From assembly GCA_025056355.1 (NCBI GenBank), contig JANWWI010000001.1, forward strand, positions 62,001 to 126,000: a stretch of DNA of 64,000 nucleotides. The letters run 5' to 3'. This document shows positions 1 to 64,000 of this stretch, in pieces. The notes beneath the pieces were generated by a model. The model was not told where the DNA came from, searched no databases, and saw only the letters and a program-made list of their open reading frames with translations. The DNA comes from Casimicrobiaceae bacterium. GTDB lineage: Bacteria > Pseudomonadota > Gammaproteobacteria > Burkholderiales > Casimicrobiaceae. Each line of letters opens with the position of its first letter. The stretch's first letter is position 1. Position numbers and translations under genes: made by a program.

Positions 1-83
1 AGCATTGCGGATCGGTATGCGAATGGGGCGATTTGCATCGACTCGACAGCCACACGAGCGTTCGGATCGCCTATAAATCGGGT

Positions 84-115
84 TCGAGTCAACTCGATGA
101 CGGTTCGATGACGGT
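84..115. promoter_or_regulatory. Inverted repeat plus 11-bp tandem duplication upstream of the methyltransferase
   Basis: Positions 94-104 and 105-115 are exact copies of TCGATGACGGT, one helical turn apart. Just upstream, TCGAGT (84-89) and ACTCGA (92-97) form a 6-bp inverted repeat with a 2-bp spacer that overlaps the first copy. A TATAAA at 72-77 could be a -10 element, but I see no convincing -35. The block lies 45-77 bp before the methyltransferase start, so it may be an operator or control site. That is inference from position and symmetry only. Positions 1-83 hold no gene I can recognise. Confidence 0.4.
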
Positions 116-160
116 TCGGCTGCACGGATCGTTTGGACCGTTATCCGCCTGGAGTTCCCC

Positions 161-922
161 GTGTCGAGCAAAGTGAGCGGCCCCATGGCTACCGTCACCG
201 CGAGCACGACCGCCGTGGGCAAGGTCTCGGCCCCTTCGGTCGGTGGTGCCGAGTCAAAGTGCCTTTGCGCAAGCGCCCGCGTCGTTGACGTGACGCCGCA
301 GGATGTGAAGGCCAGCTATCGTCGTTGGGCGCCAATCTACGACTGGATGTTTGGCCGGCCGTTACAAGACGGTCGCGACAAGCTGATCGCGCATGTTGAG
401 CGCTTGCAGCCCAAGCGGCTTCTCGAAATTGGCGTTGGCACGGGGCTCTTGCTGCCGAGGTATCCAAAAAGCACGCAGGTGGTTGGCATCGACATCTCGG
501 ACGAGATGCTCGCAATTGCCCGGCGGCGGGTCGAGCGCGCTGGCCTGACGAACGTGGACCTGCGCGCAGGCGACTGTGAACACATGAACTTCGCTGACGG
601 CGAGTTCGACTGCGTGGTCATCCCCTATGTGCTTTCGGTGACCCCGGACCCGGCGCGCCTGGTTCACGAAGCGATCCGTGTGTGTGCGCCGGAGGGCCGC
701 ATCATCGTGGCCAACCACTTCAACGGCAGCAAGGCCTGGGCGCTGCTTGAGCGGCTTTATGCACCGCTTGCGGCCAAGATCGGTTTTCGTTCGGATTTCA
801 GCTACGAGGAGCACATCCTCGCCCACCCCTGGACCGTCGAGTCGGTGGAGACGGCAAATTGGCTTGGCTTATCGAAGGTGGTGGTGCTGATTCCGCCGCC
901 GGCAGGCGCGGCCCTCACCTGA
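161..922 (+). CDS. Class I SAM-dependent methyltransferase, probable phosphatidylethanolamine N-methyltransferase (PmtA-like)
   Basis: This 253-residue protein is predicted to transfer methyl groups from S-adenosylmethionine, probably to phosphatidylethanolamine on the way to phosphatidylcholine. The SAM-binding motif I is LEIGVGTGLLLP near residue 88, followed by the acidic motif II GIDIS near 109. The segment YRRWAPIYDWMFG at about 53-65 resembles the start of the Rhodobacter/Sinorhizobium-type PmtA family. The GTG start at 161 is supported by GGAG six bases upstream. An in-frame ATG at 185 is an alternative. The first 40 residues are low-complexity, Ala/Val/Ser/Thr-rich, and unlike the rest. 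Quinone-biosynthesis methyltransferases share the fold, so the substrate is inferred. The fold is confident; the lipid substrate is moderately so. Confidence 0.75.
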   Translation: MSSKVSGPMATVTASTTAVGKVSAPSVGGAESKCLCASARVVDVTPQDVKASYRRWAPIYDWMFGRPLQDGRDKLIAHVERLQPKRLLEIGVGTGLLLPRYPKSTQVVGIDISDEMLAIARRRVERAGLTNVDLRAGDCEHMNFADGEFDCVVIPYVLSVTPDPARLVHEAIRVCAPEGRIIVANHFNGSKAWALLERLYAPLAAKIGFRSDFSYEEHILAHPWTVESVETANWLGLSKVVVLIPPPAGAALT

Positions 923-1009
923 CCTGACGAGTGACAAATCGTTCTTTGCCTGGGAGAGCCAAGGATGGCTTGCCCGGCCATCGCGAGGCACGGACTCGAA
1001 AACAGCAAC

Positions 1010-1028
1010 ACCCCTGGCCGCCAGGGGT
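1010..1028. terminator. Strong hairpin between convergent genes
   Basis: ACCCCTGG and CCAGGGGT form a perfect 8-bp stem around a 3-base loop. It sits 88 bases after the methyltransferase stop and 47 bases beyond the 3' end of the converging sulfatase gene. Neither strand has a good U-run, so it may be a bidirectional mRNA-end hairpin rather than a classical intrinsic terminator. Confidence 0.45.
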
Positions 1029-1074
1029 CAGGGCACGTTTCTCAGAGGTCCGCTTTGGCGTCTCGGGCCGGTGA

Positions 1075-3060
1075 CTAACGGCGATGGGCTTTTGCAATGG
1101 CCTCGGCGCCTGGCGGTCCAGAACTCGGGACCAAATCGTCGAGACGCAAACTAGAGAAGTGTGCGCGCAAGGCAGCGGCTTGTGGGTGTTCCAAGGCGAG
1201 AGGCTGCCGTTCTTCTGGATCGGCGCGCAGATCGAATAGCGCCTCCTTCATCGTTGAAAAGTCGCGGATCAACTTGAGGCAACGTCGGGCATCGCATTGA
1301 AGGATCGCCACGTGGGGCGGTTGAACGTGCACGCTGATGCGATCGGGCGGCGGGGAGTCCTGCAACGGATGGCCGGACCAATGCGATGGGATGGGCAGGC
1401 CGAGTGCACGCGCGATGGTGGGGGCGATGTCGGCCTGGATGGCCGGCCGGTCCCGAAGGCCGGCCGGCGCGCCGTTGAGCCAAACGAACGGAATGCGCAG
1501 AAGCGGCTCGTAGAGGGTATAGCCATGAGCACGCACGCCGTGCTGGCCGAGCGCTTCGCCGTGATCGGCGGTCAGAAGCACGAGGCTGTCGTCACGAAGA
1601 TATCCAAGCCGGGAGAGCGCGCTCCAGAGACGCTCGATCACCGCGTCAGCCGTGCGGATGCCATCGTCGTAGAAATGAAGCGCCGCCGTTTCGATCGGAT
1701 AGCGCTGCCATAGCGCCGGAGGGACCTCGTCAGCCGCGCGGTTGAGCTTGACCGCCCGGGGGCCGAAGCGGTGTGTCGACATCAAGTGAATCAGAACGAA
1801 ATAGGCCTCGCCGGAGGCTGCAGGAGGAAGCTGCTCGACAAAACGGACAAGGGTCTCATCATCGTTTGGATAACCGCCTCGTGTGTACCCGTCGCTGTAG
1901 AGCTCGGCTTCCCCCAGCGCGTGGCGAAGCCCGTAGAAGTTGGTGTGGTCGCCAGAGAGCAGAAACAGGCGTCGGTAACCATGGCGCGCGAGTATTTCGG
2001 GCAGGCCGAAATTGGCGCGGGTAAGTTCGTGCGGTTGCTTGCCGCTCAAGATGCTCAGAATGCCGCAGCTCGACTCCGCGCAAGCGGCACGTACTTCCGC
2101 GTGGGCATGCAGCTTGCCCGTGGCTTGAAGCGTTTGCAAAAACGGAGTCGTTGCCCGAGGATAGCCGTAGATCGGGAGATGATCAGGACGTAAGGAATCG
2201 GCGATGATCAGGATGACGTTTGGGCGTTGCGTGAGGGGGGCTGCTCGATAGCCTGCGCGCAGGTTCGACTCTTCGATGACCCGAAGCGGATTTCCCAAGC
2301 GTTCAAGCCGAGGCAACAACGCCACCACGCCAGAAACCGGACGAGCATGGGTTTCCAGGAAAAACGTAAACGCCTCGTCGGGGTCGTCTGCCACGCTCGG
2401 CCACAGCGGCGTTGCGAGTCCGCGCGCACCGACAGCGCCGAACACGAGCGCAACGCCGACGAGGAGCGCCGGAGAGATAGGGTGGTTTTGGCCGCTCAGA
2501 ATCTGACCGATTGTGCGCATGATCCGTGGCATGACCCAGCTCAAAATGCCCGTCATCAACACCACGGACAGGATCAGTGCCAGTTGCGCATCCCATCCTG
2601 CGGCGAGGATCGAGCGCAGCGTGACCCAAGGTTCGTTCAGGTAGCTCCTGATGAGCTGCCACGTCGGCAGTGCGCCCCAAAAATGGTGAGCGGCTGCCGC
2701 GAGCACGTAGAAGAGGACCCAAGTGCACAGGATGATGAGCCAGAGTGCACCGAGCACATAAGCTGTCCAGATTCGGAGTGCGCGGGGACGGCAAGGCAGG
2801 AGGGGCGCTAGCACAAGCGGCGCGACGAGGCACGCGCACAGGGCCAGGCTGATCTGCAGGTGCGCCCAAACTGAAAGCGGTGGCTGCTCGATGACATAGA
2901 GCAACAAGAGCGCGCCGCCGAAAGGCGCAAGGAGCATGGGCACGGCAGCCCGCGCCACGGCGCGGAAGGTGGCGACCGTGTTGTGGAGTCTTTGGTCCGA
3001 GGAACCCGGCGAGAACTTGAGCGGAAACATCAGACGCAGCAGCCGCAGGCGGCGGACCAT
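1075..3060 (-). CDS. Inner-membrane sulfatase / phosphoethanolamine-transferase-fold protein
   Basis: The 661-residue protein has about five hydrophobic segments (roughly 38-56, 68-90, 98-121, 157-176, 198-213), followed by a large domain of the alkaline-phosphatase/sulfatase superfamily, probably periplasmic. Metal-site motifs are ADSLRPDH (287-294) and TADHGEALGQHG (497-508). The usual nucleophile segment reads CAESSCGILSILSG (327-340) and lacks the sulfatase C-x-P-S-R signature. The layout resembles YejM/LtaS/EptA-type proteins that modify or sense lipids. The substrate cannot be told. The ATG at 3060 has only a poor ribosome site, and Met11 is an alternative start. It runs toward the methyltransferase and has its own promoter region upstream, between it and the pilin terminator. 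Confidence 0.7.
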   Translation of the reverse strand: MVRRLRLLRLMFPLKFSPGSSDQRLHNTVATFRAVARAAVPMLLAPFGGALLLLYVIEQPPLSVWAHLQISLALCACLVAPLVLAPLLPCRPRALRIWTAYVLGALWLIILCTWVLFYVLAAAAHHFWGALPTWQLIRSYLNEPWVTLRSILAAGWDAQLALILSVVLMTGILSWVMPRIMRTIGQILSGQNHPISPALLVGVALVFGAVGARGLATPLWPSVADDPDEAFTFFLETHARPVSGVVALLPRLERLGNPLRVIEESNLRAGYRAAPLTQRPNVILIIADSLRPDHLPIYGYPRATTPFLQTLQATGKLHAHAEVRAACAESSCGILSILSGKQPHELTRANFGLPEILARHGYRRLFLLSGDHTNFYGLRHALGEAELYSDGYTRGGYPNDDETLVRFVEQLPPAASGEAYFVLIHLMSTHRFGPRAVKLNRAADEVPPALWQRYPIETAALHFYDDGIRTADAVIERLWSALSRLGYLRDDSLVLLTADHGEALGQHGVRAHGYTLYEPLLRIPFVWLNGAPAGLRDRPAIQADIAPTIARALGLPIPSHWSGHPLQDSPPPDRISVHVQPPHVAILQCDARRCLKLIRDFSTMKEALFDLRADPEERQPLALEHPQAAALRAHFSSLRLDDLVPSSGPPGAEAIAKAHRR

Positions 3061-3248
3061 CCTGCCTCGAATAAGCGGGGATCCTCTCTGTCGAGTTTGC
3101 GCAGGCCGTCACGCGCAGAATGAGTTGCCATCGGCCTACCGTCGACGAAGGCCGATACAAATGTAGCGTTTACTCGGAGGCCGCGAGCGCGTTCTGGCGC
3201 CGGCCGAGGTGGGCCCAAACTTTCTCCGATCGCGTGACGCATCGACAG

Positions 3249-3282
3249 CAAAAAACAAACAAGGGAGCCTCACGGCTCCCTT
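3249..3282 (-). terminator. Intrinsic terminator of the pilin gene
   Basis: On the minus strand AAGGGAGCC pairs perfectly with GGCTCCCTT (9-bp stem, 4-base loop) and is followed by a T-rich stretch (TTGTTTGTTTTTT, 3249-3260). It starts about 40 bases after the pilin stop codon, as expected for a Rho-independent terminator of a highly expressed gene. Confidence 0.9.
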
Positions 3283-3323
3283 GACCAGCCGTAAGGGCGC
3301 GCTATTGCGCCCTCTGATCTCTC

Positions 3324-3740
3324 TCAGGTCGTCGCCGCCGCTGTGCACGTGTTGGGCAAGTAGCGAGCAGGGCTGCCCGTGCAGGCCCAGGTCACGGTGT
3401 TGGCGCTTGCGTTCCAGGTCGGCGTGAGGGTAATCGTCGTGGGACCCGTCGCTGCGGTCCCTACGATGGTTACGGTACCGTTGTCGGCAAGTGTGGCGCT
3501 CGCGACCAGGCCGCCGGTGCCGGGCGCCTGACAGTTGCCTCTGGCTGCGGCGCCAGCAAGCTGCGAGGCCTCAGTCACGCAAGTGCGAACCGAGCTGGCT
3601 GCAAGCAACAGTTCCGCGACGCGCGCGCGGCGCGTGTAGTCTTGATACGCCGGAATGGCAATGGCCGCCAGAATGCCGATGATCGCCACGACGATCATCA
3701 GTTCGATGAGGGTGAAACCCCGTTGCAATTGACGTTTCAT
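3324..3740 (-). CDS. pilA: Type IV pilin major subunit (PilA-like prepilin)
   Basis: The 138-residue prepilin begins [20 protein letters not shown], the class III signal. A short basic leader is cut by the prepilin peptidase after Gly8, and the new N-terminal residue is Phe, with the conserved Glu at +5. The hydrophobic N-terminal helix then forms the filament core. Two cysteines near the C-terminus (in WACTGS and PNTCTA) could make the disulfide-bonded D-region loop. I chose the ATG at 3740 because AAGGGA lies about six bases upstream and the leader fits; an upstream in-frame start would spoil the signal. It is a single-gene unit with a sigma-54 promoter and a strong terminator. No other pilus genes are in the window, so I cannot rule out a minor pilin role. 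Confidence 0.92.
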
Positions 3741-3804
3741 GATCGTCCCTTTTCCGAAGTCGGTTGAGTTGAAGAACAGCGACAAGCGCTGGACACCCCT
3801 GTCC

Positions 3805-3821
3805 GTGCAGCGATCGTGCCA
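3805..3821 (-). promoter_or_regulatory. Sigma-54 (RpoN) -24/-12 promoter of pilA
   Basis: Read on the minus strand, TGGCACGATCGCTGCAC runs from 3821 to 3805. It has GG and GC separated by exactly 10 bases and differs from the consensus TGGCACG-N4-TTGCA at one base. The expected transcript start is about 55 bases before the pilA ATG. RpoN control with the PilS/PilR system is established for pilA in Pseudomonas and relatives; pilSR itself is not in this window. Confidence 0.85.
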
Positions 3822-3976
3822 AGACGAGCCGGCGCTCCGCGAAGAGCCTGCTAAGTCCTTGAATCACAAAACCGTCCGGAGTAGTCCTAAGTTTTTGACG
3901 CCCACGTGTGCCGTTGGCCAGTCCGGGACCGGGCGCGTCCCAACCCGCTTGCGCACGGTCGATGTGCCGTTTTTGG

Positions 3977-4477
3977 TCACTGGTTGTGCCGCATCACGTC
4001 AGCCTGGCGTTTGGTCTCGGCCTGCCGCGCCTCGATTTCAAACGGGTTGTCCCAGTAGAAGGCAGAGAGCGATCCCGCGCGACGGATTGCGCCAACTCCA
4101 GCGACGATATAGGCGATGGGGAAGAAAAGGCCCCAGCGTTCGGCTTGGCGCACGTGAGCCCGTTCATGTTCATGGCAGCGATCGAGCGACTGAGCATCGC
4201 AGCCGATGATGAGCTGCCCGATGCTGGCCGCCGCGTAGCCCACGCCGCCGCTTAGCAGGCGAAACCATGGGCCACGGAGAAACCAGGCGCAGCCCGGTCC
4301 GTAGCACTCAAGCGCGGCGTCCCGCCAACGGATGCGACCGCGCCATAGAAGGAGCGGCAATAAGGGAAGCGCACAAGCGGTGAGCGGCAGCGCCCATGCT
4401 ACGGCGAAACCGCGTTTGCACGCGGCGCCAAGCCTCCGCAGTGTCGTACTTCGGGCGCCCATTCCGTCATTGTGCAC
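3977..4477 (-). CDS. Small membrane protein with an HExxH motif
   Basis: The 166-residue protein has hydrophobic stretches at roughly 24-45, 74-92 and 117-130. It carries HERAH at 104-108, which matches the zincin motif HExxH, with a Glu in NPFEIEAR some 40 residues later that could be the third ligand. It might therefore be a small membrane metallopeptidase, but I do not recognise a named family and the activity is inference. The GTG at 4477 gives the longest frame; an ATG at 4462 is an alternative, and neither has a clear ribosome site. It lies upstream of pilA on the same strand, but the pilA promoter lies between them, so they are probably separate units. Confidence 0.6.
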   Translation of the reverse strand: MHNDGMGARSTTLRRLGAACKRGFAVAWALPLTACALPLLPLLLWRGRIRWRDAALECYGPGCAWFLRGPWFRLLSGGVGYAAASIGQLIIGCDAQSLDRCHEHERAHVRQAERWGLFFPIAYIVAGVGAIRRAGSLSAFYWDNPFEIEARQAETKRQADVMRHNQ

Positions 4478-4565
4478 AATCGGTACAGATTTCGCTCCTC
4501 GCTTGCAAGCACGCGGATGCGGTGCGCGGAGAATGGCTCATGGGCATGCCCGGGAGGATCGTAGG

Positions 4566-5285
4566 ATGAAGGCATGGTTCGGGCAGCACGACCGGGTTTG
4601 CTGCAACAGAGCGCGCATCGGAGCGGGCGTTGCGTGCGTGGTTGTCATCCTTTCCTGTGCGATCACCGGTGCGGAAGCGGCGACGGTCGTGGTTCAGGTG
4701 AAGGATCGCAACAACGCGCCCGTTGCGAATGCGGTCGTCTGGGCGATGCCGGTTGGCGCAATGCCACCGCCTGCGCCGCCCTCGACCACGAGGACGCTCG
4801 TGATCGAGCAGCGCATGATGAAGTTCGAGCCGTACGTTTCGATCGTGCAGACGGGGACCTTGCTGCGGCTACCGAATCGGGACCGGATCGAACACCACGT
4901 AAAGACCTTGTCCGGGCCGAATGTGTTCGAGTATCGGCTGTATCTCAGGGAGCCTCCCGAACCGGTCCGACTGTCGAAGGCTGGACACACGGTGCTTCAG
5001 TGTTTGGTGCATGATTGGATGGCGGCGCACATCTACACCGTGGATACGCCGTGGTTTGCCAAGACCAACCGCGATGGCAGCGCCATCATCGAGTCGGTCC
5101 CGGCGGGTGAGTATGAAATCTATCTCGCGCACCCGAACCTGGCCCTGCCGACACAAGTGACGCCGTTGTTTCCGCGCCGGGTGCGTCTTGAGGCCACCAC
5201 GGCGCAGCTGCTCGATGCGAAACTTGACATTGTTCCGCGTCCCGAGCCTTCGCGGCGGCCCGTGCCCGAGCAATACCGCGACTGA
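4566..5285 (+). CDS. Secreted cupredoxin-like protein (methylamine-utilization-type)
   Basis: The 239-residue protein has a hydrophobic signal segment at about 17-38, ending near GAEAA, so it should be periplasmic. A type 1 copper site can be assembled from His110 or His111 (IEHHV), Cys146, His149 and Met152 (QCLVHDWM), in the order usual for plastocyanin-like folds. A C-terminal segment NRDGSAIIESVPAGEYEIYLAHP resembles the transthyretin-like carboxypeptidase regulatory fold. GGGAGGA seven bases before the ATG fixes the start. Proteins of this layout are often labelled methylamine utilization proteins, although no mau cluster is present. The copper ligands are visible; the electron-transfer partner is unknown. 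Confidence 0.65.
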   Translation: MKAWFGQHDRVCCNRARIGAGVACVVVILSCAITGAEAATVVVQVKDRNNAPVANAVVWAMPVGAMPPPAPPSTTRTLVIEQRMMKFEPYVSIVQTGTLLRLPNRDRIEHHVKTLSGPNVFEYRLYLREPPEPVRLSKAGHTVLQCLVHDWMAAHIYTVDTPWFAKTNRDGSAIIESVPAGEYEIYLAHPNLALPTQVTPLFPRRVRLEATTAQLLDAKLDIVPRPEPSRRPVPEQYRD

Positions 5286-5300
5286 CGGACAGACGAGCTC

Positions 5301-5969
5301 TCAGGCCGGTTCGGCGCGATTTGCGGCGCCTCGGCTCGGCCAGGCCAACCAGTCGGCGGGGCAATCGACGTCGAAGCACACGCCGGGGTCGCCGAGTTCG
5401 ACGGGCGTTTTTTGCTGCGCCGACAAACGACACCAAAGCGTGCGCGCGCCTTGGTCGCCGTCAAGAGCCGTCAGCGCCGGCCAAAGGGTTCGCCGGAAAG
5501 CGACCGGATGGCCTTCCTTGCCGCGGTACATCGCGCGCAGGGCAAGGCATTCGGGGGCTGCTTGCGTCGCGCACTCGAGCAGCCGCGCCCAACTCGACTC
5601 GGCGATGCAAGGCATGTCGGCGAGGGCGAGGAAAACCCATTCGGCCGCGCAGCCGCCCGCGATCAGCCTCCGGATCGCTTGCGCAAGACTCAGGCCCAAG
5701 CCCGCGCGCGCCCCTAGGTGAGCAGGCCTCGGTAGCGGAAGCCAGGAGACGCCGTCGACGTGGGGAACGAGCTGGCCGAGTGCCGCAGCGCTCGGTGCGT
5801 CGATGACGATGTGCGTCGGCACACCGAGCGAGCGAAGGGGACGCAGACTTGCCAAGAGGAGCGCTTCCCCGTCGGGCGTGAGCGCAAGACGCTTGTCCCG
5901 GCCCGTCTCGGCCCGATAACGCAGCCCGCGGCCGGCGGCCATCAGGAGGGCAACGGCCGAGGCATTCAC
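5301..5969 (-). CDS. MobA/MocA-like nucleotidyltransferase
   Basis: The 222-residue protein belongs to the NTP_transf_3 fold that moves CMP or GMP onto molybdopterin-type acceptors. Visible motifs are LMAAGRGLRY at the N-terminus with a following DKR, LADMP near residue 117 for metal binding, GHPVAF near 154, GDQGAR near 169 and DVDCPADW near the C-terminus. This order matches MocA-like cytidylyltransferases better than MobA. The nucleotide-loop motif is slightly unusual, with a Tyr and a short insert before DKR. It lies 42 bases after dcd on the same strand and may be co-transcribed. No molybdenum enzyme is nearby, so the true acceptor is unknown. Confidence 0.7.
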   Translation of the reverse strand: MNASAVALLMAAGRGLRYRAETGRDKRLALTPDGEALLLASLRPLRSLGVPTHIVIDAPSAAALGQLVPHVDGVSWLPLPRPAHLGARAGLGLSLAQAIRRLIAGGCAAEWVFLALADMPCIAESSWARLLECATQAAPECLALRAMYRGKEGHPVAFRRTLWPALTALDGDQGARTLWCRLSAQQKTPVELGDPGVCFDVDCPADWLAWPSRGAANRAEPA

Positions 5970-6011
5970 GCGCGACGCCAGGGTGAAGAGGGATGCGCGA
6001 GGTTTGCGCTG

Positions 6012-6578
6012 CTAGGCCTTCGGCAGCGTCACGCCGGTTTGCCCCTGGTACTTGCCGCCACGATCTTTGTAGGAGACCTCGCAAACCTCGTCGCTTTCGA
6101 AAAAAAGCACCTGCGCGCAACCTTCGCCAGCGTAAATCTTGGCTGGCAGCGGCGTGGTGTTGGAGAACTCAAGGGTGACATACCCTTCCCACTCGGGCTC
6201 GAAGGGGGTGACATTGACGATGATGCCGCAGCGCGCGTAGGTGCTTTTGCCCACGCAAATGGTCAGCACGTTGCGCGGGATGCGGAAGTATTCGACCGTT
6301 CGGGCAAGCGCAAAGGAGTTGGGCGGAATGATGCACACCTCGCCCTTGAAGTCGACGAAGGATTTTTCGTCGAAGGCCTTCGGATCGACGATCGTTGAGT
6401 TGATGTTCGTAAAAATCTTGAATTCGTCGGCGCAGCGGATGTCGTAGCCGTAGCTCGAGGTGCCATAGGAGACGATGCGGCGGCCGTCGACGACACGAAC
6501 CTGCTCGGGCGCGAAGGGCTCAATCATGCGGTGCGTGAGCGCCATGTGACGAATCCAGCGGTCAGATTTGATGGGCAT
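6012..6578 (-). CDS. dcd: dCTP deaminase
   Basis: The enzyme deaminates dCTP to dUTP, which dUTPase turns into dUMP for thymidylate synthesis. The 188-residue sequence starts [13 protein letters not shown] and carries the very conserved Dcd blocks [39 protein letters not shown] and [15 protein letters not shown]. It is full length for the trimeric bacterial enzyme. I start it at the ATG at 6578 because homologues begin exactly there, even though the frame stays open for about 150 more codons upstream. The ribosome site is weak. It is divergent from pdeM with a 45-bp shared control region. Confidence 0.97.
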
Positions 6579-6623
6579 GGGACGTCCGACAGCGAAACCG
6601 GACATGCATTGTAGGAAGCCGAC

Positions 6624-7391
6624 ATGTCGAGGCCTTACCGCGTTGACATGAGCGTCGCATCGGCGAGGCCGCTCGCGCGAGCCGCGCAGGCCGGGATCGA
6701 AGTCCGCTACGGCGGCGAGCCCCTGGTGTGTCTGGCTGAGCGTGCGGTGTTTGCGCCACGGCACGCGACCCTGTTTGTCGCCGACGTGCATTTGGGCAAG
6801 GCGCAAAGCCTGCGAAGCGCCGGGCGCGCTTTGCCGCTTGGCCATGACGCATGCGAACTTGCGCGACTCGAGGCGCTTCTGGGCATCTGGTTGCCGCGGC
6901 GATTGGTTGTGTTGGGCGATTGGGTGCACGGCCGAGCGGGTCTGACCCCTGCTCTCGAGGAGGCGATCCGGGCCTTTCGCGCGCGCCATCGCGCTGTTGA
7001 GATGGCCCTCGTCGCGGGTAACCACGATCGATCTGCGGGTCTACAGGCCCACGCGTGGGGCTTTGATGCATGGCCTGCGGGGACGCGGCTCGGCGGGCTT
7101 TCCTGTTGGCACGAACCGCCGGACGAGACGCCGCGCGTCGCGCCGGATCGCACGCCAGCGCTGATCCTGTGCGGTCACGTACATCCGGCGCTTCGCCTCG
7201 CCGGAGGCGCAGATGGGCTCATCTTGCCGTGCTTTTGGTGGCGCAGCGCGGCGCGCCTTCTCGTGCTTCCGGCCTTTGGCAGCTTGACCGGCGGCGCGCT
7301 CGTTGAGCTCGCGCCGGGCGAGGAGGGCATCGTGATTGCGGGCGAAAGGCTCTTTCGTTGTCGCGAGCCGAGACGAGCCACACGGGCCTGA
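6624..7391 (+). CDS. pdeM: PdeM-like metallophosphoesterase (ligase-associated DNA-repair endonuclease family)
   Basis: This 255-residue calcineurin-like phosphoesterase has the metal-binding series ADVHLGK (about 52-58), GDWVHGR (about 98-104), GNHD (about 133-136) and GHVHP (about 183-187). The spacing and the segment FGSLTGG near the C-terminus match the PdeM family. That family is usually found with a DNA ligase, a Lhr-type helicase and a beta-lactamase-fold exonuclease. Those partners are absent here, so the repair role is inferred from family only. ATG codons at 6624 and 6648 are both possible starts; TAGGAA before 6624 favours the first. Confidence 0.75.
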
Positions 7392-7568
7392 GCCTCCCCA
7401 GCCTCGCCGAGCCACGAGGGGGCTGTGGATCGTTGTGTGGGAAAGTGCCGGAAAAGTCGGAGATTCGAACTGAATCGTTTGTGGGTCGTTTTGGCCGCAC
7501 GCCGCCGAGGACCAATTGGCGCGGCCTTGAGCGGATGCTGCACGGCCGCAGCGGGGGCGACCCTTGGA

Positions 7569-7625
7569 CCACTAAATCTTGTGTTGCCAGGACCGCTTGA
7601 CCACAAGATGTTGTGGTCCTAGCCT
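7569..7625 (+). promoter_or_regulatory. Tandem NrdR boxes overlapping the nrdA promoter
   Basis: Two 16-bp sites match the NrdR consensus acaCwAtATaTwGtgt: CCACTAAATCTTGTGT (7569-7584) and CCACAAGATGTTGTGG (7601-7616). Their starts are 32 bp apart, three helical turns, which is the usual spacing for cooperative NrdR binding. TTGACC (7597-7602), 17 bases, then TAGCCT (7620-7625) is a plausible -35/-10 pair with box 2 inside the spacer, a classic repressor position. TAGAAT at 7625-7630 is a competing -10. NrdR-ATP/dATP repression of nrd genes is established; its gene is not in the window. Confidence 0.9.
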
Positions 7626-7630
7626 AGAAT

Positions 7631-7876
7631 GCGGTACATTGGCGCCGCATCGTTTGATGCGCTCTCGATCGAGTCCAGGGGTTTGCGTGTTGTCACAGCG
7701 TTTTGGTTCTGGTTGTCGGCTTGGCCACGGCGTTTGCCGGGATCGGCGCGACGCGGCAGGCGAGCCGGGGCAAGCGCTGCGTGCATGCTGATAGGGGCTT
7801 TGAGGCGGCGCTTGAGAAACGGGGGGCTCGGCGGCCGGTTGCGGCGTGAGCGAAGAGGCGAACGAGGAGTAAGGGA
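7631..7876 (+). other. Long non-coding leader of nrdA
   Basis: About 245 bases separate the NrdR-box promoter from the nrdA ATG. I see no convincing gene in them. The stretch is G-rich toward its 3' end and ends in GAGGAG seven bases before the ATG. The remaining upstream part, 7392-7568, holds nothing I can name. A second internal promoter or a structured leader would both fit the length. Confidence 0.4.
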
Positions 7877-10861
7877 ATGCTGGAATCCGTTGCCGGAATG
7901 AAGTCATCAAGTGGTGCGTCCAATGCTGAAGGGGGTTGGAGTCGAGACATGCGTGATCAGGAGGGGTTGCACTTCGGATTTCCGCCCGAAGTGCTTGCGC
8001 GCTACAAGACGATTCGGCGCAACGGCGCGGTGGTGGCCTTCGAGCCCCACAAGATCACCATTGCGATGACCAAGGCGTATCTGGCCACCCATGGTGCTCA
8101 AAGCGCCGCCTCGGCTCGCGTGCGCGAGCTCACGCACAAACTCACCGAGGATGTCATCCGCAGCTTGATCCGGCGCAAACCCGAAGGTGGGGCGATTCAC
8201 ATCGAGGACATTCAAGACCAAGTCGAGCTCGCCCTCATGCGCTCGGGGGAGCACGAAGTGGCTCGCAACTACGTGCTGTATCGCGAGCGCCGCGCCGCCG
8301 AGCGTGCCCAACGGGCCAAGGCGCGCGAGGCCGAGGAGGAGACGATCCTGCACGTTGAAGACAACGGTGTGCGTCGTCCGCTCGATCTGCTGCGCCTGCG
8401 TGAGCTGATCAAAGCATCGTGCGAGGGGCTCGGCGATGCGGCCGACCCCGATTTGATCCTGAAGGCCACCCTCAAGGATCTCTACGACGGCGTCTCGACG
8501 CATGAGGTGCGCAAGTGCGTCATCCTGGCCGCGCGGCAATTCATCGAAAAGGACCCGGCGTACAGCTACGTGACTGCGCGGCTGTTGCTCGATTCGATCC
8601 GCTACGAAGTGCTCGGTTTCGAAGCGACGCATGCCGACATGGCGACGCTCTACGCCGAGTACTTCCCGCGCTTCATCAAGCGGGGTGTCGAGCTCGGTCT
8701 TCTCAATCCGGAGCTTGCGAATTTCGATCTCGAACGGCTCGGCGCGGCGCTTGACCACACCCGCGATCTGAAGTTCGGCTTTCTCGGCTTGCAGACGCTC
8801 TACGACCGCTACTTTCTGATCGATCGTGCCACGAAGCCGGGCGAGCGCGATCGGCGGCTTGAATTGCCGCAGGTGTTTTTCATGCGCGTGGCGATGGGGC
8901 TGGCGCTCAATGAGATTGAGCGCGAGGCACGCGCCATCGAGTTCTACGAGCTGCTTTCCTCGTTCGATTTCATGAGCTCAACGCCGACGCTGTTCAATTC
9001 CGGAACGCAGCGATCGCAGCTCTCGTCGTGCTATCTCACCACCGTCTCGGACGATCTAGAGGGCATTTACGAGGCGATCAAGGAAAACGCGCTCCTGTCG
9101 AAGTACGCGGGCGGGCTTGGCAACGACTGGACGCGCGTGCGCGCCATGGGTTCGCACATCCGCGGCACGAACGGCGAAAGCCAGGGCGTGGTGCCCTTCC
9201 TCAAGGTCGTCAACGACACGGCCGTGGCCGTCAACCAGGGGGGCAAGCGCAAGGGAGCCGTTTGTTGCTATCTCGAAACTTGGCATCTCGACATTGAAGA
9301 ATTCCTCGAGCTGCGCAAAAACACCGGTGATGATCGTCGGCGCACGCACGACATGAGCACCGCGAACTGGATTCCGGATTTGTTCATGAAGCGCGTGATG
9401 GAAAACGGCAGCTGGACGCTGTTTTCACCCTCCGATGTGCCGGATTTGCACGATCTGTACGGGCGCAAATTCGAAGAGCGCTACGTCGAGTACGAGCAAA
9501 AAGCCGAGCGTGGCGAAATCAAGCTTTTCAAGAAAGTCTCGGCGGTGGCACTGTGGCGCAAGATGCTCACGATGCTGTTCGAGACCGGGCATCCGTGGAT
9601 CACGTTCAAGGATCCGTGCAACATCCGTTCGCCGCAGCAACATGTGGGCGTGGTGCACAGCTCGAACCTCTGCACCGAGATCACGCTCAATACGAGCGAC
9701 ACCGAGATCGCGGTTTGCAATCTCGGTTCGGTCAATTTGGTCAATCACATGGTCAAGCGCGGCGATCGCTACGAGCTTGATCACGAGAAGTTGAAGCGCA
9801 CGATTCGCACCGCGATGCGCATGCTCGACAACGTGATCGACCTCAACTATTACGCGGTCAAAAAGGCGCGCGCCTCGAATCTCAAGCACCGGCCGGTTGG
9901 CTTGGGCATCATGGGCTTCCAGGACGCGCTGCACCTGCTGCGCATTCCCTACGCGTCGCAAGAGGCCGTTGAGTTTGCCGACCGCTCGATGGAGGCGGTG
10001 TGTTATTACGCCTACTGGGCCTCAACCGAACTTGCCGAAGAACGGGGTCGCTACAGCACGTTCAAAGGGTCGCTGTGGGACCGTGGCATTTTGCCCCTCG
10101 ATACGCTCAAGCTTCTTGCCGAAGAGCGCGGGGGATATGTGGAGGTCGACACCTCCTCGACGCTCGACTGGGATGCGCTGCGCGAGCGCATCCGTACCCA
10201 CGGCATGCGCAATTCGAACTGCGTGGCCATCGCGCCCACCGCCACGATCTCCAACATTGTCGGCGTGTCGGCCTCGATCGAGCCGAATTACGAAAACCTG
10301 TTCGTGAAGTCGAACCTTTCGGGCGAGTTCACCGTCATCAACGAGCACCTCGTGGAGGATCTCAAAGCGCTCGGGCTCTGGGATGAAGTCATGATTTCGG
10401 ATCTCAAATACTTCGACGGTGCGCTTGGCAAGATCGACCGAATTCCGCCGGAGCTGAAGACGCTCTATGCGACCGCTTTTGAAATTGATCCGATCTGGCT
10501 CGTCGAGGCTGCGGCGCGGCGGCAGAAATGGATTGACCAGGCTCAGTCGCTCAATCTCTACCTGGCAGGCACATCTGGGAAGAAGCTCGATGAACTCTAC
10601 AAGCTCGCGTGGCGACGGGGTTTGAAAACGACCTACTACCTTCGCACGCTGGCGGCGACGAGTGCGGAGAAGTCCACGGGGAAGGGAGGCGAACTCAACG
10701 CCGTTCCATCGGCCGTCGGTGCCGTAGGGCGGCCGATCGCCGCATCCGCCGGGGTCAGTGCCGCGGCGCATGGCGGCGAGCTCGGTCGAGGGGGAGGGAA
10801 CGCTTCGAGCGAGGTGCGCTTTTGTGCACTCGATGATCCGGGCTGTGAGGCATGCCAGTAG
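7877..10861 (+). CDS. nrdA: Ribonucleoside-diphosphate reductase, class Ia alpha (catalytic) subunit
   Basis: NrdA reduces ribonucleotides to deoxyribonucleotides using a radical passed from NrdB. The 994-residue protein has two N-terminal ATP-cone domains (about 40-135 and 155-245), which sense ATP/dATP, then the ten-stranded barrel. Cysteines visible in conserved contexts are Cys385 (SSCYLT), Cys599 (NLCTEI, the likely radical cysteine) and Cys614 (VCNLGSVNL). A flexible Gly/Ala-rich tail ends in CEACQ with the redox pair Cys990/Cys993 that exchanges with thioredoxin or glutaredoxin. GAGGAG seven bases upstream supports the start. nrdB follows 1.5 kb later with a kbp-like gene between, so this is a split, not a simple nrdAB operon. 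Confidence 0.97.
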   Translation: MLESVAGMKSSSGASNAEGGWSRDMRDQEGLHFGFPPEVLARYKTIRRNGAVVAFEPHKITIAMTKAYLATHGAQSAASARVRELTHKLTEDVIRSLIRRKPEGGAIHIEDIQDQVELALMRSGEHEVARNYVLYRERRAAERAQRAKAREAEEETILHVEDNGVRRPLDLLRLRELIKASCEGLGDAADPDLILKATLKDLYDGVSTHEVRKCVILAARQFIEKDPAYSYVTARLLLDSIRYEVLGFEATHADMATLYAEYFPRFIKRGVELGLLNPELANFDLERLGAALDHTRDLKFGFLGLQTLYDRYFLIDRATKPGERDRRLELPQVFFMRVAMGLALNEIEREARAIEFYELLSSFDFMSSTPTLFNSGTQRSQLSSCYLTTVSDDLEGIYEAIKENALLSKYAGGLGNDWTRVRAMGSHIRGTNGESQGVVPFLKVVNDTAVAVNQGGKRKGAVCCYLETWHLDIEEFLELRKNTGDDRRRTHDMSTANWIPDLFMKRVMENGSWTLFSPSDVPDLHDLYGRKFEERYVEYEQKAERGEIKLFKKVSAVALWRKMLTMLFETGHPWITFKDPCNIRSPQQHVGVVHSSNLCTEITLNTSDTEIAVCNLGSVNLVNHMVKRGDRYELDHEKLKRTIRTAMRMLDNVIDLNYYAVKKARASNLKHRPVGLGIMGFQDALHLLRIPYASQEAVEFADRSMEAVCYYAYWASTELAEERGRYSTFKGSLWDRGILPLDTLKLLAEERGGYVEVDTSSTLDWDALRERIRTHGMRNSNCVAIAPTATISNIVGVSASIEPNYENLFVKSNLSGEFTVINEHLVEDLKALGLWDEVMISDLKYFDGALGKIDRIPPELKTLYATAFEIDPIWLVEAAARRQKWIDQAQSLNLYLAGTSGKKLDELYKLAWRRGLKTTYYLRTLAATSAEKSTGKGGELNAVPSAVGAVGRPIAASAGVSAAAHGGELGRGGGNASSEVRFCALDDPGCEACQ

Positions 10862-10969
10862 TGCGGCGGCGGTGCATCAATCTGAATTTGCGAGCGTGCG
10901 GAAGGGCTGTCATCGGGCATTCGTATAGTCGGAACTCCGATCAACCCAACCGCGAAAGGGAGGCATCAC

Positions 10970-11479
10970 ATGGGTTTGTTCAGTTTCATCAAGGAGGCCG
11001 GTGAAAAGCTCTTCGGCACCAAGGAGGCAGAAGAAGCTGCCGCAGCGGCCCAGAGCCAGGGCTCGGCCGAGGCTCAAGCGGCGCTTCAGGAGGCCAACCG
11101 CGCCGCAGCGGATGCGATCCAGAGCTACATCGAGGCGCAGGGGCTTGAGATCACCGGGCTGACGGTGACGTTTGAGGCGACGACCTCGACGGTGTCGATC
11201 TTCGGTGTGGCCAAGGATCAGGCGACCAAGGAAAAAGCGCTCTTGTGCGCGGGCAACGTCGAAGGTGTGGCGAACGTCTCGGACCACATGTCTGTGGATC
11301 AATCCGAGCCCGAAGCGCAGTTCCACGACGTCGTGCGGGGCGATACGCTCTGGGCGATTGCGAAAAAGTTCTACGGCGACGGAAACAAGTATCCGGTGAT
11401 CTTCGAGGCCAACAAGCCCATGCTCTCGCACCCCGACAAGATCTACCCGGGGCAGAAGCTTCGCATTCCGCCGCTTTGA
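10970..11479 (+). CDS. kbp: BON and LysM domain protein (Kbp/YgaU-like)
   Basis: The 169-residue cytoplasmic-looking protein starts MGLFSFIKEAGEKLFG as in the E. coli potassium-binding protein Kbp (YgaU). A BON domain occupies about 40-110, and a LysM domain starts at HDVVRGDTLWAIAKKFYG (about 118) and ends GQKLRIPPL. The first 40 residues form an Ala/Glu-rich linker. No signal peptide is visible. In E. coli the protein binds K+ and affects osmotic stress responses; that role is carried over by similarity. GGGAGG lies upstream of the ATG, and TATAGT at 10924-10929 may be a -10 element. It sits 108 bases after nrdA. Confidence 0.88.
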   Translation: MGLFSFIKEAGEKLFGTKEAEEAAAAAQSQGSAEAQAALQEANRAAADAIQSYIEAQGLEITGLTVTFEATTSTVSIFGVAKDQATKEKALLCAGNVEGVANVSDHMSVDQSEPEAQFHDVVRGDTLWAIAKKFYGDGNKYPVIFEANKPMLSHPDKIYPGQKLRIPPL

Positions 11480-11530
11480 AGTCTCCGGCAGCCTCTCGGC
11501 GTGTCGATGCAGACGCCGCCTCGAGAGGAC

Positions 11531-11580
11531 TGCGCTGGTCGCGACTGCGCAAGCTCAGTTGTCGCAGTGCGACCAACGCA
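11531..11580. repeat. Long imperfect inverted repeat
   Basis: The left arm 11531-11549 (TGCGCTGGTCGCGACTGCG) pairs with the right arm 11562-11580 (starting TCGCAGTGCGACC and ending AACGCA), giving about 17 pairs with one bulge and one mismatch around a 12-base loop. It begins about 50 bases after the kbp-like stop. There is no U-run. It may be the mRNA 3' end or a palindromic repeat. The rest of 11480-11766 shows no gene. Confidence 0.5.
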
Positions 11581-11766
11581 GCAGGCCCGCCGAGTGTTTG
11601 ATCCGCCTTCGGGCGAGTGACGGCACCGCTGGAGCGAACAGCGCGCAGGCGGTCAGCTGCTCTGGGGGCAGCACCGGCTGAGTTCGCGCGAAGCAGGTGC
11701 TGCGATCCGCACACAAATCCGTCGTGACGACGAAGGCGTGTGTGCCTTAGGAGAGGAGGTGATCCT

Positions 11767-11931
11767 GTGGAAAGCAACGATCACAAATGGGAGTGCTACC
11801 AGGATAAGGCTGGCAAGTACCGTTGGCGAGAGCTCGTGCTGGAAGCCAACATGCTCGGCGCCTCGACGTAAGCGATCGAGACGCTGCATGAAGGCAAAGG
11901 CAACGCGCGCGTGAACGGCAACACCGGCTGA
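11767..11931 (+). pseudogene. Broken DUF1508-like small protein
   Basis: A GTG at 11767, seven bases after GGAGG (11755-11759, inside a near-perfect anti-16S match), opens a frame that reads HKWECYQDKAGKYRWRELV and then NMLGAST before a TAA at 11869. Reading on in the same frame gives AIETLHEGKGNARVNGNTG and a TGA at 11929. The two halves together match the pattern of small DUF1508/YegP-like proteins (WE.Y.D..G..RWR...NG...GAST.GY.....A..NA). So one in-frame stop interrupts an otherwise intact gene of about 54 codons. The strong ribosome site makes a translated 34-residue fragment possible. The family match is from memory of the motif. Confidence 0.6.
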
Positions 11932-12388
11932 TGCGCCTTCGCAAGGGTGTGCGACGTGGCCTTTCTCGATGCCTTGAGAATCGATGGAGCCTCATCGCAA
12001 CGCATCCGATGGGCCTCAGCCGAGCCACCACAGGTACCCATCCGCGCGAACACTCACCGCCTGCTGCTGCGGCCGCGCAAGCGGTTCAACGGCGTCTCTT
12101 TTTGGGGCACCGGTTGGCGGCGGGCGTTTTTCAGGACCGATGGGTGTAGGCAAGGCATCCGTCGATCCCGGAAAACGTCGAAGCCGGGGTCGACTTCGAC
12201 ATGAAAAAGTCGGCCCGTCGCGATCGATGGGGGTCACTGCCTCGGGGCTGAGGGCTTGTCGGCACCGCCCTGATGAGGGCAAACTCGAACCAAACGAATG
12301 ACCGTCCGGGCGAAGATCGGGTGGTCGCCTCAAGAGAAAACCCGCAGGTCTCGCCGCGGGCGAGCGAAGGAGATTAGGAACACGCACC
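11932..12388. other. Non-coding stretch before nrdB
   Basis: I find no supportable gene in these 457 bases. I searched by eye for NrdR boxes like those before nrdA and did not find a good pair. AGGAA at 12376-12380 is the ribosome site of nrdB. nrdB expression must start here or come from read-through of the upstream genes. Confidence 0.4.
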
Positions 12389-13615
12389 ATGCTCAGTTTC
12401 GACGACGATGATGTGATGACGGCGGTCAACACCGTAGCGCCTGATGCGCCTAGGGCCGTACCGCATTCCATGGCGGGTGGCTCACCGGCGCCGGTGCCAC
12501 GAATGCCGAATGACAAAGCCGATTGGTACGCAGTGCCGCTGTCCGTGGCCACGGCGGGCCAGGCGCGCAGCGTCGAAGTCGACGCCGGGCCGCAATTCCG
12601 CCGCGTCCGGGTCGAAGACAAGCGCGTCATCAACGGCAGCGCCGATGTCAACCAGCTTGTGCCCTTCAAGTACACCTGGGCCTGGGAGAAGTATCTGGCC
12701 GGGTGCGCGAACCACTGGATGCCGCAAGAGATCAACATGCAGCGCGACATCGAGCTGTGGCGGCGTCCGGATGGGCTCTCGGAAGATGAGCGACTGATCG
12801 TCAAACGCAATTTGGGCTTTTTCGTCACAGCCGACAGTCTTGCGGCGAACAACATCGTCCTTGGCACGTACCGGCACATCACGGCACCGGAGTGCCGGCA
12901 GTATCTGCTGCGGCAGGCGTTCGAAGAAGCGATTCACACCCATGCGTATCAATACATCGTGCAGTCGCTCGGGCTCGATGAAGGGGAAATCTTCAACGCC
13001 TATCACGAGATCAAGTGCATCCGAGAGAAAGATGAGTTTTTGATTCCCTTCATCGATGTGCTGACCGATCCGGCATTCAAGACCGGCACCTTCGAAAACG
13101 ATCAGAAACTGCTCAAAAGCCTGATCGTCTTCGCCTGCCTCATGGAGGGGCTGTTTTTCTACGTCGGTTTCGTGCAGATCCTCGCGCTTGGGCGGCAGAA
13201 CAAGATGACCGGGGCGGCCGAGCAATATCAGTACATCCTGCGTGATGAGTCGATGCACTGCAATTTCGGCATCGATCTCATCAACACGATCAAACTCGAA
13301 AATCCGCATCTATGGACGGAGAGCTTCAAGGATGAGCTGCGGGCGCTCTTCAAGCGCGCTGTTGAGCTCGAATACGCCTATGCCGAGGACACCATGCCGC
13401 GAGGCGTGCTCGGCTTGAATGCGCCGATGTTCAAGGAGTACCTGCGCTTTATCGCCAATCGCCGCTGCCAGCAGATCGGCCTCGATCCGCTTTTTGATCG
13501 CGCCGAAAACCCGTTTCCGTGGATGAGCGAGGTGATGGACCTCAAGAAGGAGAAAAACTTCTTCGAGACTCGCGTCATCGAGTATCAGACCGGCGGGATG
13601 CTGAGCTGGGAGTAA
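12389..13615 (+). CDS. nrdB: Ribonucleoside-diphosphate reductase, class Ia beta (radical) subunit
   Basis: NrdB holds the di-iron centre and tyrosyl radical that activates NrdA. The 408-residue protein shows the ferritin-like helices with [14 protein letters not shown] near residue 150, the helix [12 protein letters not shown] near 183 with Glu and His ligands, and [16 protein letters not shown] near 286 with the second Glu...His pair. The C-terminal tail ending GGMLSWE is the peptide that docks into NrdA. An N-terminal extension of about 70 residues precedes the core. AGGAA eight bases before the ATG supports the start. It is separated from nrdA by a kbp-like gene and a broken gene. Confidence 0.96.
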
Positions 13616-13700
13616 CCGGTCGGTTCTCCGCGCGCAATGCGGCGAACCGGATGCGGCTGCGCAGGCCGTTCAAAGCCCGACAACGCAGTTCGTATGCGAG

Positions 13701-13720
13701 CCTCGTGAAAATTCACGAGG
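13701..13720 (+). terminator. Hairpin after nrdB, probable terminator
   Basis: CCTCGTGA pairs with TCACGAGG around an AAAT loop and is followed by TCTTTC, a weak U-run. A second hairpin at 13621-13649 (CGGTTC/GAACCG with CCGC/GCGG) lies right after the nrdB stop. Together they probably end the nrdB transcript. Confidence 0.6.
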
Positions 13721-14042
13721 TCTTTCGCGAACGCGCATGACCTCGGTCAAAACCGGGCGACTCAACCTCTCGCCCAACGAGAGCATGCTCCTGACGCATG
13801 AAAAACGATGCCCGACGGTGGGGGTTGTGTCGAACAACCAGTCAGCGTTTGAGCCAAGCTGCCGAGCTGCGGGACCCGGCTTTGCCGCGGGTCGGAAAGT
13901 GCCCTCAGAGGCGACCGTCTTGACTCTTTCGCCCCTGCCCCGACAAAGGTGGGGATCACGCCGGCGAAGCCGACCGAGGCTTGCCCTGACGGGCCGTCGA
14001 CACAGTTCCCCGCCGCTTCGCGGCCCCTTTTCTTTGCGAGCG

Positions 14043-14170
14043 AAGGGCAGGAGGACAAGCCCGCGTTTTCCTCCCCTGCGGCGCGACGATCGCCGCGCGG
14101 AACGAAGCCGCGTTTCCCCCTGGCGCCGAAAGGCGTAGGGGAGAAGCCGCCGAAGGCGGCGAAGGGTTTA
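14043..14170 (+). repeat. Dispersed two-hairpin intergenic repeat, copy A
   Basis: This stretch aligns by eye with the reverse complement of 28080-28205. Shared blocks include GCGCCGAAAGGC, then AGGG-GAA, then GCCGCCGAA-GGCGGC and GAAGGG, with a CTCCC and a GATCGCC block upstream. Each block pair forms a small hairpin (CCC...GCGCCGAAAGGCG...GGGG and GCCGCCGAAGGCGGC). The element therefore looks like a structured non-coding repeat. Nothing in it looks like a transposase. The flanks 13738-14042 hold no gene I can support. Confidence 0.6.
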
Positions 14171-14652
14171 CGTTGAACCGAGAGACGCTCGTTCAATGCG
14201 CCGTCGGATGCTGCCGCAGCCCCGCCCGCGCGTTGCGCTGACCTCCCGTGCGTTTGCGCAAAGGTGAGGAAATTTTTGATGTTCCCCGAGGCGTTGCAAT
14301 CACTGCGAGCAATGAACCATGTCGGCGCAGCCGACAGGGCGGTCTTTGCGTGTCACGGCTTCTTCGCGTTGGGTCGTTTCCCTTAGAAAGGCAGGCGGCG
14401 TCAATCTGGAACCGCTTCTACGCTTCGCGCGGAGCTACCCTGGCAAGCGCCAAGGGCAGGCCATGGCGAAAGCTCGCCCCGAGGTTGGGCAGGCGCCGGA
14501 AAGCGCCGCGGGTGATCGGCGCATCGGTCGCACGAAGAGGCTCCGACCCAGGGCGGGATCAGCAGTAACGCGCACGCGCGCCCACCGCAACGCGGGCGGT
14601 TGCGTTGACGAACCCGCCGCGGGAACCGCGCCGGCGGCCGCTCACGATGGAC
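14171..14652. other. Non-coding stretch downstream of the ParA pair
   Basis: These 482 bases hold open frames but none with a ribosome site and a recognisable product. A short reading from 14279 (MFPEALQSLRAMNHVGAADR) faintly resembles the start of phasin proteins before hitting a stop. I regard this as too weak to call a pseudogene. Confidence 0.35.
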
Positions 14653-15363
14653 TCAGTTGAGAGGGACCGCGCCGTGCTCGGGTGGATCGATCGAAGAGCC
14701 GCCGGAGGTCGATCCGGTCTGAGATTGCACGCGCGCGAGCTGCTCGCGAAGCCAAACGACGATCGGCTGCCAAGCCTCGAGTTGTTGTTCGGTGCGACTG
14801 CGCGGCAAATCGTAAATCGACAGACCATCGCGCGCACACTGCGGGTAGACGACGCTGTCGGGGATGTAGGTGATCACGGGTAGACCACTGCGTGCAAAGA
14901 AGCTGCCAAGTTCCTGGGCCATCCGCGTTCGACTGTCCGTGCGGCTGCCGATCAGGCCGATCGCCACACGGCCTGACTGAACATTCGGGTCCTGATGGAG
15001 TTTGAGTAGGAATTTGGCCGTCGCCTCGATATCAAACACCGACGGGTTGACCGGCACGAGCACCACATTGGCGCGCGACAGTAGATACGTGCGATCAGGT
15101 CGACGCAGGCGAGCGTGGGTATCGATGATCATCCATTGCGGAGCGAAGGCGCGCAGCTCCGCAAGATCCGTCTCTTCGGTCCACGACATGATGCGCGGTA
15201 ACGCCGCAGGCCGCCGCGCGAGCCAATTCGTGGCCGACTGCTGTTTGTCGAGATCCATGATGACCACGCGTTGCTTGAGCGCGGCCAGCATGCCGGCCAG
15301 GTTCGTGGCGAGCGTCGATTTACCGGCGCCGCCTTTTGGGTTGGCAACGAGGATCGTAAACAT
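14653..15363 (-). CDS. ParA-like ATPase, second of a tandem pair
   Basis: The 236-residue protein starts MFTILVANPKGGAGKSTLAT, the deviant Walker A motif (KGGxGKS/T) of ParA/MinD ATPases. These dimerise on ATP and often bind DNA non-specifically to position cargo. MDLDKQQSATNWLARRP (about 35-51) and the Walker B region WMIIDTHA (about 77-84) follow. It starts four bases after the paralogue upstream and is surely co-transcribed. The two share the start, the WLARRP motif and the C-terminal YDLPRSRTEQ / FDLPRSRAEE motif. No ParB or centromere-like gene is adjacent, so it is an orphan ParA. The cargo is unknown. A Ser/Gly-rich tail of about 20 residues is specific to this copy. Confidence 0.85.
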   Translation of the reverse strand: MFTILVANPKGGAGKSTLATNLAGMLAALKQRVVIMDLDKQQSATNWLARRPAALPRIMSWTEETDLAELRAFAPQWMIIDTHARLRRPDRTYLLSRANVVLVPVNPSVFDIEATAKFLLKLHQDPNVQSGRVAIGLIGSRTDSRTRMAQELGSFFARSGLPVITYIPDSVVYPQCARDGLSIYDLPRSRTEQQLEAWQPIVVWLREQLARVQSQTGSTSGGSSIDPPEHGAVPLN

Positions 15364-15367
15364 GGCA

Positions 15368-16012
15368 TTACGAGGAACGCGTCCGAACCAGCGACTGGAG
15401 CCAGTGGAATATCGGTGGCCAATCCGCCCATGTTTCTTCCGCACGGGAGCGCGGCAGATCGAAAACGGACAAACCCTCGCGAGCGGCATGCACATAGGCC
15501 TGCGCATCCCGGATGTGGGTGAGCACGTCAAAGGCAAGCGGCGCGAGGAAGGCATCGAGGTCGCCTGCCGCCACGGTCCGTCCGTCCACGCGCGAGCCGA
15601 TGATGGCCACCGAGCGACGTCCCTCGCGAATCGGCTTGAGGGCCGTGAGTTCGGCAAGAAAATCGGCTGTCGCATCGAAATCAAACGTCGATGGCGCCAC
15701 CGGAACGAGCACGGCATCCGCTTGCTTGACACGCTTGCTGAGCTCCTCACCGTGCAAGCCGGCCGGGGTATCAACCACGAGCCACTGCAAGCCCGCTTCG
15801 GGCAACCGCTTTGCCTCCTTGAGCGCGCGTGCATCGTGAATTGTCGGAAATCCGCGGGGGCGACGAGCCAACCAGCGCGCCGCGGTGCGCTGGCGATCGA
15901 GATCGGCCAGCGCGACGCGCTGCCGCTTGCCCGCGAGGTAGGCCGCGAGATTGGTCGCGATCGTGGTTTTGCCCGCGCCCCCTTTGGCGGTTGCCACGAG
16001 AATCGTGAACAT
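15368..16012 (-). CDS. ParA-like ATPase, first of a tandem pair
   Basis: The 214-residue protein begins MFTILVATAKGGAGKTTIAT with the deviant Walker A lysine, then DLDRQRTAARWLARRP (about 37-52) and Walker B WLVVDTPAG (about 77-85). The ATG at 16012 is chosen because the family starts a few residues before the P-loop; the open frame extends further upstream without such support. It leads a two-gene unit with the shorter-spaced paralogue. Orphan ParA proteins can position chemosensory arrays, carboxysomes or other cargo, but no such partner lies next to this pair. The 267 bases upstream (16013-16279) show no other gene. Confidence 0.85.
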   Translation of the reverse strand: MFTILVATAKGGAGKTTIATNLAAYLAGKRQRVALADLDRQRTAARWLARRPRGFPTIHDARALKEAKRLPEAGLQWLVVDTPAGLHGEELSKRVKQADAVLVPVAPSTFDFDATADFLAELTALKPIREGRRSVAIIGSRVDGRTVAAGDLDAFLAPLAFDVLTHIRDAQAYVHAAREGLSVFDLPRSRAEETWADWPPIFHWLQSLVRTRSS

Positions 16013-16279
16013 GCGTCTCTTTGAGCCCCTTCGGCCGCAGTATAGGCCGGGCGGAGCAGCCCGACTGACCACCGAGCGGCTGGTTCCGGGCTCTGCCCAG
16101 GGGCCGCAGCGCGTCGCTCGCATCGCACGGCGAAGCGGCGGGGCAGGAGGATTCTGGGTCGGTGTGTCCCGAGGCGAGGGCCTCGAACAAGCGAACCAAT
16201 TCCGATTCAGCCGGGAGCCGCCGATCGAGCCACAGGGCGCCTGCCCGTTGGGCCTCAGGCAGCGCGATCGATTTCGGCG

Positions 16280-17389
16280 CTAGGGGCTTCGCACGAGGCC
16301 GCTTGTACCGTGCGTAGCGGCGTGCCGCCGGTGCGCGATCAGAGCCGCCAAGGCCTCGATCGACAGTGGCGCGGAGCCTTCGGCCTTGTTGTTGACGATG
16401 ATGATCGCGGCGCGGTCGTGGGCAAGAGCCTCATCGACGGCCACGGCGAGCGCGTGGCGGCTCTCGGGATCCTCATCGATGAGCCGATCAAACGGCGCGT
16501 AGCGCGCCCTGGCCTGCTCATAGGCCAGGCCCGAGTGCAGACTCCAGCGAACGATGAGCGGGGCCGCTGCGACCGCGCGCCAGAGGTCGAGTTGTTCGGT
16601 CAGCGGGGGCATGCGGGCGTGGATGGCGAGGCAAGGCGCGGCGCCTCCGGCGCACAGCGCCGCGAGGTAATGGCTGTCGAGCAGTTCGGGGTCGCGCAGC
16701 TCAACGGCCAGGCAGCGTTCGGCCGCGGCGGGACTCGCCTCCCGCACGGCCAGCAAAAACTCTGTGAGCCGATCAAACAATGCAAGCGAATCACGGACCC
16801 AGCGCGGACCCAGCGGCGGAAACTGAAACACAAGCGGACCGCAGTGCCGGCCCAGACCGGCACTGGCCGGTTCGATGAATTCGCGCACCGCAAAGCGTGC
16901 GTCGAGAAACAGCGGGTTGTCGGTCCAGCGTCCAGTCTCGTCGCGCAGCCGCGGCGCGGTCACCGCCATCGGGGCTTTGACGAGAAACTGGAAATCGCGA
17001 CGTACCCGACTGACCTGCCGGGCGTATGCGGCATAGGCGGCCTCGCTAAGCGGCGCGTAAAACGTTCGATCGATCCCCACGGCACGCATAAGCGGGTGCG
17101 CGGCGTAGGCGCTCAGCCCCGCGCGGGCGAGCTCTGCTTCGCTGGCCGCGCTCGCGTAGACGATGCCGGCCCAGCCCGGAAAGCTCCATGAGGAGGTCCC
17201 GAAAAACAGCTTCTCCGGCAGCGCCGCACCAAGCGCCGAGAGCGCTTCGCTCGGGACGATCGGCGCGACTCGAGTCGCTTCGCGGCAAGGGCGCCGCGGG
17301 GGCTCGCGTGTCACACCCGCGCATCCGATCTCCTCGCTTGCAAAGAGCCTCGCCTGTTCGGCTGGCTTGGAAAGCCTCTTGCCCGGCAT
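16280..17389 (-). CDS. DUF72 (YecE-like) TIM-barrel protein
   Basis: The 369-residue protein carries the DUF72 signatures: FFGTSSWSFPGWAG near residue 62, the strand FQFLVKAPMAVT near 135, GPLVFQFPPLGP near 187, the block LAVELRDPELLD near 230 and the C-terminal IIVNNKAEGSAP. The fold is a TIM barrel of unknown biochemical role in E. coli YecE. The first 55 residues are not part of the domain and may mean the true start is internal. It begins 24 bases after the stop of the upstream gene on the same strand, so the two are probably one operon. Confidence 0.8.
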   Translation of the reverse strand: MPGKRLSKPAEQARLFASEEIGCAGVTREPPRRPCREATRVAPIVPSEALSALGAALPEKLFFGTSSWSFPGWAGIVYASAASEAELARAGLSAYAAHPLMRAVGIDRTFYAPLSEAAYAAYARQVSRVRRDFQFLVKAPMAVTAPRLRDETGRWTDNPLFLDARFAVREFIEPASAGLGRHCGPLVFQFPPLGPRWVRDSLALFDRLTEFLLAVREASPAAAERCLAVELRDPELLDSHYLAALCAGGAAPCLAIHARMPPLTEQLDLWRAVAAAPLIVRWSLHSGLAYEQARARYAPFDRLIDEDPESRHALAVAVDEALAHDRAAIIIVNNKAEGSAPLSIEALAALIAHRRHAATHGTSGLVRSP

Positions 17390-17413
17390 GGCTCAGATCA
17401 TGCCAGAACACGA

Positions 17414-18127
17414 TCAGCCGCTGCTACAACCGCCGCCGTCGTCTCCGCCAGGGCCCTGGCCGCTCGGGCCTTTCTCGGCCGCTCGTTCCCCGTCGGCCAC
17501 GAATGTCTCGGCGCTGCCGGAGTTCCGCGCCGCCTGGCGAGCGCGTTCGAAGCGCTCGAAGTCTTCCGCGGTGTAAGAAAAGCCCCCGTGGATTTCGAGT
17601 TGCTCGTCGAGTTCGAAAAGCGTCATGGCCGCGCCGCCGGCAATCGGGCCAGCGCCGAGCGCTGCAAGCTGCACACGCGATTGCTCGATCGCGTAGCGTG
17701 TTTGACCGAGCGCTGCATCACGCGCCGCGAGGTCGCCATCGTGCGGCGCGTGGTGCAAATAGCGGCCGAAGGCGCGGGCGCAGAATTCGCTGTAGTCGCG
17801 CGTGAGCAAGATGAATTCATGCCAAGCCGTGTCGACCGCTTTGCTTGGCATGCCGAGTCGTTCCCCGGGGCGCGTTGCCACGAGCAGGAAGTACGCACGC
17901 AAGTGTTCGAGCACTTGTTCTCGGGCCGACCGGTCGAGTTGCGGCAGCGCCTCGACGAGCCGGTTTTCAAGCGCGGGCGGAAATCGGTACCGCGCAATCC
18001 AGGCAAGCCGTTCGGACAGCGCGCGCACCGCTTCGCGTCGGTGAGACCTCCACAGCCAGCGCAGGGCAAGGGCTGCTGCGCCAATCAGGATGGCGCTGAG
18101 GAGCAGGGCAGTCAGGCTCATCCTCAT
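17414..18127 (-). CDS. Membrane-anchored GRDP-like (glycine-rich domain-containing) protein
   Basis: The 237-residue protein has one N-terminal membrane helix (about 5-26) and a soluble part with VDTAWHEFILLTRDYSEFC near 98-116. That segment, followed by RYLHHAP, is typical of the bacterial relatives of plant glycine-rich domain proteins. The C-terminus is Gly/Ser-rich and ends GGGCSSG. The ATG at 18127 and one two codons later (18121) are both possible. It is followed by the DUF72 gene 24 bases downstream. The function is unknown; a role at the membrane surface is inferred from the helix alone. Confidence 0.6.
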   Translation of the reverse strand: MRMSLTALLLSAILIGAAALALRWLWRSHRREAVRALSERLAWIARYRFPPALENRLVEALPQLDRSAREQVLEHLRAYFLLVATRPGERLGMPSKAVDTAWHEFILLTRDYSEFCARAFGRYLHHAPHDGDLAARDAALGQTRYAIEQSRVQLAALGAGPIAGGAAMTLFELDEQLEIHGGFSYTAEDFERFERARQAARNSGSAETFVADGERAAEKGPSGQGPGGDDGGGCSSG

Positions 18128-18314
18128 CTGCTTGCTTGTTGTGGCTCGAATGCTTCCGGTTGTGGATGACCGAGTGGAGCGTGGCACCGTGACGATCTCG
18201 TGAAGTTGCCTTCGTGAGGCCCGATGAGGCGCCGCGGCGAACCGATCGGCAGGCAACGCGGGACGTGGGCGCTTGGGGTGCGGCGCAGCGCGGCGCGGGA
18301 CTTGCCCGCATGGG

Positions 18315-20432
18315 CTAGATCCGCCGGGCCGACTGCACGCCTTTGACCTGACGCACCAGGCGCAGGGCCTGGTCGAGTTGCGCAAGGCTTTTGACCTCAG
18401 CCGTGAATTTCATCTTGGCCAGTAAGTCGCGCGTCAGCGTGTTCAGGGCGGTGACGTTGATTCGCTCGCGCGCGAGCACATCGGAGACATCGCGCAGGAG
18501 CCCTTGGCGGTCGCTTGCGATGACTTCGATTGTGACGCTGAAGAGATCGTTTGCGCTTTGTGCGCCCCATTCGGCCGCGACGAGTCGACCCGGTTCACGG
18601 GCTTCCAGACGCGCCACGTTCGGGCAATTCATGCGGTGGATGGTGATGCCTTTGAGGCGCGTGACGAAGCCCACGATCGGATCGGGCGGGACGGGTTTGC
18701 AGCAGCGCGCAAGTCCGGTCATGAGTTTGTCCACACCGACGATCAGGATGCCGCCAGCCGAACCCGTGGCGCGGGTTTTGGCCGTGTGCACTTCGCGCGT
18801 ATCGGGCGCGGTTTCGCTCGTGGCAACACCGGCCGCGCGGCGGATGGCCTGATCCAGTTCGCGCTGGGTGATCTCGGCCCGTCCGACGGCGAGCAACAGC
18901 TCGTCGAGGGTCTTGAATCCTGCCTCATGGGCAAGCCGTTCGAGGTTGAGACCGTCCTGGCCGAGGCGGTGCAGCTCGCGCTCCACCGTGGCGCGGCCCT
19001 GTGCGAGCGTTTCGGCCAGATCGAGCGCGTTGAACCATTGGCGTACCTTGGCCCGCGCGCGGTTGGAGTGCAGATAGCCCAGATCGGGGTTGAGCCAATC
19101 GCGCGACGGACCACCCTCCTTGGCAGCGATGATTTCGACGCGCTGGCCGTTTTTGAGCGGCGTGTTGAGCGGCACCATCGCGCCGTCGACTTTCGCGCCC
19201 CGGCAGCGATGTCCAAGGCTCGTATGCACGGCATAGGCGAAGTCGATCGGGGTTGAATTCTTGGGCAGATCGATGATCTTGCCCTGCGGCGTGAGCACGA
19301 AGATCGTGTCTTCGAACAGCGAAGACTTGAAGCCCGCAAGCAGTTCGCCCGGGGAGGCGAGCTCATCCCCCCACGACAGCATCTGACGAAGATGTGCGAG
19401 CTTGGCCGCGAGCGCGGCGTCGCGCGTGGCTGCACCGCCCTCCTTGTAGCCCCAATGGGCGGCGACGCCATATTCGCTCATCTGGTGCATCTCATGGGTG
19501 CGGATTTGCACCTCGAGCGCGCGGCCGCCCGGACCGATCACGCTCGTGTGGAGACTTTTGTAGCCATTGGCCTTGGGCTTGGCGATGTAGTCGTCGAACT
19601 CTCCGGGGATTGGCTGCCACAGGCCATGCACGATGCCCAGTACCGAATAGCAGTCGCGAACCTCGCTCACCACGACGCGAAGCGCCCGAATGTCGTAGAG
19701 CTCTTCGATCGTGCAGCGTTTGCGCTGCATCTTGGCGTGGATCGAATAGATGTGCTTGGGCCGCCCACTGACTTCGGCCTCGATTCCGGCGCGCATCAGT
19801 GCATCGCGCAGGATGGCCTTGGCCGTGTCGATATAGGCCTCGCGCTCGATACGCGTCTCATCGAGGTAGCGCGCAATCGCGTGATAGCGCTCTGGGTCGA
19901 GGAGCCGAAAGGACAGGTCTTCGAGCTCCCACTTAAGCTGCCAGATGCCAAGCCGATTGGCCAACGGGGCAAAGATTTCGAGCGCGAGGCGCGCCTCATC
20001 AGTGGCGAGCCGACCGCGCCGCGCGTCGGGCGAACGCGCCACGGTGCGAAGGCTCACCACGCGCTCGATCAGTTTGATGACCACCACGCGTACGTCTTCG
20101 GCCATCGCAAGCAGCATCTTGCGTAGCGCTTCGAGATGCTGTGAGCGCTCAGCCGGTTGCAGCTCACGCTGGCCGTAGAGCGTTTGCAGGGTTGCCATGC
20201 GACGCACGCCCAGCACGAGTTGGACGAGCTCGGGCGAGCAGTGCGCCCGAAGCCGCTCTTCCGGTGCAGCCGATTCGGGCAGTACCGCGATTTCCGCTGC
20301 GCTTTCGGAAGCGGCATCGAGTTTGAGCCGCGCGGCCAGTTGTGCCGCCGCCTGCATGCGCGCGCGGTCGGTTGCCGAGAGCTCTCCCTCAAGCCAGCGC
20401 AAGCTCGTTTCGCTTGTTTCGGTCTCGCTCAT
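18315..20432 (-). CDS. relA: GTP pyrophosphokinase (RelA, (p)ppGpp synthetase)
   Basis: RelA makes (p)ppGpp from GTP/GDP and ATP on stalled ribosomes. The 705-residue protein has an N-terminal pseudo-hydrolase domain in which the HDxxED metal motif is missing, so it should not degrade ppGpp. The synthetase domain follows (GRPKHIYSIHAKMQRK near 223-238, YKSLHTSVIG near 291). The acidic EFDD at 278-281 replaces the RxKD of bifunctional enzymes, which points to RelA rather than SpoT. TGS (about 395-455, with FVLTPQGKIIDLP), a zinc-finger/helical region and a C-terminal ACT domain complete it. It overlaps pgeF by four bases and ends the rluD-pgeF-relA unit. Confidence 0.95.
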   Translation of the reverse strand: MSETETSETSLRWLEGELSATDRARMQAAAQLAARLKLDAASESAAEIAVLPESAAPEERLRAHCSPELVQLVLGVRRMATLQTLYGQRELQPAERSQHLEALRKMLLAMAEDVRVVVIKLIERVVSLRTVARSPDARRGRLATDEARLALEIFAPLANRLGIWQLKWELEDLSFRLLDPERYHAIARYLDETRIEREAYIDTAKAILRDALMRAGIEAEVSGRPKHIYSIHAKMQRKRCTIEELYDIRALRVVVSEVRDCYSVLGIVHGLWQPIPGEFDDYIAKPKANGYKSLHTSVIGPGGRALEVQIRTHEMHQMSEYGVAAHWGYKEGGAATRDAALAAKLAHLRQMLSWGDELASPGELLAGFKSSLFEDTIFVLTPQGKIIDLPKNSTPIDFAYAVHTSLGHRCRGAKVDGAMVPLNTPLKNGQRVEIIAAKEGGPSRDWLNPDLGYLHSNRARAKVRQWFNALDLAETLAQGRATVERELHRLGQDGLNLERLAHEAGFKTLDELLLAVGRAEITQRELDQAIRRAAGVATSETAPDTREVHTAKTRATGSAGGILIVGVDKLMTGLARCCKPVPPDPIVGFVTRLKGITIHRMNCPNVARLEAREPGRLVAAEWGAQSANDLFSVTIEVIASDRQGLLRDVSDVLARERINVTALNTLTRDLLAKMKFTAEVKSLAQLDQALRLVRQVKGVQSARRI

Positions 20433-21307
20433 GGGCGATTCACCGCTGTCGGTTCAATCATGATGAGTGCTGCCATTCGGCCTGCCTGCCCGCCGTCACA
20501 CTCGCAGGCGCGCCGGTGCGAAAAGAAACGCTCGGCGTCGTGGTAGGTACAGGCAGGATCGACTTCGATTGCGGTGCGCTCAAGCCCGCAGGCTAGCAAC
20601 TGGCGCACAAGCACGGCTTTGAGATCCACGCGATAGCGCACTCGTCCCTCGCGCTCGTACGGCTCGCCGAGGTCTTCGGGGGCCGCCCCCGCGCGACGGA
20701 GGGCTTGGGCAACCTCTTCGCCGACCTCGAATGCCGAGCGACTGATGCACGGCCCGATCCAGGCACGCCAGCGGGCCCGAGGGCGAAGTCGAGTCAGCGC
20801 CGCGAACGTCGCGGCGACGATGCCGGCTGCCGTTCCGCGCCAGCCCGCGTGAATCGCTGCCACGGCCGAGGCGTCGTCGGCGGCCACGAGCACGGGGGCG
20901 CAGTCGGCGACGTTGACCAGACAGGCCAGGCCAGGCGTTTGGGCGATCAACGCATCCGCCTCGATCAAGGCACCGCCGCCGTTGGCTGCGGGCAGTTTTT
21001 CGGCCTCAGCGAGGGCGCGGCCATGAACCTGGCGTACGCTTCTGAGCGCCTGCGTGGCAACGCCAAACGCGTCTGCCAGGCGGCGGAGGTTTTCCGCGAC
21101 GTGCTCAGGGCGATCGGCCGTGCCAAAACCGAGGTTGAGCGACTCAAACGGCGGCGGGCTAATGCCCCCAGCGCGCGTCGACATTGCGGCACGGATGCCG
21201 GGGCCGAAGATGCGTGGACGGATGAGCGGGACCGCTGGTTCGAAAACGGTATTTCGCTCGTGGGCAGGTTCAAGCGGGCGCATCATCGATCCGAGGAGCT
21301 TCATCAT
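20429..21307 (-). CDS. pgeF: PgeF / YfiH-type multicopper polyphenol oxidase family protein
   Basis: PgeF (formerly the laccase-domain family) corrects peptidoglycan by acting on mis-incorporated muropeptide precursors in E. coli. The 292-residue sequence shows the metal-site residues His95 (RQVHG), Cys136 (VADCAPVL) and His153 (IHAGWRG), plus MSTRAGGISPPPFESLNLG and WIGPCIS. It overlaps the 3' end of rluD by 38 bases and the start of relA by four bases, so it is translationally coupled in the rluD-pgeF-relA operon. Met8 and Met9 are alternative starts that would shorten the overlap with rluD. Confidence 0.9.
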   Translation of the reverse strand: MMKLLGSMMRPLEPAHERNTVFEPAVPLIRPRIFGPGIRAAMSTRAGGISPPPFESLNLGFGTADRPEHVAENLRRLADAFGVATQALRSVRQVHGRALAEAEKLPAANGGGALIEADALIAQTPGLACLVNVADCAPVLVAADDASAVAAIHAGWRGTAAGIVAATFAALTRLRPRARWRAWIGPCISRSAFEVGEEVAQALRRAGAAPEDLGEPYEREGRVRYRVDLKAVLVRQLLACGLERTAIEVDPACTYHDAERFFSHRRACECDGGQAGRMAALIMIEPTAVNRP

Positions 21308-22262
21308 GCAAGCGCTGCCCGCGCCGTGGCGCTGTGCCAGGCCACTGCTGACCGGCGCGCAGCGCCCGCACGAGGGCCGCGAAATCCGGCGCCAGGGGAG
21401 CGCTCAGGCGAAGCGGTTCGCCCGAGCGCGGGTGGGACAAACTCAGGCGCCAGGCGTGTAGCGCCTGCCGCCCAAGGAGCCGATCGCGCCGGCGTCCGTA
21501 GACGGGATCGCCCACGAGCGGGTGACCGAGATGGGCCAGGTGCACGCGAATCTGATGCGTGCGACCGGTTTCGAGCCGGCACTCAATCAGGGTGAGGGTT
21601 GGGCGCGTGTCCGCCGCGGCGAAGACTTCGCGCGGTCGATAGTGCGTGATGGCGGGTTTGCCACGGGCCGGCTCGACCACGGCCATGCGGGTCCGGCGAT
21701 GCGGATCGCGGCCGATGGCTCCTTCGATGCGTCCGGCGCGTTCGATCAAGCCATGCACGAGTGCCAGATACTCGCGTCGCACCTTCCTCGCTTGCAGCTC
21801 GCGGACGAGCGCAGTATGGGCTTCCAAGGTCTTGGCCACCATCATGATGCCGCTTGTGTCGCGGTCGAGGCGGTGCACGATTCCGGCGCGCGGCAGCGCG
21901 GACAGTTGCGGCGCATGGTGAAGCAGCGCGTTGAGCAGCGTGCCGCGCGGGTGGCCTGCGCCGGGATGGACGACCAGTCCGGGCGGCTTGTCGAGCACGA
22001 GCAGCTCCTCATCTTCGAAGAGGATCGAAAGCGGCCGCGCTTCGGGTTCATCGCGTCCGGCTTCGACGGGTTCGGGCACGTCAAGCTCGATCGTTTCGCC
22101 CCCCGCGACGCGTCGTTTGCCGGGCCAGTGCGCCCCGTCCACGCGAATGCGCCCTGCCTCAAGCCAAGCGGCGAGCCGGCTACGCGAATGCTCGGGCAGC
22201 AGACGCGCAAGCGCGGCGTCGAGTCGCACGTGCGCCAGTTCATGGGGGATGACGAGCCGCAT
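21270..22262 (-). CDS. rluD: 23S rRNA pseudouridine synthase (RluD family)
   Basis: RluD makes pseudouridines 1911, 1915 and 1917 in helix 69 of 23S rRNA, needed for normal ribosome assembly. The 330-residue protein has an N-terminal S4 RNA-binding domain (about 12-60) and the RluA-type catalytic domain with VHRLDRDTSGIM, in which Asp133 is the catalytic aspartate. Conserved GRTHQIRVHLAHLGHPLVGD follows near 237. The gene order rluD-pgeF is widely conserved in proteobacteria. It is divergent from bamD with about 80 bases between the starts, also a conserved arrangement. Confidence 0.94.
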   Translation of the reverse strand: MRLVIPHELAHVRLDAALARLLPEHSRSRLAAWLEAGRIRVDGAHWPGKRRVAGGETIELDVPEPVEAGRDEPEARPLSILFEDEELLVLDKPPGLVVHPGAGHPRGTLLNALLHHAPQLSALPRAGIVHRLDRDTSGIMMVAKTLEAHTALVRELQARKVRREYLALVHGLIERAGRIEGAIGRDPHRRTRMAVVEPARGKPAITHYRPREVFAAADTRPTLTLIECRLETGRTHQIRVHLAHLGHPLVGDPVYGRRRDRLLGRQALHAWRLSLSHPRSGEPLRLSAPLAPDFAALVRALRAGQQWPGTAPRRGQRLHDEAPRIDDAPA

Positions 22263-22342
22263 GTGGGCTCCTCTACACTTTGAGGATGCATTTTGCCGCG
22301 ACTGTTCGCGTGCGGTGCCGCGCTTCTTGTGTCGGAGGCTTC

Positions 22343-23182
22343 ATGCCGACCCGTGACCCGATCTGTCGACTCCTTTGTGCTCAGCAGCTCGCTCGTGGCT
22401 GGCGGTTGTATTTGCTCCTCGCGCTGAGTGCCTTCGCGCTATCCGGCTGCGCTTGGGTTGGCGAGCTCTTCACCAAGACCGACGACCCGAAACAAATGAC
22501 GGTCGAACAGCTCTACCGCCGCGCCAAGACCGCGCTCAACGCGCAAAACTACAGCGAAGCCATCAAACTCTACGAGACACTCGAGTCGCGCTTCCCGTAT
22601 GGCCTCCAGGCGCAGCAAGCGATTCTTGATACCGCTTATGCGCACTACAAGCTCGGTGAGCGGGCGCAGGCGGTGGCGGCAGCCGACCGTTTCATCAAGC
22701 TCTACCCGAACCATGAAGCGGTCGATTACGCCTACTACATCCGCGGGCTGGCCAACTTCATCGAAGATTTGGGGCTGCTGTCCTTCATCGCCGTGCAGGA
22801 TCTCTCAGAGCGCGATCAAAAAAGCGCGCGCGAAGCGTTCAATACGTTCAAGACGCTCGTCGAGAAATTTCCCAACAGCAAGTACGCGGCCGATGCCCGG
22901 CAGCGCATGGTCTTTCTCGTCAACGCGCTGTCGATGAACGAAGTCCACGTGGCGCGTTACTACTTCAATCGAGGCGCCTACCAGGCCGCGATCAACCGCG
23001 CCCAAGCATCGCTGACCACCTATCCCAACACGCAGGCCAACCAGGAAGCGCTCAAGATTTTGATCGCCAGCCACCGTGCGCTTGGCAACGAACAGTTGGC
23101 GCGCGACGCCGAGCGCGTCTACGTGGCCACATACAAGAGCTTGCCCACCGAAGAACGTCGGCCGTGGTGGCGCATCTGGTGA
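22343..23182 (+). CDS. bamD: Outer membrane assembly lipoprotein BamD (ComL)
   Basis: BamD is the essential TPR lipoprotein of the BAM complex that inserts beta-barrel proteins in the outer membrane. The 279-residue precursor has a signal sequence ending in the lipobox LSGC, with Cys36 as the lipidated residue. TPR helices follow (AEQLYRRAKTAL-type repeats and YSEAIKLYETLESRFPYG). The RGLANF motif region and the segment RDQKSAREAFNTFKTLVEKFPNSKYA are typical of BamD. I chose the ATG at 22343 because GGAGG lies four bases upstream and it gives a normal signal peptide. An earlier in-frame start at 22280 would add 21 unlikely residues. Confidence 0.94.
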   Translation: MPTRDPICRLLCAQQLARGWRLYLLLALSAFALSGCAWVGELFTKTDDPKQMTVEQLYRRAKTALNAQNYSEAIKLYETLESRFPYGLQAQQAILDTAYAHYKLGERAQAVAAADRFIKLYPNHEAVDYAYYIRGLANFIEDLGLLSFIAVQDLSERDQKSAREAFNTFKTLVEKFPNSKYAADARQRMVFLVNALSMNEVHVARYYFNRGAYQAAINRAQASLTTYPNTQANQEALKILIASHRALGNEQLARDAERVYVATYKSLPTEERRPWWRIW

Positions 23183-23219
23183 GGCTTGCTCCGATCGGGC
23201 GCAACCCCCGCGCCCTCTG

Positions 23220-23240
23220 AAGCCTTTTGGCTTTATTTAG
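23220..23240 (+). terminator. Weak hairpin between bamD and dinG
   Basis: AAGCC pairs with GGCTT around a TTTT loop, followed by TATTT. The stem is short, so it is a modest terminator for bamD. It overlaps the last codon of the converging helicase gene. Confidence 0.4.
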
Positions 23241-25219
23241 GGGGAGCTTGCCCCGCCGGCGGTGTTGAAAAACCGCTCCACGAGCGAGCGATCGCGCGTC
23301 CAGGGCATCGGCGGGAGACTTTCGCGTAGAAGCCGGCCGTAGCGCTTGGTGAGGATGCGCTCGTCGCAAAGCGCGATGACGCCGCGGTCAGACTCCGAGC
23401 GAATGAGTCGGCCAGCTCCCTGCTTGAGCAAGATTGCTGCATGGGGCAACTGCCAGTCGCGAAAGGCGTCCCCGCCGTCGGCCTCAAGCCGCTCAAGCCG
23501 TGCGGCGAGCAGCGGATCGTTGGGCGGCGCAAAGGGCAACTTGTCCATCAGCACGAGCGAAAGCGCTTCGCCAGCCACATCGACCCCTTCCCAGAAGCTC
23601 TGCGACCCGATGAGCACCGCATGACCCGAGGCGCGAAACCGTCGCAGCAGCTCCGCCTTGGGTTGCTCGTTTTGCACAAGGACCGGGTAGTCGAGCCCAC
23701 GTGCGCGCAAGCGCGCGGGCAGCTGCTCGGCGCACTGGCGCATCGCGCGCAGTGAGGTAAAGAGCAAAAACGCGCGGCCGCGCGAGGCGCGAACCAGTGC
23801 TTCGGCCTCCGCAATCACCGCTTGGGTGTGCTCGGGCGAGTCTGGGGGCGGCAATCCCTGGGGCACATAAATCCACCCCGCATTCGCATAATCGAACGGG
23901 CTCGGCCAGCTTGCCGTCCTCGCCTCTTCAAGGCCGAGCTCGCGCAGAAAGAGCGAAAAGTCACCCCCGGCCGAAAGCGTTGCGCTGGTAAAGATCCATG
24001 CGCACGCCTTGCCTTGGAGGCGGCTGCGCAGAAGCGGCGCGACCGATACTGGGCTGCTCACCAGCGTCCATCCGTTTGCGGACAGATCGCACCAGCGTAC
24101 GCCGTCGCGGGGCTCCCCGTCTTGCCACGCAGAGAGGCGGCGCACAAGCTCACCGGCTCGGGTGGCGAGCGCCGCGAGCGTGCGTTCGCGTTCGGCATGG
24201 ACTTTGAGCTGCTCGGTCAGGATCGAGAGCTGCTCGATGAGCGTTTTGAGCGCTGGCTCGGCTTCGCCTTGAGCGAGGACGCACGTGGCGCTCAGGCGCC
24301 CTGGGGCAGCGGGCATGGCAGCGCGTAACTGCCGTCCGGCCAGCGCGGTCAAACGGGTAGCCTCAAGCAGCGCGTGAGCCTCCGGCGCGGCCGTGCGCTG
24401 GGCGACTTCGGCGTCGCGCGAAAGCTCAAGGATCTGCCCGAGCGAGGTCGACTCGGCGAAAAACAGCGAGGCCACTTCCGGCACTCGGTGTGCTTCGTCA
24501 ATCACGACCGTGTTGCAGGCGGGTAAGAGCTCGCCGAGTCCGTCGTCCTTGAGCGCGAGATCGGCAAAGAACAGGTGGTGATTGACCACCACAACATCGG
24601 AGGCTAGCGCTTCGCGCCGTGCTTTGAGCACGAAGCAGTCACGCTGATACGGGCAGTCGCTGCCGAGGCAGTTCTCTCGAGTCGAGGTCACAAGCGGCCA
24701 GACGGGGGAATGTTCGGGCACTGCGGTGCATTCCGCGCGATCCCCGCTCGATGAACGCTCGGCAAAGGCCGTCACGCGATCGAGATCGCGCAGCGCTTCG
24801 CGCGAGGGCAAACGCCCTTCGCGGCGCGTGCGATCCAAGTGATAGTGGCAGACGTAGTTGGCACGGCCTTTGAGCAGCGCCGCCGTGACCGGCACTTGGA
24901 GCGCTGCACGCACGCGCGGCAAGTCGCGCTCGAAGAGCTGGTCCTGCAGCGTCTTGGTCCCCGTGGCAATGACGATCCGTCCCCCCGAGCGCAGTGCCGG
25001 GACGAGGTAGGCGTAGGTTTTGCCCGTGCCTGTCCCCGCTTCGGCCACGAGCACGGCACGCTCTTCGATCGCTTTGGCCACCGCCTCGGCCATGGCCACT
25101 TGCTGGGGGCGAAAGCGATAGGCGGTGGCTGTCCGCGCGAGTGCTCCGTCGGGAGCGAACAGCGCAGCGATCTCGCTTTGCGCCGCACTCGGGGAGTCGC
25201 TCACGACGGGGTTGGGCAC
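23237..25219 (-). CDS. ATP-dependent DNA helicase, DinG/YoaA family (Fe-S)
   Basis: The 660-residue superfamily 2 helicase unwinds DNA 5' to 3'. Walker A is AGTGTGKT (61-68) and the DEAH box is in VVIDEAHRVPEVASLFF. Four cysteines fit the XPD-type 4Fe-4S cluster: Cys124 (RANYVC), Cys184 (RENC), Cys189 and Cys195. The C-terminal motifs IGSQSFWEGVDVAGEALSLV and QGAGRLIRSESDRG (motif VI) are present. There is no N-terminal exonuclease domain, and the length fits YoaA rather than the longer Gram-positive DinG. It diverges from the DUF349 gene with an 80-base spacer. YoaA pairs with the HolC subunit in E. coli, and holC is also in this window, 29 kb away. Confidence 0.9.
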   Translation of the reverse strand: MPNPVVSDSPSAAQSEIAALFAPDGALARTATAYRFRPQQVAMAEAVAKAIEERAVLVAEAGTGTGKTYAYLVPALRSGGRIVIATGTKTLQDQLFERDLPRVRAALQVPVTAALLKGRANYVCHYHLDRTRREGRLPSREALRDLDRVTAFAERSSSGDRAECTAVPEHSPVWPLVTSTRENCLGSDCPYQRDCFVLKARREALASDVVVVNHHLFFADLALKDDGLGELLPACNTVVIDEAHRVPEVASLFFAESTSLGQILELSRDAEVAQRTAAPEAHALLEATRLTALAGRQLRAAMPAAPGRLSATCVLAQGEAEPALKTLIEQLSILTEQLKVHAERERTLAALATRAGELVRRLSAWQDGEPRDGVRWCDLSANGWTLVSSPVSVAPLLRSRLQGKACAWIFTSATLSAGGDFSLFLRELGLEEARTASWPSPFDYANAGWIYVPQGLPPPDSPEHTQAVIAEAEALVRASRGRAFLLFTSLRAMRQCAEQLPARLRARGLDYPVLVQNEQPKAELLRRFRASGHAVLIGSQSFWEGVDVAGEALSLVLMDKLPFAPPNDPLLAARLERLEADGGDAFRDWQLPHAAILLKQGAGRLIRSESDRGVIALCDERILTKRYGRLLRESLPPMPWTRDRSLVERFFNTAGGASSP

Positions 25220-25299
25220 AGGCCGATTCTAGGTGAGGCCTCGGTTCGAGCGCGAAAACTAGAATCGGAACTCTTCCATCCCGTTGCGCGAGAAGCTTC

Positions 25300-27921
25300 G
25301 TGCTCAAGACCCTGTTTGGTGCCACACCCGCTTGGCAAAGTCCGGATGCGGCCACGCGGCGGGCCGCGGTTGCCGAGCTTGCGCCCGAGGATGCCGCGTT
25401 GACTGAATTGGCTCGACACGATCCCGACGCCAGTGTTCGGGCTGCGGCGATGGCGCGCCTGCGCCATCGCGAGACGCTCGAGGCCGGTCTTGCCGACCCG
25501 GAGGCAAGCGTGCGCTTGGCGGCCGCTCGCGCCTGGGTGGCCGCACTCGGGGGTGAGCTTGAGCCGGATACGCCGCTGGCCGTGCTAGCCGTTTTGCTCA
25601 CCGAGGAAGCGGCGCCGCCACTGCGTGAGGCAGCGCGTTCGCTGGCGCTTGCCCGGCTTGATGAGCTGCTTGAGATCGATGTGCCCATGGCGGCCAAGCA
25701 GGCTGCCATCGAGCGCTGTACAGATCCCGCGCGGCTTGAGTCGCTCTATCTGAAGTGGCGCGATCGCGACAAGCGGCTCGGCAAGGCCTGCCTCGAACGA
25801 GCCGAGGCGCTGCGCGCGGCGGAACAGACCGCGCGCGAAGCCGACGTGCTGATCACGCAACTCGAGCATTGGCTCGAGGCGGCCGAGGTGCCGCTCAACA
25901 AGCTTGTTGAAGTGCAGCGCGCTTGGGCCAAGCTCGCGCCGGATGCCGAACGTAAGGCCCGGTTCGAGGCGCTCACGCAGAGGCTCCAACGCAAACTTCA
26001 GAATGAAGCGCTCGCGCGGCGGCTGCATGAACAGCTCGCGCTCAAGGTTGCCGGGCTCGTCTTGCGGAGCAAGCAGGTGGCAGAGCTCTCAAGCGAAGCG
26101 CTTGCAGCGCTTGCGGCCGAGGCCACTGAGGCGCAAGGCTCGCCCGTGCTCGATGCCGCGCTCGCACAGCAGCTCCAGGCCGTGCATGCCGCAGTGGCGG
26201 CAGAGCTCGAACTACGCGAACGCTATGCCGAAGGCGAGCGCTTGTTGGCCGAGCGGCCGCGTCAACCAGGTCCTGCTCAGGAAGCGGCTTCATCGGCGGC
26301 CTCCGATGAGCACGCGGCCCCTGCCGCGCAGGACGCGATGGCTGCGTGGCAAGCGCGCTGGGAGGCCTGGCTTGCGACCGTCGATGTGGCGACGCGACAG
26401 CGATTCGAGAAGCGCCTCGCGGCGCTTGAGGCGCCCGAGACGCCGAAACCAGAGCGGCCTTCGTTGCCGCAGGCCAGTGCCGAGGATGTGCTGGCCGCAA
26501 ACGCCGAGCTTGCCAAACTGGCCGAGCTGATTGCGGCCGGGGAGGTACGCGCTGCACGAGCCTGTGCGTCCGGGTTGTTCAAGGCTTTCACGGCAAAGCG
26601 CTATCCGAAGCTCGAATACGACCGCCTGCACGAGCTTGACCGCGAGGTCAAGCGGCTCGAGAGCTGGCTCAAATGGAGCGATGCGCAGGCGCGCGATGCG
26701 CTCATGGCGCGCGTCGAGGCGCTCAAGAACAACCCGCCGGCCTCAATCGATGAACTCGTCAAAGCGATTCGCGCGGCGCAAGAAGAATGGCGGGCGCTGG
26801 ACAAGAAGAACGGCGGGGCGCCGAAGCCGAAGTGGGAGCGGTTCAACGCCTTGTGCCGCGAGGCCTACGCGCCCGCGCAAGCCCATTTCGAGGCGCTCAA
26901 GAAGCAGCGCGCCGAAAACGCACAGGCCCGCACCAGGATCATCGACCAGATGAATGCCTTGGCCGAGGAGGCGGCGCAGGCGCTCGCCGCGGGCGACGCC
27001 GACTGGCCGGCACTCGAAAAGCGCAAGCTCGCTCTGTTTGAGGAGTGGAAAAAAGCGGGCGGTGTGGCCAATGCCGATTGGAAGACGCTCGAGGCGCGTT
27101 TCGACGAGGCCGTTGCTCGACTCGAGAAAAGCTTCGATGCCGCGCGCGAGCCCGAAATCGCGCGACGCAGGCGGTTGATTGCCCTTGCCGAGGAACAGGC
27201 GAAGCTGCCGCCCTCGAAAGCTGTCACCGAAGCCACCATTGCGCTACAGCGTCGGTGGACGCAGGAACGCATCGCCAACGCTCCGCACCTGCGCCGCAAG
27301 GACGAACAACAACTCTGGGAAGCCTTCAAGCGGGCAACCGATGCCGTCTTCAAGGCGCGCGATCAGGAGCGCGAAGCCCAGAAGGCGCAGTTTCTGGAAG
27401 CGGCAAAAAAGCGCCTCGCACTCATCGACGAGGTCCGCGCGCTGGCCAGCGGCGAAGATGCGAAATCGATCGAGCAGGCCGTCGCGCAGGTGCGCGCGCG
27501 CTGGCGAGAGGCGCCGCCGGTGGAGCGCGAACGCGCGCGAGAATTTGAGCGCAAGTTTGATGAGGCCGTCCTGGCCGCGCGGCGCCGGGCCACCCAGCTC
27601 TCGCGCAGCAGCCTCGTTGAGGCCATGAAAGCAACGCTCGCGCAAGTGCCTGCGGTCGAAGTCAGCGAAGCCACGGCGGCGGCGCTCGTCATCGATGCAG
27701 AACTCATCGCGGGGCTCGATTCGCCACCGGAGATTGCAAATGCGCGGCGCGCGCAGCAGCTCAAGTGGCTCGCCGAGCGCCGACAACTGCCCACGGCCCC
27801 TGAGGCGAAGATTCAGGCGCTTCGCACCGTACTCGGCGCGTTGCATGCGACGGGTGCGCGACTCACGCCCGGCGAGCGCGAGCGGCTAACGCGAGCCATT
27901 GAGGCCGTCGGCGCGGCATAG
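25300..27921 (+). CDS. DUF349 domain protein with N-terminal HEAT-like repeats
   Basis: The 873-residue protein opens with HEAT-like repeats (about 15-95, with paired DPDASVRAAAMARLRH and DPEASVRLAAARAWV units). The rest is a long alpha-helical, charged, coiled-coil-prone body with several DUF349 repeats of the pattern W...G......W..F......, for example LFEEWKKAGGVANADWKTLEARFDEA split over two helices near 580-610. No enzyme motif or signal peptide is visible. The GTG at 25300 follows GAGAAG, a weak ribosome site. DUF349 proteins are widespread in betaproteobacteria with no agreed function. It probably acts as a scaffold, which is inference from the helices alone. Confidence 0.8.
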   Translation: MLKTLFGATPAWQSPDAATRRAAVAELAPEDAALTELARHDPDASVRAAAMARLRHRETLEAGLADPEASVRLAAARAWVAALGGELEPDTPLAVLAVLLTEEAAPPLREAARSLALARLDELLEIDVPMAAKQAAIERCTDPARLESLYLKWRDRDKRLGKACLERAEALRAAEQTAREADVLITQLEHWLEAAEVPLNKLVEVQRAWAKLAPDAERKARFEALTQRLQRKLQNEALARRLHEQLALKVAGLVLRSKQVAELSSEALAALAAEATEAQGSPVLDAALAQQLQAVHAAVAAELELRERYAEGERLLAERPRQPGPAQEAASSAASDEHAAPAAQDAMAAWQARWEAWLATVDVATRQRFEKRLAALEAPETPKPERPSLPQASAEDVLAANAELAKLAELIAAGEVRAARACASGLFKAFTAKRYPKLEYDRLHELDREVKRLESWLKWSDAQARDALMARVEALKNNPPASIDELVKAIRAAQEEWRALDKKNGGAPKPKWERFNALCREAYAPAQAHFEALKKQRAENAQARTRIIDQMNALAEEAAQALAAGDADWPALEKRKLALFEEWKKAGGVANADWKTLEARFDEAVARLEKSFDAAREPEIARRRRLIALAEEQAKLPPSKAVTEATIALQRRWTQERIANAPHLRRKDEQQLWEAFKRATDAVFKARDQEREAQKAQFLEAAKKRLALIDEVRALASGEDAKSIEQAVAQVRARWREAPPVERERAREFERKFDEAVLAARRRATQLSRSSLVEAMKATLAQVPAVEVSEATAAALVIDAELIAGLDSPPEIANARRAQQLKWLAERRQLPTAPEAKIQALRTVLGALHATGARLTPGERERLTRAIEAVGAA

Positions 27922-28079
27922 GGGCTCGAAAGGGCGATTTACGGGGCCGACCGGTGGCTCCATGCTGCTTTGCCTGATCCGATGGTTGCAAAACTGCAGT
28001 GGTCAGCAAGACCCATCTTCGCCGTTGCGCTCGCGCGGTTCCCTCTTTCGCCGAAAAGGGGTGAAGGCAGGTCGACCGG

Positions 28080-28205
28080 GGCGGTCGATCCCTCTGCCGC
28101 TTTCGGCGGCTCGTTCCCTCTGCCTTTCGGCGCAGGGCAGGCCAACGTTAGGCGATCCTCGCCGTGGCCTTGCGGCGCGGGAGAGACAAGCGCAAGCGTG
28201 TCGGT
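28080..28205 (-). repeat. Dispersed two-hairpin intergenic repeat, copy B
   Basis: Reverse-complemented, this stretch aligns with 14043-14170. It reads CTCCCGCGCCGC, GAGGATCGCC, CCCTGCGCCGAAAGGCAGAGGG and then GCCGCCGAAAGCGGC followed by AGAGGG. The two hairpins are conserved while the bases between vary. It lies between the DUF349 gene and the RpfE-type gene. The remaining bases of 27922-28340 include another imperfect stem (CCCTCTTTCGCCGAAAAGGGG, split around 28041-28060) and no gene I can support. Confidence 0.6.
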
Positions 28206-28340
28206 TCGCCAATCAAGCGCGGCCATGGTGTGCTGCCTTTTCAAGGCGAGTGAGGCGTGTGGCGGCAAAACCGCACAGTCGGCACCCGGGGTGAAAGACG
28301 CTTGTGGTGCCCCGCTCGAGCAGTGCATGATGCCCCGGTG

Positions 28341-29195
28341 ATGCTGCTTCTGCCCGGTGCCCTTCCCGCAAATCCCGCCATGCTTGCCCAGCTCCTCGAA
28401 GGCTGGCGGCCGCCCCCAGGGCTTTTGCTCGCGCTTTCAGCCTCGCGCGCTCGTGCGCTCGAACCGGGCTGGACCTGGAGCGATAGGGAGCGCGAAGCGC
28501 TTGCCGCCCGTCGCGCCTCGGCCCGGCCAGGCATGGGCTATGCCACACCGATGCACTTCGGGCTTGCGCTGACCGACTTGACGGGCACCGACCCGCGCCG
28601 GCTGTCGCTCTCCGAGGCTGATTCTCAGAGGCTTTGTGCAGCCTGCGAACAACACTTGGCCGCCGAGGGGATCCGCTTCCAGTGGATCGCCGCAACGCTT
28701 TGGCGCATCGAGACGCAGCAGCCGATCGAGGCTTTCTGCGAACGCCCGCTTTTCCTTGCCGGTCAGCCGATCCGGCCGCTCTTGCCGCGTGGCCCCGACG
28801 CACGCCGGCTCGAGCGCTGGATGAACGAACTGCAAATGCTCCTCCATGAGCACCCGATCAACCGCGCGCGAAGCGCCGACGGACTGGCGCCGGTCAATGG
28901 CGTCTGGCTCTGGGGTTTCGACGGACTGCCGGCCGAGCCCTCCGAGGCGCTTCGGCTCGACTTTCACGCCGCCCTTGCCGACGGTGATCGAACAGCGTGG
29001 CAGGGGGCATGGTCGGCGCTCGCTGAGACGCTCAAGCCTGGGCAGCGGCTGATTCTCGGCGAAGCGCAGCCGCAGCTTGAGGTCTCCCTCTCTGCGCCGA
29101 GCCTTGGGCTGCGCATGATGGGCTTGCTTCGCCAACCCGATCCCGCGGCGCTGTTCGAGCGCTGGCGGGCGCGCGCCGCGGGTCAGCCGTCATGA
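28341..29195 (+). CDS. RpfE-type / phosphoglycerate-mutase-like conserved protein
   Basis: The 284-residue protein contains the signature RRLERWMNELQMLLHEHP followed by INRARSADGLAPVNGVWLWG. It marks the RpfE-type family that is often annotated as a phosphoglycerate mutase relative. The rpfE and recJ genes are also neighbours in the Xanthomonas rpf cluster. No phosphotransfer motif of a real mutase is visible, so I would not assign catalysis. The ATG at 28341 has a weak ribosome site, and the frame is open further upstream, so the start is uncertain. Its stop overlaps the recJ start by four bases, so the two are translationally coupled. Confidence 0.7.
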   Translation: MLLLPGALPANPAMLAQLLEGWRPPPGLLLALSASRARALEPGWTWSDREREALAARRASARPGMGYATPMHFGLALTDLTGTDPRRLSLSEADSQRLCAACEQHLAAEGIRFQWIAATLWRIETQQPIEAFCERPLFLAGQPIRPLLPRGPDARRLERWMNELQMLLHEHPINRARSADGLAPVNGVWLWGFDGLPAEPSEALRLDFHAALADGDRTAWQGAWSALAETLKPGQRLILGEAQPQLEVSLSAPSLGLRMMGLLRQPDPAALFERWRARAAGQPS

Positions 29196-30889
29196 ATGCC
29201 CCGATTCTGGTTCGCCGTGACGTGCCAGAGGCAAGCGTGCGTGCCTTGGTGGCTGCCGGGGTGGATCCCCTGTTTGCGCGGCTCTACGCGGCGCGCGGTG
29301 TGCGGGAGCCAAGCGAGGCCAGTTTCCGTCTTTCGCAGTTGCCGCCACCCGACTTGATGAAAGGGATGAAGGCGGTGGTCGACCGCCTCGTCCGAGCGAT
29401 TCGCGCCCGCGAGCGCCTGCTCATCATTGCCGACTACGACGCCGACGGAGCAACCGCCTGCGCCGTGGGACTGCGCGGCCTGCGCGCGATGGGCGCCGAG
29501 GTTGGCTATCTCGTGCCCAACCGCTTCGTGCATGGCTATGGGCTCACGCCGGAGATCGTTGCACTGGCCGCCGAAGACCGACCTCGCGTTTTGATCACGG
29601 TCGACAACGGCATCGCGAGCGTCGAGGGCGTGGAGGCGGCGCGCGCTCGCGGCATCGATGTGATCATCACCGATCACCACTTGCCGGGCGAAGCCCTGCC
29701 GACCACCCCGTACATCGTGAACCCGAACCAGCCTGGCTGCGCCTTTCCGTCGAAGGCGATGGCAGGGGTCGGGGTTATGTTCTATGTGCTTCTTGCGCTT
29801 CGCGCGCAGCTTCGGGCCGAGGGCGCCTGGCCCGCCGGCGGGCAGCCGGATCTCAACGCCCTGCTCGATCTGGTCGCGCTCGGGACGGTGGCCGATGTGG
29901 TTCCGCTCGACAGCCTCAATCGGCGTTTGGTCGAGGCGGGCCTGCGGCGCATTCGCGAGGGCCGCATGCAGCCTGGGGTGGCTGCGCTCTTTCAAGTGGC
30001 CGAGCGGCGGCCCGAGAACGCGACCACCTACGACTTCGGCTTCATCCTGGGGCCGCGCATCAACGCGGCCGGTCGGCTTGAAGACATGTCGCTTGGCATT
30101 GAATGCCTTGTCACCGACGATCCAGCCCGCGCCGCCGAAATCGCCGAGCGGCTCGATCAGCTCAATCAAGAGCGTCGCGCGATCGAGGCCGACATGCGCG
30201 ATGAGGCCGACCGCATGATCGAGGCCGAAATTGAGCCCGATCAACGCGCAATCGTCCTCATGGACTCGCGCTGGCATCAGGGCGTGATCGGCATCGTGGC
30301 CGGGCGGCTGCGCGAGCGCTGGCATCGGCCCACACTCGTCTTTGCGCCCGGCGAGGGCACCGAGCTCAAGGGCTCGGGCCGCTCGATCCCGGGCTTTCAT
30401 CTGCGCGATGCGCTTGACCTTACGGCCAAGCGCCACCCGGGGCTCATTCAACGCTTCGGCGGGCATGCGATGGCGGCCGGCTTGAGCATTGTGAATGCCC
30501 ACTTCGCGCGTTTCGCGCGGGCGTTTGAGGCGGTGGCGCGGGAACTGGTCACCGATGCGATGCTTGAGCGCACCATCGAATCCGATGGCAGCTTTCCGGT
30601 GGAAGCGCTTGACTTTGAGACCGCGCGCGCCTTGCACCGGCATGTTTGGGGTCAGGCCTTTCCGCCGCCGCTCTTCGATGACGAATTCACGGTGCTTGAC
30701 TGCCGGGTGGTCGCTATGCGGCACATGAAGATGCGCCTGAAGCGCGACGGACGCATCTTCGAGGCGATCCGCTTCGGCACGACCGAGCCGCCCCCCAACC
30801 CCATGCGTGCCGCCTACCGCGTGAACCTCTCGGAATGGCAAGGCAGCGAGCGGGTGGATCTCGTGATCGAGCAGTGGTGGGAGGCGTGA
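29192..30889 (+). CDS. recJ: Single-stranded-DNA-specific exonuclease RecJ
   Basis: RecJ is a 5'-3' exonuclease acting in recombination and mismatch repair. The 565-residue protein has the DHH-phosphoesterase motifs DYDADG (81-86), ITVDNGIAS (about 135-143), the name-giving DHH (161-163) and LVALGTVADVVPL (about 227-239). The DHHA1 motif GGHAMAAGL lies near residue 428, with a C-terminal OB-fold. The length matches the family. The ATG overlaps the stop of the RpfE-type gene in an ATGA pair. A strong terminator follows 22 bases after the stop, so the two genes form a closed operon. Confidence 0.96.
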   Translation: MNAPILVRRDVPEASVRALVAAGVDPLFARLYAARGVREPSEASFRLSQLPPPDLMKGMKAVVDRLVRAIRARERLLIIADYDADGATACAVGLRGLRAMGAEVGYLVPNRFVHGYGLTPEIVALAAEDRPRVLITVDNGIASVEGVEAARARGIDVIITDHHLPGEALPTTPYIVNPNQPGCAFPSKAMAGVGVMFYVLLALRAQLRAEGAWPAGGQPDLNALLDLVALGTVADVVPLDSLNRRLVEAGLRRIREGRMQPGVAALFQVAERRPENATTYDFGFILGPRINAAGRLEDMSLGIECLVTDDPARAAEIAERLDQLNQERRAIEADMRDEADRMIEAEIEPDQRAIVLMDSRWHQGVIGIVAGRLRERWHRPTLVFAPGEGTELKGSGRSIPGFHLRDALDLTAKRHPGLIQRFGGHAMAAGLSIVNAHFARFARAFEAVARELVTDAMLERTIESDGSFPVEALDFETARALHRHVWGQAFPPPLFDDEFTVLDCRVVAMRHMKMRLKRDGRIFEAIRFGTTEPPPNPMRAAYRVNLSEWQGSERVDLVIEQWWEA

Positions 30890-30911
30890 GACAGGAGTTC
30901 TGGACGAAACG

Positions 30912-30938
30912 GCCAAAACCGATGTTTTGGCTTTTGTT
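30912..30938 (+). terminator. Rho-independent terminator after recJ
   Basis: GCCAAAAC (30912-30919) pairs perfectly with GTTTTGGC (30924-30931) around a CGAT loop and is followed by TTTTGTT. It closes the rpfE-type/recJ operon and separates it from the toxin-antitoxin pair. Confidence 0.88.
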
Positions 30939-30970
30939 GGCAAGTATTTCCTCTTCCCGGAGCATGACCG

Positions 30971-31249
30971 ATGACGTCCACCACTTCTGCCGAAGCCCAG
31001 GCCCGATTTGGCGAACTGCTGGACCGCGCGCAGCGTGAACCGGTGCAGATCACACGGCATGGCCGCGTCATTGCCGATGTCGTGTCGAGTCACGACATGG
31101 AAGGGCTCTTGAACGTCAAGGCGCGCCGCGAGGCCGCAGCGCGCTGGTATGCCGACCATCGAGCGCGCATGAGCGCCACACCCGAGCGAAGCGAACCAAC
31201 CGACGAGGCGCTCGCAGCACTCATCGAAGAAGCACGACGCGCGGGCTGA
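30971..31249 (+). CDS. Antitoxin, Phd/YefM family
   Basis: The 92-residue protein has the short N-terminal Phd fold (AQARFGELLDRAQREPVQITRHGRVIADVVS, in pieces of residues 8-38) that binds DNA and represses its own operon. The acidic C-terminus (SEPTDEALAALIEEARR) would wrap and block the toxin. GGAG nine bases upstream supports the ATG. The PIN toxin gene begins 11 bases after its stop. The recJ terminator just upstream leaves only about 30 bases for a promoter. Phd/YefM antitoxins are more usually paired with Doc or RelE-type toxins, but PIN partners are known. Confidence 0.8.
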   Translation: MTSTTSAEAQARFGELLDRAQREPVQITRHGRVIADVVSSHDMEGLLNVKARREAAARWYADHRARMSATPERSEPTDEALAALIEEARRAG

Positions 31250-31260
31250 CATCGCCATCC

Positions 31261-31668
31261 GTGCGCCGCATCGTCATCGACACCGGGGTGCTCGAAAGCG
31301 CCGCGATCAAGCCGCACTCGATCCCTGCGCTTGCCCTGCAACGTGCGCTTGCGACCCACACCCTTTTGCAGAGTGAAGCGACCTTCGCCGAGCTGGAGCG
31401 CGTATTGCTCAGGGACAAATTCGAGGCCTACGCGCCACGCGCGCTGCGACAGGCTTTCGTGGAGGGCATTTGCGCTCACGCCGAATTCGTCCCCGGGACA
31501 AGCCGGATTGCCGAATGTCGCGACCCGAACGATGACAAGTTCCTGGCGCTTGCGCTCGATGCCGATGCAGAGCTCATGCTCTCGAGCGACATTGACCGGC
31601 TTGCCTTGAACCCGTGGCGAGGCGTTCCGATCCTCACGCCCGCGGACTTTCTCGTGATGCCGTTCTGA
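31261..31668 (+). CDS. PIN-domain toxin (putative ribonuclease)
   Basis: The 135-residue protein starts MRRIVIDTGVLESAA with the first acidic residue Asp7 of a PIN domain. A conserved Glu follows near residue 44 (FAELERVLL), and DPNDDKFLALALDADAELML plus SSDIDRL supply the remaining acidic residues near 86-110. It belongs to the COG1569-like PIN group that acts as toxin in VapBC-like systems by cutting RNA. Gly replaces the usual Asn after Asp-Thr (DTGVL instead of DTNVL), a possible tuning or weakening of the site. The GTG start follows the antitoxin by 11 bases. Confidence 0.8.
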   Translation: MRRIVIDTGVLESAAIKPHSIPALALQRALATHTLLQSEATFAELERVLLRDKFEAYAPRALRQAFVEGICAHAEFVPGTSRIAECRDPNDDKFLALALDADAELMLSSDIDRLALNPWRGVPILTPADFLVMPF

Positions 31669-31696
31669 CGCGGCCCCGATCGGCTCACGGCGCCCT

Positions 31697-32323
31697 TCAC
31701 GCGAGCACCAGATCAAACCGCGCCGCAAGTGCCGCACGGCCCTCGTCTTCGATGTGGGCAAGCGTCACAGTCAGCCGCTCGCGCTCGCGCGAGAAGCCAA
31801 ACCAGCCGCCGCGTTCGGCGTTTTCGCCGGCAAAGTACATCTGGGTGGTAAGGGTACGTCGCCCCGGCGCCTTGACGCGAAAGTGCACATGCGGGGGGCG
31901 AAACCCATAGGCGGGCGGTTTGAGCGTGCGAAAGCGGTAGCTGCCATCGGCGGCTGTCTGCACGCGCCCGAAACCCTGGAAGCCCCGGCGCGCGGGCCTG
32001 TGGCCTCCGTCGCGCGAGTGACGATATTCCCCCTCGGTATCGGCTTGCCAGATCTCGACGGTGGCGCCCGCCAGCGGGCGAGCGTCGGTTGCAAGCACGC
32101 GACCGGTAATGATGAGGGGGGTGCCAAGCGTGTGCCGTCGGCCCTCGAAGACGAGCAGATCGCCGTCGACATCGCCGCTCCAGGTTTCGGGGTAAAAAGG
32201 GCCCTCGGAGTCTTCAGGGGTGGGCGCCAGAGGCACCTGCGTTGCCGAAGCTGGTAAGGTCACAACATGCGCGAGGCCCAGGAGCCCCGGAGCTGCAAGT
32301 AGTCGACGACGGTTGATAGCCAT
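31697..32323 (-). CDS. Exported intradiol ring-cleavage dioxygenase
   Basis: The 208-residue protein has an N-terminal twin-arginine-like signal (NRRRLLAAPGLLGLAH), suggesting export of a folded metalloprotein. The intradiol dioxygenase core carries the Fe(III) ligands Tyr100 (EGEY), Tyr139 (PPAYGF), His145 and His147 (RPPHVHF), in normal spacing. GRVLATDARPLAGATVEIWQ is the typical beta-strand start. Substrates such as catechol or hydroxyquinol are possible, but it stands alone without a degradation pathway. Its ATG overlaps that of the divergent CDF gene in the tetranucleotide CATG, so one of the two starts may be misplaced. Confidence 0.8.
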   Translation of the reverse strand: MAINRRRLLAAPGLLGLAHVVTLPASATQVPLAPTPEDSEGPFYPETWSGDVDGDLLVFEGRRHTLGTPLIITGRVLATDARPLAGATVEIWQADTEGEYRHSRDGGHRPARRGFQGFGRVQTAADGSYRFRTLKPPAYGFRPPHVHFRVKAPGRRTLTTQMYFAGENAERGGWFGFSRERERLTVTLAHIEDEGRAALAARFDLVLA

Positions 32324-33038
32324 GGCAGAGCCGCTACGACGAAACCCCTCTTTGGACAGGCAAAGAGGGCCGACGTTTCATCACGCCTTGCCCCAAGCGA
32401 GCTGCGCTTGTGCCCACGAGCCGCCCGCGGCAGAACGTTTGCAAAACCCGGCCCGCTACCGGCGGGTTCTTTGGATCGCGCTCATCCTGAACGCCCTCAT
32501 GTTCGTGGTGGAACTCATCGGTGCCGAGCGTTCGGGCTCGGTGTCGCTTCTGGCCGATTCGATCGATTTTGCCGGAGATGCGATGAACTACGGGGTTTCG
32601 CTTGCAGTGCTTTCTTCTGCGCTTGCGGTGCGGGCCAAGGCCTCGCTCGTGAAGGCTGTCTGCATGATCGGCTTTGGCGTTGCGGTACTTCTGGCGGCGC
32701 TCTGGCGTGCAGCCGTGGGCACGCCGCCCGAAGCGTTCACGATGGGCGTGATCGGGTTTCTTGCGCTTGCCGTGAACGTGGGGGTGGCGGCGATGCTCTA
32801 TGCCTGGCGCGAGGGCGATGCCAACATGCTGAGCGTCTGGCTTTGCTCCCGCAATGACGCGCTCGGCAATCTCGCGGTCATGGCCGCAGCCCTTGGCGTC
32901 TTTGGCACCGGGACGGCGTGGCCGGATCTGCTTGTGGCCGCGTTCATGGCCGCGCTCGCGTTGCGTTCGGGCACCGTGGTCTGGCAGCAGGCGCGGGCGG
33001 AGCTCGCCACGGCTGCGCACGGGGTGGATCCGCGCTGA
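32322..33038 (+). CDS. Cation diffusion facilitator (CDF)-type transporter
   Basis: The 238-residue membrane protein has about six hydrophobic helices, beginning with LWIALILNALMFVVELIGA near 47. The metal site of helix 2 is visible as LLADSIDFAGD near 71-81. The helix 5 site reads RNDALGN near 172-178, where Asn replaces the usual His, as in a proteobacterial subgroup. An N-terminal Cys/His-rich bit (SCACAHEPP) could gather metal. It would export divalent metal such as Zn or Co from the cytoplasm; the metal is not known. The start overlaps the divergent dioxygenase start, and no ribosome site supports it. Confidence 0.72.
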   Translation: MAEPLRRNPSLDRQRGPTFHHALPQASCACAHEPPAAERLQNPARYRRVLWIALILNALMFVVELIGAERSGSVSLLADSIDFAGDAMNYGVSLAVLSSALAVRAKASLVKAVCMIGFGVAVLLAALWRAAVGTPPEAFTMGVIGFLALAVNVGVAAMLYAWREGDANMLSVWLCSRNDALGNLAVMAAALGVFGTGTAWPDLLVAAFMAALALRSGTVVWQQARAELATAAHGVDPR

Positions 33039-33044
33039 GGTGCG

Positions 33045-33944
33045 CTAAGTACGGCGCCGGGGCTGAGCGACCGGTGCGCCCCACTTGGCAAGCCGTTCTT
33101 GAATCACCGGCACGAAGCGTTGCCCGATCGCGAATCCGGCCTGAATGAAGGCGCTGCGGGCCGAGAAATCCGTGCTTGCGAAATGGCCGATCTCCGGCCG
33201 AATCACGATGTCGGCTTCGCGGGCTTCGATTTTGATGAGTGCGCGCGACATGAGATCGATGGAATGCATCACCTGCTCATAGACGCCATTAGGCGGCAGG
33301 TGCGTGGGCGTGGCTGCCACATCGACCGCAAGCACGATGTCAACCGGTTCACGGCGAGCGACCTTGACCGGTAGCGGGCTCACCAGGCCGCCATCGACGT
33401 ACTCGACCCCATCGATTTTGAGTGGCACGAACACGCTTGGAATGCTGCACGAAGCGCGCACCGCCCGGGCCACGGGACCGCGCCGGAACGCGACCGCTTC
33501 GCCGGTACGGAAGTCGGTTGCCACGGCCACGAACGGAATCGGCAGCTGCTCGATCAAGCGGTGCTCGAGAGATTGGGCGACGAAGCGTTCGAGCGCCTCT
33601 CCGAGAATGAGCCCGCGGCGTTGGCCCTCTTGCATGTCCACGAGCTCGATCTCGCGGGTTTTTAGGGCCAGCTCTTCCATCTCGGCGGCCGACTTGCCCG
33701 CGGCGATGAAGGCTCCCACGAACGCTCCAGCCGAGCTGCCGACCACGAGGTCGGGGCGGATGCCGGCGCGTTCGAACGCCTTGTACACGCCCACATGGGC
33801 GAAACCGCGCGCCCCGCCGCTGCCGAGCACAAGCGCAATGCGTGCTCGGCGCGCAGTGGAAGCGCTCTGAGCGTTGAGTCCGGGCAACGCGGTGCTTGCC
33901 GCCAAAGCCACGGCGCCGCGCAGCATCGCACGTCGCTGAACCAT
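33045..33944 (-). CDS. Patatin-like phospholipase
   Basis: The 299-residue protein has an N-terminal export signal (RRAMLRGAVALAASTALPG, possibly twin-arginine-like). The patatin core has the oxyanion hole GSGGARGFAH (41-50), the nucleophile elbow GSSAG with Ser71, and the dyad Asp184 in VDGGLVSP. It should hydrolyse lipid esters at the periplasmic side. The family resembles RssA. It follows the frameshifted OmpA-like gene on the same strand by six bases and is probably in one transcript with it. Confidence 0.85.
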   Translation of the reverse strand: MVQRRAMLRGAVALAASTALPGLNAQSASTARRARIALVLGSGGARGFAHVGVYKAFERAGIRPDLVVGSSAGAFVGAFIAAGKSAAEMEELALKTREIELVDMQEGQRRGLILGEALERFVAQSLEHRLIEQLPIPFVAVATDFRTGEAVAFRRGPVARAVRASCSIPSVFVPLKIDGVEYVDGGLVSPLPVKVARREPVDIVLAVDVAATPTHLPPNGVYEQVMHSIDLMSRALIKIEAREADIVIRPEIGHFASTDFSARSAFIQAGFAIGQRFVPVIQERLAKWGAPVAQPRRRT

Positions 33945-33950
33945 GGCGCC

Positions 33951-34561
33951 TCAGTTTCTTGCTCGGCCCTCCAAGGCCTCACGCACGCGCGCCGCCGCGT
34001 CTTCGAAAGCACCGGGCGGTTCACCTTCGAGGAAACGCTCGATGCGCTCTCCGAGCACGATCACCTCAGTGCGACGGTTGAGGCGTCGGCCGGCTTCGAG
34101 ATCGTTCGGCGCAACGGGGCGCGTGAAGGAAAAGCCCTGCTGCGTGATGCGTGCGGCGGGAACCCCACGTTGCACGAGCGCCTGCGCCACCGCTGCCGCA
34201 CGCCGCTCTGAAAGCGCCTGATTGGCGGCTTGGCTGCCGATGTTGTCCGTGTGTCCCTCGACAGAGACGGTCTTGTCGGTTTTGGTTTTGAGCAGTTCCG
34301 CGAGGCGGTCCAGGTATGGGCCACTTTGCTTGAGGTCAAGCTCCGCTTTGCCGAATTCGAACAGCAATGCGTCAGGCAACACGAACTGCACGCCGCGATC
34401 GGTTTGGGCAATCGGCAAGCGAACCGCTGGCATGGCCGGCGGTGCGGGGGCGGGGGTGACCGCCGGAGGCGGCGGGGGGGCGGCTCAGGCGGGGCGCTCG
34501 CGCAACCGACTAGGCCCGCGGCAACGCCAGGAGCCACGAGGAGACGAAAAAACGAGCGCAT
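33951..34561 (-). pseudogene. OmpA-family lipoprotein, frameshifted in a G7/C7 tract
   Basis: The start (ATG at 34561) encodes a lipoprotein signal with the lipobox LVGC and a Pro-rich linker. The OmpA C-terminal domain that binds peptidoglycan (EGHTDNIGSQAANQALSERR) is in another frame that begins at about 34433. A run of seven Gs at 34474-34480 sits in the Pro-rich linker where the two frames meet. Adding one base or losing two restores one frame that reads lipoprotein, proline linker and OmpA domain. The protein is therefore either broken, phase-variable or hit by a sequencing error. If intact it would be an outer-membrane, peptidoglycan-associated lipoprotein of about 204 residues. Confidence 0.75.
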
Positions 34562-34620
34562 CTGCGACCTCAGATCGAGGTTTGTGCGCGAAGCCCGAAT
34601 TCTTTCACAGGCTTTTGACC

Positions 34621-35358
34621 TCAGCGCAACAGCTGAACCGTGCCGCTCACCGAAAGGGTGAGGATGACCCGGCCGCCCTCGATGGGCAGCGGTTCGGCCG
34701 CCGTTGTGGCTGCCTCGGCCGAAGCTGCGCGCGCCAGGCTCGCGCGCGCGAGCGCTCGCCCCTCGCTGCTGATTGCACCCAGATTGACCTCAAGCAGGCC
34801 CACGTTCGAAAAGCCGAAGGCTCGTGCGGCGGTTCGGGCTTTGCCTTGAAACGCGGCAATGCCCTGCTCGATCAGGATGGACTCCTCCCGCTCGCGCAGC
34901 TCCCGCGAGATTTCGAAGCCCGAGCTCACGATCATGAGCTTCTGCTGCGCGAGCTTGCTGGCAAGCGCACCGAGCGCGGAGAAGTCCTTCGACTTGAGCA
35001 CGAGCTCGGCCCGCACGATCCAGCCGTCGCGAATACCGCGCGGGCTCCAGCGCGGCTGGGTCGTGAAGCTTCCCGTGCGGGCCTCAATGCCCCGCATCTC
35101 ACGCACGGCCGCCAGGCCCGCCTGCAGGCTCTGCTGCACCTCGCGGGTGAGCGCTGCCGCATCGCTTCCCGAAGCTTCGGCGGCGAAGGTGAAGACGGCC
35201 ACATCCGGCACAACCTCGGTGCTCACTGCGGCCTCAAGCCGAAGCACGTCGCGAGCAGGCGAGGTCGTCCACGCGGGGGCCGCAGGTGCTTGGGCCGCCA
35301 CTGGCCCGGCGGCAAGCAGGAGGGCGCAAAGCGCCCGGCGGACAGAACGAACCCTCAT
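34621..35358 (-). CDS. Periplasmic SIMPL (DUF541) domain protein
   Basis: The 245-residue protein has a signal peptide (LCALLLAAGPVAAQA, about 10-24). The SIMPL/DUF541 domain follows, with LRLEAAVSTEVVPDVAVFTF near 39 and two alpha/beta repeats. AGGAG nine bases upstream supports the ATG at 35358, although the frame is open much further upstream. Members are secreted proteins of unclear function, some oligomeric. It lies upstream of the frameshifted OmpA-like lipoprotein on the same strand with a 59-base gap. The 242-base gap on its 5' side separates it from the divergent kinase gene. Confidence 0.8.
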   Translation of the reverse strand: MRVRSVRRALCALLLAAGPVAAQAPAAPAWTTSPARDVLRLEAAVSTEVVPDVAVFTFAAEASGSDAAALTREVQQSLQAGLAAVREMRGIEARTGSFTTQPRWSPRGIRDGWIVRAELVLKSKDFSALGALASKLAQQKLMIVSSGFEISRELREREESILIEQGIAAFQGKARTAARAFGFSNVGLLEVNLGAISSEGRALARASLARAASAEAATTAAEPLPIEGGRVILTLSVSGTVQLLR

Positions 35359-35600
35359 CGAAGCGGTCTCCTGAACAACGTTCCGTGAGAAAAATCGAGG
35401 TCGGGAAAAATCGCACCGTCGGTGGATATTTGCGCCTTTCGGCCGCGGCGGGTGGCAGTCGAGCGCGCATCGTGATCGCCAAGCCGGTGCTGAGGGCCGA
35501 TGCGTCCCACGCGCCTCGGTCTCGGACGGGTGGTTCGAATTTTCCGGTAACGCCTCGCAAAGGCCCGACGAGGACGCCGGTTCGTGCCGCATACTCGGCC

Positions 35601-36119
35601 ATGCAGACAGAAGCATCGACCCAGGCACTCGGGACATCCGCGGCTCTTGAGCGCGCGGCCGCACAGCTTGCGCAAGCACGCTTTGTCGTCTTTCGCGGAC
35701 TGCCCGGAAGCGGCAAGACGACCCTGGCGCGACTGCTTGCTCAAGGGCACGGCTTTCGGCTTTTCGAGGCCGACCAGCATTTCGAGCGTCCCGAGGGGTA
35801 CTGCTACGACCCAGCCCGGGTGGCGGATGCGCATGCGGCTTGCGTTCGTGCGGCGCTCGAGGCGCTTGAAGCGGGCGCTCGGGTGGCTGTGGCCAACACC
35901 CATGTGCGTCGCTGGGAACTGGCCGCCGCGCTCGGGGTGGCGCGGCTTGCAGGCGTTGAGGTCGATTTGGTCGAGTGCACTGGGGCGTGGCCCAACGTTC
36001 ATGGGGTCGATCACGCCACCCTTGAGGCAATGGCCAAGCGCTGGGAAGTGCTGCCTCGCGGGTGTGTGGCTCGCCTGTGGCGTTGGGACGGGGGGCGGCT
36101 CGAATTGGAGACGGGTTGA
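35601..36119 (+). CDS. P-loop ATPase / polynucleotide-kinase-like protein (NEDD4BP2-like)
   Basis: The 172-residue protein has a P-loop GLPGSGKTT near residue 34. The segment RLFEADQHFERPEGYCYDPARVADAHAACVRAALE, in parts from about 53, matches the small kinase-like ATPases related to the human NEDD4-binding protein 2 and polynucleotide kinases. A later VANTHVRRWEL supplies the LID-like arginines. The nucleotide substrate is unknown. The ATG at 35601 lies at the start of the family, though the frame is open about 100 codons upstream. It ends 77 bases before dnaJ on the same strand. Confidence 0.72.
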   Translation: MQTEASTQALGTSAALERAAAQLAQARFVVFRGLPGSGKTTLARLLAQGHGFRLFEADQHFERPEGYCYDPARVADAHAACVRAALEALEAGARVAVANTHVRRWELAAALGVARLAGVEVDLVECTGAWPNVHGVDHATLEAMAKRWEVLPRGCVARLWRWDGGRLELETG

Positions 36120-36196
36120 AGCGCGCGTTTTCGCCCAAAACTGCACGAGCGTTCAGTGGGTTTACTCAAGCGCCGTCTAAAGCGGCGCGCTAGCGC

Positions 36197-37321
36197 ATGC
36201 CGAAACGAGACCTTTACGAAGTGCTTGGCGTGGCCAGAAACGCCTCCGAGGAGGAGATCAAGAAGGCCTATCGCAAGCTTGCGATGAAGTATCACCCGGA
36301 TCGAAATCCGGGTGATAAGGCAGCAGAGGAGAAATTCAAGGAGGCGAGCACAGCGTACGAAATCCTCTCGGATCCGAAGAAACGCGCGGCGTATGACCAA
36401 TTTGGTCACGCAGGTGTCGATCCGAGCGTTGCGGCCTCGGAGGGTGGCTTTGCCGCCGGCGGTTTTGCTGAAGCCTTTGGCGACATCTTTAGCGAAATCT
36501 TCGGAGGGGGGCGGCGTCGCGAACGTCCCGATATGCCGCTTCGCGGCTCGGACCTGCGCTATAACCTCGAGATCACCCTGGAGGAGGCAGCGCGGGGGAC
36601 TAAAGCGAAGCTGCGCATCCCGGCCACGGAGACCTGCGAGGTTTGCCATGGCAGCGGTTGCGAGCCAGGCCATCGTCCCGAGACCTGTCCGACTTGCCGT
36701 GGTGCCGGGGTGGTTCGCATCTCCCAGGGTTTTTTCAGCCTGCAGCAGACCTGCCCGACCTGCCATGGCACAGGCAGGCTGATCAAACACCCGTGCAAGA
36801 GCTGTCAGGGAACCGGATACACGCGTACCCAGAAGACGCTCGAGGTGACCATCCCGCCAGGCGTGGATACCGACGACAGGATTCGTCTTGCGGGGGAAGG
36901 CGAGCCGGGCCTCAACGGCGGTCCGCCCGGGGATCTCTATGTGGTCGTGCAGATCAAGCCCCACCCCGTGTTCCAGCGCGATGGGGCGGATTTGCATTGT
37001 GAGATGCCGATTTCGTTCACGACTGCTGCCCTCGGTGGCGAGATCGAAATTCCGACGCTCGATGGCAAAGCGATTGTCAAGATTCCGCCTGAGACGCAGT
37101 CCGGGCAAGTGTTTCGCTTGAAGAACAAGGGCATCCGGCCGCTGCGCGGCAGCGTTGCCGGGGACTTGTACTGCCACGTCCAAGTCGAAACGCCGGTCAA
37201 CCTGACGGCGCGGCAAAAAGAGCTGTTGCGCGAGTTTGAGGCGATTCGGCTGAAAAACGCTCAGCGCCAAAGCCCCAAAGAGGCCGGCTTCTTCGATCGG
37301 ATACGCGCCTTTTTCGAGTAG
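36197..37321 (+). CDS. dnaJ: Chaperone DnaJ
   Basis: DnaJ (Hsp40) stimulates the ATPase of DnaK and binds unfolded clients. The 374-residue protein has a J domain with HPD at 33-35, a Gly/Phe-rich linker (about 75-115), and a zinc-binding domain of four CxxCxGxG repeats at 147-154, 164-171, 186-193 and 200-207. C-terminal substrate-binding beta domains follow. It is full length. Neither dnaK nor grpE is beside it, unlike the usual arrangement. An 8-10 bp hairpin follows its stop, probably the transcript end. Confidence 0.93.
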
Positions 37322-37334
37322 GAAGCAGTGATGC

Positions 37335-37357
37335 GCCTTGCCGCGGCGCGGCAAGGC
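37335..37357 (+). terminator. Strong GC hairpin after dnaJ
   Basis: GCCTTGCCGC and GCGGCAAGGC form a perfect 10-bp stem with a 3-base loop 14 bases after the dnaJ stop. There is no U-run, so it may be an RNA-end hairpin or a Rho-assisted stop before the kinase gene. Confidence 0.5.
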
Positions 37358-37481
37358 ATGCGCCGCGCCGCGGCAGCGCCGGCGGGCAACCTCATCGATC
37401 CGGGGGCGCGCCTTCAGCCCCAAGGCAGAATCTGCATCTCGAACGCAACTTTTCGATGTCCGATCCTCGTCCGCGTTTTCG

Positions 37482-40400
37482 ATGTCTGCCTCGACTGCCG
37501 GTGCCGACAAACCTGTCTTAGATGCCCTCCGGTCGAGCCAACACCCTGCGGCCCGCCGATCGAAGCTGCGCCTGCGCACGCTGCTCACGGTGCCCTTCGT
37601 GTTGCTGGTGCTCTTGCCTTCGTTGCTGATCGGGGGGATGTCGCTCTACACGGGCGTACGGGCGGCGGACCACTTGTCGCGGCAGCTCGTGACCGATATT
37701 TCGCAGCGCATCGAGCGTACCGCGGTCTACCAGTTGCAGGAGTCAGCGCTACTGCTTGCAGCGGCGTTTCCATCGCCGCGTCGTCCCGAGTTGACGATCG
37801 CGGCGGCACAAAGTGATATCGAGGCGCTTGCCGACCGGATCTTTACCGCGCTCACGGCTAGTCGTTCGGCGAGCTACCTGTATTTTGCGCGCTCCGACGG
37901 CGCCTTCGTCGGGGTCGATCGTTCTGAGCCGCTGGCCGATGCACCGGCCGTGTTGCGCTTGCAACGTGATCCCGAGCGGCCACGCGCAGTCTACGCCCTC
38001 GATGCCCGTGGTCAACGATTGCGCGAGGTCGAGACCGAGACGCGAATTTTTCGTGCACGCGAAAGGCCGTGGTTTCAATCCGCGTTGGCCAGTGGACGGC
38101 TGACCTGGACACCGGTTCATCGCTCTCTTCCGTCCGACGAACTGGTGATCACGGCAAGCCTTCCCGTGCGCGATGGTGAGGGACGGCTGCTTGGCGTGGC
38201 CGCGGCTGACATCGTGCTTGCCGAGCTTTCGGAGTTCATGCGCCGGCTCAAGGTAAGCGACCATGGGGTGGCCTACATTGTCGACGGCGCGGGCCGACTC
38301 GTGGCCCAGTCGGTCGGACAGCTTGAAGAGCTTCAGGCGCGTGGGGGCCAGGCAGCGGCGGAGATGCCCTTGGCACGCGATAGCGCCGTCTCGCTCGTGA
38401 GCGTCTCGGCGCGTTGGTGGGACGAACAGCCCCCGCACAAGTATTTCACCAACGAGCCGCTGGTGGCGGCTTTGGAGGTCGATCGTCAGACCGTGGATGT
38501 GGCAGCACGGCGCATCGCTGAGGTGCCCGGGCTTGACTGGCATGTGATCGTGGCCATCCCGCGCAGCGACTTCCTTGCGCCGGTCGTGCGCAATGCAACG
38601 ATCCTCTTCGTGACGATCGCCGCAGCGCTTGTGGCCACGCTTGGTCTTGGCCTGTGGGTGCTGCGCCGGGTGACGCGAGATGTTGGACACCTCGTGCGCG
38701 TCACCGAGTCGACGAGCGTGGCCACGGAGTCGCTTCCGCCACCGCGCTTGGCGCTTGAGGAGCTTGCGGCGCTTGAGCATGCCTTTCACGATCTGTTTGC
38801 GCGGTGGCGTGAGGCCTGGCGCGAGAGCCAAGCGCGGCGCGATCAGCTCGAGCAGCTCAATGCCACGCTTGAGTTGCACGTGGCCGAGCGCACTCAGTCG
38901 CTCGTGAAGACGACCGAAGAACTGCGCGCCGAGGTCGAGCGGCGACAACGCTACGAGCGCGAACTCGAGCGCTCGACCGAGGCGGCGCGTGAAGCGGCCG
39001 AGCTCAAGGCTCGTTTTGTGGCGTACCTGAGCCATGAAATCCGTACCCCGCTGCAGACGCTGGTGAGCACCGCGGAGAGCTTGCGGGAACGCGCAACAGG
39101 CAGCTCTGGAGACTCCGCCGCGACGCGCTCAGAAAGCGAGGCGTTTGAGGAGCGCCTCGCCACGATCGACGCGGCATGCCGAGCGCTCATGACGATCGTT
39201 GATGGCGTGCTGCTTTATGCGCGCTATGAGCAAGGACACCTAGCGCTTCCGCAGGAGCCGGTGCAGCTTGCGCAGTGTCTGGAGGATGCGCGCCGTTTGG
39301 CGGTTGCGGCAACCCCGGGCCGTGGCGTGCCGGTCAAGCTCGCCATCGATCCGGACGTGCCCGCGCAGATTCAGAGCAACGCGGGCGCAATCCGGCAAAT
39401 TCTTGTCAATCTGATCAGCAATGCGCTCAAGTTCACGCGCGAGGGGCAGATCGACGTACGGGTCATGAGGGTCGAACAAGACAAGGGCGCTCAAGTGCTT
39501 TTCACAGTCGTTGACACCGGCGTTGGGATGCCCTCGGTGAAGGGGAAGGACAGGGTCGAACTGTTTCAAAGCGACGCACGTGAACGCGTCGGCGCGGTCG
39601 GTCACGGCGTCGGCCTTTACCTGTCGAGGCAGCTCGCCGTTGCGCTCGGGGGCAAACTCACGATCGAGTCGGCTGAAGGCCGAGGCACGCGGGTGACGCT
39701 GTCGATTCCCTACGTTGCGGTGGAGGCTCAAGCGCTGTCGCCGCAGACTGCCACGGCACTCGGGCCATCGACGGTGGCGAGACCTCGAGCGGTTCTTGTC
39801 GTTGACGACCATGCGCTCAACCGTGAGATCGTGGCCACGCGCCTGCGTGCGATCGGCTATGAGGTCGATGTGGCTGAAAGTGCGCACAGTGCGCGGCAGC
39901 GCGTCCGCGAGCGAGCTTTCGATGCCGTGCTCATGGATCTGAACCTCCCCGACGCGAGCGGCTTTGACACAGCGCGACGGATCCTCCAAGAGGCTGAGCG
40001 CGAGGGGCGTACGCCGCCGGCCGTGATCGCACTGACGGCGAGCGCGCTCGATGCGGATCGTGCCCAGGCTGCCGCTGCGGGTATGCATGGCTTTGTGACC
40101 AAGCCAGCCACCACAGAGGCGATCCATGCGGCGATCGAGCGAGCGCTCGGCGAGCGCTCGGGAAGCGTTGCGCGGGCCACGGCGTTGCCACCGACGAATG
40201 AGCCCGCGATCTTGGATCGTGAAGTGATTTTGGCCGCGGCTGGGCGTCACTCAGACGAACGAGCCCGAACCGAGGCGATTCGCCGCCTCATCCGAGTGGC
40301 GTTGGATTCGCTTCCGGTTGATGCCACACGGTGGCGCGCGGCACTTGAGAGCGCCAACACGCGCGCGTTGCGTGAGAGTGCACACCGCATTGCGGGAGCC

Positions 40401-40547
40401 GCCTCGATGCTCGGTGCCGAGCGCATCCGCCGAGCGGCCGAGGATTTTCTGGCGGGCCGAGCCGATGCCAAGGAGGCCCGACTCTGCGAGCGCATCGAGG
40501 AGGCGTTGGCTGAGTTGCGTCGCTGGGAGCTGGCTCTCGGCGAATAA
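37482..40547 (+). CDS. Hybrid sensor histidine kinase with receiver and HPt domains
   Basis: The 1021-residue protein has an N-terminal membrane helix near 35-55, then a long sensor region of dCache type (about 60-350). A second helix and a HAMP-like linker (ATILFVTIAAALVATLGLGL) and a coiled coil follow. The HisKA domain has YLSHEIRTP with the phospho-accepting His518. An HATPase domain (LVNLISNALKF) comes next, then a receiver domain with Asp819 (LMDLNLPD), and an HPt domain with His968 (ESAHRIAGAA). It can therefore run an internal phosphorelay. The start has no good ribosome site; the ATG at 37482 is a judgement, as the frame is open earlier. The response regulator lies 290 bases downstream. 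Confidence 0.88.
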   Translation: MSASTAGADKPVLDALRSSQHPAARRSKLRLRTLLTVPFVLLVLLPSLLIGGMSLYTGVRAADHLSRQLVTDISQRIERTAVYQLQESALLLAAAFPSPRRPELTIAAAQSDIEALADRIFTALTASRSASYLYFARSDGAFVGVDRSEPLADAPAVLRLQRDPERPRAVYALDARGQRLREVETETRIFRARERPWFQSALASGRLTWTPVHRSLPSDELVITASLPVRDGEGRLLGVAAADIVLAELSEFMRRLKVSDHGVAYIVDGAGRLVAQSVGQLEELQARGGQAAAEMPLARDSAVSLVSVSARWWDEQPPHKYFTNEPLVAALEVDRQTVDVAARRIAEVPGLDWHVIVAIPRSDFLAPVVRNATILFVTIAAALVATLGLGLWVLRRVTRDVGHLVRVTESTSVATESLPPPRLALEELAALEHAFHDLFARWREAWRESQARRDQLEQLNATLELHVAERTQSLVKTTEELRAEVERRQRYERELERSTEAAREAAELKARFVAYLSHEIRTPLQTLVSTAESLRERATGSSGDSAATRSESEAFEERLATIDAACRALMTIVDGVLLYARYEQGHLALPQEPVQLAQCLEDARRLAVAATPGRGVPVKLAIDPDVPAQIQSNAGAIRQILVNLISNALKFTREGQIDVRVMRVEQDKGAQVLFTVVDTGVGMPSVKGKDRVELFQSDARERVGAVGHGVGLYLSRQLAVALGGKLTIESAEGRGTRVTLSIPYVAVEAQALSPQTATALGPSTVARPRAVLVVDDHALNREIVATRLRAIGYEVDVAESAHSARQRVRERAFDAVLMDLNLPDASGFDTARRILQEAEREGRTPPAVIALTASALDADRAQAAAAGMHGFVTKPATTEAIHAAIERALGERSGSVARATALPPTNEPAILDREVILAAAGRHSDERARTEAIRRLIRVALDSLPVDATRWRAALESANTRALRESAHRIAGAASMLGAERIRRAAEDFLAGRADAKEARLCERIEEALAELRRWELALGE

Positions 40548-40710
40548 GCGTCTCGGGCGGCTGAGCCGGATGACACCGAGCGTGGCCCGGTTCTGACTCG
40601 GGTGAGCCGGATTTGCCGCGCACGGAATTCTCTTGCCTTGGGTGCAGGCGTACGATTCGCTCCCTCTGCAAAGGAGCCGCGGTCGCCCGGTGCTTGCAAG
40701 CGTGGAGCGT

Positions 40711-40744
40711 GAGTCAGACTCGCGAAAACGGTGAGTCGCGACTC
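40711..40744 (+). promoter_or_regulatory. Tandem GAGTC palindromes upstream of the response regulator
   Basis: GAGTC-A-GACTC (40711-40721) and GAGTCGCGACTC (40733-40744) are palindromes whose centres are about 22 bp apart, two helical turns. They sit about 95-125 bases before the ATG of the LuxR-type regulator. This is a plausible operator for the regulator itself or a related protein, inferred from symmetry and position. The rest of 40548-40837 shows no gene. Confidence 0.5.
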
Positions 40745-40837
40745 GGTTAGGCCAGACAGAGCCCAGGGCACATCCGAGTTCTTAGCAGAGGCCGCGATCA
40801 GATCGGTCGCGCCGATCAACGTCACGTTTGTCGAATC

Positions 40838-41506
40838 ATGCGCCCAGCAACGAACTCTCTTGTCCGTGTTGTCATTGCCGATGATCACCCGATTGTGCGG
40901 GCGGGGCTCAACACGCTGTTGTCAGCTTCGCCGAGTATCGAGATCGTCGCAGAAGTGAGCGACGGTGTGCAACTCGTTCGCTTACTGGACCGAATGCCGG
41001 TCGACGTGGTGATCCTTGACCTGTCCATGCCCGGGCGCGATGGGCTCGCGCTTTTGCGTCAACTGCGTTCCCGGGCGCCGAACGTTCGGATTGTCATCGT
41101 GTCGAGCTTCGAGCCCGCCATCTACGCGGATCGTTGCTTGCAGCTCGGCGCTTACGCGTTTCTCGACAAACGTACGTCGCCCGAGAAGATCGTCTCGACG
41201 GTGCTTGCCGCTGCGGTGAGCCCGCCGCGCAGCGCCCCTCCGCCGGCGTCTGAGACCGATGAGGCGCCGCATCGGCGCCTCTCGGATCGGCAGTACGAGG
41301 TCTTTGCCTTACTCGTACAAGGCGTCTCGGTGACCGAGATCGCTGAGCGGTTGCACTTGAGCGTCAAAACGGTCAGTACCCACAAAGTCGCCGTCCAACA
41401 GCGCCTGGGTGCCAAATCGGTGGTCGATTTGGTCAAGTACGCAGCGGCACACGGGCTCATCGAGACCTCGACGGTCACGGCGCCGCAGCCAGACGCGGGC
41501 GAGTAG
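40838..41506 (+). CDS. NarL/FixJ-family response regulator (LuxR-type HTH)
   Basis: The 222-residue protein has a receiver domain (about 8-125) with DDH near 15-17, Asp61 as phospho-acceptor in VILDLSMPG, and the conserved Lys near 111 (FLDKRTS). A Pro/Ser-rich linker leads to a LuxR-type helix-turn-helix (about 148-205) with LSVKTVSTHKVAVQQRLG. The ATG lies just after CGAATC without a clear ribosome site. It follows the hybrid kinase on the same strand and ends five bases before the converging CsgG-like gene. It probably receives phosphate from the kinase's HPt domain, which is inference. Confidence 0.88.
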   Translation: MRPATNSLVRVVIADDHPIVRAGLNTLLSASPSIEIVAEVSDGVQLVRLLDRMPVDVVILDLSMPGRDGLALLRQLRSRAPNVRIVIVSSFEPAIYADRCLQLGAYAFLDKRTSPEKIVSTVLAAAVSPPRSAPPPASETDEAPHRRLSDRQYEVFALLVQGVSVTEIAERLHLSVKTVSTHKVAVQQRLGAKSVVDLVKYAAAHGLIETSTVTAPQPDAGE

Positions 41507-41511
41507 GGCGC

Positions 41512-42342
41512 CTACGGTCGCCGCGCGCCGTCGACGGGGAGGCGACCCCCAGTCCCTAGCCCGCGGTCACCCATCGACTGCGGCACATAGTTCTTGAGCG
41601 CCGTGACGATGTTGTTGTAGGCGTCGGTAAAGGCGGCGGTGACCACTTTGCCTTGCGGGGTGTTTGCATAACCGCCAAGTCCGCCCGCGGCGTGCGAGCC
41701 AATCAAAAGACCGCCGAGGTTGAAATCCGTATTTGACGAAGAACCTTCGGCAACGGCGACTTGGACTCCCGAGCGGTTGTCCACGAGCGTCAGCATGACG
41801 GCAGCCTCGTTGGTACGGATTGCGCCGGCAATGGCGCCAATGGCGCCGAGTCGTCCACTCAAGCCGCCAAGCGCTGCCCCCAGACCGCTTGTGCCGCGTG
41901 CGCTGACCAGAACCTCGGGCGTGAGCGAATAGTCGGCTGCCACCATTTGCCCGGGCCCGAAGTTCGAACCTTGACGAAGTTCCCCGGAGCGTTCGAGGGC
42001 ACGCTCTTGCTGCATCGAGGCCATCGCGCGTCCGCGTTCGACCACGATGAAACAATTGGATTGCTGGATCAGTAGGCGCAGAACCGGCGCAGTCGAGCCG
42101 AGCCGGTACGTTTCGAGGTACCAACGGTACCAGTCTCGGTTTTGGTCCTCAACCAACGCGATCGTGCCGTAGGGGCGGTCGCAGCGGCTGAGCTGGGCGT
42201 TGACGTTTTGCGCGGCCGCGCCGCCGGCCGATCCGGTGGCAACGGTCTTGGCACTGTCCGAGCCCAAGCGGGGTTGAGTCGTCTCGCAGCCGACGAGGAA
42301 CAGGCCGGTGGCCATCAGCGCGAATGAAAGAATCGATTTCAT
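41512..42342 (-). CDS. CsgG-like outer-membrane lipoprotein
   Basis: The 276-residue protein has a lipoprotein signal (SFALMATGLFLVGC, lipobox LVGC) with Cys19 as the lipidated residue. The CsgG/HfaB-like fold follows, with NCFIVVERGRAMASMQQERALERSGELR near 96-124 and the glycine-rich part GLGAALGG near 154 that is typical of the channel-forming family. GGAG six bases upstream fixes the ATG at 42342. CsgG exports curli subunits, but no csgEF or curlin genes are nearby, so the export role is not assured. It faces the response regulator with a five-base gap and may be an orphan member of the family. Confidence 0.75.
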   Translation of the reverse strand: MKSILSFALMATGLFLVGCETTQPRLGSDSAKTVATGSAGGAAAQNVNAQLSRCDRPYGTIALVEDQNRDWYRWYLETYRLGSTAPVLRLLIQQSNCFIVVERGRAMASMQQERALERSGELRQGSNFGPGQMVAADYSLTPEVLVSARGTSGLGAALGGLSGRLGAIGAIAGAIRTNEAAVMLTLVDNRSGVQVAVAEGSSSNTDFNLGGLLIGSHAAGGLGGYANTPQGKVVTAAFTDAYNNIVTALKNYVPQSMGDRGLGTGGRLPVDGARRP

Positions 42343-42506
42343 CGTCTGCTCCATGTGTTTGAGAGGGTGCCCATAACAGCACGAAAGAATAGACGGAATC
42401 TGCGGCGAAGAGATGCCAGGCCGCTTGTGCTGCCGGTCCCGTGTGGAGGTATGTTGCGCACACCGGACCGGCGTGATGCTGGCGGCAAAGGCTTGGGGGC
42501 GAATCC

Positions 42507-43289
42507 GTGAGCGGGCTGTGGCTGGCCGCGCGCGTCGCAAGCAAGCTCGTTCAAGGATGGCGGGTCTCGGAAACCGCATACCGGCGGGCGGATCCCCTTG
42601 AGCGACGCGAGATCGTCCGGCGCTGGTCACGGGAGCTTTTGCAACGAGTCGGCATGGAGGTCGAGGCAATTGGCTTTCCGTCCGAGGCCGAGCGCCGGCC
42701 GGCGACCGTGGTTGCCAATCACATTTCCTGGACGGATATCTTCGCGCTCAATAGCGTCTGCGCATGCCATTTCGTCGCCAAGAAGGAATTGCGCGCCTGG
42801 CCGCTCGTTGGCCGCCTGCTGGAAAACGTCGGCACGGTGTTCATCGACCGGAGCGACCGGCGCGAGACGTATCGCCTCGGCTCCGTGATTCGGGGGCTGA
42901 TCGAGGCAGGCGAGACCGTGGCGTTGTTCCCCGAAGGCACGACGAGCCGCGGCCGCGATGTGCTCAAGTTCCATGCCTCTTTGCTTGAGCCGGCCGTCGT
43001 TGCCGGCGGCGAGCTGTGGGTCGTGGCGATTCGCTACCGGGATGGGCACGGAGCCTTGACCGAGGCGCCGGCGTACGTGGAGGATTTGTCGTTGCTCGAC
43101 ACGCTGCGGGCGATGGCTCGCGCGGGGCCGATTCGAGCCGAGCTTCATTTTCTTGCAGCGATTTCCTGCCGCGGGCAGCACCGTCGGGCGCTTGCGGCGC
43201 AGGCCGAAGGGCTCATTCGCAGCCTTGTGCGCCGAGACGGGGCCGATCAGTCGAGCGCGAGCGAGCGTGGCCGAAGGCTGGGCACCTGA
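42507..43289 (+). CDS. plsC: 1-acyl-sn-glycerol-3-phosphate acyltransferase (PlsC-like)
   Basis: PlsC acylates lysophosphatidic acid to phosphatidic acid at the inner membrane. The 260-residue sequence has NHISWTD with His72 and Asp77 (the HxxxxD catalytic pair), and LFPEGTTSRG near 137 with the substrate-binding EGT. Hydrophobic stretches are modest. The GTG at 42507 has only a weak ribosome site. Its 3' end overlaps apaH by 43 bases on the opposite strand. Confidence 0.8.
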   Translation: MSGLWLAARVASKLVQGWRVSETAYRRADPLERREIVRRWSRELLQRVGMEVEAIGFPSEAERRPATVVANHISWTDIFALNSVCACHFVAKKELRAWPLVGRLLENVGTVFIDRSDRRETYRLGSVIRGLIEAGETVALFPEGTTSRGRDVLKFHASLLEPAVVAGGELWVVAIRYRDGHGALTEAPAYVEDLSLLDTLRAMARAGPIRAELHFLAAISCRGQHRRALAAQAEGLIRSLVRRDGADQSSASERGRRLGT

Positions 43290-44077
43290 AACAGCGCGCC
43301 GTCGTCGAGCCGCAGCGCGGTGAGCGCGCCGCCCCAGAGACAACCCGAATCGATCAGCGTGACGTTGGGCCACAAGCGCAGCCCTTCGCTCGACCAATGC
43401 CCGGCGACGATCCGCGCATGGCGGCTTGCCCGCTCAGGGTGGGCAAACCACGGCGCAAAACCCGCCGGGGCGTGGCGCGCGTCGCGTTTTTCGCGAAATT
43501 CAATTTCGTCCGCGGCCGAACAAAAGCGAAGCCGCGCGAATGCATTGACGATCACGCGGGCACGATCACTGCCGGCGAGCGTCTCGCGCCAGGCGCGCGG
43601 CTCATTGCCAAACAGCGTCGAGAGAAACGCGCGCGGGTCCGGCACGCGCAGCGCCGTTTCGACCTCTCGAGCCAGTGCGCGGGCCTGCGCGAGGCTCCAA
43701 CTCGGAAGCAAACCCGCGTGGATGATGACTGTTTGGCCCGTCTCGACGAGCAGCGGCCGATGGCGAAGCCAGTCGATCAAGCGCGGCGCATCCTCGGCTG
43801 CGAGTAGTTCGCCGAGCGTGTCGTCCGGGGCGAGCTTGGCAAGGCCGTAGTAGGCGAGGATCAAGAAAAAATCGTGATTGCCGAGCACGCTTTCTGCCGC
43901 GCCTTGCTCGGCAAGCGCCGCAATGCGCCGCAACACCGAAAGGGAGTCGGGCCCGCGGTTGACCAGATCGCCGACGAACACGGCGCGGTCGCGCGCGCAG
44001 TCGAAGCGAATAAGCGTGAGGAGTCGCTCGAGCTCCTCGTGGCAGCCCTGGAGGTCGCCGATCACGAACGTGGCCAT
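43247..44077 (-). CDS. apaH: Bis(5'-nucleosyl)-tetraphosphatase, symmetrical (diadenosine tetraphosphatase)
   Basis: ApaH cleaves Ap4A to two ADP and so controls stress dinucleotides; it can also remove Np4 caps from RNA. The 276-residue protein begins MATFVIGDLQGCHEELERLL with the first phosphoesterase motif GDLQG. GDLVNRGPDSL near 36, GNHD near 66, and a later GHWSSEGL near 226 complete the metal site. The length matches the family. It ends overlapping plsC and its 5' side faces the cytochrome gene. Confidence 0.93.
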   Translation of the reverse strand: MATFVIGDLQGCHEELERLLTLIRFDCARDRAVFVGDLVNRGPDSLSVLRRIAALAEQGAAESVLGNHDFFLILAYYGLAKLAPDDTLGELLAAEDAPRLIDWLRHRPLLVETGQTVIIHAGLLPSWSLAQARALAREVETALRVPDPRAFLSTLFGNEPRAWRETLAGSDRARVIVNAFARLRFCSAADEIEFREKRDARHAPAGFAPWFAHPERASRHARIVAGHWSSEGLRLWPNVTLIDSGCLWGGALTALRLDDGALFQVPSLRPRSLALD

Positions 44078-44144
44078 CGGTTGCGGCCCTGTTGCGGCTC
44101 ACGGGCAGAGGTGGGCACGGCCTGCCTCGCCAGCGACGCAGGGC

Positions 44145-44636
44145 TTAGCGCGAGCGAGCGACTTGATAGTCCACTGCGGCTTTGACTTCTTCGTCGCTGA
44201 GCGAGCTGTTTCCGCCGCGTGCGGGCATGCCCTTGAAGCCCTCGATCGAATGTTTGTAGAGCACTGCCATGCCCTGCGCGATGCGCGCGGCCCAGGCGGC
44301 TTTGTCGCCGGTCTTCGGTGCGCCCGCAACACCGGCTTCATGACAAGCCGCACAGGCGAGCCGATAGACCTCTTCACCGCTGCGTGCAGATTGTGCAACA
44401 GCGGCAACCGGCACGGGTGCAACTGCAGCGGCCGGCGTGAGGTCACCGGCCCGGACGAGCTCGCCGATCGGGCGGATGCGCTGTTCGACGCTTGCCGGCG
44501 ATTCGTTCGGGTCGATGCGCTTGCTGCTTGCAACCAGATATGCGGTCATGAGCGCAAGCATCACGGGCGTGACAAGCGCAACAACGCCCGCGATGATCAA
44601 CTGTTTCGGTGTTTTGATGAAACCCTCGCCACTCAT
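44145..44636 (-). CDS. Membrane-anchored c5-type cytochrome c
   Basis: The 163-residue protein starts MSGEGFIKTPKQLIIAG and has an N-terminal membrane anchor (about 12-35). After a Pro/Ala-rich linker comes one heme-binding CAACH with Cys95, Cys98 and His99, and Met137 in KGMPARGG is the likely sixth ligand. It resembles cytochrome c5/c555-type electron carriers at the periplasmic face of the membrane. A paralogue of the anchor without a heme domain lies 440 bases upstream, on the other side of the tRNA gene. The respiratory partner is not shown in the window. Confidence 0.9.
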   Translation of the reverse strand: MSGEGFIKTPKQLIIAGVVALVTPVMLALMTAYLVASSKRIDPNESPASVEQRIRPIGELVRAGDLTPAAAVAPVPVAAVAQSARSGEEVYRLACAACHEAGVAGAPKTGDKAAWAARIAQGMAVLYKHSIEGFKGMPARGGNSSLSDEEVKAAVDYQVARSR

Positions 44637-44734
44637 GGAGCGTACATGCGCGGCAAGCGTAGCGGCACGCGCAGATGAAGTTAAAAGCCACTTCAGTATA
44701 CGTAGCCGTCTGCGCTTTGCATCGTACGGCTTCC

Positions 44735-44740
44735 TATAAT
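44735..44740 (+). promoter_or_regulatory. -10 element of the tRNA-Arg gene
   Basis: TATAAT matches the consensus perfectly and ends nine bases before the tRNA 5' end. I do not see a good -35 at 17 bases, so this is a strong -10 only. Confidence 0.7.
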
Positions 44741-44748
44741 TTGCATGG

Positions 44749-44825
44749 GCGCCCGTAGCTCAGCTGGATAGAGTGTTGGTTTCCGAAGCCAAAGGTCACA
44801 GGTTCGACTCCTGTCGGGCGCGCCA
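44749..44825 (+). tRNA. tRNA-Arg (anticodon CCG)
   Basis: The 77-nt cloverleaf folds with acceptor arms GCGCCCG and CGGGCGC, discriminator G and a genome-encoded CCA end. The D-arm reads GCTCAGCTGGATAGAGT and the anticodon stem TTGGT/GCCAA carries the loop TTCCGAA. The anticodon CCG reads the Arg codon CGG. The T-arm is CACAGGTTCGACTCCTGTC-like. No intact terminator U-run follows. The 249 bases between it and the next gene hold no other recognisable feature. Confidence 0.97.
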
Positions 44826-45074
44826 ATCGACAAAGCGGCGCAGGGCTTCAAGCCTCAAGTGCCTCAAGTGACAAAGCAGCGCGACACGCGCCCTCACGCC
44901 TTTCAAACACGCTCAACCGCCCTCTCCATCGAGTGCTCGGACGAGCGCGGTTTGGACCAGCGCGCACTTGCCCGAAAGCAGTCGACGCGACAATCGGCAA
45001 GGCAAACACACGTGGCAAGGCGATCGGCGCGATCGCGTCGACCGCCTCAGCGCTTGAGACCCGATTTGTTGCCC

Positions 45075-45311
45075 TTACTTCGCCGGCAGCTCCTTGAGTG
45101 AGGGAGCGTCGCGGTTCAGAAGCGAGAAACCGCCTGCCGGCTTGATCTGCGCTTCACGCTCTTGAGGCGCAGCCGGCGGTGCAGCGAAGCGCCCCGTCAC
45201 GGCGTAGGCTGCGATCAAGGCCACCGCCACCGGAATCGCGAAGGCGAGCACGCCGGCGATGATCAGTTGTTTGGGCGTTTTGATGAAGCTTTCCGAGTGT
45301 TGTTCGCTCAC
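45075..45311 (-). CDS. Small membrane-anchor protein, paralogue of the cytochrome c anchor, lacking a heme domain
   Basis: The 78-residue protein has SFIKTPKQLIIAGVLAFAIP near residue 7-26, nearly identical to the N-terminus of the c-type cytochrome at 44145. It then has one membrane helix and a short Pro/Lys tail (FSLLNRDAPSLKELPAK). There is no CxxCH motif, so it cannot bind heme c. It may be a truncated copy or a small membrane partner. The GTG at 45311 is chosen for the match with the paralogue; GGGGAA is its weak ribosome site. It ends 170 bases before aceB in the same direction as the cytochrome. Confidence 0.65.
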   Translation of the reverse strand: MSEQHSESFIKTPKQLIIAGVLAFAIPVAVALIAAYAVTGRFAAPPAAPQEREAQIKPAGGFSLLNRDAPSLKELPAK

Positions 45312-45481
45312 GCCTGATTCCCCGTTGGTTTTGTCGACACGACGCACATTTTGCCGCACCCAAGCGGCGCATTGAGGTGGAGACCCGCACGGCCTGAAGG
45401 GCCCCGCATGGTCGAAAGGATGAATGAAGCGGGGCGGGCCTGGCCCCAAAAGAGAGCGGCTCGGCTCTACGGCTCAGACTT

Positions 45482-47068
45482 CTAAATCTCTTCATAGAGC
45501 GGCAGGGTTAGGAACTCGGCAAACTCCTCCTGCGTGCTGAGCTGGGTAAAGATTTCCGCTGCTCGGTCGAACTTGCCGACTGCGCCTGTGGCTTTCACTT
45601 TGGCGAGCTCCTCGGGCACGAGCGCGCGCACGAGCTCGGCGGTGACTTTGCGTCCGTCTTCGAGCACGCCTTTGGGCGAGCGGATCCACTGCCAGACCTG
45701 CGAGCGGCTGATTTCGGCGGTGGCTGCGTCTTCCATGAGGTTGTGGATCGGCACACAGCCGAGCCCGGACAGCCAAGCGCCGAGGTAGTGGATGCCGACG
45801 TTGATGTTCATGCGCAGACCCGCTTCCGTGATCGGTCGCTCGGGCTGGAAGTTGAGTAAATCGGCGGCGCTGACCTGCACGTCATCGCGCTGCTTGCCCC
45901 ATTGATTCGGACGATCGCCGAGCACGGCCTTGAACTCTTCCATCGCTATTGGCACAAGTCCCGGATGGGCGACCCAACCGCCGTCGTAGCCGTCCGTGGC
46001 GTCGCGGCGCTTGTCGGCGCGCACGCCAGCCAGTGCGCGTTCGTTGGCGGCCGGGTCGTTCTTGATCGGGATGAGCGCACTCATGCCGCCGATGGCCGGA
46101 GCGCCGCGCTTGTGACAGGTCTTGAGCAACAAAAGCGCGTAAGCGCGCATAAACGGAGCCGTCATGGTGACGAGCGCTCGGTCGGCCAGGCAGAAGTTGC
46201 GGTCGCGTTTGAATTTTTTGATGCAGGAGAAGATGTAGTCCCAGCGCCCGGCGTTCAGGCCCGCCGAGTGTTCGCGCAGCTCGTAGAGGATTTCTTCCAT
46301 CTCGAAGGCGGCCAAGATCGTTTCAATCAGCACCGTGGCCTTGATCGTGCCGCGCGGAATGCCGAGCTCATCTTGGGCTGCGCAGAAAATGTCGTTCCAG
46401 AGCCGGGCTTCGAGGTGCGACTCCAACTTGGGCAGGTAGAAGAACGGGCCTGCACCGCGCGCCAGTTGCTCCTTGGCGTTGTGGAAGAAAAAGAGCGCGA
46501 AGTCGAACAGCCCGCCCGAGACGCGCTCGCCGTCGACCGTGACGTGCTTTTCATCGAGGTGCCAGCCGCGCGGTCGAACTTGAAGCGTGGCGATCGTGTC
46601 GTTGAGCGTGTAGCGCTTGCCGCCCGTCTCAACGGTCAGTTCGCGGCGAACCGCTCGCTTCAAGTTGAGCTGCCCCTGGATTTGGTTGTCCCAGTTGGGC
46701 GTGTTCGAGTCTTCAAAGTCGGTCATGTAGCTGTCTGCGCCTGAGTTGAGCGCATTGATGATCATCTTGGCATCGACCGGGCCCGTGATCTCGACGCGCC
46801 GGCATTCGAGTGCCTTCGGCAAGGGGGCGATACGCCAGCTTGGATCGTTGCGGATGTGCGCCGTCTCGGGCAAAAAGTCCGGCCGCTCGCCCGCGTCGAT
46901 GCGCTTCGCGCGCTCGGCGCGCGCAGCCAGTAGCGCTTTGCGCCGTGGCTCGAACTCGCGGTGCAGTCGGGCAACAAAGGCCAGTGCTTCGGGAGTCAGG
47001 ATTTCGGCGTAGTCGGGTTTGACGGGGGCGTGAATGACCACGCCGGCAGGTGTGTTGATGGAGGTCAT
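45482..47068 (-). CDS. aceB: Malate synthase A
   Basis: Malate synthase condenses glyoxylate with acetyl-CoA in the glyoxylate cycle, allowing growth on acetate or fatty acids. The 528-residue protein has the family's conserved [14 protein letters not shown] near 115-128 and [15 protein letters not shown] near 158-172. [23 protein letters not shown] near 234-256 follows, with the Mg-binding Glu. The catalytic Asp region follows in the C-terminal domain near [20 protein letters not shown]. It is class A length. Isocitrate lyase is not in the window. Its 5' side contains a small hairpin (GCGGCTT/AAGCCGC at 47124-47142). Confidence 0.95.
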
Positions 47069-47207
47069 GATCGAGAAGAGATGAATCCGAGACCGTGGGA
47101 TCGCTCAAGCGGATCAATCGGAGGCGGCTTTGCTCAAGCCGCAGCCGGATTGCTCGAGCACGATGAGCATTGTTGCGAGCCGTGAGCGCGCAAGCCGCAG
47201 AAATTTC

Positions 47208-47230
47208 AAAAAACGGAACTTAGGGTTCCG
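47208..47230 (-). terminator. Intrinsic terminator of the GNAT operon
   Basis: Read on the minus strand, CGGAAC pairs with GTTCCG around a five-base loop and is followed by six T residues (47208-47213 complement). It lies about 30 bases after the GNAT stop and ends the helicase-ybaK-GNAT unit. Confidence 0.85.
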
Positions 47231-47258
47231 AAAATCACGTTTCGAGCGGTCTCCAAGG

Positions 47259-47753
47259 TCACGGCGCTTCTGCGAAGCGCGTGAGCGCCTCGCCGGTCAT
47301 GCGCACGAGGCGCCAATCGGGCAGCACCTGCGCGCCCATGGCCTCGTAGAAACCGATTGCGGTAGCGTTCCAGTCGAGGACGACCCACTCGAAACGCCCA
47401 CAGCCGCGTTCGACGGCGGTGCGTGCGAGGGTCTTGAGCAGGGCGCGGCCGATGCCGCGACCGCGCATTTCCGGCAAGACGAACAAATCCTCGAGGTAGA
47501 GCCCGCGGCGGCCGAGGAAGCTCGAGAAGTTGTGGTAATAGAGCGCAAATGCAACCGGCTGGCCGTCCCAGTCGGCCAGAAGACACTCGATGCGCGCCTC
47601 GGGACCGAAGAGCTCGCGCTCGAAGTCGCCCGGGGTCGACACCATCAGGTGTTCGAGCCGCTCGTACACTGCCAACGCTCGCACGAGAGCGTGTAGCGCT
47701 GTTACATCTCTGGGTTGCGCGGCGCGGATAGTCACGCCAGGCGGTACGCTCAT
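47259..47753 (-). CDS. GNAT-family N-acetyltransferase
   Basis: The 164-residue protein has the acetyl-CoA-binding motif RGRGIGRALLKTLA near residue 97-110, preceded by the beta-bulge strand LEDLFVLPEMRG. The layout YHNFSSFLGRRGLYLED is typical of the polyamine/diamine acetyltransferase group, so a diamine substrate is possible, but this is a guess. It overlaps the ybaK-like gene by four bases (ATGA), so they are coupled. Confidence 0.75.
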   Translation of the reverse strand: MSVPPGVTIRAAQPRDVTALHALVRALAVYERLEHLMVSTPGDFERELFGPEARIECLLADWDGQPVAFALYYHNFSSFLGRRGLYLEDLFVLPEMRGRGIGRALLKTLARTAVERGCGRFEWVVLDWNATAIGFYEAMGAQVLPDWRLVRMTGEALTRFAEAP

Positions 47754-48241
47754 GGGGCGAGTTCGATCACATCGGCGACGGTTGCACCGCTTACCCGAAC
47801 GAGCTCTTCACTGGCGATCTCGAACATCGCCTGCGGGGTTCCACCTGCGGGGAAGATAGTGGAGAAGCGCAGCAAGGTTTCATCGAACAAGACGGTCGCC
47901 GGCCGAGCCAGTGCAATCGGGGCCACACCGCCGATCACAAAGCCGGTGTGCTCGCGCACGTAGTCGGCATCCGCCTTGCCCGGGCGTTCACCGACGAGGC
48001 GTGCGACCTTGTCGCGGTCGACGCGATGAGCGCCGCTTGTGATGACCAGAATCGGACGGCCGCTTGCTTCGCCGCGGAAAACGATGCTCTTGGCGATCTG
48101 TGCGAGATCGCAGCCGAGAACAGCGGCGGCCTCTTGGGCCGTGCGGCACGCCGAGGCGTACTCTCGCACCACCGCGCGAGATCCGGCGGCGCGCAAGGCA
48201 TCCTGCACGCGCTGCGCGGAGGGTGATAGTGTGCCGCTCAC
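47750..48241 (-). CDS. YbaK/EbsC-family aminoacyl-tRNA deacylase
   Basis: The 163-residue protein is the editing-domain fold of prolyl-tRNA synthetase (INS). It removes wrong amino acids from tRNA, for example Cys-tRNA(Pro). Visible pieces include AKSIVFRG near residue 49-56, VITSGAHRVDRDKVARLVG near 66-84 and TGFVIGGVAPIAL near 99-111, the last a family landmark. It overlaps both neighbours by four bases, so helicase-ybaK-GNAT is one coupled operon. YbaK itself and EbsC differ little here, so the exact tRNA is not claimed. Confidence 0.82.
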   Translation of the reverse strand: MSGTLSPSAQRVQDALRAAGSRAVVREYASACRTAQEAAAVLGCDLAQIAKSIVFRGEASGRPILVITSGAHRVDRDKVARLVGERPGKADADYVREHTGFVIGGVAPIALARPATVLFDETLLRFSTIFPAGGTPQAMFEIASEELVRVSGATVADVIELAP

Positions 48242-49812
48242 GCGGAAACGTCCTGCAAGTGATCGTGCTCGACGCGCTCAAGCGCGGGTGCCCGCGGCGA
48301 CGGCGCGGGGGAGGTGTGCGCAGGCGGCCGAAGTAAGGCGCAGATCTCGGAAGGCCGGCGAGTGCGTGCGCCGATCGGGACCGGTCGCGCGGGGGGTTGG
48401 TCGGGGTTGTTCGCGAAGTGCTTCGGGTCGCGCGGACGATCCTTCGCCTCGGAGGCACCGGCGCGCGTCGCCACATTCCCGCGCTCGGGTCGCTGCGCCA
48501 GATCGGGCAGCGGCACGACCTCGATCGTGCGCTTGATGAGCCGTTCGATCTCTTCGAGTAAGCGCTCTTCCTCCGGCGAAACGAAGGAGATCGCCATCCC
48601 GCTTGCGCCGGCGCGCCCGGTGCGGCCGATACGGTGTACGTAGTCTTCGGCTACGAAGGGGAGCTCGTAGTTGACCACCACAGGCAGCTCTTCGATGTCG
48701 AGCCCGCGCGCGGCGACGTCGGTGGCCACCATGATCGTAGCTGCACCGGACTTGAAGGCTTCAAGGGCTTTCAGGCGCTCTTCTTGGGTTTTATCGCCGT
48801 GCAGCGCCGTGGTTGAAAAGCCCTCGCGCGCCAGTGCCCGGGCAAGCCGCGCCGTTTCCGCTTTGCTTCGGCAGAAGACGAGCACCTGCGTGAGGTTTTC
48901 GCTGCGCACGAGGTGGGCAAGAAGCCGCCGTTTGTCCTCCGCTGCCACCCTGTACAGGCGCTGCGTGACGGTCTCGGCGGCCGTGCTGCGCCGTGCCACC
49001 TCGATGACCGCTGGCGAGCGCAACATGCGGTCGGCCAGCTCGCGGATTTCCTCCGGAAAGGTCGCCGAAAAAAGAAGGCTCTGCCGCTCGCGCGGAAGTA
49101 GCGCGAGGATGCGGTGAATGTCGGGCAGAAAGCCCATGTCGAGCATGCGGTCGGCCTCATCAAGCACAAGCACCTCGACGTAGTTCAAGAACACGTTGCG
49201 CTGCTCGTGATGGTCGAGCAGCCGTCCGGGTGTGGCGACCAGGACCTCCACCCCGGCGCGCACGGCCTTTTCTTGCTCGCGGATATCGACGCCTCCGTAG
49301 ACCACGGTTGAGCGAAGACCGGTGTATTTGCCGTAGGCGGCCACGTTCTGCCCAATCTGGATGGCCAGCTCCCGCGTGGGCGCAAGAATGAGCGCGCGCA
49401 CGGGGTGACGCGCTGGCGAGGGTGAGCTGTTGGCGTACTTTGCCAAGCGCGCAAGGATCGGTAAGGCAAATGCCGCTGTCTTGCCGGTGCCGGTCTGCGC
49501 GCGACCCATGACGTCGCGTCCTTCGAGCACGACCGGAATCGCGCGCGCCTGGATGGGGGTCGGTGTGAGGTAGCCGAGTTCGCGCACGGCACGCAGGATC
49601 GGCTCGGGCAGACCGAGTGCCTCGAAGCCGCTTGCGCAAGAGGTCGGCATCGCCCCAGAGGAGCTTGCTGCCACCGGCTCCGAAGGCTCAGAGGAGGCTC
49701 TCGCGGCCGTACCGTCAATCGGGAGTGTCGCCGCCTCGGACGATTCGGCGAGGGCAAAAGTCGGCGCCTCACCCAGCGCCGGCGAGTGGGGCGAGCGTGT
49801 GAGCTCGGTCAT
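48238..49812 (-). CDS. DEAD-box ATP-dependent RNA helicase (RhlE-like)
   Basis: The 524-residue helicase remodels RNA, often during ribosome assembly or decay. Motifs in order: Q motif near FEALGLPEPILRAVRELGYLTPTPIQ, Walker A AQTGTGKT (about 105-112), DEAD as VLDEAD (about 209), SAT in LLFSATFP (about 242), and the C-terminal HRIGRTGR (about 374-381). The first 60 residues are a low-complexity Ser/Ala/Glu tail. The C-terminus is basic and Pro-rich. I start at 49812 (MTELTRS) because the frame upstream lacks support. It heads the coupled operon with ybaK and GNAT. Confidence 0.88.
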   Translation of the reverse strand: MTELTRSPHSPALGEAPTFALAESSEAATLPIDGTAARASSEPSEPVAASSSGAMPTSCASGFEALGLPEPILRAVRELGYLTPTPIQARAIPVVLEGRDVMGRAQTGTGKTAAFALPILARLAKYANSSPSPARHPVRALILAPTRELAIQIGQNVAAYGKYTGLRSTVVYGGVDIREQEKAVRAGVEVLVATPGRLLDHHEQRNVFLNYVEVLVLDEADRMLDMGFLPDIHRILALLPRERQSLLFSATFPEEIRELADRMLRSPAVIEVARRSTAAETVTQRLYRVAAEDKRRLLAHLVRSENLTQVLVFCRSKAETARLARALAREGFSTTALHGDKTQEERLKALEAFKSGAATIMVATDVAARGLDIEELPVVVNYELPFVAEDYVHRIGRTGRAGASGMAISFVSPEEERLLEEIERLIKRTIEVVPLPDLAQRPERGNVATRAGASEAKDRPRDPKHFANNPDQPPARPVPIGARTRRPSEICALLRPPAHTSPAPSPRAPALERVEHDHLQDVSA

Positions 49813-49854
49813 AACCCGATTGTACGGTGGCGGGGCTGTCGTGGTGGGCGGCCG

Positions 49855-49879
49855 TGCTGATCGGTTCAATCGATCAGCA
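49855..49879. repeat. Perfect 9-bp inverted repeat upstream of rubrerythrin
   Basis: TGCTGATCG (49855-49863) and CGATCAGCA (49871-49879) face each other around a 7-base loop. It sits about 130 bases before the rubrerythrin ATG and 43 bases upstream of the divergent helicase start. It may be an operator or a palindromic RNA element. Its arms share GCTGATCG/CGATCAGC with the hairpin at 59476-59503. Confidence 0.5.
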
Positions 49880-50008
49880 TTGCCAAAAAACTTCAATGCA
49901 AGACGACGGGGCGCGCGCCACAATGCGCGCTGCGAAATCGGTGCGGTCGCGCTTGTTGCCTTCGGCCGACCGTTCGCGTCCTACCCTGTGTTCGATCAAG
50001 GAGTCTCC

Positions 50009-50428
50009 ATGAACCTCAAAGGCACGAAGACGCACGAGAACCTGAAGATGGCCTTCGCCGGCGAGAGCCAGGCGAACCGTCGTTATCTCTACTTCGCCAA
50101 CAAGGCCGACGTCGAAGGGCAAAACGATGTGGCTGCGCTGTTTCGCTCGACTGCCGAGGGAGAGACGGGACACGCGCACGGGCATCTGGACTACCTCGCC
50201 CTCGTCGGCGACCCGGCCACGGATCTGCCGATCGGTTCGACGCGCGACAACCTGAAGGCGGCTGTTGCCGGCGAAACGCACGAGTACACCGACATGTACC
50301 CGGGCATGGCCAAGACCGCGCGCGAGGAAGGCTTTGACGAGATCGCCGACTGGTTCGAGACGCTCGCCAAGGCCGAGCGCTCGCACGCAAACCGCTTCCA
50401 AAAGGCGCTCGAGGCCTTGCAAGACTAA
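50009..50428 (+). CDS. Rubrerythrin (short, without rubredoxin domain)
   Basis: Rubrerythrin reduces hydrogen peroxide through a di-iron site in a four-helix bundle. The 139-residue protein has the helices with [16 protein letters not shown] (Glu18), [11 protein letters not shown] near 53, [14 protein letters not shown] and [11 protein letters not shown] near the C-terminus. The Glu-x-x-His pairs are those of the di-iron site. The C-terminal rubredoxin Cys4 domain is missing, as in many proteobacterial members, so another protein must donate electrons. AAGGAG six bases upstream supports the ATG at 50009. The Fe-S protein that follows is a natural electron donor candidate. Confidence 0.92.
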
Positions 50429-50448
50429 AGCGAAGCCGGCTCAGAGGC

Positions 50449-50512
50449 CCGCTCGCTGCGCGAGCGGACTGGGTCGAATCCACCGTGCCGCGGCACGGTG
50501 GATTGTGCCCAG
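50449..50512. repeat. Hairpin plus large perfect palindrome inside the rubrerythrin cluster
   Basis: CCGCTCGC/GCGAGCGG makes an 8-bp stem with a TGC loop at 50449-50467. Next to it, 50477-50504 is a perfect 28-bp palindrome with arm AATCCACCGTGCCG, flanked by CTGGG (50469) and CCCAG (50508), which extend the stem past one 3-base mismatch. It occupies most of the 102-base space between the rubrerythrin stop and the Fe-S protein start. It has no U-run, so it may slow or process the transcript between the two genes. Confidence 0.85.
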
Positions 50513-50530
50513 GGCTCAGACGCAACTGCC

Positions 50531-51949
50531 ATGACACGAGAAGGAAACCTCGAAGCACCCACCCGCCATCCGATCGACTGGAAAAACCCCGCCTTCTGGG
50601 ACGAAGAGGCGTTGAACCGCGAGCTCGAGCGCGTCTTCGACATCTGCCACGGCTGCCGGCGCTGCGTGAGTTTGTGCAACGCCTTCCCGACGCTCTTCGA
50701 TCTGGTCGATGCCTCAGCAAGCGGTGAAATCGATGGCGTGGCCAAATCGGACTATCGCAAGGTCGTCGATCAGTGTTATTTGTGCGACCTCTGCTACATG
50801 ACCAAATGCCCGTACACGCCACCGCACGAGTGGAACGTGGACTTTCCGCACTTGATGCTGCGCGCCAAGGCGATCAAGTTCAAAAAGGGGGAAGTGGGCC
50901 GTGCCGAGCGCTTTCTGGCCTCAACCGATGTTCACGGCCAGTTTTCGGGCATTCCGATCGTGGTCCAGACGGTCAATGCGGTCAACCGCACGAAGTTTGC
51001 CCGCCGCGCGATGGAGCGCGTGCTCGGGGTCGATGCAAAGGCCTGGTTGCCCGAGTTGGCCACGCGACGGTTTCGCACGCAGGCCCGAAGCGCGCCGCGG
51101 GTCAACGCTCCCGTGCGCGACGGGGAACGCACGCCGGGTAAGGTGGCGATCTTTTCCACGTGCTACGTGAACTACAACGAACCGGGCATCGGCATGGACC
51201 TGCTCGCGGTGCTTGCGCACAACGAAATTCCGTTCGAGATCGTCGAGAAGGAGGCCTGCTGCGGCATGCCCAAGCTGGAGCTCGGCGACTTGGAGGGCGT
51301 GGCCGCCTTGGCGGCCAAAAACCTGCCGGTTTTGGCGCGCTACGCGCGCGAAGGCTTCGCCATCCTCGCGCCGATTCCCTCCTGTTCGCTCATGTTCAAG
51401 CAGGAAATTCCGTTGCTTATGCCGGAGAGCGCCGAGGCCAAGGCAGTCCAAGAGGCGATGTGGGACCCTTTCGAGTATCTCGTTGCACGGTACAAGGATG
51501 GCCTGCTCAAAACCGATTTCACGGTGGCGTTGGGCCGGGTGAGCTACCACGTGCCCTGCCACAGCCGCGTGCAGAACATGGGACGAAAGACCGAAGAGTT
51601 TTTGAAGTTGATTCCTGGCACGACCGTGCACACGGTGGAGCGCTGTTCGGGCCACGCTGGCACCTACGGCGTCAAAAAGCAACACCACGCAACCGCCATG
51701 AAAATTGGTCGGCCGGTCTTTCGCGCGATGGCGCAACCGGGCGGGGCAGCGCCCGACTTTATCGCTTCGGATTGTCAGCTTGCCGGGCACCACATCGAGC
51801 AAGGCATTCGCGAGGGGCAACTTCTCGGCTCCGCCTCAGCTTCGGCCGAGCGTTCCGGCGCAGCCGTCTTGTTGCATCCGATTTCCCTTGTTGCGCGCGC
51901 CTATGGACTGCACGGCACCACAGCTGCGGCGCAAGCCGCGACGGCATGA
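50531..51949 (+). CDS. Fe-S oxidoreductase (GlpC / heterodisulfide-reductase-like) of the rubrerythrin cluster
   Basis: The 472-residue protein has two 4Fe-4S motifs near the N-terminus (CHGCRRCVSLCNAFP and CYLCDLCYMTKCPYTPP) and two CCG-type domains (EKEACCGMP near 238 and RCSGHAGTYG near 381). This is the arrangement of GlpC and heterodisulfide reductase B-like proteins. It should carry electrons, perhaps to the rubrerythrin. The ATG at 50531 is chosen because the homologues start nearby; its ribosome site is weak. It sits between rubrerythrin and a DUF3501 gene, an order I know as a conserved proteobacterial cluster. Confidence 0.85.
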   Translation: MTREGNLEAPTRHPIDWKNPAFWDEEALNRELERVFDICHGCRRCVSLCNAFPTLFDLVDASASGEIDGVAKSDYRKVVDQCYLCDLCYMTKCPYTPPHEWNVDFPHLMLRAKAIKFKKGEVGRAERFLASTDVHGQFSGIPIVVQTVNAVNRTKFARRAMERVLGVDAKAWLPELATRRFRTQARSAPRVNAPVRDGERTPGKVAIFSTCYVNYNEPGIGMDLLAVLAHNEIPFEIVEKEACCGMPKLELGDLEGVAALAAKNLPVLARYAREGFAILAPIPSCSLMFKQEIPLLMPESAEAKAVQEAMWDPFEYLVARYKDGLLKTDFTVALGRVSYHVPCHSRVQNMGRKTEEFLKLIPGTTVHTVERCSGHAGTYGVKKQHHATAMKIGRPVFRAMAQPGGAAPDFIASDCQLAGHHIEQGIREGQLLGSASASAERSGAAVLLHPISLVARAYGLHGTTAAAQAATA

Positions 51950-51985
51950 TTGTTCACGACCGCGTCGTTTTCAAGGAGACCTGTT

Positions 51986-52570
51986 ATGCCCGCGTTGACC
52001 CGCGACGACTTGATGACGCTTGAGGCCTACCACAAGTGGATCAAGCAAAACAAGGCCGCCATGGTCGAGCATCGTAAACGCCGCTCGGTGCAGCTCGGCG
52101 AACACGTGCGCGTGCAATTCGAAGACGCAACGACGATTCGCTACCAGATCCAGGAGATGCTGCGCATCGAAAAGATTTTCGACGAGGAGGGGATCCAGTC
52201 CGAGCTCGATGCCTACAACCCGCTCATCCCGGACGGCACGAATTGGAAAGCGACGATGATGATCGAGTATCCGGACGTCAACGAACGCCGTCGGGCGCTT
52301 GCGCGGCTCATTGGTATCGAGGATCGCATGTTCGTCGAAGTCGAAGGGCACAAGCGTGTCTACGCAATCGCCGACGAAGACCTCGATCGCGAAAATGAAG
52401 AGAAAACCTCTTCGGTGCACTTCCTGCGCTTTGAGTTCACGCCGCAGATGCGCGCCGCGCTGCTCGCCGGGGCGGGGGCCACGCTCGGCTGCGATCATCC
52501 GCACTATCCGATGCATGTGGCGATCCCGCCGGAAACGCTGGCCGAACTGATCAAGGATTTGCGTGCCTGA
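51986..52570 (+). CDS. DUF3501 protein
   Basis: The 194-residue protein begins MPALTRDDLMTLEAYHKWI and contains EDATTIRYQIQEMLRIEKIF near 48-67. A C-terminal CDHPHYPMHVAIP follows, with a Cys and His pair that might bind metal. AAGGAGA supports the ATG. It is the third member of the rubrerythrin/Fe-S/DUF3501 cluster, and the constant company suggests a shared role in peroxide or iron-sulfur stress. The biochemical activity is unknown. Confidence 0.82.
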   Translation: MPALTRDDLMTLEAYHKWIKQNKAAMVEHRKRRSVQLGEHVRVQFEDATTIRYQIQEMLRIEKIFDEEGIQSELDAYNPLIPDGTNWKATMMIEYPDVNERRRALARLIGIEDRMFVEVEGHKRVYAIADEDLDRENEEKTSSVHFLRFEFTPQMRAALLAGAGATLGCDHPHYPMHVAIPPETLAELIKDLRA

Positions 52571-52621
52571 GAAGCGGGCCCTGCGCCGGGCCGTCCGCGC
52601 TCGTGCGCTACGCTCTCGGGC

Positions 52622-54373
52622 ATGATCCGTCACGCCTTACTGCCTCGTAGCGGCGCAGAGCTGCTCGCCGATCAACTGCTCGTGCACGGCGTGGAGATTG
52701 CCTTTGGCGTGCCGGGCGAGAGTTACCTCGCGCTTCTTGATGCGCTTGCCGAGCGCTCTGAGCGCGTGCGCTTCATCGTCTGCCGGCACGAAGGCGGGGC
52801 CGCTTTCATGGCTGAGAGTTATGCCAAGCTCACCGGGCGGCCCGGTGTGTGTTTGGTGACCAGAGGGCCCGGCGCCTGCAATGCAGCCATCGGCGTGCAC
52901 ACGGCCCATCAAGACAGCAGCCCGCTTGTGCTGCTCGTCGGTCAAGTCGGCACCGACCTGCTCGAGCGCGAGGCTTTTCAAGAAATCGACTACCGGCGCA
53001 TGTTCGGGCCGATGGCCAAATGGGTGGCGCAGATCGACCGCGTCGAGCGCGTGCCGGAATTCATCAGTCGCGCTTTTCAGACGGCAACGAGTGGCCGGCC
53101 CGGTCCGGTGGTACTCGCGCTGCCGGAGGACATGCTTGCGGCAAGCGCCGCGGTGCCGGATGCCTTGCCGTACCAGCCGGTTGTGCCCAGGCCAGCGCCC
53201 GAGGCGATTGAGGCCACGCTCAATGCGCTTGCCGCGGCCGAGCGGCCGTTCGTGCTTGTGGGCGGCTTCGGTTGGAGCCGCGAAGCGGCACGGGCGCTGC
53301 GCGAAGTCGCCGAAGCGCTCGAGCTGCCCGTGGGCTGCGCGTTTCGCTTTCAGGACATCTTCGACAACGCGCATCCGAACTACGCGGGCGACGTGGGCCT
53401 GGGCGTCAATCCCGCCCTTGCGGCGCGCATTCGCGAGGCCGACTGGGTGCTCGTGCTCGGGGCGCGGCTCGGCGAGGCCACCACCTCGGGCTACACGCTC
53501 TTTGCCGTGCCGCGGCCTCGGCAACGGCTGATCCACGTGCATCCGGATCCGGAGGAGCTCGGCCGCGTCTACCAGGCCGAACGCTACATCTGCTCGGGGG
53601 TGAGCCCGTTTGCCCTGGCGCTCGCGAGGGCGCTTGCGGCACGACCACGGCGCGTGCGCTCCGAGGGCCGCGAGCAACGCCGCGCCTGGATGCGCGAGCT
53701 TGCAGCCTGGCGTGCTGAACCGCCGATCTACCGCGATCGCGCGGAACCGGCACGACTCAACCTTTGGCAGGTCATGCAAACGATCGAACGCGTGGCGCCG
53801 GCCGATGCGATCCTCACGAACGGCGCGGGCAACTTCGCCACCTGGGCGCATCGGTTTTTCCGCTACCGCGGCATCGAACACTGCGGCAAAAGTCAACTCG
53901 CGCCTTCCTCGGGGGCGATGGGCTACGGATTGCCGGCGGCGTTGATGGCAGCGCTGGTAGCGCCCGAGCGGCTCACGATCCATTTGGCCGGCGACGGCGA
54001 CTTTCTGATGACGGCCCAAGAGCTCGCCACGGCGCAGCACTATGGGGCGGCTTTCGTCTCGCTCGTCTTCAACAACGGCATGTACGGCACGATCCGCATG
54101 CATCAAGAGCGCGCGCATCCGGGCCGCGTCTACGGTACCGCCCTCACCAACCCGGACTTTGCCGCCTTCGCGCAAAGCTTCGGGGTTTGGGGCGCGCGGG
54201 CCACAAGTACCGCTCAGTTTGAGGCCGCGTTCGTCGAGGCGCTGAGCGTGGTGCGCCGCGAGCGTCGCTGCGCTCTGATCGAGCTCGTTGTCGATCCGGA
54301 AGACCTTACGCCGGGGCAATCGCTTTCCGCGATTCGCGCCCAGGCGCTTGCCGAGCGTGGGGAGGCGGCATGA
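52622..54373 (+). CDS. Thiamine pyrophosphate-dependent enzyme (acetolactate-synthase-like)
   Basis: The 583-residue protein has the TPP-enzyme fold. The catalytic Glu57 is in CRHEGGAAF. The central domain follows (about 185-345). The TPP/Mg motif has GDGDF (457-461) followed by about 26 residues to FNNGMYG. Acetolactate synthase, benzoylformate decarboxylase and oxalyl-CoA decarboxylase share this fold, so I cannot name the substrate. No small regulatory subunit is adjacent. The stop overlaps holC by four bases, and it lies 51 bases after the DUF3501 stop. Confidence 0.82.
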   Translation: MIRHALLPRSGAELLADQLLVHGVEIAFGVPGESYLALLDALAERSERVRFIVCRHEGGAAFMAESYAKLTGRPGVCLVTRGPGACNAAIGVHTAHQDSSPLVLLVGQVGTDLLEREAFQEIDYRRMFGPMAKWVAQIDRVERVPEFISRAFQTATSGRPGPVVLALPEDMLAASAAVPDALPYQPVVPRPAPEAIEATLNALAAAERPFVLVGGFGWSREAARALREVAEALELPVGCAFRFQDIFDNAHPNYAGDVGLGVNPALAARIREADWVLVLGARLGEATTSGYTLFAVPRPRQRLIHVHPDPEELGRVYQAERYICSGVSPFALALARALAARPRRVRSEGREQRRAWMRELAAWRAEPPIYRDRAEPARLNLWQVMQTIERVAPADAILTNGAGNFATWAHRFFRYRGIEHCGKSQLAPSSGAMGYGLPAALMAALVAPERLTIHLAGDGDFLMTAQELATAQHYGAAFVSLVFNNGMYGTIRMHQERAHPGRVYGTALTNPDFAAFAQSFGVWGARATSTAQFEAAFVEALSVVRRERRCALIELVVDPEDLTPGQSLSAIRAQALAERGEAA

Positions 54374-54786
54374 CAGCGGTGCATTTTTTGACCGACGTGC
54401 GAGAGCCGCTTCTTGCGGCCTACGCGGAAGTAGCCGCGGCCTACGCGCGCGGCGAGCGCGTGCGGGTCGTCACAGCCGATGAGGCGATGACGCAGCGCTT
54501 CGACCGCCTGCTCTGGGAGCGCGAGCGCGAGTCGTTTTTGCCGCACGTGCGGCTTGATTCACCGCTTGCTGCGGCCACGCCGATCATCGTCGACCATTGC
54601 CCCGAGCATTCCGGCATCGGCGACCTGCTGGTGAACCTCGCGCTCCAGGTGCCGCCGTTTTTTGCCTCATTTCGCCGTGTTGTCGAAATCGTCGGCAGCT
54701 TGCCTGAGGTTGTGGCCGCAGCTCGGGAGCGCTGGCGCTTCTATCGCGCGCAAGGGGTTGAACTCTCGCACGCAAGGGCGGCGTAA
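54370..54786 (+). CDS. holC: DNA polymerase III chi subunit
   Basis: HolC (chi) joins the clamp loader to single-stranded DNA binding protein. The 138-residue protein opens with VHFLTDVREPLLAAYAEV and has the conserved TADEAMTQRFDRLLWERERESFLPH near 37-61. It is coupled to the upstream TPP-enzyme gene by a four-base overlap. A small unknown gene and valS follow, the usual order holC-x-valS in this group. In E. coli, chi also binds the YoaA helicase, and a DinG-type helicase is in this window. Confidence 0.9.
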   Translation: MTAVHFLTDVREPLLAAYAEVAAAYARGERVRVVTADEAMTQRFDRLLWERERESFLPHVRLDSPLAAATPIIVDHCPEHSGIGDLLVNLALQVPPFFASFRRVVEIVGSLPEVVAAARERWRFYRAQGVELSHARAA

Positions 54787-54841
54787 GGCCGTTCGCCGGC
54801 AAGCTTCCGTCTTACGCGTCACTGAGCTATAACCGCGACCC

Positions 54842-55459
54842 ATGAGCAATCTCTCAGCCAGGGAACTTCTGGCGCAGGCGGAGCGGCTGATGCGTCGAGG
54901 GCGCTCGCCTGCGGAGGACCTTCCCGTGCTGACCGACTTTGTGCAGGAGGAGTCGTCCAGCACCGCGACGCGGCGGGCTGAGGATTTGCCGCAATCCTCC
55001 GCCACGGCCACGACGGAGAACGTTGCGGCGGCCCCACCGCAGACGCAGGCGATCGACGAGCCGACCTGGTCGAAAGCGGTGTCCGCCGTCGCCTCGGCAC
55101 CGGCCGCCGCGGGTGGCGGTGCCGAGGCTTCTACGCGCCCCCGGCTCGTGCCGCTACCGCCGGGCTCGGTCGTGATGAGTCGCGAGCAGTTCGATGCGCG
55201 GCTTGCGGAAAAGCTCGAAGAGGTCCAGCACGCCGTGTTCGTGCAGGCGATGCAGCAGCTCGAACTGCACGCCAGCGGCCGCATGCGTGAACGGTTGCTC
55301 GAGGCGCTCTTGCCGATGCTTGAGCGCTCGAGCCAGGCAATTGCGCAGCAAGTCGCGGAAGAGACGGCGGCCCAAGTGCGCACGGTAGTTGCCACAGCGG
55401 TCGAAGAGGAAATTCGGCGGCTGCGCGAGCGTTTGCAAGCGCGTCGCGCGGGCCCCTGA
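54842..55459 (+). CDS. Uncharacterised protein between holC and valS
   Basis: The 205-residue protein starts MSNLSARELLAQAERLMRRG. The middle is a long Ala/Ser/Pro-rich, probably disordered part (residues 40-100). The C-terminal half (about 110-200) is helical, with MSREQFDARLAEKLEEVQHAVF and ETAAQVRTVVATAVEEEIRRLRERL likely forming a coiled coil. Its constant place between holC and valS in betaproteobacteria is the only functional clue I can offer. I do not recognise a domain. Confidence 0.65.
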   Translation: MSNLSARELLAQAERLMRRGRSPAEDLPVLTDFVQEESSSTATRRAEDLPQSSATATTENVAAAPPQTQAIDEPTWSKAVSAVASAPAAAGGGAEASTRPRLVPLPPGSVVMSREQFDARLAEKLEEVQHAVFVQAMQQLELHASGRMRERLLEALLPMLERSSQAIAQQVAEETAAQVRTVVATAVEEEIRRLRERLQARRAGP

Positions 55460-55560
55460 GGGTCCTGCGCCTTGGCTTGCTAGCATCAGAGCTTCTCGTG
55501 TGATGCGGCATTGCCCCGTCTGTTGGGGTCTTGCCTCGGCTCGCTACGCTGTTTTTTCGC

Positions 55561-58446
55561 ATGCCTGACGCTACCTTTGCCACGCCTCGTCTGGATCGCC
55601 TGGCCAAGGCTTTTGAGCCCAGAGCGATCGAAGCATATTGGTATCCCCGCTGGGAAGCCTCGGGTTACTTCACGCCCAAGGACGACCCCAACTCGCCTCC
55701 CTACACGATTCAACTGCCGCCGCCGAACGTCACCGGCACCTTGCACATGGGTCATGCGTTCCAGCAGACGCTCATGGACACGCTGATCCGCTACCACCGC
55801 ATGAAGGGCCGGCGCGCCAATTGGATCGTCGGCACCGATCACGCAGGAATCGCCACTCAGATCGTGGTCGAGCGGCAACTGCAAGCAGAAGGCAAGACCC
55901 GTCATGACCTCGGGCGCGAGGCCTTCCTTGAGCGGGTATGGCAGTGGAAGGAGCATTCCGGCTCCACGATCACGCAGCAGATGCGCCGGCTCGGCGCTTC
56001 CGCCAACTGGCGCTACGCCGATGCGACCGGCGCCGGTCAGGGCTATTTCACGATGGATGCGCACATGTCCCGCGGCGTGATCGAAACCTTCGTGCGGCTC
56101 TACGAGGAAGGGCTCATCTACCGCGGCAAACGGCTCGTCAACTGGGATCCGGTGCTCATGTCTGCGGTGTCGGATCTCGAGGTCGATCCGACCGAGGTCG
56201 ACGGCGAGCTCTGGACGATTCGTTATGCGCTCGCCGACGGCTCGGGAGCGCTTGAGGTGGCCACCACGCGGCCGGAGACGATGCTCGGGGATACGGCGGT
56301 CATGGTGCATCCTGAGGATGAGCGCTACCGGCGCTTCATTGGGCGGCGGGTGCGCTTGCCGATCACTGGCCGCGAGGTGCCGGTGATTGCCGATCCGGCA
56401 GTCGATCCGACCTTCGGCACGGGTTGCGTGAAAGTGACCCCAGCGCATGATTTCACCGACTATGGCGTGGGTCAGCGCCATGGCTTGCCGATGCTTGTGG
56501 TGTTGACGCTCGAGGCGCGCATCGTGAGCGACGAGCGCGCCAAGGCAGCAAGCATCCCTGCAGAGCTACACGGGCTCGATCGCTTTGAGGCGCGCCGACG
56601 CGTGCTCGAGCAGCTCTCTGCGCAAGGCGCGCTTGTGGCCACGCGGCCGCACAAGCTGCAAGTGCCGATTTGCGCGCGCACCGGACAGATCGTCGAACCC
56701 ATGCTGACCGATCAGTGGTTCGTGGCCATGACCCGGCCGACGGCCAAGCACCCGCGCGGCTTAGCTGGCCTTGCGCTCGATGCCGTGCGCGATGGGCGAG
56801 TCCGGTTTTTCCCCGATCATTGGGCGCAGGTTTACTGCCACTGGCTTGAGAACGTGCAGGACTGGTGCATTTCGCGCCAGCTCTGGTGGGGGCATCAAAT
56901 TCCGGCCTGGTATGACCCCGAAGGTCGCATCTACGTCGGCCGCGACGAGGCCGAGGCGCGCGCCAAGGCGGCACTGCCCGCCGATGCACCGCTTGTACGC
57001 GATCCGGATGTGCTCGATACGTGGTTTTCCTCGGCGCTCGTCTGCCACACCACCCTCGGCTGGCCCGATGAAGAGCGCTTCGCGCGCGATCAGATCTATC
57101 TGCCTTCGGACGTGCTCATCACGGGCAACGACATCATCTTCTTCTGGGTCGCGCGCATGGTCATGATGACCTTGCACTTCACCGATCGCGTGCCGTTTCG
57201 CCACGTCTACATCAACGCCATGGTGCGCGACGCCGAAGGCAACAAGATGAGCAAGTCGAAGGGTAACGTGATCGATCCGATCGACCTCATCGACGGCATC
57301 GCGCTTGAGCCCCTGATCGAAAAAAGCACCAAAGATCTCATGCTTGCGGCGCACCGTGAGCGCGCCGAGCGCTACATCCGGCGGACCTATCCGAACGGCA
57401 TCCCGGCGTACGGCGCCGATGCGGTGCGCTTTACCTTCTGCGCGCTGTCTAACCTCACCCTCACGCTCAATTTCGATCTGTCGCGCTGCGAGGGCTATCG
57501 CAACTTCTGCAACAAGCTCTGGAATGCCGCGCGCTTCGTGCTGATGAACTGCGAAGGACGGCATGACGGTCCCTACCCCAAGGTGCCGTCTGAAGCGCTG
57601 AGCTTCGTTGATCGCTGGTTGATCGCGCGGTTGCAAGAGGCCAAGCGCACGATCGCCGAGGGGTTTGAGAACTACCGCTTCGATGTGGCCGCCAGGGCGC
57701 TCTACGAGCTCGTCTGGGATGAGTTTTGTGATTGGTACCTCGAATGTGCCAAGGTGCAACTGGCCGAGGCCGAGCGCGCGGGCAACGCCGAACGCGCCGC
57801 CGCCACGCGCGGACTGCTGGTGCGCGAGTTGGAGACCATCTTGCGGCTCGCACATCCGATCATGCCGTTCGTGACCGAGGAGCTCTGGCAGGCGGTCAAA
57901 GACTTGGCCGGCAAAAGCGGCGAGACGATTTGCTTGGCGCCGTGGCCCGAAGCGGATGAGGCGCTCATCGATCATGCGGCCGTAGAACGCATGCACGCCT
58001 TCAAGGCGATCACCACCGCGGTGCGTGCGCTGCGCAGTCAAATGAAGCTCGCCCCCGGCGAGCGCGTGCCGCTCGTGGTCGAAGTCGGGCAGGCGGTGGC
58101 GCGCTCGGCCATCGAAGAGGCGCGGCCGTATTTGCTTGCGCTTGCCCGTTTGTCCGAACTGCGCTTCGTCGAGCGCTTGCCCGAGGCGGCACAGGCGCCT
58201 GTGCAGGTGGTGGGCCCCTATCGGCTGCTCCTCGAAATTCGTGTCGATCCGGTAGCCGAGCGCGCGCGGCTCGAGCGCGAGATTGCTCGCATCGAGAGCG
58301 AAATCGCCAGAGCGCAAGCCAAACTCGCCAACGCAGCCTTCATCGAGCGCGCACCGGCGGCGGTTGTGACGCAAGAACGCGAGCGGCTCGCGCAGTTTTC
58401 CACGGCGCTTGAGCAGCTGCGGGCGCAGCGGGCGCGTCTGGGCTGA
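55561..58446 (+). CDS. valS: Valyl-tRNA synthetase
   Basis: ValRS charges tRNA(Val). The 961-residue class I enzyme has the HIGH motif as LHMGH (61-65, inside PPNVTGTLHMGHAF). The CP1 editing domain follows (about 200-400), with TTRPETMLGDTAV as its landmark. The KMSKS motif is at 562-566, then anticodon binding, and a C-terminal coiled coil with repeated ERARLEREIARIESE helix that contacts the tRNA. I begin it at the ATG at 55561. No strong ribosome site lies before that start, and a TTG at 55531 is a rival. The gene ends eight bases before ldcA. Confidence 0.96.
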   Translation: MPDATFATPRLDRLAKAFEPRAIEAYWYPRWEASGYFTPKDDPNSPPYTIQLPPPNVTGTLHMGHAFQQTLMDTLIRYHRMKGRRANWIVGTDHAGIATQIVVERQLQAEGKTRHDLGREAFLERVWQWKEHSGSTITQQMRRLGASANWRYADATGAGQGYFTMDAHMSRGVIETFVRLYEEGLIYRGKRLVNWDPVLMSAVSDLEVDPTEVDGELWTIRYALADGSGALEVATTRPETMLGDTAVMVHPEDERYRRFIGRRVRLPITGREVPVIADPAVDPTFGTGCVKVTPAHDFTDYGVGQRHGLPMLVVLTLEARIVSDERAKAASIPAELHGLDRFEARRRVLEQLSAQGALVATRPHKLQVPICARTGQIVEPMLTDQWFVAMTRPTAKHPRGLAGLALDAVRDGRVRFFPDHWAQVYCHWLENVQDWCISRQLWWGHQIPAWYDPEGRIYVGRDEAEARAKAALPADAPLVRDPDVLDTWFSSALVCHTTLGWPDEERFARDQIYLPSDVLITGNDIIFFWVARMVMMTLHFTDRVPFRHVYINAMVRDAEGNKMSKSKGNVIDPIDLIDGIALEPLIEKSTKDLMLAAHRERAERYIRRTYPNGIPAYGADAVRFTFCALSNLTLTLNFDLSRCEGYRNFCNKLWNAARFVLMNCEGRHDGPYPKVPSEALSFVDRWLIARLQEAKRTIAEGFENYRFDVAARALYELVWDEFCDWYLECAKVQLAEAERAGNAERAAATRGLLVRELETILRLAHPIMPFVTEELWQAVKDLAGKSGETICLAPWPEADEALIDHAAVERMHAFKAITTAVRALRSQMKLAPGERVPLVVEVGQAVARSAIEEARPYLLALARLSELRFVERLPEAAQAPVQVVGPYRLLLEIRVDPVAERARLEREIARIESEIARAQAKLANAAFIERAPAAVVTQERERLAQFSTALEQLRAQRARLG

Positions 58447-58454
58447 GGCCGACC

Positions 58455-59420
58455 GTGCAGGTCGCGCCGAACGTTCCGCGCTGGCCAGAGCGTCGCGGGC
58501 GGCCGTTTCGCGTGCACGCGCTCTCGCTTTCCGGGGCCGCCGATCCTGGGTGCATCGAACGCGGTGCGAAGCGCTTGTTGGAGCTTGGCTTCGAGGTCAT
58601 CGTGCCGGCTGCCGCGCGGGCTGCGTCTGGGTATTTTGCTGGCAGCGACGAAGTGCGTCTGGCCGCGCTCGAAGCGGCCCTCGCAAGCGACGCCGACATC
58701 GTGCTTTTCACGCGCGGCGGCTATGGGCTCTCGCGCCTCTTGCACCGCATCGACTGGGCGCGGGTCGCCGCAAGCGGCAAGCTCTTCTGCGGCTACAGCG
58801 ATGTCACCGCGTTTTCCATGGCTGCCCTAGCCCGCGCGGGCTTTGCCACCCTTGCGGGCCCGGTGCTGGCCGGGGACTTCGCCGGCGACCCGAGCGAGGA
58901 TCGTGACTTCAACGAGGCGCAGTGGCTCGGCCTGATCGATGCGCTTGCCACCGCCAGCGCTTGGTCGTGGCCGGAATTCGAGGCCGATCAGGCCGCAGCG
59001 GCTGATGGTTTTCGCGCCGAGGGCGTGCTTTGGGGCACCAACCTCTCGCTGATCGCGCATCTGATCGGTACGCCCTATCTACCCGCGATCGAGGGCGGCA
59101 TTCTCGTGCTTGAAGACATCGGCGAATACCCTTACCGAGTCGAACGCATGTTCTGGCAGCTCAAGCACGCGGGCATCCTCGATCGGCAGGCCGCGATCGT
59201 GTTGGGTGAGTTCACCGACTGCAACCCTTCGCCCGGCATGCGCGGCCCGCACACGATGGAGGATGCGCTTTCCGCCTTGCGCACGATGACGGCAACACCG
59301 GTCTTCACAGGCTTTCCCTTCGGTCACGGCGCGCGGCGAGTGACGCTCCCGCTGGGCGCGCGGGCCGTCCTGGAGGTTGGGCAGGGGCGCGCGAGGCTTG
59401 CGCTACCGGCTGCGGCTTGA
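58455..59420 (+). CDS. ldcA: LD-carboxypeptidase (murein tetrapeptide carboxypeptidase)
   Basis: LdcA removes the terminal D-Ala of muropeptides in the cytosol during peptidoglycan recycling. The 321-residue protein has the catalytic triad pattern Ser115 (FCGYSDVTAF), Glu220 (ILVLEDIGE) and His291 (GFPFGHG). The same triad (Ser115, Glu217, His285) is known in the Pseudomonas enzyme. The GTG at 58455 lies eight bases after the valS stop, so the two are co-transcribed. No signal peptide is visible, which fits the cytosolic role. Confidence 0.88.
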   Translation: MQVAPNVPRWPERRGRPFRVHALSLSGAADPGCIERGAKRLLELGFEVIVPAAARAASGYFAGSDEVRLAALEAALASDADIVLFTRGGYGLSRLLHRIDWARVAASGKLFCGYSDVTAFSMAALARAGFATLAGPVLAGDFAGDPSEDRDFNEAQWLGLIDALATASAWSWPEFEADQAAAADGFRAEGVLWGTNLSLIAHLIGTPYLPAIEGGILVLEDIGEYPYRVERMFWQLKHAGILDRQAAIVLGEFTDCNPSPGMRGPHTMEDALSALRTMTATPVFTGFPFGHGARRVTLPLGARAVLEVGQGRARLALPAAA

Positions 59421-59475
59421 GGAGGGGATGTCGGCGCGGCGGGTGGCGACATGAGGCGCCTCCCGATGCGCGTTC

Positions 59476-59503
59476 CCGGGGCTGATCGGTCGATCAGCCC
59501 CGG
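59476..59503. repeat. Perfect 13-bp stem hairpin between ldcA and the toxin-antitoxin pair
   Basis: CCGGGGCTGATCG (59476-59488) and CGATCAGCCCCGG (59491-59503) are separated by GT. It follows ldcA by 55 bases and has no U-run. The inner arms GCTGATCGGT / CGATCAGC equal those of the element at 49856-49878 except for a 5-base shorter loop. Confidence 0.75.
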
Positions 59504-59534
59504 CAGGACGGCTGAACAGACTCTATCCGGTATT

Positions 59535-59555
59535 GCAGCATTTCTGCATTTCTGC
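59535..59555 (+). promoter_or_regulatory. Possible operator of the AbrB/PIN toxin-antitoxin pair
   Basis: CATTTCTG is repeated directly at 59539-59546 and 59547-59554. GCAG at 59535 and CTGC at 59544 and 59552 form short inverted repeats. The block ends 13 bases before the antitoxin ATG, a typical place for autoregulation by an AbrB-type antitoxin. Function is inferred from position. Confidence 0.4.
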
Positions 59556-59567
59556 TACTTTGCGGCC

Positions 59568-59861
59568 ATGAACGCGACGCTCACCATAACCCACCGAGGG
59601 GTGGTCACGCTCCCTGCGAAATTGCGCCAGGCGCTTGGGCTCAAGGCCAACGACCAGCTGATCGCCGAGGTCACGCCCGAGGGTTTGCTGCTGCGTCCGG
59701 CGGTGACGCTCCCGATCGAGCTTTACACGCCCGAGCGGGAGCGCGAATTCGACGCAGCGGAGGCAGAGCTCGCTGCCGCACTTGCGGCGCGTCGGCAGAA
59801 ACGCTCCACGGCCTCGACGCGTCGCGCAAGCACACGCAGCCGCACGAGCGCGGGCCGTTAG
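59568..59861 (+). CDS. AbrB/SpoVT-type antitoxin (VapB-like)
   Basis: The 97-residue protein has the swapped-hairpin AbrB fold in its first 45 residues: MNATLTITHRGVVTLPAKLR then QALGLKANDQLIAEVTPEGLLLRP. This binds operator DNA as a dimer. The rest is an Arg/Ser-rich tail (RRQKRSTASTRRASTRSRTSAGR) that could wrap the toxin. The ATG at 59568 is chosen because the family starts here; the frame is open further upstream. The PIN toxin starts 13 bases after its stop. Confidence 0.75.
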   Translation: MNATLTITHRGVVTLPAKLRQALGLKANDQLIAEVTPEGLLLRPAVTLPIELYTPEREREFDAAEAELAAALAARRQKRSTASTRRASTRSRTSAGR

Positions 59862-59874
59862 GTCGCCCGCTGAG

Positions 59875-60288
59875 ATGCGGATCTTCCTCGACGCAAACAT
59901 CCTCTTTTCCGCTGCGAAGAGCGACGGCGCGGTGCGAGTGCTGCTGCATCGGCTGCTGGAGCAAGGGCATGTGCTTGTCGCCGACGCCTATGTCATCGCT
60001 GAGGCGCGGCGCAACCTGATGGCCAAGGGACCGGCGGCGCTGGCTGACTTTGCCGCACTTCTACCGCGCCTCACCGTCATCCCCCATAGCGCAAGCGTCG
60101 CTCGGAATGCTGCGGAGGTCGACTGGCTGCCCGCGAAGGATCGTCCGGTCCTCGCCGCGGCGATCCATGCTCGTTGCGACGCCCTCGTCACCGGTGACCG
60201 TACCCACCTCGGCTCGGCCTACGGCCGTGTCATCCATGGCGTGACCATCCACTCGCCGCGTTCGCTGGCCGAGCGTGTGCTCAGGTGA
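59875..60288 (+). CDS. PIN-domain toxin (VapC-like)
   Basis: The 137-residue protein starts MRIFLDANILFSAA with Asp6 of the PIN site. Other acidic residues follow: Glu43 near VIAEARRNL, Asp88 in AKDRPVLAAAI, and Asp106 in TGDRTHLG. These should coordinate metal for RNA cleavage. It is the second PIN toxin of the window; it differs from the one at 31261 and has its own AbrB-type partner. The start follows TGAG only, a weak ribosome site, suggesting translation is coupled to the antitoxin. Confidence 0.78.
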   Translation: MRIFLDANILFSAAKSDGAVRVLLHRLLEQGHVLVADAYVIAEARRNLMAKGPAALADFAALLPRLTVIPHSASVARNAAEVDWLPAKDRPVLAAAIHARCDALVTGDRTHLGSAYGRVIHGVTIHSPRSLAERVLR

Positions 60289-60351
60289 GCCTCGAAGGCG
60301 ATCCAGCCCGATACAGCGTGCTCTCGAGGTGGCTCGTTTTAGGCACTGCAC

Positions 60352-61026
60352 CTACCCGAGCGCAACCCCGGTTGGCATTGGACAACTCGTCCCCGTACCT
60401 GCCAGGCCGCAGTAGCCGCCCGGGTTTTTGGCAAGGTACTGCTGATGGTAGTCCTCGGCGTAGAAGAACTCGGGGCAGGGATCCTCCGCACGGCCGCCGC
60501 GGATTTCGGTCGTGATCGCCCCGTAGCCGCGCTCTGTGAGTGCACGCTGAAAGGCCTCGCGCGTGGCTTCGGCAAGTTCACGTTGCGCAGCGGTTGTGCA
60601 GTAGATGACGCTTCGGTATTGGGTGCCTACATCGTTGCCTTGGCGCATCCCTTGCGTCGGATCGTGTTCTTCCCAGAACCGCTTGAGCAGTTCGGCAAAG
60701 CTCACCTTGAGCGGGTCGTAGACAACGAGCACGACCTCGGCGTGGTTCGTGAGCCCCGTGCAAACCTCGCGGTAGGTGGGGTTCGGCGTTTGCCCGCCGG
60801 CGTAGCCGACAGCGGTCGAGTAGACGCCAGGCACCTGCCAGAACAGCCGCTCGGCGCCCCAGAAGCAGCCCATGCCGAAGTAGGCCACTTCGATGCCTGG
60901 CGGCCACGGAGGCGTAAGCGGCGCGCCCAGAACGACGTGCTGTTTGGCCACCGGCATGGCCTCGGCGCGGCCCGGGAGCGTCTCGGCCGGAGAAACTAGA
61001 TTCAAGCGTTTCTGAACCCAGATCAT
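60352..61026 (-). CDS. msrA: Peptide methionine sulfoxide reductase A
   Basis: MsrA repairs oxidised methionine (S-sulfoxide). The 224-residue protein has the catalytic [10 protein letters not shown] with Cys54 and the C-terminal recycling cysteines Cys206 and Cys215 ([15 protein letters not shown]). About 45 extra residues precede the catalytic domain ([11 protein letters not shown]...), with no signal peptide I can defend. GAGGA upstream supports the ATG at 61026. It is transcribed toward the PIN gene. Confidence 0.94.
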
Positions 61027-61154
61027 GACGGGATCCTCGGGAAAGCGGCGCGTGCCGTGGGCCTCGGCCTGCCTAGAATGCCTTGTGTCCAAGGCTTGGC
61101 TGTTTGACTGACGGGCAAACCGTCCGTCGCGGCGGTCGGAAAGATGATACGCCG

Positions 61155-61625
61155 ATGATGCTTGATCTTCGTGCCAGCTTGATCGCCGGGGTGCTCGCCT
61201 CGCTGGTGAGTTTGGGGGTAGGCATGGCCGTGTTGCAGCACCTCCATGAAAATGGCATTGTGCTTGCGCGGCTCATCGCCACGATCGCGCTGGGTCGCGA
61301 GGCGCTCGATCCCGAAGTAGTGAGTGAGTCGCAAGCCTTTGTCGTCGGCTTGGCGATACATCTTGTGCTTGGGCTGCTGTTTGCGCTGCTGATCTCGGTG
61401 GCGCTGCACCGGTGGGGCTTTTGGGTGGGCCTGTTCGGTGGGGCACTCTTCGGCCTCGCGCTTTATGCGATCAACACCTACACGATGAGCCGCTTTTTTC
61501 CCGAGTTCTACTTTTTCCGCAGCTGGTTCATGGTCGGGTTTCACGTGCTTTTCGGCGCGCTCTGCGGCGGCATCTACGAAGCGCTGGAACGAGACCGTGA
61601 CCGGATGTTTCGTCGCCGGGGCTGA
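61155..61625 (+). CDS. Membrane protein of unknown function
   Basis: The 156-residue protein has about four hydrophobic segments (6-30, 55-80, 88-108, 125-142). Landmarks are [22 protein letters not shown] and [29 protein letters not shown] do not recognise the family. ATG codons at 61155 and 61158 are both possible. It ends three bases before the M48 peptidase, so the two are likely co-transcribed and may work together. Confidence 0.65.
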
Positions 61626-61628
61626 GCC

Positions 61629-62423
61629 ATGAGCAAGATTCAGCTCATCATCGCACTCGTGATGGCTGCGTTTTCGGCGTTTTCGTACTTCGGTTCGAGC
61701 AGCGTCAACCCGGTCACCGGCGAAAAGCAGCGCGTGGGCGGCATCTCCCCTCAGCAAGAAGTGCGCATGGGGCTCCAGGCGGCGCGGGAGATGGCCGCCC
61801 AGATGGGTGGGCTCACGCAAAACCCGCAGGCCCGAGCCCTCGTTGAACGAGTCGGGCAACGGCTCGCGCAGCAGTCAACGGCCGTCAAGTCCGGCTACCC
61901 ATTTCGCTTTCATGTGCTTGCCGATCCGCGCACCGTCAATGCCTTTGCCCTTCCCGGCGGGCAGATCTTCATCACCATGGCGCTTCTGTCGCGGCTTGAA
62001 ACCGAAGGCCAACTGGCCGCGGTGCTCGGCCATGAGATTGGCCATGTGGTGGCGCGCCACAGTGCCGAGCGCATCGCCAAGGCGCAGTTTCACCAGGGGC
62101 TGACCGGAGCCTTTGCCATCGGCACCGGCTCGCTTGAGGCCGCCCAGATCTCAAGCATGGTGAGCCAGATGCTCATGCTCAAGTACAGCCGCGAGGATGA
62201 GTACGAGGCCGATGATCTCGGGCTGCGTGTGATGACCGAGGCCGGCTACGACCCGCGGGCAATGATCGGGGTCATGCGCATCCTCGAGCGTGCCTCGGGC
62301 GGTGGCGGACGCATCCCGGAGTGGGCGAGTACGCATCCCTACATCGGAAACCGCATCGCGCGCATCGAGCAAACGCTTCGCGAGCGCTATCCGCAAGGCA
62401 TTCCTGCGGGTCTGACGCCGTGA
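61629..62423 (+). CDS. M48-family metallopeptidase
   Basis: The 264-residue protein has an N-terminal signal or membrane helix (about 5-21) and the zinc motif HEIGH at 135-139. The third ligand is likely Glu193 in DEYEADDLG. It belongs to the Peptidase_M48 group of secreted or membrane-facing zinc proteases. LAVLGHEIGHVVARHSAERIAK-type sequence and DPRTVNAFALPGGQIFIT near 99-116 confirm it. It starts three bases after the unknown membrane gene, and its stop overlaps murB's GTG. Confidence 0.88.
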   Translation: MSKIQLIIALVMAAFSAFSYFGSSSVNPVTGEKQRVGGISPQQEVRMGLQAAREMAAQMGGLTQNPQARALVERVGQRLAQQSTAVKSGYPFRFHVLADPRTVNAFALPGGQIFITMALLSRLETEGQLAAVLGHEIGHVVARHSAERIAKAQFHQGLTGAFAIGTGSLEAAQISSMVSQMLMLKYSREDEYEADDLGLRVMTEAGYDPRAMIGVMRILERASGGGGRIPEWASTHPYIGNRIARIEQTLRERYPQGIPAGLTP

Positions 62424-63454
62424 CCGCGCGTGCCGCGATCCCTCGCGCTGCATCACTTGCCGCCTTCAATAGCTTTGGGGTTCCTGTGGTTGCGGATTGC
62501 CTCTGGCACATCCGCAAGCCCGAGGATCTGCCGGCCTTTCGTGCGGCTGCCTCTTCCACACCGCCGCTATTGCTCGGGGGGGGCACGAACGTGCTCTTCG
62601 TGGCCGAGCGCCTCGCGCGGCCGGTGCTTCGCATCGAACTGCTCGGTCGCAGGATCCTCGAGGATGAGGGCGAGCAGGTGCTCGTCGAGGCAGCCGCGGG
62701 CGAGAACTGGCACGGATTCGTGCGTTGGAGCCTCACGCAAGGGCTTTCGGGCCTTGAGAACCTCTCGCTGATTCCGGGCAGCGTGGGTGCCGCGCCGGTG
62801 CAAAACATCGGCGCCTACGGGGTGGAACTCGAGCGTCTTTGCGAGGCGGTTGAGATCTTCGACCTCGCCTCGGGTCAGTTTCGCTGGCTCGCGCCCGGCG
62901 AATGCGCTTTTGGCTACCGCGACAGTGTGTTCAAGCACGCCGTGGCGGATCAGTTCATCATCACCCGGGTGCGCTTTCGCCTCTCAAGGCGCTTCGAGCC
63001 TGTGCTCGACTATGGCGAGCTCAAGGCGGAGCTTGCCACCCGCGGCATCCGGCAACCGACGGCGCTTGAGGTCTCCGAGGCGGTCTGCGCGATCCGTCGA
63101 CGCAAACTGCCCGATCCTGCTGTGCTCGGTAACGCAGGCAGTTTTTTCAAGAACCCGATCGTGCCGAAGTCGCTGGCCGAGGCGCTTCTTGCGCGCCATC
63201 CCGACTGCCCGCACTACCCCGCACCGGCCGGGCAGGTCAAGCTCGCAGCCGGTTGGCTCATCGAGCGCGCCGGCTGGAAGGGCTACCGGCGCGGCGCAGC
63301 CGGCGTGCACGACCGGCATGCGCTTGTGCTTGTGAACCACGGTGGCGCAACGGGCGAAGCGATCTGGCGCCTCGCGTGCGATATCCGTGATGACGTTGCG
63401 CGGAAATTCGGGGTGTTGCTTGAGCCTGAGCCGCGCATCATCTTCGAGCCGTAG
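62420..63454 (+). CDS. murB: UDP-N-acetylenolpyruvoylglucosamine reductase
   Basis: MurB is the FAD-dependent reductase that finishes UDP-MurNAc for peptidoglycan. The 344-residue protein has LLGGGTNVLF near 51-60 (FAD/UDP binding) and IPGSVGAAPVQNIGAYGVE near 118-136. The catalytic Ser lies in GNAGSFFKNP, and the C-terminal Glu in EPEPRIIFEP. I start at the GTG at 62420 because it overlaps the M48 stop and matches the length; the frame is open upstream. It looks like the longer type I enzyme. Confidence 0.94.
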   Translation: MTARAAIPRAASLAAFNSFGVPVVADCLWHIRKPEDLPAFRAAASSTPPLLLGGGTNVLFVAERLARPVLRIELLGRRILEDEGEQVLVEAAAGENWHGFVRWSLTQGLSGLENLSLIPGSVGAAPVQNIGAYGVELERLCEAVEIFDLASGQFRWLAPGECAFGYRDSVFKHAVADQFIITRVRFRLSRRFEPVLDYGELKAELATRGIRQPTALEVSEAVCAIRRRKLPDPAVLGNAGSFFKNPIVPKSLAEALLARHPDCPHYPAPAGQVKLAAGWLIERAGWKGYRRGAAGVHDRHALVLVNHGGATGEAIWRLACDIRDDVARKFGVLLEPEPRIIFEP

Positions 63455-63607
63455 CCGGGCACGGCGCCTGCGTGCCGCGCCCGCCTGAGACCGCCGGTAT
63501 CACCGTCTGCATCGCTGTCACGGAACCGTCAACGCTTCGTCGCGATGCTGTCGTGCGAGGCACTCACACTTCTCGCCTTGTTTGTTCAAGATCAAGGGGA
63601 GCTCTGA

Positions 63608-64000
63608 ATGCTTCGCAAGGAAGCTTCTTCGCAAGTTCGTCTGCGGCCGCTAGCGCTTGCGGTCGGCCTTGTTGTGACCAGTCTGGCCTGTGGAGCGTTG
63701 GCGCAGCAGGGCGCCACCGGCACCGAGGCGGCCGTGCCGCGTCCGCAAGAGGATCGGGTTCGCCTGGGGGTGGTGGAGGTGGTCGGCCAGGGCGACCGTC
63801 TGGGTGCCGGCCAAATTGTCGAAGAGGACGCGACCAAGGGACGTTCAACCGTCACCAAAGAGGCGATGGAGAAAGATCGCGCCACGACCAACCCCTTCCA
63901 GGCGCTGACCCTCCTTCCGGGGATCAACACCTACGACTACGACGGCACCGGCCTCTTCGGCGGGGCGATCTTTGTGCGCGGTTTTTCGGGCGAGCAGATC
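63608..64000 (+). CDS. TonB-dependent receptor, 5' part (cut by the window)
   Basis: The ATG at 63608, after AAGGGGAG (63594-63601), opens a frame of 131 codons that runs off the window end. It has a signal peptide (LRPLALAVGLVVTSLACGALAQ, about 12-33). Then comes the start of a plug domain, with VVEVVGQGDRLG near 55 and ATTNPFQALTLLPGINTYDYDGTG near 92-115. GGAIFVRGFSGEQI is the plug's canonical strand. It is an outer-membrane importer, ligand unknown. The 153 bases before it hold no gene. The rest of the gene lies outside. Confidence 0.88.
   Translation, partial: MLRKEASSQVRLRPLALAVGLVVTSLACGALAQQGATGTEAAVPRPQEDRVRLGVVEVVGQGDRLGAGQIVEEDATKGRSTVTKEAMEKDRATTNPFQALTLLPGINTYDYDGTGLFGGAIFVRGFSGEQI

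Follow-up and report, generated by a model that had tools for sequence, protein, structure and literature searches.

The systems closest to the element described here are hairpins in the gaps of operons. The malE-malF intercistronic hairpin is a stable structure after the upstream operon gene that keeps 3' exonucleases off the upstream message, and the puf decay terminator is of a similar kind, a stable hairpin in the gap with the same shielding effect (both in PMC5927463). Of 34 stabilised upstream genes in E. coli, 26 have their end just past a stable hairpin that carries no U-tract (PMC5927463). In clostridial operons, an SRPS stem-loop forms part of the 3' UTR of one selected operon gene and is tied to stoichiometry (PMC8219983); in ABC importer operons, internal intrinsic terminators with long GC-rich stems separate a gene that is needed in excess from its partner (PMC9045158).

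The element analysed here is a 28-bp palindrome between rbr and RFO of the already known rbr-RFO-DUF3501 cluster of oxidative-stress genes, in a stretch of DNA of 64,000 nt (the window, at its full length). Like malE-malF and puf, the locus has a stable stem-loop between co-directional neighbours, the arrangement that marks an intercistronic decay terminator or an SRPS stem-loop, and no U-tract follows the stem in the window, a trait of the E. coli decay hairpins. Unlike malE-malF and puf, the stem here is a unique near-perfect palindrome in rbr-RFO-DUF3501, and its shielding of the message is putative. Its host is a betaproteobacterium and not a Clostridium, and processing and stoichiometry, unlike in the SRPS case, are putative here. 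It shares the long GC-rich stem of the ABC importer terminators and lacks their U-rich tract, although 27 of 100 relatives' gaps have one. REP and other palindromic repeats are also extragenic and lie on the 3' side of a gene, as here; unlike them, this palindrome occupies a single place in its genome. A limited search of the open-licence literature returned no report linking rubrerythrin to an intercistronic stem-loop, and the element is most likely an operon-tuning hairpin of a known kind, at a place where that search found none reported before.

Anatomy of the palindrome and its gene cluster

The palindrome (AATCCACCGTGCCGCGGCACGGTGGATT) is exact over its 28 bp and has zero spacer. A sequence-only reading of this DNA had reported it, together with a second 8-bp hairpin adjoining it, and both descriptions proved accurate (Table 1). 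Around the palindrome runs an imperfect quasi-palindrome of 44 nt, whose 22-nt arms are 86% complementary. RNA folding gave a core pair of this extended stem, hairpin B, a pairing probability of 0.99998. Hairpin A has a competing fold, and its pairing probability was 0.26 for the gap alone and 0.73 in a 201-nt context. The gap between the rbr stop (50428) and the RFO ATG (50531) measures 102 nt; with one further base (50429-50531) its folding energy was -60.1 kcal/mol against a shuffle mean of -44.2 (z -4.2).

No T-run follows hairpin A or hairpin B, and scanning 49500-52700 for terminators gave no terminator-like hit within the gap, which bears out the sequence-only reading in its statement that the missing U-run leaves no classical terminator. 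An intrinsic (Rho-independent) terminator in the window gap was rejected as a candidate, the GC stem not being followed by a U-run. At the Rfam gathering score the window contained one tRNA only, with no match inside the gap, and no sigma-70-like promoter was found on the + strand within the gap. Far from the cluster, at 3260-3283, lies a 10-bp perfect hairpin followed by TTTGTTTTTT on the minus strand, which looks like a classical terminator of the minus-strand ORF 3324-3785.

The product of rbr scored 137.5 bits against NF045767, under that model's cut-off of 200, and a domain profile search found no rubredoxin domain in its 139 aa. The downstream product is related to GlpC, and the GlpC models score it under cut-off; we use the name RFO, given to the Fe-S protein gene of the aerobic-type rubrerythrin cluster (PMC5114695). 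The segment 50513-50531 offers RFO no clear Shine-Dalgarno sequence, whereas rbr and DUF3501 each have AAGGAG. Same-strand order of rbr followed by RFO was found in 108 of 110 loci, and judging from gene order only, rbr, RFO and DUF3501 would share one transcript.

Table 1. Positions of the genes and palindromic features of the cluster, in window coordinates
Feature	Position	Strand	Details
Rubrerythrin gene rbr, 139 aa	50009-50428	+	PF02915, E 1.2e-29; AAGGAG before ATG
Hairpin A	50449-50467	+	8-bp stem CCGCTCGC/GCGAGCGG, 3-nt loop TGC
Hairpin B, extended stem surrounding the palindrome	50469-50512	+	RNA fold -33.9 kcal/mol
Exact 28-bp palindrome at the core of hairpin B	50477-50504		single assembly place at <=3 mismatches
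RFO gene, rubrerythrin-associated Fe-S oxidoreductase, 472 aa	50531-51949	+	PF02754, E 6.3e-14; CCG domain, GlpC-like
DUF3501 gene	51986-52570	+	PF12007, E 6e-76; AAGGAG before ATG

The gap in the nearest genome and in other relatives

The closest genome searched (G009, locus L003) belongs to the same genus; its RFO is 83-85% and its rbr 97% identical to that of the window, and in a crude scan its RFO likewise had no Shine-Dalgarno sequence. Hairpins are present there at both places of hairpins A and B. The counterpart of hairpin A has one C-G pair replaced by T-G. For hairpin B, two 20-nt arms were picked by eye after MAFFT alignment and aligned position by position, without gaps. In this common register of 20 positions the window has 18 paired (one G-U) and G009 has 19. 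Each arm is identical between the two genomes at 14 of 20 positions and differs at 6. Stem pairs 3, 4, 14 and 15 are altered on both sides in G009, and all four pair still, three of them as Watson-Crick pairs and one as G-U. When the window arms were substituted at random, 19 pairs were reached with P about 3e-5; for the changed positions, the overlap between the arms had P 0.037 by itself. Pairing was kept in evolution between the window and G009, a single genome pair, and template switching also fits. The arms are 30 nt apart in G009 and 4 nt apart in the window, so the DNA there forms no tight palindrome, yet the stem persists. This persistence despite the wider spacing speaks for an RNA stem over a DNA operator.

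The letters themselves travel less far. In global alignment of the G009 gap with the window gap, 0 of 300 Markov shuffles reached the score; for 13 other gaps of the genus (G005 included), 23 to 269 of 300 shuffles did, which is no better than chance. A DNA search with nothing but the G009 gap did not recover the window gap at E 0.01. When the end of rbr plus the gap was used as the query over 17 genomes of the genus, 14 of the 16 relatives matched, and 12 of these 14 matches stopped before, at, or no more than 3 nt beyond the end of the rbr coding region. Only two reached further into the gap, G009 by 53 nt and G005 by 37 nt, as far as hairpin A. By these comparisons the stem sequence is not common beyond the closest genome and differs even within the genus.

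To place the gap in a wider set, 110 loci were collected, 30 of them from whole genomes (best matches, window included) and 80 from named contigs (the best 80 of at least 587). This sample is uneven; the named-contig loci carry record titles mostly of Beta- and Gammaproteobacteria and, in a few cases, odd MAG labels. Left out were L110 and L111, where RFO was not found, and L048, L049, L056 and L058, taken as duplicates; L091, L103, L109 and L117 have gaps under 30 nt and were left out of scoring, so that 100 gaps remain, the window's included. Their fold z had a median of -2.7, with 64 below -2, 46 below -3 and 9 above -1, and 83 held a stem of at least 10 pairs. The other 36 do not reach z < -2; L031, for instance, has a gap of 37 nt and no strong fold. 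Most relatives scored thus have structure after rbr, and the window's genus has U-less stems. The gaps were also long (median 110.5 nt, n=100) against a median of 25 nt for the RFO-DUF3501 gaps where these were found; among those of the latter that were scorable, the median z was 0.13, with 8 of 40 below -2. Fixed windows of 110 nt gave z < -2 after the rbr stop in 46 of 100 loci, upstream of rbr in 11 of 100, inside rbr in 9 of 100, inside RFO in 1 of 99 and after DUF3501 in 15 of 92. A Shine-Dalgarno core of 4 or 5 bases preceded RFO in 47 of the 100 gaps and one of 3 bases in 16, and it was absent from 37, a count that is crude because the start codons came from alignment.

Some of these gaps are occupied by repeats. 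Dispersed palindromic repeat families were found in the rbr-RFO gaps of L005, L007/L008, L015 and L022, with tens of matches in some genomes of the genus and in G081. With both strands counted, the G005 gap had 31 matches within G005, the G001 gap 76 within G001 and the G081 gap 81 within G081, whereas the G002 gap had 28 matches in G008 and only 4 in G002 itself. The G001-type repeat has 8 matches in the window's own genome (G000) and 3 in G009. The G005, G002 and G081 types had no match in the window's genome at E 0.001; the G005 and G002 types likewise had none in G009 or in several other members of the genus. For the G009 gap no full second copy was found in G009 or G000, the only hit being a 27-nt match in G000 (E 0.004).

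Alternative explanations for the palindrome

The stem after rbr could halt polymerase part of the time, unaided or together with Rho, and RFO would be transcribed less; in this genus the stem would then be a terminator that lost its U-tract. Such an internal attenuator draws support from the relatives, where U-tailed terminator-like hairpins occurred in 27 of the 100 gaps on the coding strand, in 6 on the other strand and in 2.8 for Markov sequences (a rougher count over the main hairpins put the coding-strand figure at 12 of 100). This coding-strand bias suggests a role read off the transcribed strand. In clostridial operons, gene ratios are also set by internal terminators whose U content is lower and whose GC-rich stems are long (PMC9045158). 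The window gap, however, has no U-run, and 0 of 15 loci in its genus passed the terminator scan. U-less stems are poor terminators by the classical route. We consider an attenuator doubtful at this site.

The palindrome might also be functionless, a mutational by-product of replication, in which template switching perfects inverted repeats; it can make perfect stems and maintain them without selection (PMC8794818). How far the symmetry departs from chance was judged on a 404-kb sample of the own genome, made up of the window and 17 other stretches. The palindrome is the longest with zero loop in the sample (arm 14; next arm 11), and perfect stems of at least 14 bp with loops of 0-8 nt number 3, itself included, against 0.1 in Markov sequences. 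The sequence-only reading had placed such symmetry far beyond chance, and this stands. Perfect stems of at least 10 bp were also more frequent than expected (28 seen, 11.6 expected), and 16 of the 28 fall within ORFs that were called crudely, from ORF length and GC3. Given this general excess, the palindrome is extreme yet not alone, as the by-product explanation would have it. It accounts poorly for the enrichment of structure in the gap across relatives, which the four kinds of control stretch at the same loci show much less, and for the coding-strand bias of the terminator-like forms. We regard it as unlikely. The longest stem of the sample, one of the three of at least 14 bp, lies elsewhere on the contig that holds the palindrome (L132:15136-15184, contig C82) and pairs perfectly over 22 bp around a 5-nt loop.

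Perfect two-fold symmetry of the DNA would also suit a dimeric repressor or activator that binds the 28 bp and gives RFO separate control. The single genome place and the 14 of 20 positions per arm in common with G009 agree with such an operator. The spacing of 30 nt between the G009 arms, where the window has 4, does not, and neither does the lack of a + strand sigma-70-like promoter in the gap. Symmetric sequence conserved at orthologous sites would be expected of an operator; it is partly common to G009 and not to the 13 other genus loci, whose gaps align to the window gap no better than shuffles. By contrast, a separate dyad upstream of rbr is conserved in sequence in 10 of the 15 loci of the genus, as operators usually are. 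The protein operator that the sequence-only reading had offered as one option has accordingly lost ground, and we hold it to be very improbable.

The upstream dyad, TGATCG-N7-CGATCA at window positions 49858-49876, lies some 150 nt ahead of the rbr start. At -121 to -160 it is matched at 10 or more of 12 positions in the 10 genus loci counted above, among them the window, the source of the pattern; over all loci, 12 of 104 upstreams matched, compared with 5 of 520 after base shuffling. It is a candidate rbr operator, perhaps for a LysR-type regulator. An OxyR consensus was matched upstream of rbr at 8 or more of 10 positions in 33 of 104 upstreams, against 8 of 104 shuffled ones and 1 of 104 coding stretches; the window's own rbr upstream matches 8 of the 10 positions.

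Copies in the own genome were sought in the whole assembly (2.62 Mb, 170 contigs; G000). Many unrelated copies would, as the sequence-only reading put it, make the element a dispersed repeat; the 28-mer has one place only in the assembly, and the palindrome is therefore not a dispersed repeat there. Its 14-nt arm, the palindrome itself aside, occurred at 1 place with 1 mismatch and at 33 with 2 mismatches (reversed-pattern control, 13). A family of dispersed palindromes in the own genome was rejected, the 28-mer being unique and the arm search giving no family. Within the 404-kb sample the sole match to the G001-type repeat is in L134, and the window gap has none. That a REP-like repeat copy landed in the gap is barely credible: G005, G002, G001 and G081 do hold members of dispersed palindromic families in the same gap, but the many copies of a REP are missing for the window palindrome, and the G009 gap is without a full second copy in G009 or G000.

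A proposed protective 3'-end hairpin and the biology of the cluster

We favour, with a probability of roughly 0.55, an RNA hairpin that would mark where the rbr message ends on its 3' side and whose main effect would be to block 3'-to-5' decay of that message. The hairpin probably lets the cell retain more rbr than RFO message. This reading builds on the stem, its uniqueness, its pair-preserving retention in the nearest genome searched and the presence of hairpins at this position in the majority of the relatives scored. In the mechanism we infer, rbr, RFO and DUF3501 would be transcribed as one unit, and the palindrome would fold in the RNA into a long stem (hairpin B) directly after rbr, with hairpin A assisting. 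The RFO part of the message would be cut or would decay from its 3' end, and exonucleases would halt at the stem, so that an rbr-only message would outlive the remainder and rbr would stand at the higher level. RFO having no clear Shine-Dalgarno sequence, rubrerythrin would be made in excess over its Fe-S partner. Partial premature termination at the stem may contribute.

An mRNA element that gives the two genes different levels had been the other option of the sequence-only reading. It gains indirect support from the U-less hairpin, the hairpin position common to most relatives scored, the pair-preserving changes in one genome pair, the strand bias of terminator-like forms and the unequal Shine-Dalgarno layout; processing, the route it had named, stays putative.

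More tentatively, the rbr-RFO gap may be a conserved hairpin slot, in which a strong stem after rbr is selected and its sequence is not. Lineages would then keep refilling it with what lies within reach, and the fillers could be U-tailed terminators, dispersed palindromic repeats captured from other places in the genome or, in the present case, a private palindrome that template switching has perfected. If this is true, the gap would clearly exemplify how palindromic repeats are captured repeatedly and put to use in tuning an operon. It would be a regulatory position at which structure is kept while sequence turns over, and in that respect the slot outweighs the exact palindrome in interest. 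If protection of the rbr message by the hairpin is right, the poorly studied aerobic-type rubrerythrin cluster would have a built-in excess of its peroxide scavenger over the Fe-S partner.
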